From contig JAHHIA010000009.1 in the NCBI GenBank assembly GCA_019359045.1, positions 62,001 through 126,000 of the forward strand: 64,000 nt of DNA, given 5' to 3'. The DNA comes from Scytolyngbya sp. HA4215-MV1. Its GTDB lineage: Bacteria; Cyanobacteriota; Cyanobacteriia; Leptolyngbyales; Leptolyngbyaceae. The position numbers and the translations under genes were made by a program. Shown here in pieces: positions 1 to 64,000 of the stretch. Within the stretch, counting starts at the first letter, position 1. Each line of letters starts with the position of its first letter. Below the pieces are notes generated by a model. It had not been told where the DNA came from and did no database searches. It saw only the letters and a program-made list of their open reading frames with translations.

Positions 1-1
1 T

Positions 2-160
2 TACGGCATTCTGGCAAAAAGTACGGCGGAAAATCCAGTCACCAAAGCGGAAGCGCTACGGCAAGCCCAACTCAGCTTGCTCCATACCCAAACCAACGAT
101 GCCGATTTTTCCCATCCCTATTTCTGGGCACCATTTATTTTGATTGGCAATGGACTTTAA
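2..160 (+). CDS. CHAT-domain protein, C-terminal end (partial)
   Basis: This is the last 52 codons of a gene entering from the left edge. The translation reads through ALRQAQLSLL, then HPYFWAPFILIGNG and a TAA stop. That is the usual C-terminal end of CHAT (caspase HetF-associated with TPRs) domains, where the HPYxWAxFxLxG block closes the peptidase-like fold. The Cys/His catalytic dyad and any N-terminal TPR repeats lie outside the window, so activity cannot be judged. The stop codon directly abuts a truncated mobile-element end at 161. Family call is good; full architecture is unknown. Confidence 0.8.
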   Translation, partial: YGILAKSTAENPVTKAEALRQAQLSLLHTQTNDADFSHPYFWAPFILIGNGL

Positions 161-200
161 TACCAATTTGATTTGTGGTTGCGACAGATCTAGATTCCCT
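161..200 (+). mobile_element. Truncated end of a MITE-like element
   Basis: The sequence starts with TACCAATTTG and continues through GCGACAGATCTAGAT. It matches, with only a few differences, the reverse complement of one end of the complete element at 63065-63256. No partner terminal repeat (AAATTGGTA) was seen in the following few hundred bases, so only one end survives. It begins immediately after the TAA stop of the CHAT gene; TAA is also the target-site triplet seen at the complete copy. Confidence 0.6.
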
Positions 201-384
201 CTAGCCGCTGCGTGCGACTGGATATCGGGGTCAGGTATTGCGAATTTAAGTGCTCAAAGTTAACACTTCGCAATCGATCGACTGAAAAGCATTAAACTTC
301 ATTGCGAAGTTCAAAGTGAACAATCGTGGCATGGTAGGGTCTTGTTCGTTGGAGAATGCCGAAAAGCTACGAAAGGAGAACACC

Positions 385-600
385 TTGGATTCACGTACAG
401 ATCTTCCCCAAAATGCATCGCTTCGTGAAGACTTCAGTGAGTACGTTGCCCACCTCCAGCTTCACATGGCTTTGCAAGCTCGCAATCTGGTTCCGACCCT
501 GACTCAAACGTTGGACAGTCGCGAGCAAATGCTGCACCAAACCCAAGCGATGTTTGAAAAGCAAATTTCTCGCCAAATGTTCAATTCGTCTCAAGGGTGA
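385..600 (+). CDS. Small hypothetical protein (71 aa)
   Basis: I do not recognise the family. The start chosen is TTG at 385, preceded by a good Shine-Dalgarno (AAAGGAG at 372-378, six-base spacer). The frame is open back to a GTG at 316, but nothing like a ribosome site lies before that. The protein is polar, with no signal peptide or membrane segment; the middle (about residues 20-60) is Leu/Gln/His rich and looks helical. It stands alone between the mobile-element remnant and the minus-strand channel gene. An inverted repeat at 663-698 may end its transcript. Confidence 0.5.
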   Translation: MDSRTDLPQNASLREDFSEYVAHLQLHMALQARNLVPTLTQTLDSREQMLHQTQAMFEKQISRQMFNSSQG

Positions 601-662
601 TTTGATTCATCGTGCACGTTGAGTCTTATATTCCGCTGCCCACATCGCCAGGATGGCTTGAG

Positions 663-698
663 GTGAGGCAAAAATCTTGGTAAGCAGATCTGCCTCAC
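663..698 (+). terminator. Inverted repeat, possible terminator of the small ORF
   Basis: GTGAGGCA at 663-670 pairs perfectly with TGCCTCAC at 691-698. The 20-base interval has an additional inner ATCT/AGAT pairing. No clean T-run follows, so it may be a weak terminator or simply a structured repeat. Confidence 0.3.
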
Positions 699-895
699 AG
701 TTCTACGACTGTTGAGGCCATGTTCATTATGGTTGTGGCTGACCCGGTGCTTCAGTTCTGGCAGTGGTCGCCACGGAACGATTCGATCGCAACAATATCA
801 ATAACTGAAACAATCAATAACTGCAACAGCCTCCAGAATGACTCGACGGTGGCGGGGGATTTGTTCTATTAAACGACGGTGTTTGGCAAGCGTTG

Positions 896-1510
896 CTACG
901 GCTGGTTTAACACGCGCTCAATTCGCCGATCGGGAATCAACCAGATGATCGCAACAAGTACGTATAGAAAAGCCGCTAACCAGGCTTGTACAAAAGAAAG
1001 CAGAATTGCCACTGCGTAGATGATCAGTGACAGTTTGCCTTTGTAGTCGCGACCAATTGCGATCGCGAGATCGGAATCTTTGCCGTGGTGAGCGATCAGG
1101 GTATAGGTCAAGATCAGGTAGGAGATCGCGGCAAAAAATAGGACAACGCCATACAGGGCAAGCGGAATGGTGGCTAAGTGATTTTCGCCCATCCAGGCAG
1201 TGGTAAATGGCAACAGCGAGAGCCAAAACAGGAGATGTTGATTTGCCCAAAGGATGGGTCCATTAACGCGGCGAACGGCTTGGAGCAAGTGGTGGTGATT
1301 GTTCCAGTAGATGCCGAGATAGATGAAGCTCAATACGTAGCTAAGAAAGACTGGAATCAATGGACGGAGCGCGGCAAGGTCAGCTTCGTGAGGCACTTTT
1401 AGCTCTAACACCATGATGGTGATGATGATGGCAAGAACGCCATCACTAAAGGCTTCTAATCTCCCTTTTCCCATCTGTATAGGCTCTCTGCGACTGGAAT
1501 GGTTGGACAT
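896..1510 (-). CDS. TMEM175-family (DUF1211) potassium-channel-like membrane protein
   Basis: The 204-residue protein belongs to the prokaryotic TMEM175/DUF1211 family, whose studied members form K+-selective leak channels from six-helix subunits. The signature RxxxFSDG is visible near residues 16-23 (RLEAFSDG), followed at once by a helix continuing IIITIMVLEL. About six hydrophobic segments follow, with an HHH motif in the second-third helix region typical of the family. Two starts are possible: 1510, or the internal Met at 1474 just before GKGRLEAF. It is monocistronic, and about 860 bases without an intact gene separate it from the next gene. Family call is firm; ion selectivity is inference. 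Confidence 0.85.
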   Translation of the reverse strand: MSNHSSRREPIQMGKGRLEAFSDGVLAIIITIMVLELKVPHEADLAALRPLIPVFLSYVLSFIYLGIYWNNHHHLLQAVRRVNGPILWANQHLLFWLSLLPFTTAWMGENHLATIPLALYGVVLFFAAISYLILTYTLIAHHGKDSDLAIAIGRDYKGKLSLIIYAVAILLSFVQAWLAAFLYVLVAIIWLIPDRRIERVLNQP

Positions 1511-1835
1511 CCCGTACTCTACCGCATCGTTGATGAGTCGTAAAATTGCATTGCAAATCCTATTAATTACTTGTAGCTAAGAGAACATATCCTATCTTTT
1601 TCAATACATAGAAACAGTCTTGCAGGTTTCATTGTTTTCCTTCATACCAGATTGATGAGCAAATTTAGTATTCGTAAAATAAATAAGTTCATCAAAACTT
1701 GACGCAATTAAGTCACACAAGACCAAATTTTCTCTGTTAAATTGGGTATCAAATCAGGTGCAAATGTCAGGTTGAGTATCTAAATCGGATACAAGCGCAA
1801 ACCATACAAAGAACTCCACTTCATTGGTCTAGTTA

Positions 1836-2293
1836 TGGAACTATCTCAATCCAATCTTTTGCAACTAGCTAAACAGGGAAACATTCAAGCAATTTTAGAT
1901 TTCATGTAACATTTCTTTCAGTCAAAAAGAATAGTTACATGCTTCTTTAGCAGAGAGTGAAGAATATCTACAAAGCGCGATCGCTCAAGAAGTCATCATG
2001 GATCAAATCTTGGTTCACATCGTTTTAGCAGGTAATCCTGGAAAACATGGAAGCAAATTCTTCCAGAACTACAGAGGCTCAAAGTCAGTCCAGCTTCTTT
2101 AGAGGCAATTTCTTCTAACTTAAAATCCCCACCTCCACTTGAGGATTTAATCCAGTAAGTCGATAAGGATTTTGCGACTTCTCTCATCGCTCAATGTCAA
2201 AAAAATGCTCAAATGGATGGAGTCATTAATCCTGAAGAAGAAGAAGCAATTATTGCCAATATCAGCAAACGCTTGAAAACTAATATCACCTAG
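1836..2293 (+). pseudogene. Decayed TerB-like gene
   Basis: Coding remnants appear in more than one frame. An ATG at 1836 opens MELSQSNL, then one base is missing near 1860, after which the QLAKQGNIQAI N-terminus common in cyanobacterial proteins continues in another frame. Further on, an open stretch ends ...PPPLEDLIQ at a TAA (2156). The same frame carries on with an acidic TerB-like tail (AQMDGVINPEEEEAI) to a TAG at 2291-2293. At least one frameshift and one in-frame stop separate the pieces. The TerB assignment rests on the short D-G-x-I-x-P-E-E-E pattern, so the family is tentative; that this is a broken gene is better supported. Confidence 0.55.
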
Positions 2294-2375
2294 GGCATGA
2301 ATCGCTGAGGTAATTTCTAGAATTAGTCGAAGTGCATCAGATCAGTGACACTTACATCTTGAAGGGGTAATCAAC

Positions 2376-3584
2376 GTGGGATTCACAGAAGATATTACAA
2401 AAGTCGCAGATCAAGTTCGCAAGAAAGCGGATCTGGTGACAGGAGAAGAATCTACAAAAATGGGACTAATCGTTCCATTTTTAAATACTCTTGGTTACGA
2501 TATTTTTGATCCGACAGAAGTCATTCCTGAGTATGTTGCAGATTTTGCTACCAGACGGTCAGGACAACTTGAGAAAATTGATTATGCGATCGCTATCAAT
2601 GGCACGATCGTCATCCTTGTAGAAGCTAAAGCTCGTGGTCAAAAGCCGGAAGCGCACGACGGACAACTTAAAAAATACTTCAACTCTCTGCCTGAGACAA
2701 AGATTGCCGCTGTCACCAATGGGCTTGAATATCGGTTTTTCACAGATTTACGCCTCGATAACATCATGGATGATGAGCCGTTCTTCTGTTTTAATATCCT
2801 GGACTATGACCAGAAGCAAATTGACAATCTAAAGTTCTTTCATCGAGAAAATTTTGATGCAGCGATCATCAAAAGACATGCCGAGGAAATGGTTTATACG
2901 ACAGGGCTTACTACGTTGGTCGATGATTTATTGAAATCGCCTTCCAAAGAATTCATTAGTTTTTTATTGAAAGAACTCAGCAAAATCTCGCCTAAATATG
3001 AAATAAAAAAAGTAAACGATAAGAAGATTCAACGGTTTGAACCCATCATTAAAAGAGCGATTCAAAGCAGTTTGGTAGATCTAATGACACGTTCCATAAG
3101 CCAAGAAATGGGTCAACCCAAAGACTTGCCAGATCCTACGAACTTAGCTGTGTTGCAAGAAGTTGAGGAGGATGAAGATTCAGAAGTTGTTGATTCCAAA
3201 GTTGAAACCACCGCTGAAGAACTGGAAGCTTTTGAAAAAGTTAAGACAATTACATCTCAATCAAAGCTCTACAAATTAGAGATTAAATACAAAGATGTCG
3301 TTGCCTATTTCGGCATCAATGTTGGCAAAAGTACTTGGTGGTTTCTGAGGCTCTATCTCTCTTCCAAAAAGAAGAATTTTGTTACTCGATTACCGATGGA
3401 TGAAGTCAGAAATCTAGCGGTAGGATTTGAGGTTCAAGAAATGACCGCTTCGCTAGGAGACGCAATGTCAAGGGTAATCATTTCATCTGTAAGCGATTTG
3501 GATCATCTTTCAAATCTAATCCTAAAGTGTTACGAAACGGAAGCTGCGAAACATCCTATTGGGAAAATAGTTACACCTAAATAA
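2376..3584 (+). CDS. Orphan type I restriction HsdR_N-like nuclease-domain protein
   Basis: The 402-residue protein starts with GTG at 2376; a purine-rich GAAGGGG lies about nine bases upstream. Residues 1-160 resemble the N-terminal nuclease domain of type I restriction subunits (HSDR_N). A PD-(D/E)XK core is visible: an acidic residue in KIDYAI near residue 70 and the EAKARGQ strand near residue 87. There is no helicase domain, so it is not a complete HsdR. Residues 225-290 are highly acidic, and the C-terminal 110 residues form an unrecognised domain. No methylase or specificity subunit gene is adjacent. It could be a solitary defence nuclease or a domesticated regulator. Confidence 0.75.
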   Translation: MGFTEDITKVADQVRKKADLVTGEESTKMGLIVPFLNTLGYDIFDPTEVIPEYVADFATRRSGQLEKIDYAIAINGTIVILVEAKARGQKPEAHDGQLKKYFNSLPETKIAAVTNGLEYRFFTDLRLDNIMDDEPFFCFNILDYDQKQIDNLKFFHRENFDAAIIKRHAEEMVYTTGLTTLVDDLLKSPSKEFISFLLKELSKISPKYEIKKVNDKKIQRFEPIIKRAIQSSLVDLMTRSISQEMGQPKDLPDPTNLAVLQEVEEDEDSEVVDSKVETTAEELEAFEKVKTITSQSKLYKLEIKYKDVVAYFGINVGKSTWWFLRLYLSSKKKNFVTRLPMDEVRNLAVGFEVQEMTASLGDAMSRVIISSVSDLDHLSNLILKCYETEAAKHPIGKIVTPK

Positions 3585-3603
3585 AACCTGGATAAAATCC
3601 CTC

Positions 3604-5358
3604 TTACCAGGTCACATGGTCTTCTAGCTTCTTCAATAACTTGGGACCCACCCCCGACACCTGATCGAGATCGGCCAGCGAAGTAAATGGTTTGTGTTGC
3701 CGCGCTGCAATGATGCGCTTTGCCAAGCCCGGACCCACTCCCGGTAGTGCTTCCAGTTCCGCCTGACTCGCCGTGTTGAGATTGACCCGCTGACTTGGGG
3801 TTGTCGGTGCCTGCGATCGTGCCTTCTGCGAATGCTTAGGGGGCTGGGTCATTGGCGTGGAAGCCGTTGGAAGGTTCGTTTTCTGAGGACTGGTAATTGG
3901 AGTTGCCGATCGCACCGCCGCAGTTGGGTTCGTTGCCCCAGACATCGGACAACGACTGCGTTCTTTTTCAGCTTTGCGGGCGATCGCAGGCGGCACCCCC
4001 AAGATGGCATTAGTATAGAGCCGCTCAAACTCGCGCTCATAATGCGCCGCCACGATCGGGCTGTGAATCACCAACACCGTTTCATCATTGGCATTGTTTG
4101 CCGCTGCCGTCCAATTGTGTGACCCCGTAATCACCGTTTGGCGATCGATTACACCAAACTTGTTGTGTAGCAAATCTCCCGGCGGTAAACGCGGCACCCC
4201 CACTGTCGCGATCGGGCTTTGCCAGGGACGATTGTTCGGTTCAGATTTGCAATTATCTGCAAGCGCAACACCCAGCATATCCAACCCCTCACTAAAGGGG
4301 CGGTAAGCAAAACCCGGATCGATCAGCGTGCGAATTTGCACCCCCCGCTGGTTCATTACTTCCAACTGATTGACCAACGTCTGATCCGAAAAGACAAACA
4401 ACGCCATCTCAATCGATCGCTGCGCCGTACTCAACGTTTTGCCAATTAAGCCATTGCTGCTCTGGCTCCAGGGAATCGTGGCATTCGTGGGTGAAAAGTG
4501 AACCTCGATCGTCGTTGCGCCCAAGATCACCTGTCTCACCGGCAGAAAAGGCTTCTTCACCCCAAACTTGCTATCCAGCTTGCCACCAGGCCCATCGCCC
4601 CACATCACATTAAATTCCTGCGTGAAGAGGCTTGCCACCTCCGCACTATCGATCTTCAGCAAATTATTGGCATTGCCCCGACTACTCGGCGACTTGAAAT
4701 CACCATGGATATCAGAAGTCGTGAAATTGGCAGATGTGACAATCACCTGCCGACCATCCACTACCACAAACTTGTCATGCATCAAGCTGCTGCCCTCTGA
4801 CCCATCCGCTGTATCGTCAATCCAGGGCACCTTGGCGTTACGCAGCATCACCAGTGCATCCCGTTGATTGATTTCATCGGGACTGAGCTGTCCATCTCCA
4901 TTGATATCGATCAATTGAATGGCTTCTTTGTAGCGACCCTGTTCTCGCTCGGGAAGTTTGGCAATTTCTGCCGCAGTAAAACTGCTAAATGGGCGGGAGT
5001 AAGTATTTTCCAGAATCACCCGCACTTTTACCCCAGCTTTCTGGCGATCGATGAGCGCCTGAGCAATTTTCGGCAACCGTAATTCTTGAACCGCAACCTC
5101 TACACTGCTTTGGGCAGACGCAATCAGATCCACAATCTTTTGTTCTAGATCCGTGCCCGGTCTGGTAATTTTGCGATACGGCTCCGTATACTGAAAGGCC
5201 GGATCATGATTAGTATAGGCTTCCACCAATGGATCTTGCGGCAAAGGCGTCGGGCGCGTTGCTTCCGGCTGCCCCGCCTGACAAGCCGCCAACCCAGCCA
5301 AACTCACCCCACCCACCCAACGACCGAACCAAGCCAGAGAAGGTAAACGCACAACCAC
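3604..5358 (-). CDS. Secreted phospholipase-D-like lipoprotein with EF-hand and helix-hairpin-helix tail
   Basis: The frame is open from a TTG at 5397. I prefer GTG at 5358, which places an Arg and hydrophobic signal peptide ahead of a lipobox (LAAC). Residue numbers here count from 5397. Two PLD catalytic HxKxxxxD motifs are present: H207/K209/D214 (MHDKFVVVDG) and H411/K413/D418 (LHNKFGVIDR). A canonical EF-hand loop (DINGDGQLSPDE, 164-175) sits inside the first PLD domain. A Pro/Thr/Ser-rich linker (about 485-537) leads to a ComEA-type helix-hairpin-helix region (538-597, with LPGVGPGLAKRI and VSGVGPKLLKKL). Predicted role: an exported, calcium-responsive phosphodiesterase that may bind DNA. 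Substrate is unknown; it could be a nuclease or a phospholipase. Confidence 0.85.
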   Translation of the reverse strand: MVVRLPSLAWFGRWVGGVSLAGLAACQAGQPEATRPTPLPQDPLVEAYTNHDPAFQYTEPYRKITRPGTDLEQKIVDLIASAQSSVEVAVQELRLPKIAQALIDRQKAGVKVRVILENTYSRPFSSFTAAEIAKLPEREQGRYKEAIQLIDINGDGQLSPDEINQRDALVMLRNAKVPWIDDTADGSEGSSLMHDKFVVVDGRQVIVTSANFTTSDIHGDFKSPSSRGNANNLLKIDSAEVASLFTQEFNVMWGDGPGGKLDSKFGVKKPFLPVRQVILGATTIEVHFSPTNATIPWSQSSNGLIGKTLSTAQRSIEMALFVFSDQTLVNQLEVMNQRGVQIRTLIDPGFAYRPFSEGLDMLGVALADNCKSEPNNRPWQSPIATVGVPRLPPGDLLHNKFGVIDRQTVITGSHNWTAAANNANDETVLVIHSPIVAAHYEREFERLYTNAILGVPPAIARKAEKERSRCPMSGATNPTAAVRSATPITSPQKTNLPTASTPMTQPPKHSQKARSQAPTTPSQRVNLNTASQAELEALPGVGPGLAKRIIAARQHKPFTSLADLDQVSGVGPKLLKKLEDHVTW

Positions 5359-5576
5359 CTGATTCCCACCAAAAGTTACCCAGCCAGAATGCCCCAATCT
5401 TGCTCAATTGTCCCATCCTTGGCTTGTCTGACCTGCCAACTTTGGGAATCGATATTGGGCTGAGGACAATAAACTTTCGATCATTCTTCATTTTCCCCAT
5501 CCCCCGTTCCCCTTTTTCGTAACCTTGGCAACAAGAGCTATCCTGAAAAAGCAACCGTTTTCTGAGCCGCATCGTC

Positions 5577-6740
5577 ATGCAGATTTACCTGGATTACAGC
5601 GCCACTACGCCAACTCGCCCAGAAGCGATCGCCCGGATGCAGGAAGTGATGACCCAACAGTGGGGCAACCCTTCGAGTCTCCATGCCTGGGGGCAACAGT
5701 CAGCAACCGTGATTGAGCGTGCCAGAGTGCAGGTTGCCCGCTTGCTCAACGCACCCGCCGAAGCGATCGTTTTCACCTCTGGTGGCACTGAGGCAGACAA
5801 CCTGGCAATTATGGGAGTTGCGAGGCAATATCGCACTCCGCAGCACCTGATCATCTCCAGTGTCGAGCATTCGGCAGTGGCAGAACCCGTGCGCTTGCTG
5901 GAGCAATGGGGTTGGCAAGTGACGCACCTCCCTGTCGATCGGCAGGGACGAGTCAACCCCGAAGATCTGCGCCAGGCGTTGCGTCCAGATACCGTCTTGG
6001 TGTCGGTCATCTACGGACAAAGCGAAGTCGGTACTCTGCAACCGATCCAGATCCTGGCAGAAATTGCCTGCGCTCAAGGCGTGCTGTTCCACACCGACGC
6101 GGTACAGGTGGCAGGACGATTACCGATCGATCTGCAACAATTGCCTATTGATTTGCTGTCGATATCGAGCCACAAGATCTATGGTCCCCAGGGGGCAGGC
6201 GCACTCTACGTGCGACCGGGGGTCAACCTGGTGCCATTATTGGGGGGTGGGGGACAAGAAGCCAAATTACGCTCTGGCACCCAAGCAGTACCGACGATCG
6301 CCGGATTTGGCGTTGCTGCCGAACTGGCAATGCAAGAAATATTGACCGAGCCCTCTCGATTGACGGGCTTGCGCGATCGTTTGTTTGATTTGCTGGCAGA
6401 GGTGCCAGGGTTACAGCCCACTGGCGATCGCTGGTATCGACTGCCGCACCATGTCAGCTTTTGTGTCCAGGATGCCGATGGCGAAATGATCAGCGGCAAA
6501 ACCCTGGTACGGCAAATGAACCTGGCAGGAATTGGTATCAGTTCGGGGTCTGCCTGCAATAGTGGCAAACTGACCGCTAGCCCCGTCTTGCAAGCAATGG
6601 GCTATCGCGATCGGGCAGCCAAAGCAGGCATTCGGTTCACCTTGGGGCGCGACACGACCGCAGCAGATGTAGACTGGACTGCCCTGGTCTTCCAACAAAT
6701 CTTGCAACGGCTATCTCACCAACCCTTGCTTCCGGTTTAA
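5577..6740 (+). CDS. Cysteine desulfurase (NifS/IscS family)
   Basis: This is a PLP-dependent class V aminotransferase-fold enzyme that moves sulfur from L-cysteine to iron-sulfur or thio-cofactor assembly. The sequence starts YLDYSATTPTRPEA, the typical N-terminus. The PLP lysine lies in SSHKIYGPQGAGAL, and the sulfur-carrying cysteine is within SSGSACNSGK. Its 387 residues match the NifS-like length. Start is ATG at 5577. It is transcribed away from the PLD-like gene, so 5398-5576 probably contains both promoters. The DUF1995 gene follows after 43 bases and is probably cotranscribed. The family is certain; which sulfur pathway it feeds is not evident. Confidence 0.95.
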   Translation: MQIYLDYSATTPTRPEAIARMQEVMTQQWGNPSSLHAWGQQSATVIERARVQVARLLNAPAEAIVFTSGGTEADNLAIMGVARQYRTPQHLIISSVEHSAVAEPVRLLEQWGWQVTHLPVDRQGRVNPEDLRQALRPDTVLVSVIYGQSEVGTLQPIQILAEIACAQGVLFHTDAVQVAGRLPIDLQQLPIDLLSISSHKIYGPQGAGALYVRPGVNLVPLLGGGGQEAKLRSGTQAVPTIAGFGVAAELAMQEILTEPSRLTGLRDRLFDLLAEVPGLQPTGDRWYRLPHHVSFCVQDADGEMISGKTLVRQMNLAGIGISSGSACNSGKLTASPVLQAMGYRDRAAKAGIRFTLGRDTTAADVDWTALVFQQILQRLSHQPLLPV

Positions 6741-6783
6741 TGAGACAATGGCAAAAGTTTCTAGCCTTTGTTCTGATTGACCC

Positions 6784-7506
6784 ATGGCGGCACTTCCCAC
6801 AACCCTGGATGACGCGATCGCGCAAGCCAAAACGGCAACCCAAACGGCTCTTGAAAAGGGATACACCCGGCTACAAGTCGAGTTTTTGTTTCCCGAACTC
6901 AAGCCCATTCCAGTGGCACATCAGTTTGTTGATTTATTCGCAGAATATGGCGAAACCCTCAAGGTGTTCTTTACCGATGCAGGCGCCGCTGCCCTGGTGA
7001 GACGCGATTGGGGCGCGGTTCCGTTCAAAATCCATAGTCTCGATGTGGCTGGGTCACGCCAAACGACCTCGGTGCAAGAACAAATCAGCGACGACGATCG
7101 CATTTTTCTGTTTGTAGCTCCAACCGCGGTCGAAGCAGGTCCCGTGGAGCAAATTTGTGAAGCCGTAGGCGATCGTCCGGTAGTGTTACTCAATCCTCGC
7201 TTAGAAGACTTTGCCACGGTCGGGATTGGTTACGCTGGACGGCAACTCCGCATGCGGTTCCTCAGTACTTTTGAGCCTGCCTATTACTTAAGACCCCTGG
7301 ATGAGGCAGCTCTGTTTCGTTGCTATCCCGATCTCTGGCAAATTTGGTCTACTGAAAACGATGATTACACCCTCTTAGGGGAAGAATTTCAAAAGCCCGA
7401 CAGTGATACGCTGGAGCTAATTTTGGCAAAGGCCAGAAGCACCCAGAATGCTAACCAGGGTCTGTTTTCAGGGCTTCAAAAGCTCCTGCGAGGTTTGGGA
7501 AGTTAA
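6784..7506 (+). CDS. DUF1995 family protein
   Basis: The 240-residue soluble protein begins with ATG at 6784 and matches the DUF1995 family of cyanobacteria and plastids. Recognisable features are the LPTTLDDAIAQAK opening, the EFLFPELKPIPVA block, and the late FEPAYYLRPL and LFRCYP segments typical of the family. Function is unestablished; the plant relatives are thylakoid or stroma proteins of unclear role. Spacing suggests cotranscription with the upstream cysteine desulfurase gene. Confidence 0.85.
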   Translation: MAALPTTLDDAIAQAKTATQTALEKGYTRLQVEFLFPELKPIPVAHQFVDLFAEYGETLKVFFTDAGAAALVRRDWGAVPFKIHSLDVAGSRQTTSVQEQISDDDRIFLFVAPTAVEAGPVEQICEAVGDRPVVLLNPRLEDFATVGIGYAGRQLRMRFLSTFEPAYYLRPLDEAALFRCYPDLWQIWSTENDDYTLLGEEFQKPDSDTLELILAKARSTQNANQGLFSGLQKLLRGLGS

Positions 7507-7897
7507 AGCGTGAAATCTGCATGGGCATGAGTACAACAACGGTAAGGACACAAGCACTGGTGCACTTACCAATGGAATACACTCAACCGAAAAGGGCAAC
7601 AAATACTTGGAATGGCTGATTTATCAGCCATACATTACCCGGTATACTGCAAGATACTCAGAATCTTGTAGCCATTAGGCGATTCCGACCGAATTTGAGT
7701 CCGAAGCAGAAATCCTCAAAGCTGCCTCATAGAAACTAAATCTTTTCGAGAAAACTGTGATCTTTATTACAGGCGATCGCGGGATTCAAAGGGATCGGGG
7801 CATAATGAGATTAAGGGAGTCAGTAGCTGTGCATGGGGGGGCATTCGTGTCAAAGCAGCTAGCTTTCCGGTGATTAGCCTTTTAGTATGGTTATTTA
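7507..7897 (+). other. Intergenic region with a short hairpin
   Basis: No supported gene. TGGCTGAT (7613-7620) and ATCAGCCA (7623-7630) form a perfect hairpin with a two-base loop, lacking a T-run. The rest presumably includes the promoter of the phosphatase gene at 7910. Confidence 0.4.
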
Positions 7898-7909
7898 GTG
7901 GGCGTTCGC

Positions 7910-8668
7910 ATGAGCCAACTTACCCAACGACGGATTGTCATTGGTGACGTTCACGGTCACTATGACGGATTGATGACGCTTCTGGATATGATCTCTGCTG
8001 GCTCTGAGGATCAGGTTTATTTTTTAGGAGACTTGATCGATCGCGGACCGCAGAGTGCCCAAATCGTTGAATTTGTCCGACAAAGCTCCTATGCTTGCCT
8101 GCTGGGCAATCATGAGCAACTGCTGCTGGAATCATTTCCCCGTGGAGAAGTCCATGATCCAGCCATGCAAGCCTGGCTTTATAGCGGAGGGCGGGCAACC
8201 ATCAGCAGTTACAACGATGTCGATCTCCTGATGGAGCATATGAAGTGGATTCGGACATTGCCACTTTATCTAGATTTGGGCGATCTCTGGTTAGTCCATG
8301 CGGGAGTCCATCCCGAAATGCCGATCGAAAAACAAACCTCACATGAACTTTGCTGGATTCGCGAAGAATTTCACAGCAGTCGCGCACCTTACTTTAAAGA
8401 TAAGTTGATCATTACAGGTCACACGATCACGTTTACTTTGCCAGGTGTTTCCCCAGGGGAACTGGCACAAGGGCGCGGCTGGCTAGATATTGATACAGGT
8501 GCTTATCATCCTCGGAGCGGTTGGTTAACTGGAGTCGATATGACCCATCGCAAAGCCTATCAAGTGAATGTGATGCGGAAAGAATCGCGAGTCCTCCCCC
8601 TGGATGAAGCTATGACTCAGGTCAATCCGGCACATGTGATGGCACATCGACAGGCAATGCGTCTGTAG
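7910..8668 (+). CDS. Metallophosphoesterase / serine-threonine protein phosphatase (PPP family)
   Basis: This is a PPP-type phosphatase with a two-metal active site. All core motifs are visible: GDVHGH, GDLIDRGP and GNHEQ near the N-terminus, followed by a lone His in WLVHAG and a GHT motif near two-thirds of the length. The compact size (about 252 residues) fits bacterial PrpA/PrpE or diadenosine-tetraphosphatase-like members. ATG at 7910 is preferred over the in-frame GTG at 7898. It is monocistronic. Protein phosphatase and dinucleotide hydrolase cannot be told apart from sequence reading alone. Confidence 0.85.
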   Translation: MSQLTQRRIVIGDVHGHYDGLMTLLDMISAGSEDQVYFLGDLIDRGPQSAQIVEFVRQSSYACLLGNHEQLLLESFPRGEVHDPAMQAWLYSGGRATISSYNDVDLLMEHMKWIRTLPLYLDLGDLWLVHAGVHPEMPIEKQTSHELCWIREEFHSSRAPYFKDKLIITGHTITFTLPGVSPGELAQGRGWLDIDTGAYHPRSGWLTGVDMTHRKAYQVNVMRKESRVLPLDEAMTQVNPAHVMAHRQAMRL

Positions 8669-8725
8669 CAGGAGGGCTGGGTTCTCCTGTTAGTATCCTA
8701 GAAATCCTCATTCTCTGCTAAAGCC

Positions 8726-8758
8726 AACCCCCCGAAATCTTTAAGATTTCGGGGGGTT
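8726..8758. terminator. Perfect GC-rich hairpin downstream of the phosphatase
   Basis: Two 16-base arms (8726-8741 and 8743-8758) pair perfectly around a single T. They carry a C6/G6 block and an AAATCTT/AAGATTT core. There is no T-tract, but the position between convergent genes suits a bidirectional terminator. Similar C-run hairpins occur as dispersed repeats in filamentous cyanobacteria. Confidence 0.5.
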
Positions 8759-8812
8759 AAGGGATCTTTCATCGATGTTATGAGCCTGGAACCAAAGACC
8801 TGATCATTCTAT

Positions 8813-8843
8813 GTAGGGCGTCGCTAGCGTCAGCGTAACGCAT
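8813..8843. repeat. Dispersed cyanobacterial repeat unit
   Basis: This short segment, made of imperfect GCGTN motifs (GTAGGGCGTCGCTAGCGTCA and onward), resembles the family read on the other strand as TGCGTTACGCTGACGCTAAC, which I recall as abundant between cyanobacterial genes. A related TGCGTTACAGCGTTA stretch follows at 8861-8875. No copy number can be given from this window. Confidence 0.4.
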
Positions 8844-8882
8844 TGAAATTATGGTAAATCTGCGTTACAGCGTTATCTAAGA

Positions 8883-9734
8883 TTAGAGCAGGTTTTTAAT
8901 TTTTGCTTTATAGGCAACCTTGTCTAAGCCATCGCCGATTTTCGCTTTGGTAGGATTGATCGCTTGCTGAATGCGGGCAATGCGGTTTTTGGTATCAGGA
9001 TGGGTGCTCAAGATGGTGGGAACAGAGCCTTGACTTTGAGCCAGGAGCTTCTGGAAAAAGGTAATCATTTCATATTGGGCATAGCCTGCTGCACCCATAT
9101 TTTTGAGCCCTTCCTGATCGGCTTCGTACTCATCTTTGCGGCTATTGGGGCGGCGCAGAGCCAACTCAACCCCTAGCCCCACTGCGGTGTTGCGATCGAG
9201 TCCTGCGGCAGTGGCGATACCGCGTGCGATCGCCAACTCTCGCATTTGTTTAATCGAATGACGGCGAGCAATATGCCCAATTTCGTGCCCCACCACACTG
9301 GCAACCTGAGCTTCATCATCTGCCAGTTTCAACAAACCCGTATTGACATACACAAAACCTCCCATGGTGGCAAAAGCATTCACGCCATTGTCTTCAACCA
9401 CTTGAAACGTGTAGGGAATGTTGGGACGAGCGCTTTTGGCAGCCAGTCTTTGCCCTAACTTGTTAACGTACTCATTAATGGTCGGGTCTTTGTAGAGCTT
9501 AACCTGCTGTTTGATTTGCTCGTTGATCTCGGTACCCAGGGTAACTTCTTTCTTGTCGGAAATATTGGAAAGCTGAATAACCTGAACCCCCTGCAAAATC
9601 AAATCACCCCAGGAAATTGCTCGGGTTTTAGTCGGCACGCCGAGACATAGTCCCAGAGCCACTGTGAGCGAAATCAATGGATAAATCCAGCGGTGCCGAG
9701 AACGGCGATAGAGAGAAGAAAGGAAATTAAGCAT
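8883..9734 (-). CDS. M48 family metalloprotease (periplasmic/lumenal)
   Basis: The 283-residue protein has an N-terminal basic stretch and hydrophobic segment (residues 15-32) ending near TRA, consistent with a signal peptide or anchor. The zinc site is complete: HEIGH at residues 150-154 and a third ligand in EYEAD at 202-206. The NAFATMGGFVYVNTGLL block before the zinc motif is typical of BepA/YfgC- and LoiP-type M48 proteases, which act in envelope protein quality control. No TPR domain follows, so it is the short form. Convergent with the phosphatase gene; 8669-8882 carries the hairpin and repeat. Confidence 0.9.
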   Translation of the reverse strand: MLNFLSSLYRRSRHRWIYPLISLTVALGLCLGVPTKTRAISWGDLILQGVQVIQLSNISDKKEVTLGTEINEQIKQQVKLYKDPTINEYVNKLGQRLAAKSARPNIPYTFQVVEDNGVNAFATMGGFVYVNTGLLKLADDEAQVASVVGHEIGHIARRHSIKQMRELAIARGIATAAGLDRNTAVGLGVELALRRPNSRKDEYEADQEGLKNMGAAGYAQYEMITFFQKLLAQSQGSVPTILSTHPDTKNRIARIQQAINPTKAKIGDGLDKVAYKAKIKNLL

Positions 9735-10132
9735 GACCGTATCGAATGTGGGAAGAACTCAAAGAACAGCAATTTTTACAATCGGATGCAGTGCATTCGC
9801 TGAAGAGGCTTGATAGAAAGGCAAGCTCAAAACCAGAACTGACCGGAATCGGCAAAAGCCAGAATTAAAAGGGTTGGAACAAGGGTGAATAAAAGGACGA
9901 ATCTATAAAAAAGACGAAATTGGCAGTTGGGAGTTGCCAGGGAGAAGTTCTACTTTTGGATGGAATCCTCTGATCCTTCTAGAGAACCGCGATCGATTAT
10001 GCAAGTCATGATAATCTGACACCAGGCTGTGGAGAGCTAGGTCTTCCACAAGCTTAACCTGGCATAAATTCTGACCATCTGGTTAGTTTTAAGGTTTACT
10101 TTACCTTCTGCAATTCGATTGGATCATCGCTC
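9735..10132 (+). other. Divergent intergenic region
   Basis: About 400 bases between the divergent M48 protease and DUF4330 genes. Promoters for both must lie here, but I see no element clear enough to place. No ORF or strong repeat is supported. Confidence 0.4.
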
Positions 10133-10651
10133 ATGGCTATCGTAGATTCTCAAGGTCGTCTGTTTGGTAAGGTCAGCATCCTGGATGTTGGAGCCGTTCT
10201 GGTGATTTTGCTGGTGGTGGTGGGTATCTTTTTCTTTCCAGGCACCTCCTCCGTAGCGCAAATTTCCGGAAAAACGAAGCCTGTTGAGGTGGATGTCATG
10301 GCAAGAGGATTGGGCGTACTGAATGCCAATAATCTCATCCAGGCTGGGACGAAGACCAATTTGATTGTGCGCAATCAGCCCTACGGACAGGTGGATATTA
10401 AGGCGGTCAAGTCTTTGCCTCGCAGTGTAGCTGTACCGCAACCAGATGGATCGGTGAAAGCTTTACCTGATCCCCGTCCCGAATTGGCATACACCACAGA
10501 TATTCTGATTACGCTGACCGGGAAAGCCAACATTACCGCCGATGGACCTGTTTTGGGAAATAATAAGGTGAAGGTGGGGACGTTGGTTGAATTGGAAGGG
10601 CTGACTTACGACTTTAATGCCACCATTATTGATGTGCGCGTTGTCAAGTAA
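10133..10651 (+). CDS. DUF4330 domain protein, membrane anchored
   Basis: The 172-residue protein opens with VDSQGRLFGKVSILD and a single membrane helix (about residues 20-37, VGAVLVILLVVVGIFFF). The extracytoplasmic remainder is beta-rich. The opening motif and layout match the cyanobacterial DUF4330 family, whose function is unknown. ATG at 10133; no strong Shine-Dalgarno. A good terminator lies at 10699-10743, so it is probably monocistronic. Confidence 0.8.
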   Translation: MAIVDSQGRLFGKVSILDVGAVLVILLVVVGIFFFPGTSSVAQISGKTKPVEVDVMARGLGVLNANNLIQAGTKTNLIVRNQPYGQVDIKAVKSLPRSVAVPQPDGSVKALPDPRPELAYTTDILITLTGKANITADGPVLGNNKVKVGTLVELEGLTYDFNATIIDVRVVK

Positions 10652-10698
10652 GCGATCGGTCGGAGTGTCTCATCCTCGAGACTTGGTTAAGTCAATAA

Positions 10699-10743
10699 GG
10701 GGCACAGAGAGTCGATTGGTACCTGTCTGTGTCCTGATTTTTT
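10699..10743 (+). terminator. Rho-independent terminator after the DUF4330 gene
   Basis: GGGGCACAGA (10699-10708) pairs with TCTGTGTCCT (10726-10735), using two G-T wobbles. A T6 run follows at 10738-10743. It lies just before the end of the convergent alpha/beta hydrolase gene. Confidence 0.65.
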
Positions 10744-10764
10744 AGATTCACTGCTGTGTGATCG

Positions 10765-11667
10765 TTATGCCAATTGGGACAAACATTGACGAATGACCCC
10801 GATCGTCACGGCAGGCAATTCCAATTGGGGAGTCAAGCCAGTGTCGGGGATCGCCTGGAAAATACGAACAGCTTTGGGATTGAGATCGGCAAGACGACGA
10901 CCGATATCTATTTGGGTGAATTGGGCTTGTTGTCCCCACAAAATCGCCGTGGGTGTGGTGAGTTGGGGGATGTAAGTCGCCAGATCAAAGCAGAGATCGC
11001 CCCGGACAAAGGATAGGGCAGAATATTCCGCATTGGGGCGAGTCGCTGATTCGAGATAGGCGGCGACAATTTCGGGATAAATGCGGCTGGCGTTGGCAAA
11101 CTGGCGCTGCTCCAAAAAGCTCCGAATGCCGCTGCCGGTAGCAACGGCGGTGTTGTAGATCAGACGATCGAGGATGGGGGTGCTGACCAGTTGGGCAAAG
11201 AAACTGCGCCGATAGTCACCGCCAAAATCGGACAATCCAGTGGGTGAGGTCAGGATCAGCGATTGAAACAATTCGGGATGAGCGATCGCCACCCGGATGG
11301 TGAATGCTGCGGTCAGGGAAGAAGCCATGACAATCGCAGGTGCTTGACAAGTCTGCTGTAGAAACTCGGCGATCGTACTGAGATAGTCATCGATTTGATA
11401 ATTGCGCTCTGGACGATCGGAGGCGCCCCATCCAATCAGATCGGGTGCCAAAATCCGGTAGTTGGCAGCAAAGGCAGGATAAACTTTGGACCACTCGTAA
11501 GCGGATGACCCACCCCCCAAACCGTGCAAGAAAACCAGCGTGGGTAATGGGTTGCTGGCTGGCTCTGGTGCCTGCCAAGGGGATGCCTCAGCGGTGTAAT
11601 AGACGATTTTGCCCAGTTGGGTTAAGAGTGAATGCTGACAAAAGCCTGGCGGCTGAAACATAAACAC
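10765..11667 (-). CDS. Alpha/beta-fold hydrolase with degenerate catalytic residues
   Basis: The 300-residue protein has the alpha/beta hydrolase core. The oxyanion-hole motif FLHGLGGG lies near residue 50 and the strand APDLIGWGASD near residue 95. The nucleophile elbow reads MASSLTAA instead of GxSxG, keeping one serine. The expected acid segment reads WGQQAQF, with no Asp. The expected GHxPxxE segment reads DTGLTPQLELP, with Leu in place of His. Two triad residues are therefore apparently missing. It may bind rather than hydrolyse a ligand, or use other residues. It converges with the DUF4330 gene. Confidence 0.8.
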   Translation of the reverse strand: MFMFQPPGFCQHSLLTQLGKIVYYTAEASPWQAPEPASNPLPTLVFLHGLGGGSSAYEWSKVYPAFAANYRILAPDLIGWGASDRPERNYQIDDYLSTIAEFLQQTCQAPAIVMASSLTAAFTIRVAIAHPELFQSLILTSPTGLSDFGGDYRRSFFAQLVSTPILDRLIYNTAVATGSGIRSFLEQRQFANASRIYPEIVAAYLESATRPNAEYSALSFVRGDLCFDLATYIPQLTTPTAILWGQQAQFTQIDIGRRLADLNPKAVRIFQAIPDTGLTPQLELPAVTIGVIRQCLSQLA

Positions 11668-12112
11668 AGTTCCATGGAGGGATATGCCCCCAGCCTAACG
11701 CTTGCTGACTGGAAAGGGTGCCCTGGATACCATTGCGCCATTCTCTGAAGAACTGTAAAGCCGCGGTGAAGCCTGAATGAGCATGATTAAAGATTTTGAC
11801 GACTTTTTACGGAATTATTTTCCGTAAAAGTGCTGAAGATCGTCATTTTTCAAAGGTTTGCGAGGATATCGCGATCGATATTTTTTCCTTGCTCACTAAC
11901 ATTTCTTCTGCGAAATCGTAGATAATTCAAGCAGTGGGGGGTCTTCCCCCTCACCCCTCTTGACTTTATTTATTGGGGAACTGCTGGAGGGCAATAGCCT
12001 CTTGGCAGGAGTGAGTAAGGTTCTATCAAAGTTTGTTTCGGTTTCCTGGTTCAGTTCTCTTCTCTCTTCAATCGCAACTCGTTGAGATCGGCAATCGCAC
12101 CTACGTTTTTTT
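11668..12112 (+). other. Divergent intergenic region with an inverted repeat
   Basis: No gene is supported. An inverted repeat at 11803-11830 pairs TTTTACGGAA with TTCCGTAAAA, with one bulged base and a short AT loop. It could be an operator for either divergent neighbour or a transcript-end hairpin. Confidence 0.35.
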
Positions 12113-12685
12113 ATGATAAACACTTGGCAACAGCAATCCTACCGTTCTAGACTCGCCCAATTGGGGACGACTGGCGTGCAGAAGCCCGAAGTTGCCCTGC
12201 GATCGCCCCGCGATTTTTCTGGAAACGACGGAGATCAGTCGGAAAGTGCTCCTGCCTGCGTTTCTTTAACATTGGAAGACCTCAAGTGCTTTGAAGTAGT
12301 AGATACGCAATTTCAGTCTTTAGGTGTGACTTTTCGGAATGCGATCGCCCTGCATCCTTCCAATCCTGCATATCCCGCCCATTCCGGCAATATCGTGTTG
12401 CTGGCAGCTCCCAAAAGCGGTTGGCTAGAGGCAACTTTTTCTCGCCCGGTGAGGGTGGCGCGCGGGTTTGTCACCAGTTCCCGGCAAGCCACACTCACGG
12501 CTTATGATTATGCGGGCACAGTACTCGCCCAAGCGGAGATCCCCACCCCCAACCTGGCAGGCTCGAACGCACCGACCCCACCGAACGCAGAGCTGAGTGT
12601 AGAAGTGACAAATATCCATCGGATTGTTTTCTCGGCATTTGGCGGCGAGTTGACTGTGGATGGCTTTGGGTTTAGTTTTTGGTAA
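12113..12685 (+). CDS. Conserved hypothetical beta-sandwich-like protein
   Basis: The 190-residue protein has no clear signal peptide. Residues 55-190 read like the beta-rich domain of many PEP-CTERM-type extracellular proteins: LGVTFRNAIALHPSNPAYP, a central VRVARGFVTSS strand, YDYAGTVLAQ, and the closing IHRIVFSAFGGELTVDGFGF. No PEP-CTERM anchor follows; the protein ends right after the last strand. Function is not known. A hairpin at 12698-12726 follows the stop. Confidence 0.6.
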   Translation: MINTWQQQSYRSRLAQLGTTGVQKPEVALRSPRDFSGNDGDQSESAPACVSLTLEDLKCFEVVDTQFQSLGVTFRNAIALHPSNPAYPAHSGNIVLLAAPKSGWLEATFSRPVRVARGFVTSSRQATLTAYDYAGTVLAQAEIPTPNLAGSNAPTPPNAELSVEVTNIHRIVFSAFGGELTVDGFGFSFW

Positions 12686-12697
12686 CTAGAGAAATCA

Positions 12698-12726
12698 CGA
12701 AATGATGATCAGAATTCATCATTTCG
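12698..12726 (+). terminator. Hairpin between two plus-strand genes
   Basis: CGAAATGATGA (12698-12708) and TCATCATTTCG (12716-12726) pair perfectly over an AT-rich 7-base loop. It lacks a T-run. It is either a weak terminator or a structure in the leader of the gene at 12776. Confidence 0.4.
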
Positions 12727-12775
12727 GCTAAAGACCAGTTATCCTGTTAACTGAATGAGGATCGCATTTCTATAG

Positions 12776-13657
12776 ATGGAGATTGCTTTCTTCTCGCCAG
12801 AGCTGAGCATTCAAGGTCAATGGGTGATTAACGTGGCACAGGCTTCTTTTCGGTGGCGAAAACTGGTCAACCAGTTGCAAGATTCGCCCCTCCCAGAATT
12901 GAATCTCCCAGAACTCAATTTTGCTGCCCTCAGCCAGTTGCCTTTGCCCCACCTGGGAAAGGCAGGGGGCTGGATTGTCGGGTTAACGGGTACAGCTGCT
13001 TTGCTGTACTGGGATGGCAAATTGCTCCTGGCAACAGGCACAGGCGTGTTGATGATGTTGTCGGTGCATTTGTTGCACGAAAGCAAGTGGAAAGTCCCCT
13101 CATTGGACTTGCGACGGTGGCTGAGTGGAGCCAACCGTCAATTGGTCGTTGCCGTCGGGTGTGGCGGAGTCGCAACGCTGAGCACTTACCTAGCAGCCTC
13201 GATTTGGTCAGATTCAGGAAGTGGCTGGATTGCGATCGGGGAAATTTTGCAGGGAGCAGGCATCGCCGGTATTTTAGGCATCTTGCTGTGGCAGATGGGG
13301 AATCGTCGCTCGATGCGAGATGAAGCCTACTTTAACCAACTCCTTTCAGATTTGACCGATGCTGATCCGCTGAAGCGTTTGATTGCGGTTCGTCAAATCA
13401 CGCATCTTACCACCAGTCGGCGTTTGGAATCTGATCGCGATCGTCCTATTGCAGATTATTTTCGTCTTATGCTCAGTCGAGAAGAAGAATCAATTATTCG
13501 AGATGCTGTGCTAGAAGGGCTTTACGAACTGGATACGATTAACCAATTGGCACAGAGTCAGCAACCTAATTTTTCCGCTCCTCTGATTCGCCGATCGTCT
13601 ACAAAGGTACGCCGACAGACGGCAACCAAGCGCAATTATCCCTTGTCTGAAAGCTAA
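12776..13657 (+). CDS. Conserved membrane protein with C-terminal armadillo-like region
   Basis: The 293-residue protein has several hydrophobic segments between about residues 60 and 180 (for example WIVGLTGTAALLYW and a long GAGIAGILGILLW helix). A cytoplasmic C-terminal half follows. Residues 185-255 contain paired amphipathic helices (DADPLKRLIAVRQITHL, REEESIIRDAVLEGL) that look like HEAT/armadillo units. The end is strongly basic. I recall similar proteins as conserved hypotheticals in cyanobacteria, without known function. The ATG at 12776 has only a distant GAGG (about 12756), so the start is less sure than the frame. A strong terminator follows. Confidence 0.65.
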   Translation: MEIAFFSPELSIQGQWVINVAQASFRWRKLVNQLQDSPLPELNLPELNFAALSQLPLPHLGKAGGWIVGLTGTAALLYWDGKLLLATGTGVLMMLSVHLLHESKWKVPSLDLRRWLSGANRQLVVAVGCGGVATLSTYLAASIWSDSGSGWIAIGEILQGAGIAGILGILLWQMGNRRSMRDEAYFNQLLSDLTDADPLKRLIAVRQITHLTTSRRLESDRDRPIADYFRLMLSREEESIIRDAVLEGLYELDTINQLAQSQQPNFSAPLIRRSSTKVRRQTATKRNYPLSES

Positions 13658-13685
13658 TGTGATCGTGGTTTAGGGGCGCAATCCT

Positions 13686-13731
13686 GTAGAAGGGGACGCG
13701 AGATATTGCGTCCTCTTCTGCATGCTTTTTT
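13686..13731 (+). terminator. Rho-independent terminator
   Basis: The arms at 13686-13699 (GTAGAAGGGGACGC) and 13708-13721 (GCGTCCTCTTCTGC) pair along their full length with two G-T pairs. A T6 run follows at 13726-13731. It ends the plus-strand membrane-protein transcript; the minus-strand pentapeptide gene ends just beyond it. Confidence 0.75.
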
Positions 13732-13736
13732 CCTAG

Positions 13737-14243
13737 CTAAGGGCAACCCAGCGATTCGCGGGTGTTTGCTCCAGTGACGGGGTTAATGCCGCTTGCCGAC
13801 TGGCAAAGCCGCAGGACTTGAGCGCGATCGAGCATGGCATCGGTAAAGTCAGCGCCAGTTACAGTTGCCCTCAAGAAGCTGGACTTCAGCATCATGGCAG
13901 AAGTCAAAATTGCATTACTCAAATCTGCATCCGCGAAATCGGTTAGGTAAGCAATGCCATCCCCCAGGTTGGCACCACGCAGATTGGCTTTGGTCAGTAC
14001 TGCACCATTAAATACTGCGCCCCGCAGGTCGGCATTTTCAAAATTAGCTCCTGCCAATTGGGCTTTGGCAAATTCTGCCTGCACTAAGTTTTGACCCGAG
14101 TAGTCCTGGCTGATCACATCTACGTCGTCGTAACTCCGAATCGCCGCAGAACTGGCAGCCAAAGCAGGTAGGGTTTGCGTGATCACTAACAACCAGAACA
14201 AGAATAAAATTCCCAGCAAAGGGCGAAAGATACGCATAATCAT
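13737..14243 (-). CDS. Exported pentapeptide-repeat protein
   Basis: The 168-residue protein has a clear signal peptide (hydrophobic residues 8-25, cleavage near LPALAA). A run of A(D/N)LxX pentapeptide repeats follows from about residue 48 to 140 (for example AQLAGANFENADLRGAVF and TKANLRGANL). Such right-handed quadrilateral beta-helix proteins are common in the cyanobacterial periplasm and thylakoid lumen; their role is mostly unknown. The C-terminal 25 residues contain two cysteines (LCQSA, LGCP) that could form a disulfide after export. The family call is secure. Confidence 0.85.
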   Translation of the reverse strand: MIMRIFRPLLGILFLFWLLVITQTLPALAASSAAIRSYDDVDVISQDYSGQNLVQAEFAKAQLAGANFENADLRGAVFNGAVLTKANLRGANLGDGIAYLTDFADADLSNAILTSAMMLKSSFLRATVTGADFTDAMLDRAQVLRLCQSASGINPVTGANTRESLGCP

Positions 14244-14387
14244 GGATTAGAAGGAACAGGATGGAGATGCTTGATTCAATTCAACTTAACATCCCTGATT
14301 TCCCTTGTAACCAGGATAGAGAACGGTGCCGACTCTCAGCCCGTGACGAACCGGCTCGCTTTTGTAACGGGTTCTACCCTTTCACCC

Positions 14388-14421
14388 CTTTCAAAAATAC
14401 CAACAACACCTTTGAAACACT
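14388..14421. repeat. 34-bp dispersed repeat, copy 1
   Basis: This stretch (CTTTCAAAAATACCAACAAC, then ACCTTTGAAACACT) recurs at 63695-63728 with a single mismatch. The second copy forms one arm of a long hairpin. Here it lies between the pentapeptide-protein start and the end of the efflux operon. Function unknown. Confidence 0.65.
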
Positions 14422-14453
14422 ACCTATCCCTTTCAAAACTTTTTTCTGCTGTA

Positions 14454-16073
14454 TTAGTGCGCGATCGGTGCTTTTGCCCTCGCCCCACCTTTGCCTAAGA
14501 AGAAAAGAAGGGGCAAAGAACAAAGAAAAATAATGCCTACAAATCGAAAAATATCGGCGTAGGATAAAATTGCTGATTGCGTATTGATCAGTTGTTCCAA
14601 GGATGCGATCGCTTGATGGTGTGCCGTCGTTGCATCGAAACCACGACTTTGAAATAACGCGGTTAGTGCGTCTAGCCGTTGTGTAGTTTGCAAATTGTAA
14701 GGCGTTAATTTTGCCAAAAGAATGCTTTTGTGAAAGGCTTCTCGTTGCTCAAGCAGCGTCGTCAAGATGGCAATACCAATGCTGCCGCCCAGTTGGCGCG
14801 TTAAGTTGTAAAAGCCTGAACCTGCGGAAATATCTTGCTTGGGCAGGCTCCCTAGAGCCGCTAGACTTAAGGGCAAAAACATCAAGACGGTGGTTGCTCC
14901 CCGCCATACCAGGGGCCAAAATAAATCCTCTGTCCCAGATTGGGGGGTAATTCTTGCCAGGTCAAACATGACCAGTGTGGTTCCGATCGCACCTAACCCC
15001 ACCAAAAGTCGCGCATCCACTTTGCTGGAGATCTTGCCCAGCAGCACCATCATGATGGCAGAGGCTAACGCCCCCGGCGCCAGCAAAAATCCTGTTTGCA
15101 TTGCCGAAAACCCCAATACTCCTTGAGCAAATAGGGGCACTGCAAACAATGCGCCGTACAATCCCATGCCTAAGATGCCAGAGTAAACACTGCCTGCTGC
15201 TAAGGAACGGTGGCGCAGCACGCGCAAATCAACCGCAGGAGCTTTGATACTGAGTTCGCGGATGATAAACAACACCAAGCTCACTGCCGCAGCGATCGCC
15301 AACAGGGTGATCAACTGGGATTCGAACCAATCGTTTTTTTCGCCTTCTTCTAACAGCGTTTGCAAACCACCTACAGCAACGATTAACAATCCGATTCCCC
15401 ACCAATCGATAGATTGTTGACGCCGTGTATTCACTCGCTGCTTGGAATCAGGACGAAGAAATAGGACAGCCATGACGACCGCTAGTACACCGATCGGCAA
15501 ATTAATAAAGAAAATCCAGCGCCATCCCAACGTATCAGTTAGATAGCCCCCCAAGGTTGGACCAATTGCCGGGCCTGCAATCACCCCTACCCCAAATACC
15601 GCCTGGGCAAGTCCCTGCTCCTCAGGCGAAAAGGTTTCAAATAAAATTGTCTGGGCTTTTGCCAGCAATCCCCCGCCACATAAGCCTTGCAAAATCCGTG
15701 CGATTACCAACATGGGGAGATTTACTGCAAAGCCACACAATACAGAGGCAAGTGTAAACCCCACCATCGAAAATACAAAATACGTTTTCTTGCCAAAAAC
15801 ATCGCCCAGCCAAGCAGACAGGGGAATGAGCACAACATTTGCGATCGCATACCCGGTGACAACCCATCCCACTTCAGTAACCGTTGCACCCAAAGTCGCT
15901 TGAATATCGGTCAGCGCAACGTTCACAATGCTAGTATCAATCACTTCTAGAATGGCGCCTAGCGACGCCGTCAGTGCGATCGCCCACTTTAAGGGACCTT
16001 GCACATACCCCGTTTGAGAATCACGAGCGCGGTTTCTCTGCTTGGCATGAGACGAACGATGAGCAGTCGCCAT
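14454..16073 (-). CDS. DHA2-family MFS multidrug transporter (EmrB/QacA type)
   Basis: The 539-residue protein has about 14 hydrophobic helices, as expected for DHA2 drug:H+ antiporters. Typical motifs are DTSIVNVALTDIQATLG in helix 1, GDVFGKKTYF in the first cytoplasmic loop, and GWRWIFFINLPIGVLA at the helix 5-6 region. The last part (about 465-500) is a periplasmic loop containing MFS-EmrB-like sequence. It follows the HlyD-type adaptor gene by 16 bases, so the two form an EmrAB-type inner-membrane pump. Substrate is unknown; a TetR regulator is upstream. Confidence 0.92.
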   Translation of the reverse strand: MATAHRSSHAKQRNRARDSQTGYVQGPLKWAIALTASLGAILEVIDTSIVNVALTDIQATLGATVTEVGWVVTGYAIANVVLIPLSAWLGDVFGKKTYFVFSMVGFTLASVLCGFAVNLPMLVIARILQGLCGGGLLAKAQTILFETFSPEEQGLAQAVFGVGVIAGPAIGPTLGGYLTDTLGWRWIFFINLPIGVLAVVMAVLFLRPDSKQRVNTRRQQSIDWWGIGLLIVAVGGLQTLLEEGEKNDWFESQLITLLAIAAAVSLVLFIIRELSIKAPAVDLRVLRHRSLAAGSVYSGILGMGLYGALFAVPLFAQGVLGFSAMQTGFLLAPGALASAIMMVLLGKISSKVDARLLVGLGAIGTTLVMFDLARITPQSGTEDLFWPLVWRGATTVLMFLPLSLAALGSLPKQDISAGSGFYNLTRQLGGSIGIAILTTLLEQREAFHKSILLAKLTPYNLQTTQRLDALTALFQSRGFDATTAHHQAIASLEQLINTQSAILSYADIFRFVGIIFLCSLPLLFFLGKGGARAKAPIAH

Positions 16074-16089
16074 GAGAATTCCTGAAGCC

Positions 16090-17505
16090 TTAAGGTTTAG
16101 CGGGGGTTGATGTGGCGGATGTGGTGGATGTGGTGTCTACCGTAACGGTGACGTTTAACCCAGGTCGAAGCTTGTGTTGCGGATCTGTTTCTGCATTGAA
16201 TGTCAGGCGCACAGGGACCCATTGCACAACTTTATTGAAGTTGCCTGTAGCATTGTCAGGGGGAAGCAAGGCATAACTAGAGCCTGTGGCAGGACTAATT
16301 CCGGCAATGGTGGCAAGAAAGGTTTCATTTGGGTAAGCATCCACCTTGATTGCTGCTTTCTCACCAATTTGAAGTTTCCCCAGTGCCGTTTCTTTAAAGT
16401 TAGCTTCAACGTAGACCTCATCGGTTCGCAAGGGCACGATCGAGAGTAACGGTTGACCTGCTTCCACCTTTTGGCCAACTTGGGCAGTAAATTGTCCCAC
16501 ATAACCATCCATCGGCGCTTTGATGACTGTATAGGTTAATTGCTGACGAGCCAATGCCAGCGCTGCTGCCGCTTGTGCCACCTGAGCCTGAGCCTGTTTT
16601 TGTTGGTCTTGTTGGACAGTGACTGTTTGTCCCGACACCTGCGTTTCTTGAACCTGTCCTTTGGCAGCATTCGCTTCTGCAACACTAGCTTGCAGCTGGG
16701 CTTGGGCACTGGCGAATTCAGCTTGTGCTTGATCTCCTGTCTTGAGAGTGGCTGCAAGATTGGCTCGTGCATTTTCATAAGCAGCACGTGCCGATTCAAA
16801 CTGTTGAGCTGAAACCGCACCTGCCTGGTACAGGGATTCGTAGCGTCGATAATCCGCCTGGGTTTTATCCACCTCGGTTTGAGCTTGGGCGACCACTGCC
16901 TGCCTGGTTTCGATCTGGGCTTGGGCTTGGGCAACATTGGCTTGAGCCGCATCAATGGCAGATACGCTAGCAGCCAGTTTGGCTTGTGACTGCTGCACTT
17001 GGATTGGATTTGTTTGGTTGGTCACTCGCACGGTATCGGTGGCGCCCGCAAGTTGTGCTTGAGCAATCGCCAAGGCAGCTTCCGCTTGTTTTACTTTGAG
17101 TTGTAAATCCTGGTCTTCCAGAATCAGTAGAGGTTGTCCAGCCCGCACCGGTTCTCCTTCTTTGACCAGTGTTTGCTGAACTGTTGCCGGAATCTTGGAT
17201 GAGAGAGGCGAAAGATGCCCTTGAATTTGAGCGTTATCTGTACTGGCGTGGGTCTGCTGAAACTGCCACCAGCGCCATCCTATGATCGACCCAGCTAGCA
17301 AAATCATGCATCCTCCCATGACCAACAAGAATCGCCGTTTGGGGTTGCCTGGCTTGGGGGCATCCTCTTGCTCAAGGCTTTCATCCTCATCTACGTCGTT
17401 TTGTAAGAGGAGAGTGTCATTTGAGCGATCGTGTTCTTGTTCTTTCAAATCTGTCCGATCAGCTTCGGGGATAACAGCGTGTTCTCGTGATTGTGTCTGA
17501 GTCAT
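16090..17505 (-). CDS. HlyD-family efflux adaptor (EmrA-like)
   Basis: The 471-residue membrane-fusion protein has an acidic N-terminal cytoplasmic segment and one membrane helix (about residues 55-75). A split biotinyl-lipoyl domain follows (STDNAQIQGHLSPLSSKIPA and later KAPMDGYVGQFTAQVG). Between these halves lies a long Ala/Gln-rich helical hairpin (about 130-320). The beta-barrel domain follows with LLSIVPL and EVYVEANFKET. The DNA of the hairpin is strongly biased to CAA/GCA codons. It lies between the tetR-type and MFS genes, all on one strand. Confidence 0.92.
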   Translation of the reverse strand: MTQTQSREHAVIPEADRTDLKEQEHDRSNDTLLLQNDVDEDESLEQEDAPKPGNPKRRFLLVMGGCMILLAGSIIGWRWWQFQQTHASTDNAQIQGHLSPLSSKIPATVQQTLVKEGEPVRAGQPLLILEDQDLQLKVKQAEAALAIAQAQLAGATDTVRVTNQTNPIQVQQSQAKLAASVSAIDAAQANVAQAQAQIETRQAVVAQAQTEVDKTQADYRRYESLYQAGAVSAQQFESARAAYENARANLAATLKTGDQAQAEFASAQAQLQASVAEANAAKGQVQETQVSGQTVTVQQDQQKQAQAQVAQAAAALALARQQLTYTVIKAPMDGYVGQFTAQVGQKVEAGQPLLSIVPLRTDEVYVEANFKETALGKLQIGEKAAIKVDAYPNETFLATIAGISPATGSSYALLPPDNATGNFNKVVQWVPVRLTFNAETDPQHKLRPGLNVTVTVDTTSTTSATSTPAKP

Positions 17506-17616
17506 AGCAAGTTAAGGAATCGATGATACAGAGAGTGATTGAATCGTTGAAAAGACAGAAACCTTGAGAAAAATCCGCTCTGTTGTGGCGTCTTTGATTG
17601 TGAACTGACTCTGGTT

Positions 17617-18240
17617 TCAGGCGGGAGACGTTGAACTAGTAAGAGCTGCGGATGGGCTGATGCCGCGCACAAACAGATCTACACATGCCTCGACATAGCG
17701 ATCGCGACTATACCCCCGCTCCACAGGAACAACATGACGGCGCAACATTCCAGCGAGTAACATGCCCGTAAACTGATCGACTGCTAACGGCAAATCAACC
17801 TCGGCATGGACGGTGCCTCGCTCAACACAAGTTCGCAAGTAGGCAATGAGGTGGTTCCGTAGAGGCAGAAAATACTCTTGCAGTACCTGAAGCGACTCAT
17901 GGGGATGGCGCTTGGCTTCCCCAATAAACATCCGGATCAAGGCTTCGTATTCTTCGAGCATGTTGTCATGCAGATGTGCGTAGACCAGGAGGTTGCTCTG
18001 GAGATCTTGCGACCACTCATCTGTGTGTATCAAGGCTTCCGCTTTCAGTGCGGTGATATGTTCGGCGACTGCCGCTAACAATTGCTCTTTGCTTTGAAAG
18101 TGGCGAAATAACGTGACTTCGTTCACCCCAGCACCCCGAGCAATTTCGCGCGTGGTCGCGCCGACAATCCCTTCGGTGGAAAAAGCCGCGATCGCGGCTT
18201 CTAACAAGCGATCTCTAGTTTTAGCTTTACTTTGACTCAA
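17617..18240 (-). CDS. TetR/AcrR-family transcriptional regulator
   Basis: The 207-residue protein carries an N-terminal TetR helix-turn-helix (residues 8-55): RDRLLEAAIAAFSTEGIVG, then TTREIARGAGVNEVTLFRHF, the classic recognition helix. The C-terminal ligand domain is divergent. It is the first gene of a minus-strand set with the EmrA- and EmrB-like genes (111 bases between regulator and adaptor), so it most likely represses its own operon until a pump substrate binds. A palindrome at 18261-18268 lies about 20 bases before its start and is a possible operator. Confidence 0.9.
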   Translation of the reverse strand: MSQSKAKTRDRLLEAAIAAFSTEGIVGATTREIARGAGVNEVTLFRHFQSKEQLLAAVAEHITALKAEALIHTDEWSQDLQSNLLVYAHLHDNMLEEYEALIRMFIGEAKRHPHESLQVLQEYFLPLRNHLIAYLRTCVERGTVHAEVDLPLAVDQFTGMLLAGMLRRHVVPVERGYSRDRYVEACVDLFVRGISPSAALTSSTSPA

Positions 18241-18260
18241 CTGATCTATCCAGCCAATGC

Positions 18261-18268
18261 AAGTACTT
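18261..18268. promoter_or_regulatory. Candidate TetR operator
   Basis: AAGTACTT is a perfect 8-base palindrome inside CAAGTACTTACTTACATTT, directly upstream of the tetR start. TetR/AcrR repressors usually bind palindromes close to their own promoter. The core is short, so this remains a guess from position and symmetry. Confidence 0.35.
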
Positions 18269-18385
18269 ACTTACATTTACAATCTGACACAGGATGATAG
18301 CCTAACGTATCCCCCGATGGCATGATCACGCTTCAATTTAGCCAGCCGCAGATCGAAATGAAGCCAAACCGTGCACAAGAAGCCT

Positions 18386-18691
18386 CTATCGAGGAAACTT
18401 GCGAACCTGATATTCCAGTCCTTCTACCATTTCGTAGGGATATCCGAACCGTTGAGCAAACGCTTGCTCTGTCTTTTGCAGCACCTCATCCGGCACTGCT
18501 TTCCAGGCATTCTGACTCGTCCAATGGATAACGCAAATCACCTCGTTCAATGCCTGGGGATTGATCCAAATTTCTTTGCCGAGAAAGCCTGGATAGCTTT
18601 CCAGTAGGGGATCCCATACAGCTTCATCTGTCTGAATAAACTGTTCCCGTAGTTCTGGAGAAACCTTAAACTTTAACCATTCAATTACCAC
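18386..18691 (-). CDS. TIGR03792 family protein
   Basis: The 101-residue protein opens MVIEWLKFKVSPELREQFIQ and contains the diagnostic PGFLGKEIWINP segment. It matches the small cyanobacterial TIGR03792 family, which has a dimeric alpha-beta-barrel-like appearance reminiscent of antibiotic-biosynthesis monooxygenases. The second strand pair (EVICVIHWTSQNAWKAV) suits such a fold. Function is unknown. It stands alone between the tetR locus and a divergent phasin-like gene. Confidence 0.8.
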   Translation of the reverse strand: MVIEWLKFKVSPELREQFIQTDEAVWDPLLESYPGFLGKEIWINPQALNEVICVIHWTSQNAWKAVPDEVLQKTEQAFAQRFGYPYEMVEGLEYQVRKFPR

Positions 18692-18893
18692 ACTAATTCC
18701 CTTGTTTTCTTCAGAGATGCTCCTAGGTTACAACCCTGATCTGCCTACAAAAATGTCTCTCAAGCAGGAGATCAAAGCCCGTCGATCGCGCAGCAAATTT
18801 GACAGAATGAATCTAGGGTCGTCCATTCCCATGTCTTCGTCTTCAGTCGGTCGTGACCTTTGAAACCATCTCCGTTCATTACAGGAAATTAGT

Positions 18894-19217
18894 ATGGATA
18901 GTAATAACTGGCTCACACAGCTACTTCTGATTGGTGTCGGCACCACTTCATTGGTCGCTGACAAACTACGCCAAGTCAGCGAAGAATGGGTCAGAGACGG
19001 CAAACTCAATCCTGAGCAAGCCAAAGAATTTGTAGACGACCTGATGCGTCAGATGAAAAGTGAACAGGGCAACTTTGAAACTCAGATGCAGCGACAGCTC
19101 CGCAACATGATGCAGGATCTGGGTGTGCCCCGCCAAGCTGAAATGGATGAATTGCGCGGTCGTCTCGATCGCCTGGAACGGCAAGTGCGAGATTTGGAAA
19201 ATAAGTTATGGAAGTAG
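18894..19217 (+). CDS. Phasin-family-like small coiled-coil protein
   Basis: The 107-residue protein has a hydrophobic N-terminal stretch (LLLIGVGTTSLVADKL) and an amphipathic middle. A heptad coiled coil ends the protein (MDELRGRLDRLERQVRDLE). This is the layout of the short phasin / polyhydroxyalkanoate-granule-associated proteins found in cyanobacteria. The start is well supported: ATG at 18894 follows AGGAAA by about five bases. No PHA synthase genes are near, so a role other than PHA granule coating is possible. Confidence 0.65.
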   Translation: MDSNNWLTQLLLIGVGTTSLVADKLRQVSEEWVRDGKLNPEQAKEFVDDLMRQMKSEQGNFETQMQRQLRNMMQDLGVPRQAEMDELRGRLDRLERQVRDLENKLWK

Positions 19218-19336
19218 GAGGAGCGATGGGGTGATGGGGTAAAGAGGGGCTAAAGTTGAAAGTTCAAAACTCTTCCACTTCTCCTCCGCTACTTCCTCCC
19301 TGCATTTCTTCACTTCTTTACGTCCTACGTCTCCCC

Positions 19337-19819
19337 TTAGTTCTCTAATATCTGCCAGCTGGCAAACGTAGCGGCTTGCCCGCAGCAATAATTTTGCTCA
19401 TCCAGTACATCCCAAATCACCACATCTTGAATCCAGAAGCGTTGTCCGGTGCTGGAAATGCGAATCCCTTGATAATTGCTGATATAGCCTTGCGCCTTCG
19501 CCTGTTTTAAGAGGCGATCTCGTTCTTCTCGTTCCATGGGTTCAGCGGTATAGCGTGATGGAGTGCGGATGAGTTGTTGCCAATCCATCTGCCAGAGTTC
19601 CAGCGCCCTCTGGTTGCCGTAGTTCAGGATGGGGTCAGTTTCGGTGCCGTGAGAGACGACAACAAAGGGGGCATAAAACAGTTGCTTGGCGATCTCGATT
19701 GGCGATTCTGCTACGGCTAGCAATGTTTTTCCGGTCCAATGTTGAAAGCTACGGAGTAAGCGCTGGCTATGACAAATGATGGTGTCTTGTTGCCAGGGAA
19801 GTTGAACAGCAGAGTCCAT
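19337..19819 (-). CDS. MEKHLA domain protein
   Basis: The 160-residue protein consists of a PAS-related MEKHLA domain. Its signs are the FYAPFVVVSHGTETDPILNY segment, the NYGNQRALELWQMDW helix and the repeated RLLKQAKAQGYISNY/GIRIS block. The domain is known fused to plant HD-ZIP III factors and as stand-alone proteins in bacteria, where it may bind a small ligand. No effector domain is attached. It is divergent from the hydrolase gene at 19914 and convergent with the phasin-like gene. Confidence 0.85.
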   Translation of the reverse strand: MDSAVQLPWQQDTIICHSQRLLRSFQHWTGKTLLAVAESPIEIAKQLFYAPFVVVSHGTETDPILNYGNQRALELWQMDWQQLIRTPSRYTAEPMEREERDRLLKQAKAQGYISNYQGIRISSTGQRFWIQDVVIWDVLDEQNYCCGQAATFASWQILEN

Positions 19820-19862
19820 ATCGCAATCCTATGGAGAGAGTGGGAGTTGATCGACATTTCTC

Positions 19863-19868
19863 AGGAGG
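19863..19868 (+). promoter_or_regulatory. Strong Shine-Dalgarno out of frame with the hydrolase
   Basis: AGGAGG lies eight bases before an ATG at 19877 and eleven before an ATG at 19880. Both open a 50-codon frame ending at 20029. That frame is not the one encoding the alpha/beta hydrolase downstream. The hydrolase frame has a stop at 19878-19880 and only TTG at 19914 as an early start. Confidence 0.6.
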
Positions 19869-19913
19869 TCTATTTTATGATGGGAATGGTTCAAGAAACT
19901 TTACGGAATTATT

Positions 19914-20834
19914 TTGCAGATTCAAACAGTGCAGACCCAAACAACCTCAGCTCAGCCAACCCTTCCCCTGATCGAGAAACAAATTTGGCATTGGCGTGGC
20001 TATCAAATTCAGTATGCGGTTCAGGGTGAGGGCAAGCCACTTGTTCTGATTCATGGCTTTGGTGCATCGATCGGTCATTGGCGCAAAAATATTCCGGTGC
20101 TGGCAGCAGCAGGATATCGGGTATTTGCGATCGACCTGTTGGGGTTTGGGGGATCAGCCAAGCCTGCGATCGACTACCATGTGGAACTCTGGCGCGATCT
20201 GCTCAAAGACTTTTGGGCAGAACATATCCAAGCACCCACGGTCTACGTTGGCAATTCAGTTGGGGGCTTGTTGTGCCTGATGCTGCTGGCAGATTATCCC
20301 GAAACCGCTGCTGGGGGCGTGTTGCTGAATCCGGCAGGCGGACTGAACCATCGCCCCGAGGAGTTGAACTTGCCATTGCGATTGGTGATGGGGGGCTTTA
20401 ATCGACTGGTGCGATCATCTCTCGGTACGTTGGTCTTCAATCAAATTCGGCAAAAAGCGCGCCTGCGCAACACGCTTTATCAGGTTTACTGCAACCGGGA
20501 TGCCGTCACCGATGAACTGATCGACTTGCTCTACGAACCTTCCTGTGATGAGGGTGCCCAAAAGGTGTTTGCTGCAGTGCTCAGTGCACCTCCCGGACCC
20601 ACTCCGATTGAGTTGTTGCCGAGAATTCAGGCTCCGTTGTTAGTGCTATGGGGGGAAGCCGATCCCTGGACTCCGATCGCAGGCGCAAAGGTGTATCAGC
20701 AATTCGCCGATCGGCTGGACGTGCAACTCATTCCCATTCCCGCAACCGGGCATTGCCCCCACGACGAGAATCCCGAAGTCGTCAATCCGCTGATTCTGGA
20801 CTGGTTGAAGACCCAGCCGCATTCCCAGACGTGA
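19914..20834 (+). CDS. Alpha/beta hydrolase, pheophytinase-like
   Basis: The 306-residue enzyme has a complete triad arrangement: oxyanion motif LIHGFGASIGHW (about 45-56), nucleophile elbow VGNSVGGL, acid in WGEADPWTP and His in ATGHCPHDENP. The ASIGHWRKN signature resembles pheophytinase/chlorophyll-dephytylase-like hydrolases of cyanobacteria and plastids; the exact ester is not proven. The only early start in frame is TTG at 19914. The better ribosome site and ATG upstream (19863-19880) are in another frame, so a +1 shift, a coupled leader ORF or a sequencing error should be considered. Confidence 0.85.
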   Translation: MQIQTVQTQTTSAQPTLPLIEKQIWHWRGYQIQYAVQGEGKPLVLIHGFGASIGHWRKNIPVLAAAGYRVFAIDLLGFGGSAKPAIDYHVELWRDLLKDFWAEHIQAPTVYVGNSVGGLLCLMLLADYPETAAGGVLLNPAGGLNHRPEELNLPLRLVMGGFNRLVRSSLGTLVFNQIRQKARLRNTLYQVYCNRDAVTDELIDLLYEPSCDEGAQKVFAAVLSAPPGPTPIELLPRIQAPLLVLWGEADPWTPIAGAKVYQQFADRLDVQLIPIPATGHCPHDENPEVVNPLILDWLKTQPHSQT

Positions 20835-20940
20835 TGCGCAATGCATGCCCCTCTGGGGCAAGCACTTAAACGACCTTAGCAATCGCGACATTTTAAGACA
20901 TAGACCTGTGCTCTAGACAGCGTCATTCAGAGGAGAATCG

Positions 20941-21834
20941 ATGATGAGCCAGCCCATTCGGATTTTGTTGCAAACTACTATCCCCACCACCGAAGATGAC
21001 TGGAGCATAGCCCGGTTCTCATTGCTGCATCAATATCTGGCATCACTCCAGGATGAAGCCGGAAAGCCTCTCTGTAAAGTGGTGTCGCGCGATCGCACCT
21101 CGGATGAAAATGGCGACGATCCCATCCTCAGCACCTTGGGCGACGCGGACTTTGATCAACTTTGGCTGTTTGCTGTCGATACGGGCGATGGCATCAGCCC
21201 CAAAGACGCTCAGGGGATCACCGCTTTCCGGCAGCGAGGCGGTGGCATCCTGGTGACTCGCGATCACATGGATTTAGGCTGCTCGGTTTGCTCACTTGCG
21301 GGAGTAGGCGATGCTCATTACTTCCACACCAAAAATCCTGATCCCGATCCCTCTCGTCATTGCATCGACGATCCCTACACCACCAACATCTCCTATCCCA
21401 ACTACCACTCCGGGCGCAATGGTGACTACCAACAAATTGCCCGTCTGGAACCTATCCACCCTTTACTCAAAAATCCTGACTCTCCCACTGGCTACATCGA
21501 GTTCTTGCCCGCTCATCCTCACGAAGGAGACGTAGGTGCGCCTCCTAAACACAATGCCCGTGTAATTTCGCAAGGCATTAGCAAAGTGACAGGACGCACC
21601 TTCAATCTCAACGTTACCTTTGAACGCGAAAAGGATGAGCAGGGGAATCTATTGGGACGTGCTGTTGCAGAATCGACTTTTCACCACTTTTGCGACTACA
21701 ACTGGGATGCCAGCATGGGCTGCCCTAGTTTTGTAGATGAGTTGCCGGGTGATGGGATGCAAACGGAACCGCGCGCGATCGCCGATCTCAAAGCTTATCT
21801 TCGCAACCTGGTGCTGTGGTTGGCGGAGAGGTAG
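20941..21834 (+). CDS. Conserved hypothetical, possible ThuA/GATase-1-like fold
   Basis: The 297-residue soluble protein starts at ATG 20941 (or 20944) after a clear GAGGAG. It begins with a strand (IRILLQTTIP) and has a FDQLWLFAVDTG segment. The GITAFRQRGGGILVTRDH block is reminiscent of ThuA-like, class I amidotransferase-type proteins. A His/Asp/Cys-rich centre (DHMDLGCSVCSL, then HYFHTKNPDPD) and a late TFHHFCDYNW suggest metal binding. I do not recognise a characterised relative; fold and metal ideas are inference. Confidence 0.6.
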   Translation: MMSQPIRILLQTTIPTTEDDWSIARFSLLHQYLASLQDEAGKPLCKVVSRDRTSDENGDDPILSTLGDADFDQLWLFAVDTGDGISPKDAQGITAFRQRGGGILVTRDHMDLGCSVCSLAGVGDAHYFHTKNPDPDPSRHCIDDPYTTNISYPNYHSGRNGDYQQIARLEPIHPLLKNPDSPTGYIEFLPAHPHEGDVGAPPKHNARVISQGISKVTGRTFNLNVTFEREKDEQGNLLGRAVAESTFHHFCDYNWDASMGCPSFVDELPGDGMQTEPRAIADLKAYLRNLVLWLAER

Positions 21835-22052
21835 AGAAAGAATGGGGGATTGAGGGATAGGCATCGTTCTTAGCCGGTAGTCCCAAGGTCATCGTCCATG
21901 AGCCATCATCTCTAGTTCAGGGTCTAACCACCCCATGAACCAAAAGCAATCACGCCTTTGTAACAAAAGGCTAAGTTTTGCAGTTTTATGCACAAGTCAA
22001 AGTCGTAATGACTATGATTTAGATGGATGGTTCATCGAATTTGGATAAGCCC

Positions 22053-22448
22053 ATGAACTTGAAACGGTTTGAACACATTAATCTCGCCTGTCAGGACATT
22101 GATAAAACGGCTGATTTCTACCAAACCATTTTCCCCGACTGGTTTGTCCGTGCAGAGGGCACCAATCAAGGAAGTCGCTGGATGCATCTAGGCGATCGCC
22201 AATTCTATCTGTCGCTCAACGATACCCCCGAATTAAAACGAACGCATGTGCTCTATGAAGCGATCGGGATCAGCCATGTTGGGTTTGTGATTGAAGACGG
22301 CGACCAGATGAAAGCCTTGCTGGAGGCGAATGGCATTGACTATTACACCTACACCTCTCCAGAGACCAAGCACCGTATCTACGTGTCCGACCCCGACGGC
22401 AATGAGATTGAACTGCTTGAATATCAGGAATCTTATGAACTGAAGTGA
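22053..22448 (+). CDS. VOC-superfamily (glyoxalase-like) protein
   Basis: From ATG 22053 the protein has about 131 residues forming one vicinal-oxygen-chelate unit with two beta-alpha-beta-beta-beta modules. Metal-ligand positions appear as His in FEHINLACQDI, the second-module ISHVGFVIEDGD, and Glu in SDPDGNEIELLEY, the usual C-terminal glutamate. The frame extends to 22023, but the internal Met fits the family start. Substrate cannot be named; members include glyoxalase I, dioxygenases and fosfomycin-type resistance enzymes. Confidence 0.85.
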   Translation: MNLKRFEHINLACQDIDKTADFYQTIFPDWFVRAEGTNQGSRWMHLGDRQFYLSLNDTPELKRTHVLYEAIGISHVGFVIEDGDQMKALLEANGIDYYTYTSPETKHRIYVSDPDGNEIELLEYQESYELK

Positions 22449-22561
22449 TAGATAGCGCATAAGTTTCCCATTCCAGGAAAGGGGTGAAGCAGGAAAGCGT
22501 AAAGCGCTCACACTCCCCTTCATCCCCCCATCCCTCCATCTCTCAATCTCCCCATTCCCTT

Positions 22562-23434
22562 ATGGCACACCTACAACACCGCCGCGCCGAAAATATCAAC
22601 GGTGATTTCTATGTCGATCGCTCCTGTATCGACTGCGATACTTGCCGTTGGATGGCTCCAGAAGTTTTCTACGCAGCCAATGGACAGTCAGCCGTGCATC
22701 ATCAACCGGAGACAGAAGCTGAGCGATTGCACGCAATGCAGGCTTTGCTGGCTTGCCCAACTGCTTCGATCGGAACGGTTGAAAGACCAACCGATATCAA
22801 AACGGCTCAACAGAGTTTTCCGCTGCTCATTGACGCCAACGTTTATCACTGTGGTTATCATTCGGAAGTTTCTTTTGCCGCTACAAGCTATCTGATTCAG
22901 CATCCCGAAGGAAATGTGCTGGTCGATTCCCCACGCTTTACACCCCCTCTGGTCAAGCGATTGGAGGAAATGGGCGGGGTTCGCTATCTTTACTTGACGC
23001 ATCGCGATGATGTGGCGGATCACCAAAAATTTCGGGATCACTTTGATTGCGATCGCATCCTCCACCAAGATGACATTGGCATGGGAACGCAAAGTGTTGA
23101 GATTCAACTGAGTGGGGTCGAGCCAACCCCCTTAACTGCGGATCTGTTGATCATTCCAGTCCCTGGCCACAGTAAAGGGCATACGGTTTTGCTGTACCAG
23201 AATCAATTTCTGTTTACTGGAGATCATCTTGCCTGGTCAGCCAACCGCAACCGTCTGGTTGCGTTTCGAGACTACTGTTGGTATTCCTGGTCTGCCCAAG
23301 TTGCATCTATGAAAAAACTCACACACTACTCATTTGAATGGGTCTTGCCGGGGCATGGTCGTCGCTACCATGCTACACCAGCCGCGATGCAGCAACAGTT
23401 GCAACAGTGCATTGCCTGGATGGAAACGGTCTAA
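22562..23434 (+). CDS. Ferredoxin-metallo-beta-lactamase fold fusion protein
   Basis: The start at ATG 22562 (MAHLQHRR) is chosen over the in-frame ATG 22484, whose extra 26 residues are low-complexity Ser/Pro/His. Residues 15-70 form a ferredoxin-like domain with CIDCDTC and a distal ACP cysteine, enough for one iron-sulfur cluster. The rest is an MBL hydrolase with THRDDVADH, a VPGHSKGHTV strand, FTGDHLAW and a late LPGHGRRYH, supplying the metal ligands. Such Fd-MBL fusions are found in cyanobacteria and plastids; a redox-linked hydrolase is likely, with unknown substrate. Confidence 0.88.
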   Translation: MAHLQHRRAENINGDFYVDRSCIDCDTCRWMAPEVFYAANGQSAVHHQPETEAERLHAMQALLACPTASIGTVERPTDIKTAQQSFPLLIDANVYHCGYHSEVSFAATSYLIQHPEGNVLVDSPRFTPPLVKRLEEMGGVRYLYLTHRDDVADHQKFRDHFDCDRILHQDDIGMGTQSVEIQLSGVEPTPLTADLLIIPVPGHSKGHTVLLYQNQFLFTGDHLAWSANRNRLVAFRDYCWYSWSAQVASMKKLTHYSFEWVLPGHGRRYHATPAAMQQQLQQCIAWMETV

Positions 23435-23658
23435 CGCAACCCTGTAGTTATCGAGTAAATCCAAAAACTTTCAGGCATCTAGGAGAGCAGTGGCAGGGAT
23501 GACTTAGAATGTCCTACTGTTGGTATTTTTTGCCGATCGCTGTCAGGCAGATTTCTCCAGGTCTCCAGCACCGATTTTGTGCAGATTCACTGCCATTCCC
23601 GCTCTGACTCCCCATTCCCGGAGTGCGGGCTGAACTCTCCTGAATTTACTCATTTACC

Positions 23659-25239
23659 ATGCCTAAAGTTCTTGTCTCTGATCCCATTGACCAGGTTGGA
23701 ATTGATATTCTTTCCCAGGTCGCTCAGGTGGATGTTAAAACTGGGTTGCCGCCGGAAGAACTGATCCGCATCATTCCCGACTATGACGCTTTGATGATTC
23801 GTTCTGGGACGCGTGTAACGCAAGCCGTGATTGAAGCTGGAAAGCAGCTCAAGATCATTGGTCGTGCGGGAGTAGGGGTTGACAATGTGGATGTACCGGA
23901 AGCAACCCGCAAGGGCATTCTGGTGGTCAACTCTCCCGAGGGAAATACAATTGCAGCGGCTGAACATGCGATCGCCATGATGCTCTCGATGTCTCGATAC
24001 ATTCCGGCGGCAAACCAGTCGGTTAAAGGCGGGAAGTGGAGTCGGAGCAGCTTTACCGGAGTCGAAGTTTACAAAAAAACGCTAGGAGTTGTGGGTTTGG
24101 GCAAAATTGGTGCCCATGTTGCAACTGTAGCGCGTGCGATGGGGATGAAACTGCTGGCATATGATCCCTTCATCTCAACTGAGCGTGCCGAGCAACTCGG
24201 TTGCCGAGTCGTGGAATTGGATCTACTCTTGCAAGAAGCTGATTTTATTACGCTCCACCTGCCCAAAACGCCTGAAACCACTCATTTGATTAATACGGAA
24301 GCCCTGGCGAAAATGAAGCCAACTGCCCGCATTATCAACTGCGCCCGGGGGGGCATTATTGATGAAGCCGCGCTGACAATTGCCCTGAAGGAAGGCAAAA
24401 TCGCCGGAGCTGCTTTGGATGTTTACGAAGCAGAGCCCCTGGGAGAATCGCCCTTAAAAGAGCTGGGTAAGGAAATCGTATTAACTCCTCACCTAGGAGC
24501 CTCGACCGAAGAAGCTCAGGTGAATGTGGCGATCGATGTGGCTGAGCAAATTCGAGATGTGCTGCTAGGGCTACCCGCCCGATCGGCAGTCAACATTCCT
24601 GGTTTGCGTCCTGATGTGCTGGAAAAACTTCGCCCCTATCTGCAACTGGCAGAAACCCTGGGTAACTTGGTTGGGCAACTGGCAGGTGGACGAGTTGAAT
24701 CGTTAAATGTCTTGCTGCAAGGAGAATTGGCAACCAACGAAAGCCAACCGATTGTTGTAGCTGCACTAAAAGGCTTGCTATCTCATGCTTTGCAGGAGCG
24801 TGTTAACTACGTCAATGCCAGCATTGAAGCTAAAGAGCGGGGCATTCGGGTGATCGAAACCCGCGATGCTTCCATCAAAGACTACAGCGGTTCACTCCAC
24901 CTTTCTGCCAAAGGAGCTTTGGGCGAGTACTCGGTTACAGGTGCCGTACTGGGAGATGATGAGATCCGCATTACCAGTCTCAACGAATTCCCTATCAACG
25001 TGCCACCGAACCGCTACATGCTGTTTACTCTGCACCGTGACATGCCGGGGATTATTGGCAAAATCGGTTCGCTACTCGGCAGTTTCAACGTCAACATTGC
25101 CAGTATGCAAGTTGGCCGTAAGATTGTGCGGGGCGATGCAGTCATGGTGCTAAGTATCGACGATCCCCTACCAGAGGGGATTTTGGCTGAAATCACTAAA
25201 GTTCCAGGGATTCGTGATGCATATACGGTAACGTTGTAG
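23659..25239 (+). CDS. serA: D-3-phosphoglycerate dehydrogenase
   Basis: This enzyme makes the first committed step of serine synthesis, oxidising 3-phosphoglycerate with NAD. It is the long form (526 residues). The substrate-binding part and the NAD Rossmann domain (GVVGLGKIGAHVA) come first. Catalytic residues are visible in NCARGGIIDE and LTPHLGAST. An intervening allosteric-substrate-binding domain and a C-terminal ACT domain follow (LFTLHRDMPGIIGKIGSLLG). Start is ATG 23659. prmA follows after 139 bases on the same strand; I recall serA-prmA adjacency in Synechocystis too. Confidence 0.97.
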   Translation: MPKVLVSDPIDQVGIDILSQVAQVDVKTGLPPEELIRIIPDYDALMIRSGTRVTQAVIEAGKQLKIIGRAGVGVDNVDVPEATRKGILVVNSPEGNTIAAAEHAIAMMLSMSRYIPAANQSVKGGKWSRSSFTGVEVYKKTLGVVGLGKIGAHVATVARAMGMKLLAYDPFISTERAEQLGCRVVELDLLLQEADFITLHLPKTPETTHLINTEALAKMKPTARIINCARGGIIDEAALTIALKEGKIAGAALDVYEAEPLGESPLKELGKEIVLTPHLGASTEEAQVNVAIDVAEQIRDVLLGLPARSAVNIPGLRPDVLEKLRPYLQLAETLGNLVGQLAGGRVESLNVLLQGELATNESQPIVVAALKGLLSHALQERVNYVNASIEAKERGIRVIETRDASIKDYSGSLHLSAKGALGEYSVTGAVLGDDEIRITSLNEFPINVPPNRYMLFTLHRDMPGIIGKIGSLLGSFNVNIASMQVGRKIVRGDAVMVLSIDDPLPEGILAEITKVPGIRDAYTVTL

Positions 25240-25246
25240 CTAGATA

Positions 25247-25368
25247 GCCATTCGCCATCAGCAGACAGCCGATCAGAGGGTAAGAGGTAAAGGAGCAAAA
25301 GCATTGATTTCTTTCACTCTGCTTTTTTCAGTGCTTTTGCTGATGGTTGATGGCTGATAGCGAATAGC
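25247..25368. repeat. Imperfect inverted repeat between serA and prmA
   Basis: GCCATTCGCCATCAGC at 25247-25262 is roughly complementary to the 30 bases ending at 25368 (GCTGATGGTTGATGGCTGAT, then AGCGAATAGC). Left and right parts could fold into a long stem around an AT-rich centre with a TTTTTT stretch. It resembles the filler repeats common between cyanobacterial genes, and might partly uncouple prmA from serA. Confidence 0.5.
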
Positions 25369-25378
25369 AAATTGCTTT

Positions 25379-26269
25379 ATGGCGAATAGCTGGTGGGAAA
25401 TTCAAGTTCTTTGTGATCCAGTGTTGGAAGAAAACATCTTCTGGCGCATGGAACGCTCTGGCTGCAAAGGCACTGCCAGCGAGGTGAAAGGAAATGTCTG
25501 TTTGGTGCGCGCTTATTTGCCAGAAAGCCAGGCACATCTGTTAGATTTGGCTGCACTTTCCCTGCTAGTGCGCCAGGATGCTCTCTGCCTCAATCTGCCC
25601 ATTCCAGCGGTGCAGTGGCATCTGATTGATGAAGAAGATTGGGCAAGTAGTTGGAAGCAGTATTGGCAACCGCAAGAGGTCGGCGATCGCTTCTTAATCT
25701 ACCCGGCTTGGTTACCTATACCGGAGAAACCCGAGCGCTTGTTGTTACGGTTAGATCCAGGTGTCGCCTTTGGTACGGGCAATCACGAGACGACTCAGCT
25801 TTGCCTAGAGGCATTGGAGATGAGACTCAGCGATGGCGCAGAAAATGTCATTGTGGCAGATGTAGGTTGTGGTTCTGGAATTTTGTCGATCGGTGCTTTA
25901 CTGATGGGAGCCAGCAAGGCGTACGCGGTGGATGTCGATCCTCTAGCGGTGCGATCGACCAAAGAAAATCGAGAAATTAATCATCTTGATCCCGATCGTC
26001 TACTGGTAGAACAAGGCAGTGTCGATCATCTGCTCACCATGCTGGAAGGCCCTGTCGATGGCATTGTCTGCAATATTCTGGCAGAAGTGATTATTGACCT
26101 GATTCCACAAATGACTGCTATGGTGAAACCCAAAACCTGGGGTGTGCTGAGCGGCATTTTGCTAGATCAGGCTAAAACGGTGGCGAATACGGTAGAAGAG
26201 AATGGCTGGATTGTCGCAGCACTCTGGAAACGCAAGGACTGGTGTTGTCTCAATATTCGGCGATCGTGA
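25379..26269 (+). CDS. prmA: Ribosomal protein L11 methyltransferase
   Basis: The 296-residue SAM-dependent enzyme trimethylates ribosomal protein L11. It has the PrmA N-terminal domain (ending near [18 protein letters not shown]) and the methyltransferase core with [19 protein letters not shown]. The SAM motif [20 protein letters not shown] and a post-core NPPY-like CNILAEVI complete the picture. Length is normal. It ends 50 bases before the convergent kinase gene. Confidence 0.95.
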
Positions 26270-26319
26270 TGATTGATTAAGAGCAGTCAAATGATCGTGG
26301 GTGCAAAGCTTCGCGCCTT

Positions 26320-28377
26320 CTACAGAGTGCTTTGCCAAAGCTTGATTGTGCCGTCTTTACTAGCGCTGACGATCGTCTCTCCTGGAGCATTGATTGCAAC
26401 TGCATGTACTGAATCCGTATGTCCAATGAGCTTGCTCAGTTCCTTCCCAGTTTTGACCTGCCAGAGTTTGACGGTATGGTCCATACTACCACTGACCAAC
26501 CACTCGCCATCAGGACTGAATGTCAGCGCAGTGACCGCCCAGGAGTGTCCTTGAATCTGGTGTCGCAATTCCCCGGTTGCCACATCCCAGAGGCGAATCG
26601 TGCGATCGTCCCCTCCACTTGCTAGCAAAGTTCCATCTGGGCTAAAGGCAACTGCTAGCACCGACCAGGTATGACCGGATAGAACATAACCTAGCGAAGG
26701 ATGCCCTGCTGCAGTGAGCTGGGTTAGATCCCACAAACGAACGGTACGATCGAAACTGGCGCTAGCGAGAAACCGTCCATCTGGACTGAAAGTCACAGCT
26801 GTAACCTGTAATCCATGTCCGTTCAGGATGCAGCATACTTGAGCACTCTCCACATCCCAAAGTCGAATGGTTTTGTCCCAACTGCCACTTGCCAGAAGGT
26901 GTCCCGCAGGATGAAAAGCAACTGATCGCACCGTATGAGTATGTCCACACAATTGACTGATCGGGGCTTGGGTCTGTATGTTCCAGAGTCGAATGGTTTT
27001 GTCGTCGCTACCACTTGCCAGGAGATCTCCGGCTGGATGGAGCGCCATCGATCGCACTGCCTGAGAATGTCCGCTCAGGGTGTAGCGATGGGTTCTGGTC
27101 AGCAAATCCCAGACTTGTAGCGTTGTGTCCTCTCTGCCACTGACCAAAATTTCTCCCGTCGTAGAGGGAGATTTGCTACCCATTGCGATCGCATAAATGC
27201 TGGCAATACGATTGCCAGTCAGGCTAGCAACACATTGCCAAAGCTGGCGTGGATGAACCGGGGCTTCGGTTGCCTTTTCAGAAAAGTGAGCATCCCAGTT
27301 GAGAATTGAGATGGCTTGTATCACTGCATCGGCAGATTGAAAACGACGACTCAGCGCACTTTCAATCAACTGATCCAGAATCTCAGCCAGAGCATTACTC
27401 ACTGTTGCATTGCCAATTTTTGCCTGTCGCTCAGTCAGCAACTTGCGCCAGATCCAGCAGTGATTGACCCCATCGAATAAATCAAACGGAGAAAGCTGGG
27501 TCAACAAATGAATGCAGGTCACCCCCAGACTGTACAAATCGCTGGCAAACACTGCCTTGCCTCGAAGTTGTTCTGGGGCAACATATTCGGCGCTGCCAAT
27601 GCTGGTGCCAGGTTTCACGAGATCGATCGCTTGCACCCGTTTTGCGGCTCCAAAATCGACCAATACCAAACTCCCCGGTTCCATTGGGAGATCAGGAGTG
27701 GGAAGTTGCAAATCAGCAGGGACGCTTGAACGCAGCAACTCGTTCTGGTGTTGTGAGGATGATGCCGATCGGCGAATAATATTGGCAGGTTTGATGTCTC
27801 GATGGATCACCTGATGGTCATGCATAAACTTCAGTACGGGGAGCAAATCCGTTAACACCTGCCAGATCTGCGTTTCGCTGAAAGCTCCCTGCTCTGCCAA
27901 CTCAGTTGCCAAACTGGTGCCTGCGATCCATTCCTGTACCAGGTAAAGAATTTGATTTTCTTCAAAAAATGCTAGTAAGCAAGGGATCTGGGGATGGTTG
28001 CCCAATTCTGCCAGTTGTTGCGCTTCCTGCTGAAAGCGTTGAGTTGATCGTGCTAGCACATCAGGGATCTGGTTGTGCGGCAAGAGCTGCTTGATCACGC
28101 AAAGACGATCGGGAAGGGAGGAGGAGGAGGCGATCGAAGCAGCTTGAAATTTGGGATGCAAGCTCTCTTCACTGCTTAATTCCTGGCTCTTGGCTCCTGG
28201 CTCCTGACTCCCTCCTTCATCGATCGCCAAAAACGTCCGACCAAATCCCCCCTGCCCAATCAATCGCATGGGGCGGTAACGGTTTTGCAAGCGCAAGAAA
28301 GAACCGCAAGCCTGACAGCAGTCTACTACATCAGGATTTTGCGGTTCTTGACAGTTTGGGTTTAGACAATAGGACAT
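26320..28377 (-). CDS. Ser/Thr protein kinase with zinc ribbon and seven WD40 repeats
   Basis: The 685-residue protein starts with a short zinc-ribbon-like segment (Cys 4, 9, 21 and 24). A Hanks-type kinase domain follows: glycine loop GQGGFGRTF near 41, catalytic loop HRDIKPANI near 195, then DFGAAKR and the APE-like YVAPEQLRG. From about residue 390 seven WD40 units run to the end, most with GH...WD or GH...WQ, predicting one full beta-propeller. This kinase-WD40 design is well known in cyanobacteria. No transmembrane helix was seen. The propeller presumably recruits partners; substrates are unknown. Confidence 0.93.
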   Translation of the reverse strand: MSYCLNPNCQEPQNPDVVDCCQACGSFLRLQNRYRPMRLIGQGGFGRTFLAIDEGGSQEPGAKSQELSSEESLHPKFQAASIASSSSLPDRLCVIKQLLPHNQIPDVLARSTQRFQQEAQQLAELGNHPQIPCLLAFFEENQILYLVQEWIAGTSLATELAEQGAFSETQIWQVLTDLLPVLKFMHDHQVIHRDIKPANIIRRSASSSQHQNELLRSSVPADLQLPTPDLPMEPGSLVLVDFGAAKRVQAIDLVKPGTSIGSAEYVAPEQLRGKAVFASDLYSLGVTCIHLLTQLSPFDLFDGVNHCWIWRKLLTERQAKIGNATVSNALAEILDQLIESALSRRFQSADAVIQAISILNWDAHFSEKATEAPVHPRQLWQCVASLTGNRIASIYAIAMGSKSPSTTGEILVSGREDTTLQVWDLLTRTHRYTLSGHSQAVRSMALHPAGDLLASGSDDKTIRLWNIQTQAPISQLCGHTHTVRSVAFHPAGHLLASGSWDKTIRLWDVESAQVCCILNGHGLQVTAVTFSPDGRFLASASFDRTVRLWDLTQLTAAGHPSLGYVLSGHTWSVLAVAFSPDGTLLASGGDDRTIRLWDVATGELRHQIQGHSWAVTALTFSPDGEWLVSGSMDHTVKLWQVKTGKELSKLIGHTDSVHAVAINAPGETIVSASKDGTIKLWQSTL

Positions 28378-28470
28378 GAGGGAAAAAGCTTTCGCTTACA
28401 GGGGTGAGTGTCAAGTTTTGAGTGTTGGGCTTTGAATCTAATCTCTTTCCATCAAACACCCATTTCCCGA

Positions 28471-28512
28471 CTCACTCATCCACTCACCCACTCATCTACT
28501 CATTCATCCATC
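28471..28512. repeat. ACTCATCC-type simple repeat
   Basis: A run of degenerate CACTCATC / CACTCACC units lies between the SPFH gene and the kinase gene, both on the minus strand. It is a low-complexity array, with no coding sense despite being open in one frame. Confidence 0.6.
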
Positions 28513-28521
28513 GACTTCACG

Positions 28522-30663
28522 CTACGAACGGGTCTCATTCTGCAAGATGGATTCAATGTCTGCGGTTAAATCGGGAACAGCCGACGGCTCAACGGGAGAT
28601 GGCACTCCATTGGTCGCTTTTGGTGGCGAGATTGCAGATTGTCCCGGTTGTTTCCCCGTTTGGTTCCATAAGATCATGGATAGTAAACCATCGACCAGCC
28701 CATTGCCACCACCACTGCTGCCGCCGACCATGATATCGGGAATCAGACGTACTTGTCGATCGCCAATAATCTGCATCAGTTGCATGGCGGTGTAGCCTTG
28801 GGCACCCAGCGCCACCACACCGGCTCGGTAGGTTTCGGCTCTGGCTTTCCCTGTCGAGCGGATAGCATCGGCTTCACCAGCTGCCCGAAGCCGAATGGCT
28901 TCGGCTTCGCCCGTTGCCTGCTTCACCTGAGAGTTTGCCTGCAATTCGGCAATATTGACGTTTTGCTCCGATCTCACCAAATCTTGCTGAATGTTTGCCA
29001 GGGCAGTTTCTCGAACCAACTGCTGCCGCTGGGTTTGTGCCATCTGTTGCACTTCGTAAGTTTTGCGCTGTTCTTCAGCAATTTTACGATCGGTCTGGGT
29101 CTGCATCAGTTCCGCTGGCGGCTGGATATCGCCAATCAGGGTATCGATCGCCTGGACATCATAACTCCGTAGCGCAGTTTTAATATACTCAGACGCTTCC
29201 GCTTGCCGCTCGCTTCGGGCGCTGAGGAAATCCAGCACCGTATAGTCTTGGGCAGAGTTGCGGAAATAGTTACCGATCGTAGGTTCCAGCACATGATCCA
29301 CTAGGTTTTGCATCGCACCCACGCGGGAGATCACCTTAGGCGCATCCAGCGCTCCCACATGGATAATCTGGGCGATTTCCAAATCAAAGGCAAAGCCATC
29401 ACGCGATCGCACACTGAGCGACTGCAGTTTTTCGTCATAGTTGTGACGCTCCGTCCGCCCCGACCAGTTCAGCACAATGTTGGTAGTGGGCACCAGTTCC
29501 ACCTTCATCACACGAGTGTTAATGGGATGTTTACCGGGATAGAGGGGATCAGTCCATACGCCCTTATGTCCGGGATTGACCAGATCACCATGGGTAAAGG
29601 AAGCACCACTCACATCTTCATGGGCTTTGCCTACAAAAGAAATCACGACGCCCACGTAGCCAATCGGGATCTCGGTCATGGGCACCTGCTCCACCTGCAC
29701 AAACCAGGGGTTAAGGTTCCAGGAACCCGACAACAGAATCTGCTCTTGCAAACCTCGTCGCCCCCCTGTCTGAATGAATTTCTGACTATTTTGGAAGTTT
29801 TCGTGACCTGGGATGGTTGAGCCCGCAATTTCTCCCGGCTCGATCGGTGCCCCATCTAGAGTGGTCACAATCCCCACCTTATCCGATTGCACCGTGTAGA
29901 CTCGCAACTTATCAGGACTCATGCCATGCTTGCTGGCATTCTCGGCAGTAATTACTTTAAACAGCGCCGTGTTGATGCGGTAAGTCCCGGCAGTTAGAAA
30001 ACCCATCTGTCGACCTTTTTCACCACCATTGGTCAGAAATTTGCGAGCATCCTGAAAATTATCGCAGGGCACAATTTTGCCTAGAATTCGCTCCGAGGGA
30101 ATCGAGACGCCATCATTGGCAAGCAATAGGGCAATTTCTCCCTGGTGCACAGACACAACTGGTTCTTTCCGAACCGAAAACTGCCAGGGCCAAAAGCCAA
30201 AGTGCCAACCGGGAGCCAGTGTATCTGCCTGATAGCCACTTTCTCCGTTCAGTGCAATGAGTCGTCCAGGGGGCAAAGATTTGCCAGTGGAGAATTTTTT
30301 CACAATAATGCCGACTTCCCCTTCCCCAATCACGACCAATCCGGTAAGGGATGTAAAACCGATAACACCGACAATCACAATGCCGCCGATCGTCATTAGG
30401 GGGATCAAGTTGCCGAAAAATCCAGATTGTACCTGTGCCAGTGGCAAGGTGGCAACGGGCACAGCTTCTTGTTTCAGGTTTACGGTGGCAGCCGTCAAAC
30501 TGGGCGTTTGGCTAAATTCGGGGAGACTCACACGACTGGTCGCCGAACCACTAGCACTGGCGACTCCCGCTGAAGCGATCGCCAGCGAAGCTGCCACTGA
30601 TGCGACGAAAGGAACCGCTTTAGTACACTGGCGCAGGCGTTGAAACAATGGATGCCTTTTCAT
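28522..30663 (-). CDS. SPFH/Band 7 (flotillin-like) membrane protein
   Basis: From ATG at 30663 (MKRHPLFQRL) the protein has about 713 residues; the frame opens earlier (30750) but without a plausible start context. It has a hydrophobic, alanine-rich leader (about 17-40), a second membrane helix (about residues 90-125) and an extended SPFH/band-7 domain. A long charged helix rich in Gln/Arg/Glu follows (QMAQTQRQQLVRETALANIQ), ending in AEAIRLRAAGEADAIRSTG, the flotillin-type repeat. Such proteins form oligomeric membrane scaffolds. It lies upstream of the kinase on the same strand, separated by 144 bases. Confidence 0.88.
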   Translation of the reverse strand: MKRHPLFQRLRQCTKAVPFVASVAASLAIASAGVASASGSATSRVSLPEFSQTPSLTAATVNLKQEAVPVATLPLAQVQSGFFGNLIPLMTIGGIVIVGVIGFTSLTGLVVIGEGEVGIIVKKFSTGKSLPPGRLIALNGESGYQADTLAPGWHFGFWPWQFSVRKEPVVSVHQGEIALLLANDGVSIPSERILGKIVPCDNFQDARKFLTNGGEKGRQMGFLTAGTYRINTALFKVITAENASKHGMSPDKLRVYTVQSDKVGIVTTLDGAPIEPGEIAGSTIPGHENFQNSQKFIQTGGRRGLQEQILLSGSWNLNPWFVQVEQVPMTEIPIGYVGVVISFVGKAHEDVSGASFTHGDLVNPGHKGVWTDPLYPGKHPINTRVMKVELVPTTNIVLNWSGRTERHNYDEKLQSLSVRSRDGFAFDLEIAQIIHVGALDAPKVISRVGAMQNLVDHVLEPTIGNYFRNSAQDYTVLDFLSARSERQAEASEYIKTALRSYDVQAIDTLIGDIQPPAELMQTQTDRKIAEEQRKTYEVQQMAQTQRQQLVRETALANIQQDLVRSEQNVNIAELQANSQVKQATGEAEAIRLRAAGEADAIRSTGKARAETYRAGVVALGAQGYTAMQLMQIIGDRQVRLIPDIMVGGSSGGGNGLVDGLLSMILWNQTGKQPGQSAISPPKATNGVPSPVEPSAVPDLTADIESILQNETRS

Positions 30664-30858
30664 AAATTTCTGCTTTTGCAGTAAATAAAGAAGTAATTGT
30701 CCAGAACCGAGCCGACTCCTCACCCCGTGGCTCAAAGACTGCTCTTTCACGCAACTTCTCTGAGCGGATCTCGGTTAAGGACAACAAGTGACTACCTGTG
30801 CGAATCGTTACATTCCCGATTTCTTGATAAGAAACTGGCACATCTAGAATCGTCCAGT

Positions 30859-33800
30859 TTAGTTCACTGCAAAAGTCAGTACAGTTTCATCCACACCCTT
30901 GAGTTTGAGCGGGCTAAATTTAGTAATTTCTTCCTCTCCCAGGTAATCGGCAACAGCAGCCGAAACCAGAATGGCATCAGGTTCGGCGGCTTCTTGGATA
31001 CGGGAAGCAATGTTGACGCTAGGTCCGATCGCGGTATAGTCTGCCCGTTCAGCCGCCCCAAACATGCCAACGACTGCTGTGCCCTGATGGATACCACACC
31101 GGAACTGCACCTGACTAATCCCCTGTTCTTGCCAACGCTGATTGAGTTTGTGGAGCGAATGACGCATCTGGCGGGCAGCGGCAATGGCGCGACGAACCTG
31201 CTCATTGGGAGTTAACTCCTCCGGCGCACCAAACAGCGCCAGAATGGCATCTCCCATAAATTTGTCTACGGTGCCACCATTCTCAAACACCACATGGGTC
31301 ATTTCTGCTAGATATTCGTTCAGCAACTCCGCGACCCGCCGCGATCGCAACGTATTAGAAAGCTGTGTAAAGCCAATGATGTCGCTGAACAGTACCGTAA
31401 TCAGACGTGGTTCCGGACGCAGGTCTAACATCAGTTCCCCCTGGGCTGCTCGTGCGACTAACGAGGGGGGTAGAAATCGCCGTAGCACTGATTCAGTCAG
31501 GTAGGTGTTGAGTTCTGCCACTCGTCGCTCATTTTCTTTTAGCGCAAGCAAATTGCGGACTTCCGCCAGGACTTCGCGATCGCTAAAGGGTTTCGACAAA
31601 TACGCATCGGCTCCTTGCTCAATGCCTTCAAGTCGCGTATCTTCATCTACTTTGGCAGTCAGAAGGATGATAGGCGTCCCTTTCAGAGCTTCATCCTCAC
31701 GAATCATCCGGATCATATCTAGCCCGGAGACCATTGGCATCATCAAATCTGCCACGATCAGATGAGGCTGACGGGACTGGGCGATCTGAAAGCCTTCAGC
31801 ACCATTTCGAGCGACAAAGACCTGATAGTCATGCTCCCTCAAAATGCTCGACAGATAAGCTCGCAAGTCGGGATTATCATCCACAATCAAAATTCGAGAG
31901 CGCTTTTGGTCAGCCGCATCAACCGCATCATCATCCTTGGCAACTTGGGTAAAATCTTGCTGGAACTCAATTTCTACATCTGCCAGCTCTATCGCCGCTC
32001 GACCCGGTTGAACCTCTGCCTGCACCTCAATCACTTGGTCGGTGGGCAAATGAGCAATGCCTGTCTGTAGCCAAACCGTAAACGTTGTCCCCTCCCCATA
32101 AATAGACTCTACCGAAACTTGCCCCCGGTGCAGTTCTACCAACTCTTTGACCAATGCGAGTCCCAACCCACTGCCTTCATAGCTGCGATTGGTCGAGCCT
32201 TCTGCCTGACGAAATCGCTCAAACAGGTGAGGAATCTGATCAGGACGAATACCGATACCAGTATCCACAACTCTCAATAAACAGTGATCTCCAGCCGGTT
32301 GCAGACTAACTGTGATGCTACCTCCCTCGGAAGTGAACTTCATCGCATTTGACAGTAGGTTGTAAAGCACCTTGTCAAATTTTTCGAGATCGAGATAAAT
32401 CTGAGGACAGGGAACGAGTTGAGTCAGCAGACGAATATTTTTTTTGTCACAATAAGGACGAAAGGATTCCACGGTCTGTCTGACAAATCCCACCAGATCG
32501 CAAGGGCGAAAACTCGGTTGCATGCGTCCCGCATCCAATCGTTGCAGATCTAACAGTTGGTTGACGAGGCGAAGCAACCGACGAGAATTGCGCAGACAAA
32601 TAGTGGCTTGCTCATAAGTCAATCCTTGCTTTTGTGCCGCTGCAGATTCGAGTGGACCGATCATCAAGGTCAAAGGGGTCCGAAATTCGTGCGAAATATT
32701 TTGGAAAAACTCGGTTTTTTGCCGATCGAGTGCCAGCAGTTGTTCCGCCTGTTGTCGAGTTTTCTGATAGAGACGAGCTTGTTGCACCGCGATCGCAGCT
32801 TGAGCTGCCACAGCCTGCGCCAATTCAATTTCCTCAGTTTGCCACTGACGCGACTGATTGTTTTGCCGTAGAGAAATACTGCCAATAATGTCGCCGTCAG
32901 AAATCAGAGGCACCACCAGTAGCGCTCTAGCAGGTAACCGAAAAGGTAGATCGGTTAGGTTCATTTCCGGATGTTGTCGGAGATCGTGCAACACAACCGG
33001 CTGATGGGTAAGGAGTAATTGTTTCAGGACTGGGTTGCCATCGATCGGCACCATCGACTGTGGCAACTGACGCGGTGACTGCTCACTGTCCTGAAACGGC
33101 AATGTATAAGCAAACTGAGTTTGATTGAGCGCATCATGTAACCCGACACATTGCACAAATTCATCTTGCTCAGTCCATAACGACAACGCGCAACCATCTG
33201 CATGTAACGCCTGTCCTAATTTTTGGGTAATGGCAGCAAAAATTTCTTGCGGGTCAAGACTAGAACGAATTGCAGTTGTAATGGTATTGATCAGCACTTC
33301 CCGCTTCGCCAATGCGCGAACCTGTTCATAGGCTCTTGCCTGGGACAGTGCCAGTGCTGCCTGATCGGCGACCATCACCACCAGTTGCACTTCATCATCA
33401 TTCCAGTAGCGGGGTTCTCCACATTGGTGGAGTGCGAGTACTGCTGTCAACTCTTGCTGACAGATCAAGGGCACCAATAGACTTGATCGAATATCGGCCT
33501 CCTGGTACGCCTGCCGCCGCACTCCACCTTCATCAACATCGGACTGGAATCGATCGTCAGTTTCCACATCATGAATGACCTGAACATGATAAATTTCCCA
33601 AATTGTTTGAGCCAGGGCAGCGGTATTGGGAATGGGCTGCAAGTGATGCGGTTTATCGATTTCAGGCGGTTGATAGAGTTTGGGGTCTGGTACGAGGGGT
33701 GCATCCAATAAGCTCCATGCATCATCTAGGGGATGAGGGGTCCCCATATAGATAAAGCAGTCCTCTTCCATGCGGTCATTTTGAAAAGGACGTAGAATGC

Positions 33801-34341
33801 CGCAACTGACCTCAAACATACTGCCGATCGTCTCGACGATCGTCTGAAGAATCTGTTGGGAGGTCATCGCACTACGGATGGTGTTGGTCACTGCATTGAG
33901 TAGCGATTCTTGCCGCAGCGATCGACGCAATTCTTGCGTCCTTGCCCGTAGGACGTTGTGAGTATCCACTGCCTGTCGAACCACAGCTTTTAGCTCTTCG
34001 TCATCCCAGGGCTTGGTGACATACTTAAAAACTTTGCCAGAGTTAATCGCTTCTACCAGATCTTCAACATCGGTATACCCAGTCAAAATAATCCGAATAA
34101 TGTCGGGATACTGCGTCGCTGTCAAACTCAAAAACTCTGTTCCACTCATCATCGGCATACGCTGATCCGAGATGATGACAGCAATATCACCCTCTTTTGC
34201 CAGAATTTCTAGCGCAGTTGGGGCATTTTCTGCCCTTAGAACTTTAAATTCTCGATGAAAGGTGCGATAAAGCAAGTCCAAATTATCTGGCTCGTCATCG
34301 ACCACCAGCAGTTTTGGCTTTTTAATCCCTTGAGACTTCAT
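30859..34341 (-). CDS. Hybrid histidine kinase fused to adenylate/guanylate cyclase
   Basis: The likely start is ATG 34341 (MKSQGIKKPK); the frame begins at 34389. Domain order: receiver 1 (phospho-Asp in VIISDQRMP), two GAF domains, HisKA (His in ISHEFRTPLTL), HATPase with the N and G boxes (NLLSNAMKF, DTGIGI, GSGLGLAL), and receiver 2 (VADLMMPMVSG). A class III cyclase domain is C-terminal (LFSDIIGFTQL, VDKFMGDAILALFG, DYTAIGPSVNIASR). Both metal aspartates are present, so cyclic nucleotide synthesis is plausible. No transmembrane helix: a cytosolic phosphorelay-controlled cyclase. It resembles CyaC-type cyanobacterial adenylate cyclases. Divergent from the NRPS gene across 1.4 kb. Confidence 0.93.
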   Translation of the reverse strand: MKSQGIKKPKLLVVDDEPDNLDLLYRTFHREFKVLRAENAPTALEILAKEGDIAVIISDQRMPMMSGTEFLSLTATQYPDIIRIILTGYTDVEDLVEAINSGKVFKYVTKPWDDEELKAVVRQAVDTHNVLRARTQELRRSLRQESLLNAVTNTIRSAMTSQQILQTIVETIGSMFEVSCGILRPFQNDRMEEDCFIYMGTPHPLDDAWSLLDAPLVPDPKLYQPPEIDKPHHLQPIPNTAALAQTIWEIYHVQVIHDVETDDRFQSDVDEGGVRRQAYQEADIRSSLLVPLICQQELTAVLALHQCGEPRYWNDDEVQLVVMVADQAALALSQARAYEQVRALAKREVLINTITTAIRSSLDPQEIFAAITQKLGQALHADGCALSLWTEQDEFVQCVGLHDALNQTQFAYTLPFQDSEQSPRQLPQSMVPIDGNPVLKQLLLTHQPVVLHDLRQHPEMNLTDLPFRLPARALLVVPLISDGDIIGSISLRQNNQSRQWQTEEIELAQAVAAQAAIAVQQARLYQKTRQQAEQLLALDRQKTEFFQNISHEFRTPLTLMIGPLESAAAQKQGLTYEQATICLRNSRRLLRLVNQLLDLQRLDAGRMQPSFRPCDLVGFVRQTVESFRPYCDKKNIRLLTQLVPCPQIYLDLEKFDKVLYNLLSNAMKFTSEGGSITVSLQPAGDHCLLRVVDTGIGIRPDQIPHLFERFRQAEGSTNRSYEGSGLGLALVKELVELHRGQVSVESIYGEGTTFTVWLQTGIAHLPTDQVIEVQAEVQPGRAAIELADVEIEFQQDFTQVAKDDDAVDAADQKRSRILIVDDNPDLRAYLSSILREHDYQVFVARNGAEGFQIAQSRQPHLIVADLMMPMVSGLDMIRMIREDEALKGTPIILLTAKVDEDTRLEGIEQGADAYLSKPFSDREVLAEVRNLLALKENERRVAELNTYLTESVLRRFLPPSLVARAAQGELMLDLRPEPRLITVLFSDIIGFTQLSNTLRSRRVAELLNEYLAEMTHVVFENGGTVDKFMGDAILALFGAPEELTPNEQVRRAIAAARQMRHSLHKLNQRWQEQGISQVQFRCGIHQGTAVVGMFGAAERADYTAIGPSVNIASRIQEAAEPDAILVSAAVADYLGEEEITKFSPLKLKGVDETVLTFAVN

Positions 34342-35749
34342 GCACCAAGCCCCCACAACAAAAGCAGTTGTAACTGTTGAATCCGGCACACGGGTCTCAA
34401 GATCCGCACGATCGGTGGCTTGTCTTGCATCGAACCACGTTTCTGCCCTATCTCCAAGTGCGCAATGACTGCCATTGGCTTAATTTGATGGTGCCAGGTT
34501 AGGGAGTTTGACTGGGTTGCACCCATGAATTTTTGGGTACTCTCGCAAGAGAAATGTCTGAAAAAAAGCTCGAAAAAGAAATTTTGTCCTTCGCCGAATG
34601 AGCCGGAAGGACGCTTTGACTGAAGCTGCTTTTCAATAAATTTTTCAGGCAAATCACTGTTGAAGACGACAAGACGCATGTGCAAGCAAACAAGAAGCTC
34701 TTTGCTAGCCTTTAATAAAGTTTCCCCAAAAAAGTCTGGTGGTAACTTTTGCGGGGGAACCCTGATCATAAAAATCCCCAATTCATTAATAGACTGCGGC
34801 TTGAGCTCAGTTCAGAAAATCGCTTCCAGCGAAAATTAGCCCAATAGCCCCTGAGCGAATCGCTCGGCTATCACTCAGCAAAGACAATTGAGAGCTCCTG
34901 CAAACCTTCCGAGTACTCAGGAATTTTCGATTACGCTTTCAAAACTTTATCCACAGAGGATGCACTCCTTCGTCTATCCTAAATTCTTTCCGAAAATTTC
35001 TTGCGAGCAACGTCACTTCCAGTGTCCCTACCTGAATATAAATGCCTGAACTGAAACGATAGATGCTGTCAGGACTCATGCTGTTTCGTTGTACGTTTGA
35101 TTTTTGCTTGAATAGGCACCTCCTTAGAAATTATGGTTGAAATTGACTGATCTTGCCATTCCATCGCTGAAATGGTTGGCTACCCCGCTACGATACACAA
35201 CGCGATGGGAACAGCACAGCGATTAGTACAGAAGCAATTAGAAGAATAGCATTGTCGGATAGTCGGATAGTTGGAAAGGGACTCTTCTCTTTACCTAGAG
35301 AGAATGAGTATCCAAGATTACAGTCCGGTCGGTCAAGTTTTCACATGAAAAAAGATTTAGGTGATAACCGGGATCACTCATTTTTTGCCAATGAGTCACT
35401 CGTTTATTCTGGCGAAATCACTGGTGTTTTGAGGGCAGATTGATACGTTTGAAGAAGGGAAATTGACGCTTTGAATCTCTGAGATGTCGATGAGTGATAG
35501 AAAAAATCATCGTATTAAAAGTTACCTGGTATATTTCTTGCTTAACTTTTAAAGTTTGTCTGCCCAATCGGTAAAACGCGTTTTACGAGCTTATACCCTC
35601 ACCCCTTGCAAAAACTGGCTTTCTAGCAGTCAAGATATTCTTTGATCGCTGCCAACAAATTTCAATCCTTAGGGTTTATTTTCTGGCATTTAGTCCCGCA
35701 CTAGAGTGTAGCCTACCCTCTACTCATCTCTCCAGCTGAAGGAAAAATC
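34342..35749. other. 1.4-kb intergenic region upstream of the NRPS operon
   Basis: No credible gene. A 147-codon minus-strand frame (34338-34781) covers the leader of the hybrid cyclase, and a 63-codon plus frame lies at 35252-35443; neither has family features or a good start. Structures seen: ACTCATT/AATGAGT arms (35376-35396), AACTTT-T-AAAGTT (35544-35556) and a 16-base palindrome (35571-35586). The length is unusual here and suggests long leaders and promoters for the two divergent signalling units. Confidence 0.5.
35571..35586. promoter_or_regulatory. 16-bp perfect palindrome upstream of the NRPS gene
   Basis: GTAAAACGCGTTTTAC is a perfect 16-base palindrome about 165 bases before the NRPS start. 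A smaller palindrome (35544-35556) lies just upstream. Such symmetry without a T-run is more like a dimeric regulator site than a terminator. The regulator is not identified. Confidence 0.45.
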
Positions 35750-38700
35750 ATGCTAAGTGATATCAGTGAGTTTTCTATACATCGATTGATAGAAATCCAA
35801 GTTAGCCAAACACCTGATGCGATCGCAGTGATGGCTGAAGGAAAATCACTCACGTACCGGGCACTGAACCAACGAGCAAATCAGTTAGCCCATTACTTAA
35901 AAACTCTAGGAGTGATGCCAGAAGTTCTGGTGGGGATATGCCTGGAGCGATCGCTGGAAATGGTGATTACGTTATTGGCAATCTTGAAAGCAGGGGGGGC
36001 CTATGTGCCACTCGATCCCAGCTACCCCAGAGAGCGCCTGGCATTTATGATGGCGGATGCACAAATTTCGGTGCTCATCACTCAGGCTTCGCTCCTCACA
36101 GTGCTGCCTCCACATCAGGCAAAGGTGGTCGGCTGGGAGGAAGCCAGTTCCCAAATTGCTCAACAGTCTGAAATTGATTGTTCCAGTGGAGTGCGCCCCG
36201 AGCATCTGGCATACGTGATCTACACATCTGGCTCCACAGGCAAACCCAAGGGCGTAGCGATCGAGCATCGCAATACCGTTGCTTTTATTGACTGGGCAAG
36301 GAAATTCTTTAGTCGCGAGCAATTGGCGGGCGTACTTGCCTCTACCTCGATTTGTTTTGACCTTTCTGTGTTTGAGTTGTTTGTCACGTTCAGCGTGGGA
36401 GGAACCGTCATTCTGGCTGAGAATGCATTGCAACTGCCTAGATTATCAGCAGCTAACCAGGTGACGCTGATTAATACGGTGCCGTCGGCGATCGCGGAAC
36501 TCCTTCGCATGGACGGCATTCCCGATTCAGTCCATACCATTAACCTGGCGGGAGAACCGTTGCAAAACTTGCTCGTACAGCAGCTTTACCAGAAAGAATC
36601 GATTCAGCAAGTGTTTAACTTGTATGGACCGTCGGAAGACACGACCTATTCCACTGTGGCATTGGTGCCGAAGGGAGCAGACACACCGCCCGCGATCGGA
36701 TATGCGATCTCCAATACTCAGATTTATCTGCTAGATGAACAACACCAGCCAGTTGCAGCCGATCAGCCAGGCGAGATTTATATCGGTGGGGCAGGCTTAG
36801 CGCGTGGATATCTGCATCGTCCGGAATTGACGGCTGAGCGCTTTATTGCCAATCCTTTTAGCGATCAACCGGGCAGTCGGCTCTACAAAACGGGCGACCT
36901 GGCAACTTTTTTGCCCGATGGTCGGTTGAAATACCTGGGACGATTGGATCATCAGGTCAAAATTCGCGGATTTCGGGTGGAACTGGGTGAGATCGAAGCC
37001 GTGTTATACCAGCATCCTTGGGTACAGCAAGCGATCGTAGTCGATCGTGAGGTGCGTCCTGGTGATAAGCGTCTAGTCGCCTATATCGTGGCTGAACAAC
37101 AGGGGCAAAATGCGACGGATAGCGATTGGCAAAGGCGTTTGGCAATGCAGGGCGTTCGCCAGCAAGTGCATCAGACTCTGATCAAAACCCTGCGTCAGTC
37201 CCTGAAACAGCAACTGCCTGACTTCATGGTGCCTTCTCACTTCGTTTTGCTAGAGACCTTGCCTCTGACGCTGAATGGCAAGGTCGATCGTCAGGCGTTG
37301 CCTGCGCCCGATTGGAACCCTTACGAGCTAGATCGTCCTTTTATTGCACCGAGCACGCCGATCGAAAAACAATTGGCAGGGGTCTGGCAGCAACTGTTGG
37401 GGGTGTGCCACATTGGCTTGCACGACAACTTCTTTGAATTGGGCGGACACTCGCTGCTAGCAGTGGAGTTGGTGGAACAGGTGGAAGTGGAATTTCAAGT
37501 GGAAGTGCCGCTGGTCTGTTTTCTGGAAATGCCCACTCTGGCTGGGCTGGCAGCCACGATCGCGGCACACCTCGCAACGACAGCTCAGAGTGTGACCGTT
37601 ACTCATTCCCCGCTAAAAAATCTCAGTTCCGATACAGTTTTAGACCCTACCATCCAACCTGAAAAAAGTCCTCATTTGCCGATCGTCCAACCGCAAAACA
37701 TTTTTTTAACCGGCGCAACTGGCTTTCTCGGTGCCTTTCTTTTGGATGAACTGTTGCAACAGACCACTGCGAAGATTTATTGCCTGGTGCGATCGACCCA
37801 CGAAGCTGCTGGGAAACAACGCATTCAAGCAAATTTGGTAGCTTATTCCCTCTGGCGAGAGTGCTACAGCGATCGGATCATTCCCATCTTAGGTGATTTG
37901 TCTGAGCCATTACTGGGCATTGCCGCAGAGCGATTTCTTCATCTAGCGCAAGAGATTGATGTGATTTATCACAATGGTGCGCTAGTCAACTTTCTATATC
38001 CTTACTCAGCGCTCCGAACTGCCAACGTTTTGGGTACTCAAGAAGTCCTGCGGTTGGCAAGCCACACGCGACGAAAGCCGGTACACTTTACTTCGACGGT
38101 GGATGTGTTTGCGTCTTTGGATGTGCCGCAATCTCAACAGTTTAACGAAACCGATCGGGTGGAATTGGGTGAGCAGTTGATGAGTGGGTATGCTCAAAGC
38201 AAGTGGGTGGCGGAAAAACTGGTGATGGCAGCGGCTGCGAAGGGCTTGCCCGTCAGCATTTATCGACCCAGCTATATTACAGGACATAGCCAAAGGGGTG
38301 TATGGAATACGCAAGACTTAGTGTGCCGATTGCTGAAAGGATGCATTCAGATGGCAAGTGCACCTGACCTGGAGATCAGTCTGAATCTGGTTCCGATCGA
38401 CTATGTCAGTCAAAGTCTGGTTTACCTTTCTCAACAACCAGCGGCGATCGGTCAAGCTTTTCATCTGGTCAATCCCAAGCCCTTATCCTGGCAACAACTG
38501 ACTCGCTTCATCAACGCGCTTGGTTACCCTGTGAGGCAGGTGCCGTATGACCAGTGGCATGACTGTCTGCTCAAAGTAGCCGCCGATCCTCAACATCCCC
38601 TGCATCCCCTGCTGACTTGTTTTGCCAGCCAATCTGCAACTGAGAGCGAAATTGGTACTCATCAGTTTGGCTGCGAGCAAACTGTGCATCAGTTGAATGC

Positions 38701-38803
38701 TGCCATTCCCTGTCCTGAAATCACCCTGAGCTTAATGAAAACGTATCTTCAGTACTTCATCCAGAGTGGTTTCTTAAAGGTTCAGTCTCTAACAGTATGC
38801 TAG
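35750..38803 (+). CDS. Single-module NRPS: adenylation, carrier and thioester-reductase domains
   Basis: The 1017-residue enzyme has three domains. Adenylation (1-520) carries YTSGSTGKPKG (158-168), NLYGPSEDT (290-298), YKTGD and NGKVDR with the catalytic Lys511. The carrier (about 535-605) has Ser568 in FFELGGHSLL for phosphopantetheine. The reductase (about 645-1010) has TGATGFLG (654-661) for NADPH and Thr783/Tyr814/Lys818 as the SDR triad. My hand-read pocket code is D-L-F-N-N-A-L-T-Y-K, which I recall as an alanine code. There is no condensation domain, so the predicted reaction is amino acid to amino aldehyde, possibly to an amino alcohol or pyrazine. First gene of an operon with a kinase, cyclase and regulator. 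Confidence 0.92.
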   Translation: MLSDISEFSIHRLIEIQVSQTPDAIAVMAEGKSLTYRALNQRANQLAHYLKTLGVMPEVLVGICLERSLEMVITLLAILKAGGAYVPLDPSYPRERLAFMMADAQISVLITQASLLTVLPPHQAKVVGWEEASSQIAQQSEIDCSSGVRPEHLAYVIYTSGSTGKPKGVAIEHRNTVAFIDWARKFFSREQLAGVLASTSICFDLSVFELFVTFSVGGTVILAENALQLPRLSAANQVTLINTVPSAIAELLRMDGIPDSVHTINLAGEPLQNLLVQQLYQKESIQQVFNLYGPSEDTTYSTVALVPKGADTPPAIGYAISNTQIYLLDEQHQPVAADQPGEIYIGGAGLARGYLHRPELTAERFIANPFSDQPGSRLYKTGDLATFLPDGRLKYLGRLDHQVKIRGFRVELGEIEAVLYQHPWVQQAIVVDREVRPGDKRLVAYIVAEQQGQNATDSDWQRRLAMQGVRQQVHQTLIKTLRQSLKQQLPDFMVPSHFVLLETLPLTLNGKVDRQALPAPDWNPYELDRPFIAPSTPIEKQLAGVWQQLLGVCHIGLHDNFFELGGHSLLAVELVEQVEVEFQVEVPLVCFLEMPTLAGLAATIAAHLATTAQSVTVTHSPLKNLSSDTVLDPTIQPEKSPHLPIVQPQNIFLTGATGFLGAFLLDELLQQTTAKIYCLVRSTHEAAGKQRIQANLVAYSLWRECYSDRIIPILGDLSEPLLGIAAERFLHLAQEIDVIYHNGALVNFLYPYSALRTANVLGTQEVLRLASHTRRKPVHFTSTVDVFASLDVPQSQQFNETDRVELGEQLMSGYAQSKWVAEKLVMAAAAKGLPVSIYRPSYITGHSQRGVWNTQDLVCRLLKGCIQMASAPDLEISLNLVPIDYVSQSLVYLSQQPAAIGQAFHLVNPKPLSWQQLTRFINALGYPVRQVPYDQWHDCLLKVAADPQHPLHPLLTCFASQSATESEIGTHQFGCEQTVHQLNAAIPCPEITLSLMKTYLQYFIQSGFLKVQSLTVC

Positions 38804-38836
38804 TCGGTAGTGGTCAATGGGAAAGGAATCGAATTT

Positions 38837-41800
38837 ATGCCTCAACCCAAAGCATCTTTGACGCGCCGTACATTGCTCACTCTGGCATCCAGCATTGGGG
38901 TCGTGATCGTTGCGACCACCGCGATCGGCTACTTGTGTTTGGTGTCAAGCTATACCAACAAGACCCTGGAGAAAGTCAAAAAGTATGTAATTTTGCGAAC
39001 TGAGCGCGAACGAGAAATCTTTTCCCTGGCAATGGATGATCATGTCATTTTCAAACAGGCAATTCTTGATCGCTTTAAAACAGTCGGAAATTTTGACGCG
39101 CAAGCAGAGTTCGATCGTCGTGTGGTGCGGTTTCCCGATGGCACGATGCGCAATCGTCTAGAAGGATTTGACTATCGCAAAACCCCCGGCGTTTTTCTGG
39201 GGAAAAATGTCACGATCAATACAGATATCCAACGACGAGTTGTAACCTATTTTGACCTAATTAGTGCCTATGGACCTGCCTGGAGTAATCGATTTGTAAA
39301 CACTTATCTCCAAATTCCAGAAAATGGCATTGTGATTTATTTCCCCACCCAACCCTGGGCACAACAGGCGCCCTCAGTGCCATCTTTTAGAGTGACCGAT
39401 GATGAGTCTTTCTACATTACCGATAAGGCGCACAATCCAGAACGTAAAACGGTTTGGACGGGAATTTATTATGACCAGGTAGCCCATGCCTGGATGGCAT
39501 CTTGTGTTACGCCTATCGATCTCAATGGTCGTCATATTGCCACGTTTGGACATGACATTTTAATTGGACAGTTGCGCGATCGCGCTTTTCGAGATCACCC
39601 GATCGCAGGCACTTATAACATTGTTTTTCGTCGAGATGGTCGCCTGATTGTTCATCCAGAGTTAATGGATCAAATTCAGCAAGGAGCTGGCAAATTTGAT
39701 ATTGAACAATCCAATAATATACATCTTAAGAAGATTTTTGCCCTAGTCAAAAACAATCCACCCCAAAATGTCATTATTGACAATCCTCACCAGGATGAGT
39801 ACCTGGCAGTGCAAAATCTGGGTGAACCCGATTGGTTTTTCATCACAGTGGTTCCCAAATCGATTCTGGCTCAACAAGCATTGGAAGCCGCTCGGTTTAT
39901 TCTGCTATTAGGAATTGCCTCTCTGCTGATCGAAATTGCGATCGTCGCCTGGATTTTACGCAGACAAATTGCTCAACCCTTGACCGATTTTATGCAGGCA
40001 ACCGAAAGCATCGCTTCAGGTGATCTCAACATTGAACTCGACACCACTCGGCAAGATGAACTCGGTCGTCTGGCAATGTTATTTCATTCTATGGCGCGTC
40101 AGGTAGAAGCACGGGAGAAAAACCTGAAACAAGCAGAGGCAGAGGCAAAGCGGCTTCAGTTAATGGAGGCAGAAACCCGCCGTCGAGTGGAAGTTCTGAA
40201 TCAAACCTTGGAAAGTACTGTCAACGAGCGGACTGCCTACCTCAACGCCATTATTGACAACCTGGCAGATGGTTTACTGGTCGTCGATAGTAACTGTTAC
40301 ATTGCTCGCTGTAACCCAGCTTTGCTAGGAATTTTTGGCTTCTCTGCGGACGATTTGCAAGGGCAATCTTGCCAGACTCGGTTTAGTGATGAAGTGATTC
40401 AACTAATTGAGCGAAGCCACCAAAAGCCCACAGAAAATTTTGTGGCAGAAATGACTTTGAGTGATGGTCGAATTGTCAAAGCAGTGGCAACCGCAATTCT
40501 CAAAAACTTAAAAGATGAAGATGGCTCAGATTCATTCAATACGGCTGATCGATATATTGGTTCAGTCGTGCTGATTCGGGATATTACCGATGATAAAGCC
40601 ATGGATCAAATGAAAACCGATTTTATTTCAACAGTTTCTCATGAGTTACGAACACCGCTGACTTCGGTCTTAGGATTCGCCAAAATAATTAAGAAAAAAT
40701 TGGAAGAAGCCCTTTTCCCATTAATCCAAACAGAGGACAAGAAAGTCCAGCGAAATGTCCGACAAGTTCAAGAAAATATTGACATTATTATTTCGGAAGG
40801 AGAGCGTCTCACAGCACTCATTAACGATGTCCTGGATATTGCCAAGATGGAGGCTGGCAAAGTTGAGTGGAAAATGGAACCTCTATCAATCAAAGAAGTG
40901 GTTGAACGAGCGATTACAGCCACCACAGCACTGTTTCAGGACAAGGGTTTGGAGCTGATGACGAACATAGGCGCGGATTTGCCCATGGTGATGGGCGATC
41001 GCGATCGCTTGATTCAAGTTGTCATTAATCTCATCTCAAACGCAGTAAAATTCACTGATTCTGGGTCGGTTACTTGTGAAGTCATCGAAAGCGATGGAGA
41101 GATTCTAGTAAGCGTCATTGACACGGGAAGTGGGATTTCTTTACCGGATCAAGAAAAGGTCTTTGAAAAATTTAAACAGGTAGGAGATACCCTCACCGAT
41201 AAACCTAAAGGTACGGGCTTGGGACTGCCGATTTGTAAGCAAATTGTTGAATGTCATCAGGGCAGAATTTGGGTGAAAAGTGAGCCTGGAAAAGGCAGCA
41301 ATTTCTCTTTTGCGCTTCCTGTGAGTGCGGCGATCGCAACCAGCCCCAAAACCTTTGAAATTGAAAAATTATTACAACGATTAAAAGAGCATGTGGTAAC
41401 TTCGGCACCCGAAACTGAGCGAAAAAAGACAGTTTTAGTCGTCGATGATGATGTCCATATTCGTCAATTATTACGGCAACATTTGGAAGCAGATGGCTAT
41501 CAGATCGAAGAGGCAAGAGATGGACGAGAGGCGATCGCCCAGGTGAAGCAAGCCCGTCCCGATTTAATTGTTCTGGATGTCATGATGCCTGAGATTGGCG
41601 GATTTGATGTGGCTGCCATCCTCAAAAATGATCCCGATACGATGAATATTCCCATCGTGCTGTTATCGGTGGTAGAGGATAAGGAGCGGGGGTATCGGAT
41701 TGGGGTCGATCGCTATCTCACTAAGCCGATCGATACCGATTTATTGCTTAAAGAAATTGGCATTCTCATTCACCAGGGTCCCCTTAAACGCAAAGCGTTA

Positions 41801-42058
41801 GTCGTGGATGAAAATGAAACCACGGTTAGAACGCTGGTGCAGTTTTTGCAAACCAAGGAATTTAACGTGGTAGGAGCCTTGAATGATCAAGACTTTCTTG
41901 AAAAGGTTGCCTCGATCAAACCAGATGTGATCATTGCCAACCTGGGTTTCTGGAAACAATTTACGGAAGCAAAAGCCCTCAGATTTGAAAAAGATCTAGA
42001 AAATGTGCTGTTTTTCTTACTGGCAGATAATACCGAAGATGGCTCCAATCAACCTTAG
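38837..42058 (+). CDS. Membrane hybrid histidine kinase (Cache-like, HAMP, PAS, HisKA, receiver)
   Basis: ATG 38837 is chosen over GTG 38810 because AAAGGA lies nine bases before it. The N-terminal helix (about 15-38) and a second helix (FILLLGIASLLIEIAIVAWIL) flank an extracytoplasmic sensor of about 270 residues of Cache type. HAMP, a PAS domain, HisKA (His in TVSHELRTPLTSV), HATPase (GTGLGLPI) and a receiver (Asp in IVLDVMMPEIGG) follow. The last 90 residues resemble a second receiver with Asn at the phospho-Asp position (VIIANLGF). It starts 33 bases after the NRPS gene and overlaps the cyclase gene by 20 bases. Confidence 0.92.
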   Translation: MPQPKASLTRRTLLTLASSIGVVIVATTAIGYLCLVSSYTNKTLEKVKKYVILRTEREREIFSLAMDDHVIFKQAILDRFKTVGNFDAQAEFDRRVVRFPDGTMRNRLEGFDYRKTPGVFLGKNVTINTDIQRRVVTYFDLISAYGPAWSNRFVNTYLQIPENGIVIYFPTQPWAQQAPSVPSFRVTDDESFYITDKAHNPERKTVWTGIYYDQVAHAWMASCVTPIDLNGRHIATFGHDILIGQLRDRAFRDHPIAGTYNIVFRRDGRLIVHPELMDQIQQGAGKFDIEQSNNIHLKKIFALVKNNPPQNVIIDNPHQDEYLAVQNLGEPDWFFITVVPKSILAQQALEAARFILLLGIASLLIEIAIVAWILRRQIAQPLTDFMQATESIASGDLNIELDTTRQDELGRLAMLFHSMARQVEAREKNLKQAEAEAKRLQLMEAETRRRVEVLNQTLESTVNERTAYLNAIIDNLADGLLVVDSNCYIARCNPALLGIFGFSADDLQGQSCQTRFSDEVIQLIERSHQKPTENFVAEMTLSDGRIVKAVATAILKNLKDEDGSDSFNTADRYIGSVVLIRDITDDKAMDQMKTDFISTVSHELRTPLTSVLGFAKIIKKKLEEALFPLIQTEDKKVQRNVRQVQENIDIIISEGERLTALINDVLDIAKMEAGKVEWKMEPLSIKEVVERAITATTALFQDKGLELMTNIGADLPMVMGDRDRLIQVVINLISNAVKFTDSGSVTCEVIESDGEILVSVIDTGSGISLPDQEKVFEKFKQVGDTLTDKPKGTGLGLPICKQIVECHQGRIWVKSEPGKGSNFSFALPVSAAIATSPKTFEIEKLLQRLKEHVVTSAPETERKKTVLVVDDDVHIRQLLRQHLEADGYQIEEARDGREAIAQVKQARPDLIVLDVMMPEIGGFDVAAILKNDPDTMNIPIVLLSVVEDKERGYRIGVDRYLTKPIDTDLLLKEIGILIHQGPLKRKALVVDENETTVRTLVQFLQTKEFNVVGALNDQDFLEKVASIKPDVIIANLGFWKQFTEAKALRFEKDLENVLFFLLADNTEDGSNQP

Positions 42059-43451
42059 GCGACTGCTCCAGAGAAAGGATGTTTCTTCTGCTATTCAACA
42101 ACTCTTGAAGGTAGCTGAATATCCGCTCAGTATACGAGATCTTCAAAATGAAGTGATGTTTGGTGTCGATCGCCTCGACTTGCTCTATAAACACCCGATT
42201 GAGGTGAATGGGGAAAGCGTGGGTTGGGTGATGGGAATTCAGGGAGCGGAGGCGATCGCAACCTTGGTTTCTCACCTGATCACGCAAGAGCTAGAAAAGC
42301 GGTTGTTGGCGCAAGAAACGCTCGATCGCTATAAAGAAATCACGCTGCTTTATAACCTGTCTGAAAGAATGGGGGCGAAGTTAGACTTACCCGCAGTTGC
42401 AGATTTACTATTGGATGAAGCCCATAAATTCATTCAAGGTTCTTCAGGTGCTATGGTTTTGCTCAATCCTGCAACTGGGGTATATGAGTCCATTGCGACT
42501 TTTGGAGAAACTGAGATTGTACCCTTACAAATCCAAGCGGGAGTTGGCGTAATCGGGAGTATTCTTTTGAGCGGAATCGGCGAAATCATCAATGATATTG
42601 CCGCCGATTCTCGTTGCATCGCACAAGAAGCTTGCTTCAGTTCCCTGATTTGTGCCCCCTTGAAAAGTCAAGAGGAAGTCCTAGGACTGATTTATATTGC
42701 CAGTCAATCAGCCATTAACTACACTGCTGCTGATTTGAAATTATTTAATGCCCTAGCATCTCAAGCATCGTATGCGATCGAGAATGCATTACTGCATAAA
42801 AATAAACTCAAAGAAGAACGGATTAAAAGCAATTTAGAACGCTATGTTCCCTCTCAAGTGGTTCAGGCAATTTTGGATTCTCAAGGAGATGTTTCTTTAG
42901 CCCCCACCCGTAAAGACATCACCATTTTATTTTCGGATATTCGTAACTTTACAACCCAGTGTGAAGAATTGTCGCCGGAAGAAATTGTGCGCTATCTCAA
43001 TGAATATTTCACCCAGATGGTAGAAGTAATTTTTAGTCATCAGGGAACGGTCAATAAGTTTGTTGGAGACATGATCGTGGCGCTATTTGGTGCTCCCTCG
43101 CCGTTAGTTGATAGCGAAAAACGGGCAATTGAAACGGCGATCGAGATGCAAAAACGCCTTCGTACTCTGCCAACTCAATGGATTCGTGATAATTTCAACA
43201 CAGGGATTGGCATTAGTTCGGGCAGAGTCGTGGTGGGCAACATTGGCTCTCCCAGGCATATGGACTATACCGCGATTGGAGATGAAGTCAATACGGCTTC
43301 TCGTTTGCAGTCGATCGCGAAAGGAGGGCAGATTCTCATTACCCGCTCCATTTATGAAAAGACGAAAGCTGATTTTCAATTTCAATCCTGTGGCTCAATT
43401 AAAGTAAAGGGAAAAAAGTACGAAGTTGAAGTTTTTGAAGTTGTTTACTGA
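42039..43451 (+). CDS. GAF-domain class III adenylate/guanylate cyclase
   Basis: ATG 42039 (MAPINLRRLL) is likelier than 42003, and overlaps the kinase gene by 20 bases. The first 80 residues are unassigned; the start of the kinase gene's final region may be functionally linked. A GAF domain follows (about 100-260), then a class III cyclase catalytic domain with ILFSDIRNFT, VNKFVGDMIVALFG and DYTAIGDEVNTASRL. Both metal Asp residues, the base-selecting Lys and the transition-state Asn/Arg are present, so it should be active, more likely on ATP. No membrane helix. The eight-base gap to the response regulator implies coupled translation. Confidence 0.92.
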   Translation: MAPINLRRLLQRKDVSSAIQQLLKVAEYPLSIRDLQNEVMFGVDRLDLLYKHPIEVNGESVGWVMGIQGAEAIATLVSHLITQELEKRLLAQETLDRYKEITLLYNLSERMGAKLDLPAVADLLLDEAHKFIQGSSGAMVLLNPATGVYESIATFGETEIVPLQIQAGVGVIGSILLSGIGEIINDIAADSRCIAQEACFSSLICAPLKSQEEVLGLIYIASQSAINYTAADLKLFNALASQASYAIENALLHKNKLKEERIKSNLERYVPSQVVQAILDSQGDVSLAPTRKDITILFSDIRNFTTQCEELSPEEIVRYLNEYFTQMVEVIFSHQGTVNKFVGDMIVALFGAPSPLVDSEKRAIETAIEMQKRLRTLPTQWIRDNFNTGIGISSGRVVVGNIGSPRHMDYTAIGDEVNTASRLQSIAKGGQILITRSIYEKTKADFQFQSCGSIKVKGKKYEVEVFEVVY

Positions 43452-43459
43452 GCCTAAAT

Positions 43460-43840
43460 ATGACGCAAAAAATATTAATTGTGGATGATGAACCACATAT
43501 TCGTCGTTTGATGGAACAAACTTTGGAACCTCTGGAAGATGAAGGGGCAGAAATCCTAGTTGCCACGAATGGTAAAGAGGCGCTAGAACTCATTCAAAAA
43601 GAAACTCCCGAACTAGTTTTTTTAGATGTGATGATGCCACAAATGAATGGATTTGATGTGTGTAATCTGGTCAAACATGAATTGAAAATAGAAGGAATTT
43701 ATATCATTTTATTGACTGCGAAAGGACAAGAGTTTGATAAAACCCGTGGCAAGGAAGTCGGGGCTGATATGTATATGACCAAACCCTTCGACCCGGATGA
43801 AATCGTTGAAAAATCGATGGAGATTTTGGGACTGGCATAG
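43460..43840 (+). CDS. Single-domain (CheY-like) response regulator
   Basis: The 126-residue protein is one receiver domain with no output region. It has the acidic pair in IVDDEPHIRR, the phospho-acceptor Asp in LVFLDVMMPQMNG, Thr in LLTAKGQ and Lys in MTKPFDPDE, all as required for phosphorylation. It lies eight bases after the cyclase gene and probably receives phosphate from the operon's hybrid kinase or relays it. Its output partner is not visible. Confidence 0.95.
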   Translation: MTQKILIVDDEPHIRRLMEQTLEPLEDEGAEILVATNGKEALELIQKETPELVFLDVMMPQMNGFDVCNLVKHELKIEGIYIILLTAKGQEFDKTRGKEVGADMYMTKPFDPDEIVEKSMEILGLA

Positions 43841-43932
43841 AAGACTGCCCCGATCTGATTTTGAAACCAGGCTGAACATCATTTAGTCGTTTTAGTAAAT
43901 TTATCTGGCTATCATCCGTAACACAGTAATCC

Positions 43933-43957
43933 AGGAGGATCGTCTAGTAAACTAGAC
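43933..43957 (+). promoter_or_regulatory. Shine-Dalgarno followed by a hairpin, upstream of the binding-protein gene
   Basis: AGGAGG (43933-43938) is followed by GTCTAGT-AA-ACTAGAC (43942-43957), a perfect hairpin. An in-frame TTG sits at 43964. If the hairpin folds, the ribosome site would be about nine bases from that TTG. Alternatively the palindrome is an operator and translation begins at ATG 43988. Confidence 0.4.
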
Positions 43958-43987
43958 TTCTGATTGCATATAGGATTTTCAATTCAG

Positions 43988-45292
43988 ATGAGCCAGATAA
44001 AAACCTGGAAACGGTTGGGACTGTTTGCCTTATTGGGGTTGCTGTTGAGCTGGATTGTGAGTTGCAGCGGCGGACTTTCTCCCTCAGGCAAAGGACAACA
44101 GACAGCAGGCAAGCCAGAGCTTGAGTTCTGGACGATGCAACTGGCTCCTCAGTTTAATGACTACTTTAAGGACTTAATTGCTCGGTTTGAACAAGAAAAT
44201 CCGGGGATCAAAGTCCGCTGGGTGGATGTGCCCTGGACTGCGATGGAAAGCAAGATCCTGACTGCAGTTTCAGCGAAAACTGCCCCTGATGTGGTGAATC
44301 TAAATCCCGACTTTGCCTCTCAGTTGGCAGCCCGCAATGCCTGGCTCAATCTGGACAATAAAGTTGCTCCAGACGTTCGACAACAATATTTCGCCAATAT
44401 TTGGAAAGCCAGCGTACTGGATGGGAAAAGTTTTGGCATTCCCTGGTACTTGACCACACGAGTGACGATTTATAACCAGAACTTATTGAAGCAGGCAGGA
44501 ATTAGTAAGCCACCTACGACCTATGCGGAATTAGCTGAAGCTTCTAAGCAAATCAAAACGAAGACTGGGAAGTACGGCTTTTTTGCCACGGTTGTACCAG
44601 AAGACTCAGGAGAAGTTTTAGAGTCTTTTGTACAAATGGGTGTCCAGTTGCTAGATGCTCAAGGAAAGGCGGCATTTAATACGCCTCAAGGCAAAGCAGC
44701 GTTCCAGTATTGGGTTGATCTATATAAAAATGGTCTGTTGCCTCAGGAAGTTTTGACGGAGGGGCATCGCCATGCGATCGACCTCTATCAGCAGGGAGAG
44801 ACCGCAGTCCTGGCATCGGGAGCCGAATTTTTGAATACCATTGCCAAAAATGCTCCAACGATCGCCAAAGCTTCTGCGTCAGCCCCCCAAATTACGGGCG
44901 CAACAGGCAAGAAAAATGTTGCTGTCATGAATCTGGTGATCCCGAAAGACACCGATCAACCAGAGATGGCATTAAAATTTGCCCTCTTTGTCACCAATAA
45001 CGAAAATCAGCTTACTTTTGCCAAAGCTGCGAATGTTCTCCCCTCAACAACAAAGGCACTTGAAGACGGCTACTTCAAAACTGTACCCGCCAACGCCACG
45101 CCAGTAGACCAAGCACGCATTGTTAGTGCCCATCAACTCAAGCAAGCAGAAGTGCTGATTCCTGCTTCTAAGGGAATTAAGCAGTTACAGAAGATTGTTT
45201 ATGACAATTTGCAGGCTGCGATGCTAGGGCAAAAGACTGTGGATCAGGCAATTCAGGATGCTGCCCAAGCGTGGGATAGCCAAGCAGGGTAA
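43988..45292 (+). CDS. ABC transporter extracellular solute-binding lipoprotein, family 1
   Basis: From ATG 43988 the protein has 434 residues and a lipoprotein signal peptide: a basic start, hydrophobic core LGLFALLGLLLSWI and lipobox IVSC. The mature part reads as a family 1 sugar-binding protein (LEFWTMQLAPQFNDY, FEQENPGIKVRWVDVPW, AAFQYWVDLYKNGLLP). A TTG at 43964 could extend the N-terminus by eight residues. Usual permease and ATPase genes are absent here, so partners lie elsewhere or it is only a sensor. It follows the response regulator by 147 bases and has its own terminator. Confidence 0.9.
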   Translation: MSQIKTWKRLGLFALLGLLLSWIVSCSGGLSPSGKGQQTAGKPELEFWTMQLAPQFNDYFKDLIARFEQENPGIKVRWVDVPWTAMESKILTAVSAKTAPDVVNLNPDFASQLAARNAWLNLDNKVAPDVRQQYFANIWKASVLDGKSFGIPWYLTTRVTIYNQNLLKQAGISKPPTTYAELAEASKQIKTKTGKYGFFATVVPEDSGEVLESFVQMGVQLLDAQGKAAFNTPQGKAAFQYWVDLYKNGLLPQEVLTEGHRHAIDLYQQGETAVLASGAEFLNTIAKNAPTIAKASASAPQITGATGKKNVAVMNLVIPKDTDQPEMALKFALFVTNNENQLTFAKAANVLPSTTKALEDGYFKTVPANATPVDQARIVSAHQLKQAEVLIPASKGIKQLQKIVYDNLQAAMLGQKTVDQAIQDAAQAWDSQAG

Positions 45293-45310
45293 TTCCCGTG
45301 CCAGTTCTCT

Positions 45311-45353
45311 TGTGCCCAAGCAGAGCCTTGGGCACATGCTGCTGCAGTTTTTT
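45311..45353 (+). terminator. Rho-independent terminator of the binding-protein transcript
   Basis: TGTGCCCAAG (45311-45320) and CTTGGGCACA (45327-45336) are perfectly complementary around a 6-base loop. GCTGCTGCAG and a T6 run (45348-45353) follow. The rest of 45293-45599 shows nothing else of note; it likely contains the promoter for the next gene. Confidence 0.8.
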
Positions 45354-45599
45354 CCGATTATTGGGTTGCCGTGGGCAGCCCTGCGATGATGCAAAGCCAC
45401 CGCAGTGTCTCAGCAGAGATGATCGCAATGGTTTCTGACCTTTCCTGCCAATTTGTTTGAACTGTTTTTCTAACCCGCGCAGTGGCAGCAGCCCAGGCTT
45501 CTAACGTTTTATAAAAATCCTTCTAACTCCAGGGTTGAACCTGCTACAACCCCAATATCCCAAAGCAGCTTTCAAAAACCATTTTTCGCTTTTCCTGCC

Positions 45600-46469
45600 A
45601 TGCCAGTTGATCCAAAAAGCTTTCAAAAAAAACTCCAGTATCAATCCACTGCCTCCGCCCAAAGACTTATGGCAGATCTGGAGGACATTGCCAAAATCGA
45701 CCAATTTGCCGAACAAGAAAAAGCCCGACAAAACAAAGTTCTGATCGCCGCATTCATTACCTTGTTTGTCTCGATCTTTCTCACCATTGTCTTACCTCCA
45801 TTGGGGATTTTGCTGTTGATAGGCAGCATCGTTACCACTGTCTACGCAGGTATTCGGTTGTCGCAGTTAAATCGGATCGACCTGGCAAACTATCGCTATG
45901 GACTGGTGCAAAAACTACTGGGAATGTTGAGCCGCGATTTACCCGAGAATGCGAACCTCAGTCTCAAACTGATTCTGGATAAACCCACTGAAAAACGGAA
46001 GAAACTGGGTACTGTGCCCCATCCCCATCGCCAAGGTTGGAAGATTGATCAGTTTCGTGATCCATGGTTGACCCTGCGCGGACGGTTGCTAGATGGCACC
46101 CGTTTTTTGATCACCGCAACAGAACTGCACCAAACTGCCCATGGCTGGAAACGGGGGAGCAGTGGCAAAAACAAGTACAAAACTAAGCCGAAAACCAAGG
46201 GCTCGGAACTGGGGCTAACGCTGATCTATCCTCGTCGTAAATATGGCGCCATTCAGGTGCTAGAGCGGGACGCTATGGGTGCGATTCACTTGCCCAATGG
46301 TGTGCGCTTGAAGCAATGGAAAATGACGGGTAAAGCCCTACGGCTGGGAGTCAAAACGCCGCCCGATCCTACTGCCAGTGACCAGGGACTCTACAACACC
46401 TTGACAATGATGTTCTTAAGCCTCTACCAAATTTTGAATCTGGCAAGAACTTTGTCAAAGAAAAAATAA
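45600..46469 (+). CDS. Conserved hypothetical membrane protein
   Basis: The 289-residue protein has a charged N-terminal region and a pair of adjacent membrane helices (about residues 48-85, LIAAFITLFVSIFLTIVL and GILLLIGSIVTTVYAG). A long cytoplasmic C-terminal domain follows with a strongly basic loop (KRGSSGKNKYKTKPKTKG). I recall similar sequences only as uncharacterised cyanobacterial proteins. ATG 45600. It lies 27 bases before the lipoprotein gene on the same strand, so it may head an operon running to the glycosyltransferase. Confidence 0.65.
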   Translation: MPVDPKSFQKKLQYQSTASAQRLMADLEDIAKIDQFAEQEKARQNKVLIAAFITLFVSIFLTIVLPPLGILLLIGSIVTTVYAGIRLSQLNRIDLANYRYGLVQKLLGMLSRDLPENANLSLKLILDKPTEKRKKLGTVPHPHRQGWKIDQFRDPWLTLRGRLLDGTRFLITATELHQTAHGWKRGSSGKNKYKTKPKTKGSELGLTLIYPRRKYGAIQVLERDAMGAIHLPNGVRLKQWKMTGKALRLGVKTPPDPTASDQGLYNTLTMMFLSLYQILNLARTLSKKK

Positions 46470-46496
46470 ATTTGGGATTCAGCATAAATTCAGGCC

Positions 46497-47198
46497 ATGA
46501 AAAAATTGCGTTTTGATACTCGGCTAATCAGCCTCCTGGGAATTGTCAGCCTCTGGTTGGGCTTGGCGGGGTGTGGCAGCACCGGAGGATCGGTATCATC
46601 GTCCTCTCCAGCAGCAACTCCTTCTGCAGTAACGAACCCCTCCGCTGCTAAGCAAGCTGCGGCTGAAACGACTGAAAAGATCAAGTTTAAGGCAGATAAC
46701 GGTTCAGAAGTGCTGTCGATCAAGCTGATGGGGGATGGAGCGAAGGTGGTGGATGGCAACGATCGCGAACTCGCCCGGTTGAAACTGGACGATCGTCGCA
46801 AAGTGAAAATCAAGAATTCGGCGGACAAGGTGTTGGGTTATGTGGTATCGAGCAGTGGTACCTGGAAACTGGAAACTGCCGATCAATCGCAAGAACTTTA
46901 TATATTGCGTCATCAACCTGATGGCGATTACAAACTGGAGCGGGGCAAAAATCAGGCGCTCTATCGCATTAAAGTTCGCGACTATGGGTTTGAGATTGAA
47001 ACGGTTGCCAAGCAATCTTTATACAAAATCAAGTTAAAAGAGGGCAAATTGTCGCTCCGTAATGCCCAGGACAAAACTGTGCTGTCTACCAAAAACAAAC
47101 TCGTGCCCGTGGCGATCGCCAGCTTTGGTTTCAAAGAACTAAGCCAAGAACAGCAGGCAGCCCTTGCCTATGCCGTGAATTTGTCAGGAGGAAAGTAG
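46497..47198 (+). CDS. Hypothetical lipoprotein
   Basis: The 233-residue protein has a clear lipoprotein signal: MKKLRFDTRL, hydrophobic core and lipobox LAGC (Cys 26). A Ser/Ala/Pro/Thr linker follows. The mature part has a repetitive beta pattern with alternating charge (EVLSIKLMGDGAKVVDGND, KVKIKNSADKVLGYV, YRIKVRDYGFEIE), like a small beta-solenoid or propeller. No family recognised. It stops at 47198, two bases before the start of the FHA-like gene, whose ribosome site lies inside its last codons. Confidence 0.7.
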   Translation: MKKLRFDTRLISLLGIVSLWLGLAGCGSTGGSVSSSSPAATPSAVTNPSAAKQAAAETTEKIKFKADNGSEVLSIKLMGDGAKVVDGNDRELARLKLDDRRKVKIKNSADKVLGYVVSSSGTWKLETADQSQELYILRHQPDGDYKLERGKNQALYRIKVRDYGFEIETVAKQSLYKIKLKEGKLSLRNAQDKTVLSTKNKLVPVAIASFGFKELSQEQQAALAYAVNLSGGK

Positions 47199-47199
47199 G

Positions 47200-47865
47200 T
47201 TGCAAGTTCGATTTGTCTACGTGGATCCCGATACGCGCGAATTGCAAGAATCGATTTTGGAAACCCCGATCGCGATTGGGAGTGATGCCGCCCAACTGCC
47301 AGAAAATTTCGGCACCCGATCGATGGCGCATCTGGTTGTGACAGGTGCACAGGTAGCAGGCTTCCACGCCCTGATTACCGAAGCCAATCAACGCTTGACC
47401 GTCACCGAGCAGGGGAATAACTGCATCTGGGTCAACGCTGTTCCCACCCCTAACACCGCCTTGCAAGACGGGGACACGCTGCGTGTGGGGGAAGTCAATC
47501 TGCAAGTGCAGACGAACTTTGCCCTTGGGGGTGATGCTGCTGGCATGGCAGCGGGGTTGGGCGAAGGTGGCTGCGATCGGCAAATTGGTTTTTTGATTAA
47601 GCGACGCTGTGGGCGCACCAGTGCCGTGGGTTGTAACTACTGTGACAATGGCCGACGAACCACCGATCCCTATTACGACGATTATGCAGGCTACCCCGGC
47701 TATGGTCGCTACGATAGTGGTTACTGGGGACATTCCTATTATTACGATCGCGATCGCTACTATTACGATCCCAATCGCGACAACGTAGACTTCACCGATG
47801 CCGACAATGCCAGTTTGGGTGACGAACGCGATGTAGATTACGAGGAAGCCATGGGGGCAAGTTGA
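47200..47865 (+). CDS. FHA-like protein with Cys cluster and Tyr/Asp-rich tail
   Basis: The start is TTG at 47200, supported by AGGAGGAAA (47186-47194) inside the end of the lipoprotein gene. Residues 1-105 resemble a divergent FHA domain (VAGFHALITEANQRLTVTEQ, NCIWVNAVP, LQDGDTLRVGEVNLQVQ), which normally binds phosphothreonine. A short cysteine cluster follows (CDRQIG...RRCGRTSAVGCNYC), then a tail very rich in Tyr, Asp and Gly (YYDDYAGYPGYGRYDSGYW). The stop overlaps the glycosyltransferase start. The FHA call is from pattern only; the tail is of unknown purpose. Confidence 0.7.
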   Translation: MQVRFVYVDPDTRELQESILETPIAIGSDAAQLPENFGTRSMAHLVVTGAQVAGFHALITEANQRLTVTEQGNNCIWVNAVPTPNTALQDGDTLRVGEVNLQVQTNFALGGDAAGMAAGLGEGGCDRQIGFLIKRRCGRTSAVGCNYCDNGRRTTDPYYDDYAGYPGYGRYDSGYWGHSYYYDRDRYYYDPNRDNVDFTDADNASLGDERDVDYEEAMGAS

Positions 47866-48869
47866 CAACCTGGTTGATCTATGGACTGGGTGGGGGTTGG
47901 GGGCATTTGACTCGATCGCTGGCGCTGGCACGAGTTGCCGCCCATCATTACGACATCATCCTGCTGACCAATAGCCCCTATGCTGCTCACATTCCCCCCG
48001 CTTTGATCCCTCGCACTTGCCAGATCCAGACGATCGCGCCGAATCTCAGTGCCGATGCCACTCGTCAACAAGTGCTGTATTATTTGCAAACACTTCACTA
48101 CCAATGTTTGATTATTGATACTTTTCCCCGTGGCTTAGGGGGTGAATTAGCATCGTTTCTGCCATCGCTTTCAGAACAGATCTCCCGTGTTTTAATCCAT
48201 CGTGATCTCAATCCAGACTATGTGCAGTCCAAGGCAATTCGTCCGTTTGTGCAGCAATACTATAGCCAGATTCTCATCCCCGGTGAAGGCGATCGCGTAC
48301 CACTAGCAGATCTGCCGCAAGTACAGCACACCGCTCCCTGGCTGATTCGTAGTGCCGCAGAATTACCCGACCCCGCAATGGCGCGATCGCTCCTGCGCCT
48401 GGAAGCGCCCTCTCAACCAACAGTCGTGGTCTGCGCGGCTGGAGAACCCCACGAACAACACCAACTGGGTGAGTTAGCAACCCATCTGGCGATGACCTTC
48501 CCCCAGGTGACAGTGCGCTGTCTGGCTCCGGTGTGTCCGCTCACCTGTCCACCCAACTTGTGGGTTGTCCATTATCCGGCGATCGATCTTTTGCAGGTGG
48601 CAAATGTGGTGGTGGGTGGGGCTGGTTACAATACAGTGGCAGAATGTCAGGCTTTGGGGCTGCCGCTGGTGGCGTTTGCCTTTCCTCGCCTGTACGATCG
48701 ACAGGCAGAACGGGCAAACCGAAGTGGTTATTGGGTGGAGCATCCGGCAGCAGCGATCTCGATGGTGCGTCGTTTGTTGCCAGCTACATCACGAGCCGAT
48801 GCGCGTCCTGCTTATCTGAATGGGGCTGTTCAAGCGAACGCGATAATCCGTGAGTACACCAGCATCTAA
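47862..48869 (+). CDS. GT-B glycosyltransferase, MurG/MGT-like
   Basis: The 335-residue enzyme starts with TTG at 47862 within TTGA, overlapping the stop of the FHA-like gene by four bases, a sign of translational coupling. It opens with a Rossmann strand and glycine loop (IYGLGGGWGHLTRSLALA). It carries the C-terminal nucleotide-sugar block GGAGYNTVAECQALGLPLVA, then FPRLYDRQAERA, as in MurG-like GT-B enzymes. No signal peptide. The sugar donor and acceptor are unknown. Coupling to the FHA-like and lipoprotein genes suggests an envelope function. Confidence 0.85.
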   Translation: MTTWLIYGLGGGWGHLTRSLALARVAAHHYDIILLTNSPYAAHIPPALIPRTCQIQTIAPNLSADATRQQVLYYLQTLHYQCLIIDTFPRGLGGELASFLPSLSEQISRVLIHRDLNPDYVQSKAIRPFVQQYYSQILIPGEGDRVPLADLPQVQHTAPWLIRSAAELPDPAMARSLLRLEAPSQPTVVVCAAGEPHEQHQLGELATHLAMTFPQVTVRCLAPVCPLTCPPNLWVVHYPAIDLLQVANVVVGGAGYNTVAECQALGLPLVAFAFPRLYDRQAERANRSGYWVEHPAAAISMVRRLLPATSRADARPAYLNGAVQANAIIREYTSI

Positions 48870-48925
48870 ACTATGACAAAATCATTAAACTCAGTCCTTT
48901 CCACTTAGAGAAATTGCGATCTTTC

Positions 48926-49414
48926 ATGGCTGAACGTCTTGCCAAAATCTTGCTCATAGGGGCGATCGCGGTTTTCTTTAGCATCGTTCTCTACAATAAC
49001 TTCACCGACTATTCCACCAACTTTGCCTTTGTCCAACATGTTTTGGCAATGGACACAATCTTCCCCACAAGCAGCTTGAGATGGCGCGCCATTACCCATC
49101 CCATTCTCCAGCACGCTTTTTTTTGGACGATCATTGTCTGGGAAAGCATCACCGTGGGGTGCTGCTGGTTCGGCATATTCCAACTCAGTCAAGCGATTCG
49201 GGCAGATGCACCTCAGTTTAATGCGGCAAAATCGATCGCGATCCTAGGACTCACTGCCAGTTGTCTGTTGTGGCTGATGGCATTTTTGGTGGTGGGCGGA
49301 GAATGGTTTGCCATGTGGCAATCCCCGATTTGGAACGGACAACCGATCGCCTCACGCATGGTGATCATTAGCCTGCTCATCTTAATTTTCGTACGACAGC
49401 CAGAGTTTGAGTAG
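48926..49414 (+). CDS. DUF2165 family small membrane protein
   Basis: The 162-residue protein from ATG 48926 has four hydrophobic helices and matches the DUF2165 family: ILLIGAIAVFFSIVLYNNFTDY at the start, AFVQHVLAMDTIFP, the HPILQHAFFWTIIVWE helix, and GGEWFAMWQS near the C-terminus. Function is unknown. It begins 56 bases after the glycosyltransferase gene and may belong to the same transcript. Confidence 0.85.
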   Translation: MAERLAKILLIGAIAVFFSIVLYNNFTDYSTNFAFVQHVLAMDTIFPTSSLRWRAITHPILQHAFFWTIIVWESITVGCCWFGIFQLSQAIRADAPQFNAAKSIAILGLTASCLLWLMAFLVVGGEWFAMWQSPIWNGQPIASRMVIISLLILIFVRQPEFE

Positions 49415-49644
49415 CTCCCGTGGAAATTTCTCCCCAAAATACTGCGCCGCCAGATCCTCAACCCTCTTGAGTGACGTGTTTCCTCGCCGATTCAAAAGAT
49501 TTAACAGTCATCCAGGACATCCCTTCCTGAAATCCTCTTTTGCAAAGTGTATCTGTAATCTATAGAGATTTTTTGGCAGCATTTTCCGGAATCGCTGGAT
49601 TATCGGTGTTGATATGTCATATCAACTACGCCCCCAAAAATCTT

Positions 49645-49791
49645 ATGAAGAAAACCATGGTTAGTCTTTTGGCAATGACAGTGCTTTTCATACCTGGCAT
49701 TTTGGCTTTGTCGGGTTGTTCTGACCAAAGCCCCCAAGATCCCGCCAGTCCTTCCAGTTCACCCAAGCCTTCCAAGCGTCCGCAAGGATAA
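49645..49791 (+). CDS. Small lipoprotein (48 aa)
   Basis: The ATG at 49645 gives MKKTMVSLLAMTVLFIPGIL followed by the lipobox LSGC, a good lipoprotein signal peptide. The mature part is only about 24 residues, mostly Ser, Pro, Lys and Asp. The frame is open further upstream (to 49540), but the lipoprotein start is clearly better. Tiny anchored peptides of this kind are often missed in annotation; function unknown. Confidence 0.65.
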   Translation: MKKTMVSLLAMTVLFIPGILALSGCSDQSPQDPASPSSSPKPSKRPQG

Positions 49792-50141
49792 TTGGATATT
49801 GTTTTAATTTCGTCAGAGTCAGCACTCGGAATTTCTCTTTCATGAATGCTAACCCCCACTAATCCTGTACCCAACAGGGTACAGCTGCTGCCTGCGCCTG
49901 AAATGGGTTAATCACTCTTACTCAATGCAACCTGTGCAATCTGAACTCTTTTGGTCGCGATCGTAGTCCTCAATGACCGGTGAGATTGAGACACTTTGTG
50001 AGAAAAAATTCTACAAAATCTTTTCTCATAATCTAAATCGGCTCGCGCTCGCATCGCTAGGAACGATCGCGATCGAGCCAAAAGAGATAGGTTAAGATCA
50101 AATATTGAAAGAGCTTTGTCTATTCATAAGGATGCCAATCC
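49792..50141 (+). other. Intergenic region with a short inverted repeat
   Basis: CTGTACCC (49865-49872) and GGGTACAG (49877-49884) form a perfect hairpin with loop AACA and no T-run, placed about 75 bases after the small lipoprotein gene. Nothing else stands out. Confidence 0.4.
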
Positions 50142-50459
50142 ATGACTCAACTTAAGCGCTGGGAGTCGCCTCGTCGAGAGGGCAGAAACTCCAAAGGAAA
50201 AGGTGGCTCAGCCCGCCAACGACAACTGAAAAAGCAAACTCAAATGTTACGGAAGAAACTCAAGCAAAACAGCGGTTCCGACAAACAAAAATCTGAGAAA
50301 CAAAGGGGGAGTGGTCAAACCACCCCCTTTTTGTTTTGGAACATGACTCATCAAAACGTTCATCCTAATCGTTTAAAAACGTTCATCCTGATCGTTCTCA
50401 GGTGCAACTCAGGTGACTGTTTTAGGATGGAAAGCAATGAATCGGGTCAATCTTTGTGA
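50142..50459 (+). CDS. Small basic hypothetical protein, 3' part doubtful
   Basis: The ATG at 50142 opens a Lys/Arg/Gln/Ser-rich sequence (KRWESPRREGRNSKGKGG, then QLKKQTQMLRKKLKQN) that could bind nucleic acid. The frame passes straight through a textbook terminator hairpin (50302-50337) and finishes in GTGA at 50456-50459, overlapping the molybdoenzyme start. The basic part up to about residue 54 looks like a real protein. The rest could be fortuitous reading frame beyond a lost stop. Family not recognised. Confidence 0.5.
   Translation: MTQLKRWESPRREGRNSKGKGGSARQRQLKKQTQMLRKKLKQNSGSDKQKSEKQRGSGQTTPFLFWNMTHQNVHPNRLKTFILIVLRCNSGDCFRMESNESGQSL
50302..50337 (+). terminator. Rho-independent terminator inside the small basic ORF
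   Basis: AAAGGGGG (50302-50309) plus TGGT (50312-50315) pairs with ACCACCCCCTTT (50319-50330), with a two-base bulge on the left arm. A T-rich tail (TTTTTGTTTT) follows. The strength and T-tract make it a convincing terminator. Confidence 0.75.
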
Positions 50460-51511
50460 AACGTCGTCGCGTGCTTCAGCACTTTCTTCAGGCATCGGGT
50501 GGATTGATTGGCGCAAGCTTGTTGGCAGGGTGCCAGTCGAGTCGATCGATCGATCCGCTGTTTCGGCTCAATTTACTCGAACCGGAGATGCCCTTTCCTG
50601 ACCATATTTTGACGCCGTTGAGCGAGTTTTATGTGCAGTCCTATGCCTTGCCCCCGACCGTGAATGCAGAGCACTGGCGCTTAAAGCTGATGGGATCAGT
50701 TGCCAATCCGATCACGATCGCCTTCGCAGACATTCTGAAAGCGCCGCAAGAAGAGTTTTACTTAACGATGGAATGTATTGGCAATCCCACGGGTGGCAAC
50801 TTAATTGGCAATGCTCGCTGGACCGGGACACCGCTTTTGCCTTTTTTGCAAAAGGCTGGAGTCAAGCCAGAAGCCAAGGAATTTGTCTTGCATGGCGCAG
50901 ATTTCTACGAAACGACATTGCCTGTTGATGAAATTCTGCGTCCCGATGTACGTCTGGTCCATCAGATGAACGGTACGCCTTTAACCAAAGCGCATGGCTA
51001 CCCAGTGCGGATTATCATTCCAGGGCATTTTGGGCAAAAACAGCCGAAATGGTTAGTGGCGGTAGAAGCGATCGCCAAAACTAAGCAGGGTTTTTGGGAA
51101 CGGCAGGGGTGGTCCAATCTGGCAGAAATCCCGACCCATGGCTTCATTCGCCAGGTGCAAAACCAGCGTGTCTGGAATCGACACCCTCAGGTCAGTTTGC
51201 CGCGTACAGGTGAAGCAGGCTGGGCAAAGGGGATTTTGGTGGCAGGGGTGGCACTCGATCGCGCCAATCCGATTAGCAAGATTCAGGTCAGTCTTGACGA
51301 TGGCAAAACCTGGCAACCCGCCGATCAAGATCATCCCGACTCGCCTCATGAGTGGACACTTTGGCGCTATCGCTGGCAACCCAGCCAACCAGGTAAATAT
51401 CGCTTACTTGCTCGTGCCGAATCTTCCCAAGAACAACAACCGCTCAAAGATCAGGAAGGGTCTGATGGGAGTAGCGGCGTGTTGACGATAGAGGTCACTT
51501 TACAGAGTTAG
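50456..51511 (+). CDS. Sulfite-oxidase-family molybdopterin oxidoreductase, Tat-type lipoprotein
   Basis: The 351-residue protein starts with GTG at 50456. The leader has a twin-arginine-like stretch (MKRRRVLQHFLQ) and a lipobox LAGC, suggesting folded export by Tat and lipid anchoring. The catalytic domain is of the sulfite oxidase/YedY type: the cysteine ligand to molybdenum is in LTMECIGNP. Pocket motifs are NARWTGTPL, LVHQMNG and HGYPVRIIIPGHFG. A C-terminal Mo-co dimerisation-like beta domain follows (IQVSLDDGKTWQPA). The electron acceptor and substrate are not determinable. No haem subunit gene is adjacent. Confidence 0.9.
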   Translation: MKRRRVLQHFLQASGGLIGASLLAGCQSSRSIDPLFRLNLLEPEMPFPDHILTPLSEFYVQSYALPPTVNAEHWRLKLMGSVANPITIAFADILKAPQEEFYLTMECIGNPTGGNLIGNARWTGTPLLPFLQKAGVKPEAKEFVLHGADFYETTLPVDEILRPDVRLVHQMNGTPLTKAHGYPVRIIIPGHFGQKQPKWLVAVEAIAKTKQGFWERQGWSNLAEIPTHGFIRQVQNQRVWNRHPQVSLPRTGEAGWAKGILVAGVALDRANPISKIQVSLDDGKTWQPADQDHPDSPHEWTLWRYRWQPSQPGKYRLLARAESSQEQQPLKDQEGSDGSSGVLTIEVTLQS

Positions 51512-51731
51512 TACTTTGGGGCATAAGTTAGGCAACCTTCTGAGGGAGTTAGGAGTCAGCAAGGTAGGCAGATTTCCGCTAAGTTCTACTAGGCGATTGT
51601 CTTTGGACTTTAGCCGGTAGATTTTGACCCTTGAACCTAGGTGCTGGACTAAGAGACAGACAGCCCCGGACTTCTCCAAGCTTTCTCATCACCTCCATCA
51701 TCTTCCCGCTCTCCGCGTCCCCGCGTCTCTC

Positions 51732-52667
51732 TCACTCCCCTTTCTGACTCAACACCGCCTGCCGCAAATTGCCCTGATGTTCGGCAAGCAGTCGATCGCC
51801 CGCTTCCTTATCCAAACCCGTCCAGTGCATCAGCAGAGCAAGCTTCACCGATCGTCCGCTTTGCTCAAGCAGATAACCCGCCTCTTCGCGATTGAGTCCA
51901 GTCAGGTCGTGCAAAATCCGCAAAGCGCGATCGTGAAGTTTTTTGTTCGTGACTGCGACATCCACCATACGGTTGCCATAGACTTTGCCCAACTTCACCA
52001 TGGTGCCTGTCGAGAGAATATTGAGCGCCAGTTTGGTGACTGTTCCAGCTTTAAGGCGGGTAGAACCAGCCAACACTTCAGGTCCCACCAGCAGGCGGAT
52101 ATCGACATCGACCTGAGCACTGACTTGTTCAGTGGGAACACAAGCAATCAGAATAGTGGTGGCTCCGCGTTGGCGGGCAGCCTGGAGAGCACCGTGAACA
52201 TAGGGGGTGGTGCCTCCAGCAGTAATACCGACAATGACATCGAGTTCAGTAAGGTGGCGATAGGCGATCGCCTCTGCCCCATCTTCTGCTAGGTCTTCCA
52301 AATCTTCAGAGCTTCTGACCAAAGCGCCTGCCCCTCCTGCAATGATGCCCTGCACCAGTTCGGGAGAGGTACAAAACGTCGGCGGACATTCTGCTGCATC
52401 CAGCACCCCCAAACGCCCACTGGTACCCGCTCCAATGTAAAACAAGCGCCCACCGCGATGCAGTGACTGAGCAATCAGGTCGATCGCGGTTGCCAATTCC
52501 TGACGTGCCTGGGCGATCGCTGCGATCGTCTGGGCATCTTCCCGATTAAAGAGTTCCACCAACTCCAGTGACGTGAGTTGATCTAGATTTTGACTGTTGG
52601 GATTCACTTGCTCCGTGAGCAAATGTCCCCTTTCAATCATGGGTTCAGGTAGGTTCATGGGCTTCAC
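51732..52667 (-). CDS. murQ: N-acetylmuramic acid 6-phosphate etherase
   Basis: MurQ cleaves the lactyl ether of MurNAc-6-phosphate during cell-wall sugar recycling. The 311-residue protein has the SIS-fold motifs of the family: YIGAGTSGRLGVLDAAECPP, GITAGGTTPYVHGAL and the late LKAGTVTKLALNILSTG. GTG at 52667, in a GTGA overlap with the preceding DUF3110 stop, is supported by GAAGGG five bases upstream; ATG 52658 is the alternative. No anmK or MurNAc transporter gene is nearby. Confidence 0.95.
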   Translation of the reverse strand: MKPMNLPEPMIERGHLLTEQVNPNSQNLDQLTSLELVELFNREDAQTIAAIAQARQELATAIDLIAQSLHRGGRLFYIGAGTSGRLGVLDAAECPPTFCTSPELVQGIIAGGAGALVRSSEDLEDLAEDGAEAIAYRHLTELDVIVGITAGGTTPYVHGALQAARQRGATTILIACVPTEQVSAQVDVDIRLLVGPEVLAGSTRLKAGTVTKLALNILSTGTMVKLGKVYGNRMVDVAVTNKKLHDRALRILHDLTGLNREEAGYLLEQSGRSVKLALLMHWTGLDKEAGDRLLAEHQGNLRQAVLSQKGE

Positions 52668-53062
52668 AACAACCCTTCCAACTTGCGGCGCATCCGTTCA
52701 AGTTCGGCATCGGACATTTCTTGGAGTTCTTTGGGAGTTTCTTTTTCAGGCGGAGAGTCGGCGTTCCAGTCAGTTTCGGCAACGATTTGTTCGGGTGGGA
52801 AAAGAAGCAACCGTTCCAGATCACCTTCGGGGACGAAACCTGCGGGAACAAGCTTCCAATGGTAATCGAGTTCTTCAATGTCCTCGGTGTCAATTTCCAC
52901 CACATCGGGAATCGGAAAATCTTGGGCTTCCAGAAGTAAGGCGTAGCGAGTGGCATCGTCTTCGGACTCAAACATCAAAATCACGTTGCGATCGCCAATC
53001 TGGATGGAATGAACGCCTTCGTTATCCGTACCAGCGTTGAAGAGCAAAATGAATACACGCAT
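52664..53062 (-). CDS. DUF3110 domain protein
   Basis: The 132-residue soluble protein starts MRVFILLFNAGTDNEGVHSI and contains MFESEDDATRYALLLEAQDF, both hallmarks of the cyanobacterial/plastid DUF3110 family. Its C-terminal third is acidic and helical (EMSDAELERMRRKLEGL). The function is not known. It overlaps murQ by four bases (GTGA), so the two are cotranscribed and probably translationally coupled. Confidence 0.88.
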   Translation of the reverse strand: MRVFILLFNAGTDNEGVHSIQIGDRNVILMFESEDDATRYALLLEAQDFPIPDVVEIDTEDIEELDYHWKLVPAGFVPEGDLERLLLFPPEQIVAETDWNADSPPEKETPKELQEMSDAELERMRRKLEGLL

Positions 53063-53455
53063 TGCTAAAGTCTTTTCTGATCACAGTAATTTGATACCTA
53101 TCTTAGTTGGGTTCTAGCCCCTCGACACGAGAAACCAGGAATCGACCTGATTTATGTCGCGATGGGTTAACACTTGGGCTGTGTTGAGATAAACTTATTG
53201 CGCCTGCCTGGTTTGCCTCTGGTTTCGCAAGTCATCACTCAAGCGACTTACCGACTTTAGGAGAATTTTGGATTATCTAAGTTGCCTTAAATTTTAATCA
53301 CAGCCAATACGATTTCTACTCAAGGGATGAAGCATTGAGAACCTGAATCTGGAATTGTACGTCCTACAGGTTGTGAGGATGGGTTGTGAGAAATTTTTTG
53401 CGTGCTTGGATTCCGCTTGCTTTAACTTGTCAGTCCATTTTCCTGTGAGGACGAG
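53063..53455. other. Divergent intergenic region
   Basis: About 390 bases between the divergent DUF3110-murQ and TamB-like genes. Promoters for both must be here; I see no strong palindrome, repeat or ORF that I can support. Confidence 0.4.
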
Positions 53456-56400
53456 ATGACGAATCCCCCTAATCCGGAGCAAACTCCTGAACCCCAGCCT
53501 GAGCCACGTCCCACACGACGGTTACGTGCACTGTTGTTAAATCGAAAGACCCTGATTGTTGGGGGGATATTGGTAGCGGGAATCAGCGTCAGCGTTTGGT
53601 GGCTGGATTCATTTGTCTATCAAAGACTGGGACCACTGGTTGAAGAAAGCTTAAGTAAAAGTTTGAAGCGTCCGGTGCGCCTAGGGCGGGTGGAGCGATT
53701 TAGTCTAACCGGTTTACGACTGGGGCGATCGTCCGTGCCTGCAACTGCCAATGACCCTGACCATGTGACGATCGAAGCTGTTGAAGTGGGATTTAATCCC
53801 TTACAAGTGCTACTGACGCGCAAGCTGAGTTTAGATTTAACGGTGATTCAGCCCAATTTATACCTTGAACAAGATAAAAAAGGGCTTTGGGTTGCCGCAA
53901 TTTCTGCAACAGAAAAAGAATCGGGTCCTGTGCAGACTGAAGTCAACGCGATTCGGATTCGCGATGCCGTGGCGGTTTTAGTGCCTTACCCCAAACCGGG
54001 ACACACCCAGAAGCAATCGGTGACCCTGAATCAAATGAACGGGATCGTCCGCTTGTTTGATCAAGGGAAGCGGATTACTTATGAAACCAGGGGGCGATCG
54101 ATTACCGGCGGAAAACTCGATCTCAATGGCGAAACTTTGGTTAAGCCAGGGTTAACGAAGCTCGACATTCAGTTTCAAAACTTGCTGGCAACCGAGGTCG
54201 ATCGCCTGATTCGCCTGCCTATCAGTTTGCCATCCGGTCGCCTCAACGGCAATCTGGAAGCCCAATTGCAACCCAACCAAAAACTGCCCGTACTCAATGG
54301 CACGGCTCAGTTTAGTGGCATCACACTTCAAGTCCCAGCATTACCCCAGCGCATTACTCAAGCAGAAGGGGGGGTACAATTTCGGAATTCGGTAATCTGG
54401 CTGGACTCTGTCAAAGCTCGCTTTGGCAAGATTCCAGTTTTAGTCCAAGGAAATCTCGATCCTCAGAAAAATTTTAACCTGGCAGTGCAGGTGAGGCGGG
54501 TAGCCCTCGCCAATGTGGTAGAGACACTGGCGCTCAAATTGCCGGTTCCTACCAGTGGCAAAGTGGATGCCAACCTAAAATTGGTGGGTCCTATCCAGAA
54601 GCCAGTCTTGCTGGGGGAAGGCCGTCTGGCACAGGGTAGCCGCATCGATCGGATAGAGCTGAAGTCTGCCAGCGCTCGATTTATCTTAACCACGACTGAT
54701 TTAGTGTTGCGCCTACCCCAAATTCAGGCATTCCCAGTCGCAGGGGGAAGAGTGGCAGGTAGAGGGTTGGTGAAACTGGGCAATCGCGGTGGACTGGTAC
54801 TGGATCTTCAGGCGGATGGCATCTCAGGCGATGCGATTGCACGCACCTACGGAGCCAATCTCACCAATCTCACCATTGGGGCCGTGGCAGCCCGTACCCA
54901 GGTCTTTGGAGCTTTCAACAAAATTCAAACCATTGTTAATTGGCAAGCCCCCCAGGGCACCTATCCTGCTCGGGGGGAAGTGGTCGTGGCCGGGGGAGAA
55001 ATCTTTCTCCGCAATACCACCCTCAATGTTGCTGGGGGAACGGTCAATGCCCGTGCTCGTATCGCAGATGGCAAGTGGCAGGCATCTGTTAATGCTGCGC
55101 AGATTCCACTCAATCGTTTCTCGCCTGATCTGCGAGGACGACTCAGCACTGTCAACGAGTTGCAATTAGTTGGCAGTGTCGCGTCCTTTAGCCCCAGCGC
55201 CATTCGAGCCATGGGGAAAGTCAACTTCTCTCAAGGCATTGCGCTGGTGACTCAGCCGCTAACAGCCACATTTCGCTGGAACGGCGAACGGATTTTACTG
55301 GACGAAGCCATCACTCCCGGTTTTAACGAGGGAGCGGCAGGAGTGCGGGCAAGGGGTTCTATTCTTGCCAAGTTAGAAGGGACGCCCGCGATAGGACCCC
55401 TGGATTTGAATGTGCAAACCCGGGGCCTGGATTTGCAAACGTTACCCGTAGCATTGCCTAAGAATATTAAAATTGCGGGATTGGCAGATTTCACTGGCAA
55501 AGTCACGGGGACTCCCGCAGTTCCCAGTGTCGTCAGTACTGCGCCACAATACTTGAGACTGCGCAACTTTGTCCTCAATGACAATGCGTTTGAGTCACCC
55601 TTAGTGGGAACTTTTGCCTATCAGGCAGGAAAAGGACTCGACTTGGCAGTGCGAGGAACGAACGATCGTCTGGCGTTGCAATTGAATGGCAATAATGAGT
55701 TGATCGCGTTTGAATTGCGCCAGGGCGAGATGATTGCCAAAGGCGAACGCAGAGGGGGCGAGTTGGTGATCGACCAGAGTAGTCGCATCTCGCTCAATTT
55801 TTTGCGCAGTCTTTCGGGGGCAGCCAATGCCATTCCGCCGATCGAGGGCATCTTGAGAACGCCCCAAGGGTTGCGAGTCAACCCAGTTGATCAATCACTG
55901 GTTGGCAGAATTGAAATTGACAATCTGCTCATTGATCCATTGAATCGCCCAGTGACCGATCTCTATCGCTACACCGTACCCCGGGTTGGCACTATTCAGG
56001 GCGATCGCTTTGTAGGCGACATCCGCTACAAAAACGGCGTTGCCACCTTGACCAATGGTGAACTGCAACAAGGCGAAATTCGGGATGGCAAGTTTGTTGC
56101 CACCAGTCGCTTTTTACTCAATGGCGAATTTGTCAACGGACCTGATCCCAAATTCAACGCCCAACTCACCTTGGCGCCGGGTAGCCAGATTCAGGATGTC
56201 TTCAAAACTGTTCAGCTCTACGATCTCCAATCACTTGGACAAATTTTGAGTCCCCCCACTCAAATCGCCAACGTGGAAACTGCCCTCCAAACGCAACCCG
56301 CCGGATTGCCGCAAGCGTCCCTCATCAACCAGATACGACGATTGGCGGAAGTGGAAGAATTGTTGGCAAAGCAACGGGCAGCCCGCGAGACAGCCGCCAT

Positions 56401-58417
56401 TCCTGATCTCCAGGCATTTAAGGGAGAGATCAATGGCACGCTGAATGTGGAGGGTTCCCTGCGATCGGGCATCAACGTTACAGCAGATCTGGATGGGCAA
56501 AATTGGCGATGGGAAATTCCAGCCAGCGATCGCCGAGCCAATACTGCTGGCAAACCAACAATTATCCCGTTCGCAAAACAAGTTGCCATTAATCTCGGAC
56601 AGGGCAGCAAATTTGCCAATGGTACGGTCAGTCTCCTGCCATTGCGATTTGTTTTCGACGAGACAGTCATCGATCTTAATGGAACGTTGGGCGAAGAACT
56701 CCAGGCGCAACTCAGGGTGAACAACCTTCCGGTGGCAACGATCGAGCGCCTGCTTCCTCCAGACTTACTGGCAAACTTCCCTCTGGACATCGACGGCAAG
56801 CTAGTGACCACCGCCACCCTCGACGGCACGCGCGTCAATCCACAGATCACCGGAGAATTGAAACTTGCCGATGCCTCTCTCAATGGTCAACCGATCCAAT
56901 CCGATAAGAGCAAGTTGAACTTTCGTTACATCGATGCTCGTTTAGACTTTGACAGCACGCTGTTAGTGACCGGGAATGAACCCTTGTACATCGCCGGAAA
57001 TTTGCCCCTGCCCCTCCCTTTTAGTAGTGTGACTCCCAGTAGTGATATCAAGCTACGGCTCAATGTCAAGGATGAAGGTTTGGCACTCCTCAATCTCTTC
57101 ACCACACAGGTTGCCTGGTTAGGTGGCAAAGGCCAGGTGCAGTTGGATGTATCGGGCACACTGTTCCAACCGATCGCCTCCGGGTTTATCGATTTCACCG
57201 ATGCCACCCTATCCGCCCAGGCATTATCTGCCCAAAACCCAGCCGATCAGCAATTGACGGGGGTAACCGGTAAAGCCATTTTTTCAGGAGGGTTAATCCG
57301 GATTACCGACCCGGGGATTCGCGGACAGTATCGCCGGGGTGGACAAGTGACTGTCAACGGAGCGTTTCCCCTCTTAGGCGAACTCAGTGAACAAGAACAA
57401 CCCCTCACTATCTCCCTAAAAGATATCGACTTGAAGTTGCGAGGTCGCTACGAAGGAGGCGTCAGTGGGAATATTCAGCTCTTGGGTAATGCATTCAGTC
57501 CCGCTATTAGCGGTTCGGTCACGTTATTGAATGGGCAGGCATTGCTGCCGAGTGCCTCAGAAGGAGGAGGAACTTCCGCGCCTGATCAAACCGGCATTGA
57601 GTTTCGGGATTTCAAGATTGTTTTGGGTAACAATGTCCGTGTGACGAGTCAACCAATTCTCAGTTTCGTGGCAAGAGGAGACTTGACCCTTAATGGCAGT
57701 CTCAATGCCATGGCACCGAGTGGCAAAATTTCATTGCTCAGTGGACAAGTCAATCTCTTCACCAGTCAATTTGTTTTGGCAAGGGGATATAACCAAACAG
57801 CAACTTTTTATCCCACGCAAGGGCTTGATCCCACCTTGGATGTACGACTCATTACCTCTGTACCCGAGGTGACTCGCAGTCGAGTGCCAACCGAAACCCT
57901 ACCCTCCGAAATTCTGGATACACCCACTACTACTAGTAGCTTGGGTGCCTTCCAAACCGTCCGCATCCAGGCAAGCGTATCGGGTCCTGCCAGCAAACTG
58001 CAAGAAAATCTCGAGCTAACCAGCAACCCTGCCCGCAGTCGAGAGGAAATCGTGACGTTACTGGGTCGCGGCATCACTGGAGACGGCACCCTGGCGCTGG
58101 CAAATCTGGCAGGCTCAGCCTTGTTGAATAATGTTCAGGATGTGATTGGTAAAGCCCTGGGGCTGAGCGAGTTTCGTGTCTATCCCACCCGCGTCACTGA
58201 CGATAAAGCTGGGAACGACTCCACCTTGGGTCTTGCCGCTGAAGCAGGGATAGATGTGACGAAAGATCTTTCCGTCTCTATCTTGCGGATTCTGACTGCG
58301 GATCAACCTACCCAGTTTGGGCTACGTTATCGAATTAACGATAATCTACGGGTTCGGAGTTTTACTGACCTGACGAAAGAAACAGGTGCTGTGGTGGAGT
58401 ATGAGGTGCGGTTTTAG
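53456..58417 (+). CDS. tamB: TamB-like translocation and assembly module / AsmA-like lipid-bridge protein
   Basis: The 1653-residue protein has one N-terminal membrane helix (about 31-52, TLIVGGILVAGISVSVWW) after a Pro/Glu-rich cytoplasmic start. A very long repetitive beta region with ..GxLxLxG.. patterns forms the periplasmic beta-groove. The C-terminal DUF490/TamB domain (about 1330-1653) is evident from IRIQASVSGPASKLQENLEL, SREEIVTLLGRGI and the closing LRYRINDNLRVRSFTDL. TamB-type proteins span the periplasm and are linked to lipid transport and outer-membrane biogenesis. No tamA/Omp85 gene is adjacent in this window. Confidence 0.93.
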   Translation: MTNPPNPEQTPEPQPEPRPTRRLRALLLNRKTLIVGGILVAGISVSVWWLDSFVYQRLGPLVEESLSKSLKRPVRLGRVERFSLTGLRLGRSSVPATANDPDHVTIEAVEVGFNPLQVLLTRKLSLDLTVIQPNLYLEQDKKGLWVAAISATEKESGPVQTEVNAIRIRDAVAVLVPYPKPGHTQKQSVTLNQMNGIVRLFDQGKRITYETRGRSITGGKLDLNGETLVKPGLTKLDIQFQNLLATEVDRLIRLPISLPSGRLNGNLEAQLQPNQKLPVLNGTAQFSGITLQVPALPQRITQAEGGVQFRNSVIWLDSVKARFGKIPVLVQGNLDPQKNFNLAVQVRRVALANVVETLALKLPVPTSGKVDANLKLVGPIQKPVLLGEGRLAQGSRIDRIELKSASARFILTTTDLVLRLPQIQAFPVAGGRVAGRGLVKLGNRGGLVLDLQADGISGDAIARTYGANLTNLTIGAVAARTQVFGAFNKIQTIVNWQAPQGTYPARGEVVVAGGEIFLRNTTLNVAGGTVNARARIADGKWQASVNAAQIPLNRFSPDLRGRLSTVNELQLVGSVASFSPSAIRAMGKVNFSQGIALVTQPLTATFRWNGERILLDEAITPGFNEGAAGVRARGSILAKLEGTPAIGPLDLNVQTRGLDLQTLPVALPKNIKIAGLADFTGKVTGTPAVPSVVSTAPQYLRLRNFVLNDNAFESPLVGTFAYQAGKGLDLAVRGTNDRLALQLNGNNELIAFELRQGEMIAKGERRGGELVIDQSSRISLNFLRSLSGAANAIPPIEGILRTPQGLRVNPVDQSLVGRIEIDNLLIDPLNRPVTDLYRYTVPRVGTIQGDRFVGDIRYKNGVATLTNGELQQGEIRDGKFVATSRFLLNGEFVNGPDPKFNAQLTLAPGSQIQDVFKTVQLYDLQSLGQILSPPTQIANVETALQTQPAGLPQASLINQIRRLAEVEELLAKQRAARETAAIPDLQAFKGEINGTLNVEGSLRSGINVTADLDGQNWRWEIPASDRRANTAGKPTIIPFAKQVAINLGQGSKFANGTVSLLPLRFVFDETVIDLNGTLGEELQAQLRVNNLPVATIERLLPPDLLANFPLDIDGKLVTTATLDGTRVNPQITGELKLADASLNGQPIQSDKSKLNFRYIDARLDFDSTLLVTGNEPLYIAGNLPLPLPFSSVTPSSDIKLRLNVKDEGLALLNLFTTQVAWLGGKGQVQLDVSGTLFQPIASGFIDFTDATLSAQALSAQNPADQQLTGVTGKAIFSGGLIRITDPGIRGQYRRGGQVTVNGAFPLLGELSEQEQPLTISLKDIDLKLRGRYEGGVSGNIQLLGNAFSPAISGSVTLLNGQALLPSASEGGGTSAPDQTGIEFRDFKIVLGNNVRVTSQPILSFVARGDLTLNGSLNAMAPSGKISLLSGQVNLFTSQFVLARGYNQTATFYPTQGLDPTLDVRLITSVPEVTRSRVPTETLPSEILDTPTTTSSLGAFQTVRIQASVSGPASKLQENLELTSNPARSREEIVTLLGRGITGDGTLALANLAGSALLNNVQDVIGKALGLSEFRVYPTRVTDDKAGNDSTLGLAAEAGIDVTKDLSVSILRILTADQPTQFGLRYRINDNLRVRSFTDLTKETGAVVEYEVRF

Positions 58418-58419
58418 GA

Positions 58420-58461
58420 TAGGAGGTAGAAGGTAGAGGGTAGGAGGTAGAAGGTAGAGGG
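58420..58461. repeat. 21-bp perfect tandem repeat after tamB
   Basis: TAGGAGGTAGAAGGTAGAGG (plus one G) is present twice head to tail (58420-58440 and 58441-58461). A partial third unit follows. The region continues into a CCCTCTAC-type inverted part up to about 58510, so the transcript could fold into a long G-U/A-rich hairpin between convergent tamB and larC. Confidence 0.7.
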
Positions 58462-58494
58462 TGGTAGAAGGTAGGGAGCTACCCCATCTACCCT

Positions 58495-60006
58495 CTACTC
58501 CTCTACTCCTCTCCCCCTCTGACTGGTATACCAACTTTGCAGAGCGACGCGGTGGATTTGTCGCCAGGGAAGGTTATGTTGCTGAGCGATCGCCGCACAA
58601 TCTTCGTATTCGGGTTGAACATGGCTGGGAACACTGGAACGATCGCCTGCCCAGGCAACCTTCACTCGCACCCTGCCATATTCGGTCTCGATGGAGTGGA
58701 GCTGACGCTTTAAAATGCTCCGCTGCTGTGTGGAACGACGAATACCGAGGGTTGTTGTTTCCCGAAACATAACCGCCTGGCAGGCATCGATCTGTTCCAG
58801 CGGACAAATCACTGTCAACAAGATACCCGGACGACACTTCTTCATCCCGATCGCCTGGGTAAACACATCTACCGCTCCCACTGCAAACAGCGCCTCAAAC
58901 ACATAGCCGATCGCCTGCGGATTCAGATCATCGATTTGCGTCTCCAGAACCGCAATCGATTCAGAGTCCAGGTTCTCAATTGCGGAGTTTGGATTTTCGA
59001 TCGCCCTTCGAGCCGACTCCCCCATCTCCTCCTCCTTCCCATCTGCGCGTCCCAACATCTCCGTGTCTTCCTTTTCCCCCACGCCTTCACCCAGCCACAA
59101 CCGCACAATATTGGGAATCGCCAGATCCTGCGACCCTGCCCCCAAACCCACCCGATGCAGCGTCATCGATGGTGGAGCACCAAAGCGGGTTGCCAGGGTT
59201 GTGACGATCGCCGCGCCAGTAGGGGTTACCAATTCCCGATCGATGCCGTTGCTGTAAATAGGCACCTGTCGCATTTCCCAAAGCTTGAGTACGGCTGGCG
59301 TTGGGACGGGTAAGCGCCCGTGGGCTGCCCAAACCGTGCCGCCGCCTGTGGGCAACGCTGAACAGTAGAGCTGGTCGATCGCGAGCCAATCCAAGCCCAG
59401 ACAAGTGCCCACAATATCGACGATCGCATCGGTCGCCCCTACTTCATGAAAATGCACTCGATCGGCAGGAATACCATGCACGGCTGCTTCGGCTGCTGCT
59501 AATTGACGAAAGACTGCCAAACTCCAGGCTTCAGCACGAGTAGGCAGCTTTGCTGCCAAAATCAACTGCTCAATCTCTGGCAGGTGACGAGTCCCGGTAG
59601 GATGGGGATGAAGGTCGGGCTTGGCTGAAGCGGATGTTTGCTGCTTGAGTTCAGACAACTGATCCTCAGGGTGAGGATGGGCAGGAGCCTGGGAGTGATG
59701 ATGGTGAATGTGCGGATGGGGATGGGCGTGATCAGGCGTGGCATGAGCAGACGGATAGAGGTTGGAGATGGTGGGCGATCGCTCCGTCCCCTTCCCTAGA
59801 TCAGTGAGTTGTACATGTAGCTTCGTTGCTTGTTGCCCTCGCCGCTGCACAAGTTCCACGGCAAGCTGATATTCTTCAGAAATTCCTAACCGACTGAGTT
59901 GATCCATTAGATATTCCAGCGGGACTCCAGCATGGATCAGGGCTCCCAGACACATATCGCCGGCAACGCCAGTCGGACATTCCAGATAAGCCATCTTTTT
60001 CTGCAT
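58495..60006 (-). CDS. larC: Nickel-pincer cofactor biosynthesis protein LarC
   Basis: LarC is the CTP-dependent cyclometallase that inserts nickel into the pincer cofactor of lactate racemase-type enzymes. The 503-residue protein has the family start [21 protein letters not shown], the [18 protein letters not shown] motif, and the C-terminal [20 protein letters not shown] domain, in one uninterrupted frame. A histidine-rich insertion (about residues 92-135, with [10 protein letters not shown]) could store or deliver nickel. A second low-complexity insertion lies near residue 330. larB and larE are not in the window. Confidence 0.93.
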
Positions 60007-60155
60007 TGTTCTACCTTGCTTGACCCTTTACTTGACAGTCCCAAACCTGACAGTTCAAACCTCACCAAAACCTTGCCGTTTTTAATCCAAAATCCTTCAA
60101 TCCCAAATCTTCAATCCTAAACTCTGGCATTTTTTTCTTTCAATCTTCATGATTC

Positions 60156-60824
60156 ATGGCGACGATTTATACAGTTCATCCCCAAACTCCTCAGGCACGC
60201 AGCATTGAGCAAATCAAAACTTTGCTCCAAGGCGGTGCCATTATGCTCTATCCAACCGATACAGTTTACGCGATCGGGTGTGACCTGACCTCCAAGTCTG
60301 CGATCGAACGAGTGCGGCAACTCAAGCGCCTATCGAATGACAAACCCCTTACCTTTCTCTGTTCTTCCCTGTCCAACATTGCCCATTATGCGGGGGTCAC
60401 CAACGAAGCGTACCGCCTAATGCGGCGGCTGATTCCGGGTCCATTTACCTTCCTGTTGCCCGCCACCAAACTCGTACCGCGTCTGGTCATGAACCCCAAA
60501 CGCAAAACAACCGGGATTCGAGTGCCCGATCATCGTGTCTGTATGGCATTAATAGAGGCATTGGGAAATCCCATTATCTCAACCTCAGCCCATATTCCTG
60601 ATGATGAAGAATCTCCTACGCCCACCTGGCAAACCCACTATTCTCAAGCAGAGCTATTCGATCGTCTGGACAAACTCGTAGATGTGATTGTGGACGATGG
60701 TTCCGAACCCAACCAAAAAGTTTCAACCATTCTCGACTTGACCACGGATGAACCCAGAGTGGTACGGCGAGGGTTGGGTTGGGAAGAGATCGCAGATTGG
60801 GATTTGGAAATGGAGATGAATTAA
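60156..60824 (+). CDS. L-threonylcarbamoyladenylate synthase (YrdC/Sua5 family)
   Basis: This enzyme forms threonylcarbamoyl-AMP from threonine, bicarbonate and ATP for the t6A37 modification of tRNAs reading ANN codons. The 222-residue protein has the family landmarks: GGAIMLYPTDTVYAIGCDL, the KRLSNDKPLTFLCSS nucleotide motif, PGPFTFLLPATK, GIRVPDHRVC and ISTSAHIPDDE. It is the short TsaC/YrdC form without the C-terminal Sua5 domain. Start is ATG 60156. The gene stands alone, divergent from larC. Confidence 0.93.
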   Translation: MATIYTVHPQTPQARSIEQIKTLLQGGAIMLYPTDTVYAIGCDLTSKSAIERVRQLKRLSNDKPLTFLCSSLSNIAHYAGVTNEAYRLMRRLIPGPFTFLLPATKLVPRLVMNPKRKTTGIRVPDHRVCMALIEALGNPIISTSAHIPDDEESPTPTWQTHYSQAELFDRLDKLVDVIVDDGSEPNQKVSTILDLTTDEPRVVRRGLGWEEIADWDLEMEMN

Positions 60825-61186
60825 AGGAAACTTGAGTCTAAAATCATGTCAGCCAGATTAAAGACCGTCTCTGCAACCTTCTGTGAGATTTTCCACATGA
60901 AGCGCACGATTCTCTGGTCATTGGCGAGTCTGGCTGCTAGCTTGAGTAAAGATATCGTGACACCGGACAGCGATCGCAAAACCAATCAAAATCGACAGAA
61001 ATGTTGACCACCTGAGAAAGTGACCTACCCACGGGGTTCATCCCCCGTATTGCACAAAAGCAAGGGTGTAGACAGTTTTGATAGGCAATCGGAGTGCAAG
61101 GTTTCTGAATTGGTTACAGATGCCTTGCGAGCAAACGCACCTGTCTGCTGTCCTATGGTTTCGTGTGCACTACCATGAGGCAAGTT
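60825..61186 (+). other. Intergenic region with a possible 36-codon ORF
   Basis: A short frame at 60897-61007 begins MKRTILWSLASLAASLS with a mildly hydrophobic start and then turns polar. It lacks a convincing ribosome site, so I do not call it a gene. The rest is leader and promoter of the HetZ-like gene. Confidence 0.35.
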
Positions 61187-62515
61187 ATGACTACCCGACC
61201 CGCTGGTTCTACTAATCAGCCCCCCCAAAAAACCTCTGGTTCTACCCATTCGCAGCAGGCATCCAGCGCCCATTCTGCCAAACTGACAAATTCCAGCGCT
61301 GCCCAGGCAAACACTGATTCAACCGAGTCAGACTTTGAGTTGGTGCCGGGGGTGGGTGAAGTTGCTGAGTTGCATACCTTAATTACTACTCCGGCAATGA
61401 CCCAGATGTTGCTGGAAGAGCTAAAAACCGAAATTGATCTGGTGGGCGGCAGTAGTCAGGCGGTGGTCAACCGCATTGCTGCAGAAGTAGAACGGGTTTG
61501 TTATAAAAGCGATCGCATCCAGACATCGGGACGAGTCGGCTCTTGGCAAATTTCTCTGGCACGCCACCGCTTGCAAAAATGCATTGCTTACTATCGGTTG
61601 GGGTCGCGCCAGGGGCGGGTCGATTTGCACAGCAGCCTGAGTGCACTGGTCTATCGCTACATTGCGCCTAATCGTTCTCAGCTCAGCTTTCAGGCACGCT
61701 ACACTCTGATTGAAGATTTTCTACAAAACTTTTATGTCGAAGTGCTCAAAACCTTTCGACGAGAAAATCAACTGCCAGACACTTACACGCCACGCACCCG
61801 GCTGGAACTGGCAGAATATATGGCGTTTACTGAGCACTATGCCAAACGCCGGATTAATTTGCCCGGTTGTGGCAGTCAGCGGCTGATTGTGCTACGGGCA
61901 CAAGGCTTTGCCCGTCGCCAACCCCAAGATGCCACCATGGATATTGAAATGGCGGTGGAATCGGGGAAGGGAGAAGAGGCAGAAATGTATGCCCGATCGC
62001 CGATCGCACATCAAATTCGAGAGCAGATGGTGGCCAGTGCGATCGACTCCAGCGATGCCACCCTGCGGGAGAACATCATCGCAGAACTGCTGCAATACCT
62101 GGAATCGCAAGGGCAAAAAGACTGTATCGACTATCTGGTGCTGCGGCTGCAAGATCTCTCGGCTCAGGAGATTGATGAGATCCTGGAACTGTCTCCTCGC
62201 CAGCGAGATTATCTGCAACAGCGCTTCAAATATCACGTCGATAAATTTGCCCGATCGCATCAATGGAAGCTGGTACATCAGTGGCTTGGCGCAGATCTCG
62301 ATCAAAACCTGGGTATGGTGCCCCAAATTTGGCAGGCTTTCCTAAAAAGCCTCACGCCCGAACAGCAACAGCTGATTGAGTTAAAGCGCGCCCAAAGAAC
62401 CGATCAAGAAATTGCTCAACAACTGAACTGTACGCCGAAACAAGCCCAAAAGCGATGGAGCCAACTGCTAGAACTCGCCTGGGAATTTCGCAACCAACGC
62501 CCCGAAGCAGGCTGA
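61187..62515 (+). CDS. HetZ-family protein
   Basis: From ATG 61187 (GAGG six bases upstream) the protein has 442 residues. After a Ser/Thr/Gln-rich 50-residue leader comes the conserved HetZ-type core: RVCYKSDRIQTSGRVGSWQ, SLARHRLQKCIAYYRLGSRQ and GRVDLHSSLSALVYRYI. A C-terminal helical part has a helix-turn-helix look (RTDQEIAQQLNCTPKQAQKR). In heterocyst formers HetZ controls early differentiation, but related proteins also occur in non-heterocystous species. No hetP or patU gene is seen here, so it may be a HetZ paralogue with another role. Confidence 0.85.
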   Translation: MTTRPAGSTNQPPQKTSGSTHSQQASSAHSAKLTNSSAAQANTDSTESDFELVPGVGEVAELHTLITTPAMTQMLLEELKTEIDLVGGSSQAVVNRIAAEVERVCYKSDRIQTSGRVGSWQISLARHRLQKCIAYYRLGSRQGRVDLHSSLSALVYRYIAPNRSQLSFQARYTLIEDFLQNFYVEVLKTFRRENQLPDTYTPRTRLELAEYMAFTEHYAKRRINLPGCGSQRLIVLRAQGFARRQPQDATMDIEMAVESGKGEEAEMYARSPIAHQIREQMVASAIDSSDATLRENIIAELLQYLESQGQKDCIDYLVLRLQDLSAQEIDEILELSPRQRDYLQQRFKYHVDKFARSHQWKLVHQWLGADLDQNLGMVPQIWQAFLKSLTPEQQQLIELKRAQRTDQEIAQQLNCTPKQAQKRWSQLLELAWEFRNQRPEAG

Positions 62516-62576
62516 GGATCGGCAAGACAACGGTTTGTCTCATTTTAATCTCTGCCTAAGGAAATTTCAAAATACA

Positions 62577-63602
62577 TTAGGTAGATGCTAAAAAGAGTTC
62601 ATCTTTCTGCCAAACAGCACACATTTTCATTAGTTTGGGAAGGGGTACTTCATGTTCTTTTAAGGAAGCCGCTGTTGCGTGAACAAGGGGATAGACTGAG
62701 GTTTGCTTAAGCCAACTCTTTTGCGTTAGATAATCCGGATTAAATTCTTGTTGATCGAGTAACCAAAAATCCACTTTATATTTTTTAGTAAACTGCTTAA
62801 TTTCAGACCTATCTAGACTATATTGTGCCCGCGCCAACGCCTCAGTTCGCTGAAGAAATTGACGATAATAGGCGGGTTGATAGGTAATGGCATACTTGCG
62901 TGCAACGAGCACCGATCGCTTAGCAAAACTGGGTAGCTCATCCGCTTCCAAAGCAAGTGAGGCAATTGAAATATCTTTCGGTTGTTTTTCTAAAAACTCT
63001 TAAAGACCTGCTCTTTTGCCGACACCATACTCTGGCAGAATATAAGGCTTGCCACTGAGTTTTATACCAATTTAAATTGAGAATGTGACACTTAGGAGAT
63101 CCCTAAGTCCCCCTTTTTAAGGGGGACTTCAAGACTGGCTTGGGTTTCCCCCCTTTTTTCTAGCGCAGCGGTGCATATAGCCTGTCGGCATGGCTTCGCT
63201 AAAGCGCGGGGGTTAGGGGGGATCTAGATCTGTCGCAAACACAAATCAAATTGGTATTAGAACTCCTGGATATAAAACAACCAATGAAGCAATTAGAAGC
63301 ATACTTGCAATCACAAACAGACCTTTTTGAGGAGAATGACCATTCAGTCTTTGATTGTCTCGATTCGGAATACTACCAACAATAACTGTCAAAACAATCC
63401 CTGACCCAATGCTCGTTGCGATCGGAATACTAAACTCCCTATATCGACTGGGCAAATAAAGTTTAAAAGCAACAAGATGAGCAATGAAAAACATCATCAA
63501 AGAACCCAGCAAAATATCTAGAAGAAGTTTGCTCTTGACTTCTAAAAGACTAATGAACGGAAATTTATAGTGATCCCATCTGGATTGTAAGAAAGGATTC
63601 CG
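62577..63602 (-). pseudogene. 5'-truncated membrane-protein gene, interrupted by a MITE and a nonsense codon
   Basis: On the minus strand, coding remnants read NPFLQSRWDHYKFPFISLLE, then hydrophobic segments (LLIASLVVLYPGVL), then after the inserted element KLSGKPYILPEYGVGKRAGL. A stop (63000-63002, TAA) sits where a Tyr/Glu-like codon is expected, and EFLEKQPKD...LPSFAKRSVLVA continues to a normal end at 62577. The N-terminal part of a polytopic membrane protein is missing; an in-frame stop lies at 63603-63605. Excising the element with one TTA restores ...YPGVLKLSGKPYILP in frame. The parent family resembles large uncharacterised cyanobacterial membrane proteins with a glycosyltransferase-like look. 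Confidence 0.8.
63065..63256. mobile_element. 192-bp MITE-like element with TACCAATTT inverted ends
   Basis: The element starts TACCAATTT (63065-63073) and ends AAATTGGTA (63248-63256), a nine-base perfect terminal inverted repeat. It is flanked by direct TTA triplets (63062-63064, 63257-63259). It has no ORF of note. Inside is a perfect AAGTCCCCCTT/AAGGGGGACTT hairpin (63105-63129) and GC-rich palindromic filler. It sits inside a broken membrane-protein gene, and precise removal plus one TTA restores the frame, which supports transposition. A truncated relative is at 161-200. Confidence 0.8.
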
Positions 63603-63658
63603 TTAGAAGGCTTTCTCTTAAAGCTCCTAAATCTCATAACTGATTTAGGACTGCTATA

Positions 63659-63715
63659 TGTTGTTGGTATTTTTGAAAGCTTTGCCCAGCAAAGCTTTCA
63701 AAAATACCAACAACA
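63659..63715. repeat. 27-bp-arm perfect hairpin containing dispersed repeat copy 2
   Basis: TGTTGTTGGTATTTTTGAAA plus GCTTTGC (63659-63685) is perfectly complementary to 63689-63715 across a three-base CCA loop. The right arm and the bases after it (63695-63728) repeat the 34 bases at 14388-14421 with one mismatch. It lies beside the truncated 5' end of the membrane-protein pseudogene. Nothing further is recognisable up to 64000, which is AT-rich. Confidence 0.7.
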
Positions 63716-64000
63716 CCTTTGAGACACTGCTAAATTCTGCAAGCTTCAAAGTTGTTTTATTTAGACTTGCCAAAGTAGAATTTGCGACTTTCCCGAAACT
63801 TCAGCAAAAGTCTTAAAAGGGATTGATTGAAATAATAAATTTTTAAAAAAAATCAAATATTTCTTTTCTAGGATCTCTCCATCAGGAGCGCGCATCCAAG
63901 ATCACTCACAACTCCCAGCAGAGTGGAGACACTTTGGCCATTCATGACAATAAAAAAATATTGTCTGAGAAAATTTACGGGCAAAGAACCTTAAAATCTC

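Follow-up and report, generated by a model that had tools for sequence, protein, structure and literature searches.

The window, a 64,000-nucleotide stretch of the Scytolyngbya sp. HA4215-MV1 genome, carries four closely packed genes on the plus strand. The first (35750..38803, recognised as an open reading frame and by Pfam and NCBIfam) encodes a single-module, 1017-residue protein resembling nonribosomal peptide synthetases (NRPSs), in which Pfam finds AMP-binding, PP-binding and NAD_binding_4 domains, an A-T-R arrangement. The second (38837..42058, from an ATG) encodes a hybrid sensor kinase that runs from a transmembrane (TM) helix through a periplasmic dCache sensor, a second TM helix, HAMP, PAS, HisKA, HATPase and REC domains to a degenerate REC-like end; Pfam reports HAMP, PAS, HisKA, HATPase_c and Response_reg. 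The third (42039..43451) encodes a predicted class III adenylate cyclase with GAF (~42381-42782) and catalytic (~42909-43421) domains, matched by Pfam as GAF and Guanylate_cyc, and the fourth (43460..43840) a stand-alone receiver (Response_reg) with phosphoacceptor Asp56. All four lie where a preliminary description had placed them, and the families agree. Its intergenic distances of +33, -20 and +8 were reproduced, and are the values for the start codons chosen there; the kinase gene has an alternative in-frame GTG at 38810 and the cyclase gene another in-frame ATG at 42003. Promoter-like matches (7, shuffle mean 12.9) and terminator-like matches (8, shuffle mean 8.9) do not exceed those in shuffled sequence, so the scan is uninformative on a single transcript either way. 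The same four-gene order, which the description had suggested seeking elsewhere, was found with the thresholds used in the window only, one of 388 genomes of the class.

The A, T and R domains of the NRPS-like enzyme span residues ~15-517, 541-604 and 653-1010. Present are the A10 lysine Lys511, the carrier Ser568 and Thr783, Tyr814 and Lys818 of the R domain, residues for which we presume catalytic roles. The A-domain pocket code reads DLFNNALTY, and all nine pocket residues align identically with those of the A domain of McyA (PDB 8jbr), presumably the alanine module of microcystin synthetase, but one that belongs to a peptide assembly line and an unrelated pathway context. From this alignment and from what is known of McyA we infer an alanine-type code; a literature look-up for DLFNNALTY found no paper. 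Across the 6.6 Mb genome there were no matches to the condensation domain (PF00668), the A-T-R protein matched only itself at 1e-100, and the phosphopantetheinyl transferase family had one match. We therefore place the enzyme outside any peptide assembly line. A stand-alone A-T-R protein with no condensation domain and intact catalytic residues has the make-up of Pvf/Ham-type synthases. Assignment as L-aminoadipate reductase (Lys2; NCBIfam alpha_am_amid score 523, cut-off 1030), carboxylic acid reductase (carboxyl_red, 243, cut-off 1300) or MxcG (662, cut-off 2300) was rejected. AurF-kind N-oxygenases (PF11583), among which we count PvfB of the Pseudomonas Pvf cluster, had no match in the genome, in a search of modest sensitivity (a control matched 1 of 14 genomes, below cut-off).

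An A-T-R gene lies upstream of a window-type sensor kinase, on the same strand and within 1.3 kb, at 21 distinct cyanobacterial loci. The window shows this arrangement, with a sensor at least 52% identical to the family. The pairing occurs at 15 of 18 named loci and for all eight Nostocaceae sensors at least 56% identical, six of these being loci that also appear in other sets. Of 39 sensor places, 32 were examined, and 10 of these have the NRPS upstream. Starting from the enzyme, a kinase follows within 1.3 kb for 16 of 20 stand-alone A-T-R genes versus 2 of 31 longer R-terminated NRPSs (Fisher p 8e-8, with the 1.3 kb rule and a 1200 aa limit chosen after the loci were viewed). The listing of NRPS matches favours the window enzyme's own kin, because that enzyme was the reference, at E 1e-230, and each genome had two candidates scored. 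Gaps at the loci were computed from mechanical ORF starts, and the interval between NRPS and kinase contains an opposite-strand ORF in L042/L113 and L066 and a 199-aa gene in L087. The NRPS of L065, split over two frames, was counted as linked; the kinase of L067, likewise split, was counted by its sensor half; and the long-NRPS control loci L043 and L132, with nearby opposite-strand kinase ORFs, were not scored as linked. Judged from gene order, NRPS-kinase adjacency exceeds chance. The synteny that the description had proposed as its test is thus borne out for the NRPS and the kinase, whose adjacency recurs across cyanobacteria. In the portions of the open-access (PMC) literature consulted, we found no description of an A-T-R/dCache-kinase gene pairing.

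The downstream genes behave differently. Among 18 linked kinases with readable flanks (the window's excluded), the next gene encodes a receiver or receiver-kinase in 14 and a cyclase in none; the window, where a GAF-cyclase and then a receiver follow, thus departs from the arrangement of those 14 relatives. Of 33 genomes with the cyclase family, only one has it beside an NRPS. The idea of an operon for a made-and-sensed signal accordingly stands in part: the A-T-R NRPS goes with the external-sensor kinase, but the cyclase is not conserved with them and, on comparative grounds, lies outside the pair system.

Enzyme and kinase are very probably linked in function, in one direction or the other. 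That they form a conserved synthase-receptor pair, in which the kinase would sense an amino aldehyde-derived signal, here with cAMP as output, is a proposition for which we see an even chance. Counted against it are three stand-alone A-T-R genes with no adjacent kinase (L047, L068 and L088); a further stand-alone gene, L082, stops at the end of its contig.

Substrate codes and sensor clades match in part, which speaks for the synthase-receptor reading. For trees, duplicate loci were dropped (L104=L062, L105=L064, L108=L063, L111=L065, L113=L042). Wherever the code was read beside linked sensors at least 52% identical, it was DLFNNALTY or a glycine-type code. The six glycine-coded sensors form one clade (100/99); L107 groups with the glycine set by A domain and sensor, and with alanine-linked enzymes by reductase. 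Sixteen positions separate glycine- from alanine-linked sensors, eight of them in residues 139-196 (L068, L148 and L149 excluded; at L148 and L149 just the reductase part is visible upstream). Two further dCache classes carry clearly different codes, and we take DVQFIAHVV to be a proline code. DILQLGMIWK has been assigned to glycine domains (PMC12283262, in the part available).

Several loci count against the synthase-receptor reading. The multi-TM sensor class has codes just 1-4 positions from the glycine code; its 'permease-like' label was given by eye with a crude hydropathy count of helices, and in the two such kinases scanned with Pfam, L048 and L084, the membrane part matched no family. 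L086 combines a glycine-clade enzyme with a multi-TM sensor, L087 and L125 differ in code but have sensors of one class, and the distant sensor L074 accompanies the code DAEDIGTVV. Common descent could account for part of the code-sensor match.

The sensor itself (38951..39871, delimited by alignments, model, fold matches and tree) had been called Cache-like, and this holds: it matches Pfam dCache_1 at E 2.5e-4, under the family cut-off, and its AlphaFold model (pLDDT 85.7) matches dCache receptors at Z ~19-20. The model predicts a tandem Cache fold, flanked in the kinase by two TM helices, as in dCache sensors. Its fold matches include amino-acid and amine receptors, among others; the dCache_1 proteins PctA, Mlp24 and PctD share the fold at Z ~19, at sequence identities of 13-14% (PctA, Mlp24) and 9% (PctD), and are chemoreceptors whereas the window protein is a kinase. 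Three pocket residues of PctA have Tyr211, Asp213 and Asp240 as their counterparts in the alignment, and these three are invariant in 19 aligned sequences. The arginine that binds the ligand carboxylate in PctA, R126 (PMC10104139, in the part available), appears to be replaced by Glu190, according to a two-step alignment (window to L125, L125 to PscC and Mlp37). Several observations weigh against a synthase-receptor pair here. Glu190, Tyr211, Asp213 and Asp240 also occur in three relatives that have no adjacent NRPS (L116, L118, L119), and they vary in a wider sequence set. Among PDB sequences, the sensor profile, trimmed because the whole-sensor profile was swamped by HAMP, fits best with the uracil receptor 9hvj (E 6.5e-5; PctA 1.2e-3), whose fold match (Z 19.3) equals that of PctA. 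In the tree, the window sensor groups with unlinked sensors (95/98).

Beyond the sensor, the kinase changes affiliation. Its sensor is 52-61% identical to those of the closer NRPS-linked kinases. Past the HAMP domain (39956..40108, Pfam), the PAS-HisKA-HATPase-REC core (40241..41758, from Pfam and identities) is of a cyclase-cassette type: its HK part is 67-74% identical to cassette kinases L044, L045 and L051-L055, and 32-37% to NRPS-linked kinases. Alignments of this core with 15 kinases from other genomes start at residues 449-457 of the window kinase (P0002) in nine cases, 355-357 in four and 468-476 in two, which suggests a switch to another kinase backbone near or just after HAMP. The degenerate receiver-like stretch at the C-terminus, our own reading and uncalled by Pfam, has IIANLG at the phosphoacceptor place. 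The lone receiver is 63-78% identical to those of L044, L045, L051, L053, L054, L055, L059 and L060. Among the closest known systems are the PAS-HK-REC-REC, GAF-cyclase and REC cassettes of L044, L051, L054 and L055 (HK 71-74%, cyclase catalytic domain 66-74%, lone receiver 69-78% identical), whose kinases, however, carry different sensors and are in no case preceded by an NRPS. By these identities the window is a hybrid, with a sensor like those of NRPS-linked kinases and with the kinase core, cyclase and receiver of another cassette. The cyclase motifs FSDIRNF, NKFVGD and DYTAIGDEVNTASRLQ are present, and with them the residues expected of a class III adenylate cyclase: two metal-binding Asp, a Lys/Thr purine pair and Asn/Arg, in roles we assume. 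The gene upstream of the cyclase-type cassette, checked at five loci, matches Mem_trans above cut-off at L045 and below it at L051 and L055, codes for a solute-binding protein at L054 and is unrecognised at L044; a solute-binding protein as constant upstream partner, found only at L054, is refuted.

The nearest known parallels are HamD and PvfC, two A-T-R enzymes on which quorum signals depend. HamD, of the valdiazen system of Burkholderia cenocepacia, is, like the window enzyme, a stand-alone A-T-R protein, and the paper presents its product, valdiazen, as a quorum-sensing signal (PMC5878181, in the part available). The same part describes five putative tailoring enzymes in its cluster, whereas in the window genome the AurF kind was looked for, with no match. 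The host belongs to a different organism group, and the word 'receptor' is absent from that paper's text. PvfC, of the Pvf autoinducer cluster of Pseudomonas and likewise a stand-alone A-T-R NRPS, makes flavacol via a proposed amino aldehyde (PMC10194917, PMC10512218, in the parts available). Those parts describe a diiron N-oxygenase, PvfB, in the cluster, unlike the window genome, which has no AurF-family match, and leave the receptor to future studies, whereas in the window the gene that follows encodes a receptor-like kinase.

As a synthase-receptor pair, the locus would work as follows. The A-T-R enzyme would activate one small amino acid, probably alanine here and glycine in sister loci, load it on the carrier and release it by reduction as an amino aldehyde; this might be reduced further to an amino alcohol or dimerise to a pyrazine. 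The product or a close derivative would reach the periplasm and bind the dCache domain of the kinase from the next gene, so that one system would both make and sense it. In most relatives the signal would then pass from the kinase to a receiver or receiver-kinase relay. In the window, NRPS and sensor have become coupled to a PAS-HK-REC core, apparently at a junction close to HAMP or right behind it; since this core works elsewhere beside a GAF adenylate cyclase and lone receiver, the likely output here is a change in cAMP.

The logic could also run in reverse, a reading we hold possible if somewhat doubtful: the kinase would sense an outside cue (an amino acid, amine or other nutrient) and control the NRPS, whose product would be an effector (a defence, metal-handling or redox metabolite), co-regulation keeping the pair together. 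Relatives with the same sensor and no NRPS (L046, L070, L071, L116) fit this, as do a sensor fold found in general amino-acid, amine and uracil receptors and the nutrient-type inputs (solute-binding, Mem_trans) among recognised genes upstream of the five cassettes. However, the window kinase had its output part swapped and the NRPS kept its sensor, so that the NRPS is tied to the input side; sensor clades also match A-domain codes in part. It is unlikely that the enzyme supplies some ordinary metabolite (such as alaninol, ethanolamine or a building block of a siderophore) by Lys2- or CAR-like reduction beside a loosely tied kinase: parts of the protein do match the models for Lys2, carboxylic acid reductase and MxcG, but with scores far under their curated cut-offs, and kinase adjacency in 16 of 20 loci is hard to reconcile with loose ties. 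Very improbable is a dedicated aldehyde-to-cAMP pathway of all four genes selected as such, for despite tight spacing and catalytic motifs retained in cyclase and receiver, the set occurs in 1 of 388 class genomes and cyclase and receiver elsewhere follow kinases with other sensors; it may nevertheless act as a unit here, though as a combination it is recent or rare.

Extended to the family, the synthase-receptor reading becomes more tentative: each stand-alone A-T-R enzyme would make a signal from one amino acid, with its receptor encoded by the next gene. Code and sensor would tend to vary in step (alanine or glycine codes with dCache type I, DVQF-type codes with a second dCache, glycine-like D-LQ-GMVW codes with permease-like multi-helix sensors), and one pair, plugged into a cAMP output, would be a natural receptor graft. 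To our knowledge, few cyanobacterial cell-cell signals have been described. Here a candidate receptor adjoins an A-T-R enzyme in many genomes, while identifying the receptor for the Pseudomonas A-T-R signal is, in the texts available, still a future task. The natural variants of the pair open the way to prediction and swapping experiments, and the graft of its sensor on a cyclase cassette may offer a cAMP read-out for finding the ligand.

The four plus-strand genes of the row all lie where the preliminary description placed them: an A-T-R (adenylation, carrier, reductase) NRPS at 35750-38803, a membrane hybrid kinase at 38837-42058, a GAF-cyclase at 42039-43451 and a lone receiver at 43460-43840. 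Domain calls matched each family it had named, and its start codons reproduce the junctions of +33, -20 and +8 bases; alternative in-frame starts exist for the kinase (GTG 38810) and the cyclase (ATG 42003). Domain search recovered HAMP, PAS, HisKA, HATPase and REC in the kinase, whose C-terminus, read from the translation, is a receiver-like stretch without the usual phosphoacceptor. On the minus strand lie a second class III cyclase, a GAF-HisKA-HATPase-receiver-cyclase protein of 1176 aa (30859-34389) that is divergent from the NRPS and ~1.4 kb from its start, and a gene for WD40 repeats fused to a protein kinase domain (26320-28377). Some 120 bases past the lone receiver, a plus-strand extracellular solute-binding protein gene (SBP_bac_1, 43964-45292) is followed by more plus-strand ORFs, with which it may form a separate transporter operon.

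From its sequence, the window NRPS is predicted to be a stand-alone enzyme that activates and reduces an amino acid, because in the 6.6 Mb source genome no condensation domain was matched, the only match to the NRPS at 1e-100 was the NRPS itself, and the phosphopantetheinyl transferase family had one match. The A10 lysine, carrier serine and reductase Thr-Tyr-Lys are all kept, as in 25 of 26 aligned relatives; the sole exception (L065; L-numbers denote homologous loci in other genomes) is shortened by a frame break. The nine-position pocket code, DLFNNALTY, agrees at every position with the McyA adenylation domain structure (PDB 8jbr), which we take to be an alanine module. The expected first product would be an amino aldehyde, given the chemistry described for such enzymes in PMC10512218 and PMC5878181, and it could possibly then be reduced to the alcohol or dimerised.

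We searched 388 genomes of the same class separately with the NRPS and with the sensor, the periplasmic dCache part of the kinase, and then read gene neighbourhoods; the two adjoin in cyanobacteria other than the source. The sensor search gave 39 places, and an NRPS lay upstream in 10 of the 32 whose neighbourhoods were read. A named-genome search gave 18 loci, 15 with a same-strand A-T-R gene upstream (including Nostoc calcicola, Desmonostoc, Gloeocapsopsis, Geitlerinema, Kamptonema, Spirulina, Pantanalinema and Geminocystis) and three without (L116, L118, L119). Among 217 Nostocaceae genomes, a reductase domain lay upstream of all eight sensors at least 56% identical and of none of the three at 48-49%; six of the eight repeat loci counted in other searches. 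With repeats removed, 21 distinct loci including the window are linked, that is, have an A-T-R gene upstream of the sensor kinase, plus L074, a more distant case (sensor 38%). In the neighbourhoods read, linkage holds for every sensor of at least 52% identity, and also for some at lower identity (L066, 49%; L067, L069 and L117, 38-39%). The two genes overlap, by mechanical ORF starts, in several pairs (L067, L069, L106, L107), which argues for a single transcript at those loci; at L042 and L066 a gap of 1.1-1.2 kb holds an opposite-strand ORF. In otherwise intact pairs, the NRPS frame of L065 and the kinase frame of L067 are each split in two, suggesting that these two genomes show either decay or a sequencing error. 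Outside cyanobacteria, a sensor relative in Methylotenera (L119, 33%) lacks an A-T-R NRPS, and the ORF upstream matches the A domain weakly (22%). The preliminary description had suggested a made-and-sensed signal. That interpretation is supported in part; for the enzyme-sensor pair the case is stronger than its author could have been aware of, and the cyclase is a local variation outside the conserved unit.

As a control, we read the neighbourhoods of all 51 NRPS places matched by the window NRPS as query. Stand-alone frames (<1200 aa) were followed by a same-strand kinase within 1.3 kb in 16 of 20 cases, whereas longer frames were so followed in 2 of 31 (L125, L137; Fisher p 8e-8 with shared descent ignored, both limits fixed once the loci had been seen, and the query being the window's own NRPS). 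The stand-alone exceptions are L047, L068 (kinase 10 kb off), L082 (contig end) and L088.

An AlphaFold model of the sensor (pLDDT 85.7) is a dCache domain that matches PctD-choline (Z 19.4), Mlp24-glycine (Z 19.2) and PctA-isoleucine (Z 19.1) at rmsd 3.3-3.9 across 233-264 residues; the uracil receptor 9hvj matches equally (Z 19.3) and is the top sequence match of the trimmed sensor profile. In a sequence alignment, Tyr211, Asp213 and Asp240 align with PctA Tyr144, Asp146 and Asp173 (PctA numbering in part after PMC10104139). The three sensor residues and Glu190 are invariant in 19 aligned sensors, three of them without an adjoining NRPS, and vary in a wider set. Glu190 apparently occupies the position of the carboxylate-binding Arg of PctA (alignment via L125 to PscC and Mlp37), a hint that the ligand might be an amine without a carboxylate; amino aldehydes and amino alcohols are of this kind.

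Kinases beside A-T-R genes sort into sensor classes. Partners of the window's dCache class carry DLFNNALTY, DLFDNALT[FY] or glycine-type codes (DILQLGMIW, DILQLGVIW, DLVQIGMTW), with DAEDIGTVV at its distant member L074; a second dCache class (L083, L085, L089) goes with DVQF[IY]A[QH]VV, and a multi-TM class (L048, L084, L086, L137; 66-76% identical) with D[IL][LP]Q[LI]GMVW, only 1-4 positions off the glycine code. A further class is common to L087 and L125, whose codes differ. The multi-TM hybrid kinases (L048:10580-13768, L084:2219-5329, L086:3842-6955 and that of L137) have sensors with 10-12 hydrophobic segments that by eye resemble amino acid permeases; Pfam gave no match to the sensor part in the two kinases scanned (L048, L084).

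The six glycine-linked sensors, whose partner NRPS has a glycine-type code, form a single clade (100/99), and the sensor tree needs 4 changes between linked and unlinked versus 15 on shuffling. The window A domain is basal in a 15-member clade (98/91), of which 14, counting the window and L068, come from loci with a window-type sensor. At L107 the reductase groups with alanine-linked enzymes and the A domain and sensor with the glycine set, which fits coupling of A domain and sensor; L086, with A and R inside the glycine clade and a multi-TM sensor, does not fit, although the code it carries matches the multi-TM class. Sixteen positions separating the 6 glycine-linked from 13 alanine-linked sensors pass our screen, 8 of them within residues 139-196 of the distal module; inheritance through descent could also explain them.

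A functional link between enzyme and kinase, in whichever direction, is highly probable. The best explanation, about which we are evenly divided, is that the partner kinase would act as receptor for a signal derived from the amino aldehyde, its output in the source genome being cAMP. Its main rival, a tentative one, is that the kinase responds to an external cue and in turn regulates the enzyme. A-T-R enzymes with a precedent as signal makers are HamD (PMC5878181) and PvfC (PMC10194917, PMC10512218); for Pvf, the receptor is named as future work. We found no open-access paper on a kinase-paired A-T-R form, weak evidence of novelty.

The kinase itself is a hybrid. Its HisKA-HATPase core is 67-74% identical to cassette kinases of the PAS-HK-REC-REC type, which carry other sensors (L044, L045, L051-L055), versus 32-37% to NRPS-linked kinases; its sensor is 52-61% identical to the closer linked kinases and has no match at 1e-8 in those cassette kinases. 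A GAF-cyclase and lone receiver of the window type are present in cassettes L044, L051, L054 and L055. The gene upstream is solute-binding in L054, unrecognised in L044, Mem_trans below cut-off in L051 and L055, and Mem_trans above cut-off in L045, which has no cyclase gene downstream. The cyclase occurs at 1e-100 in 33 of 388 genomes and adjoins a recorded NRPS or sensor place only in the window. So the output side was swapped and the NRPS and sensor were kept together; that they stayed together despite the swap is, in our reading, the strongest indication of the NRPS being part of the input side.
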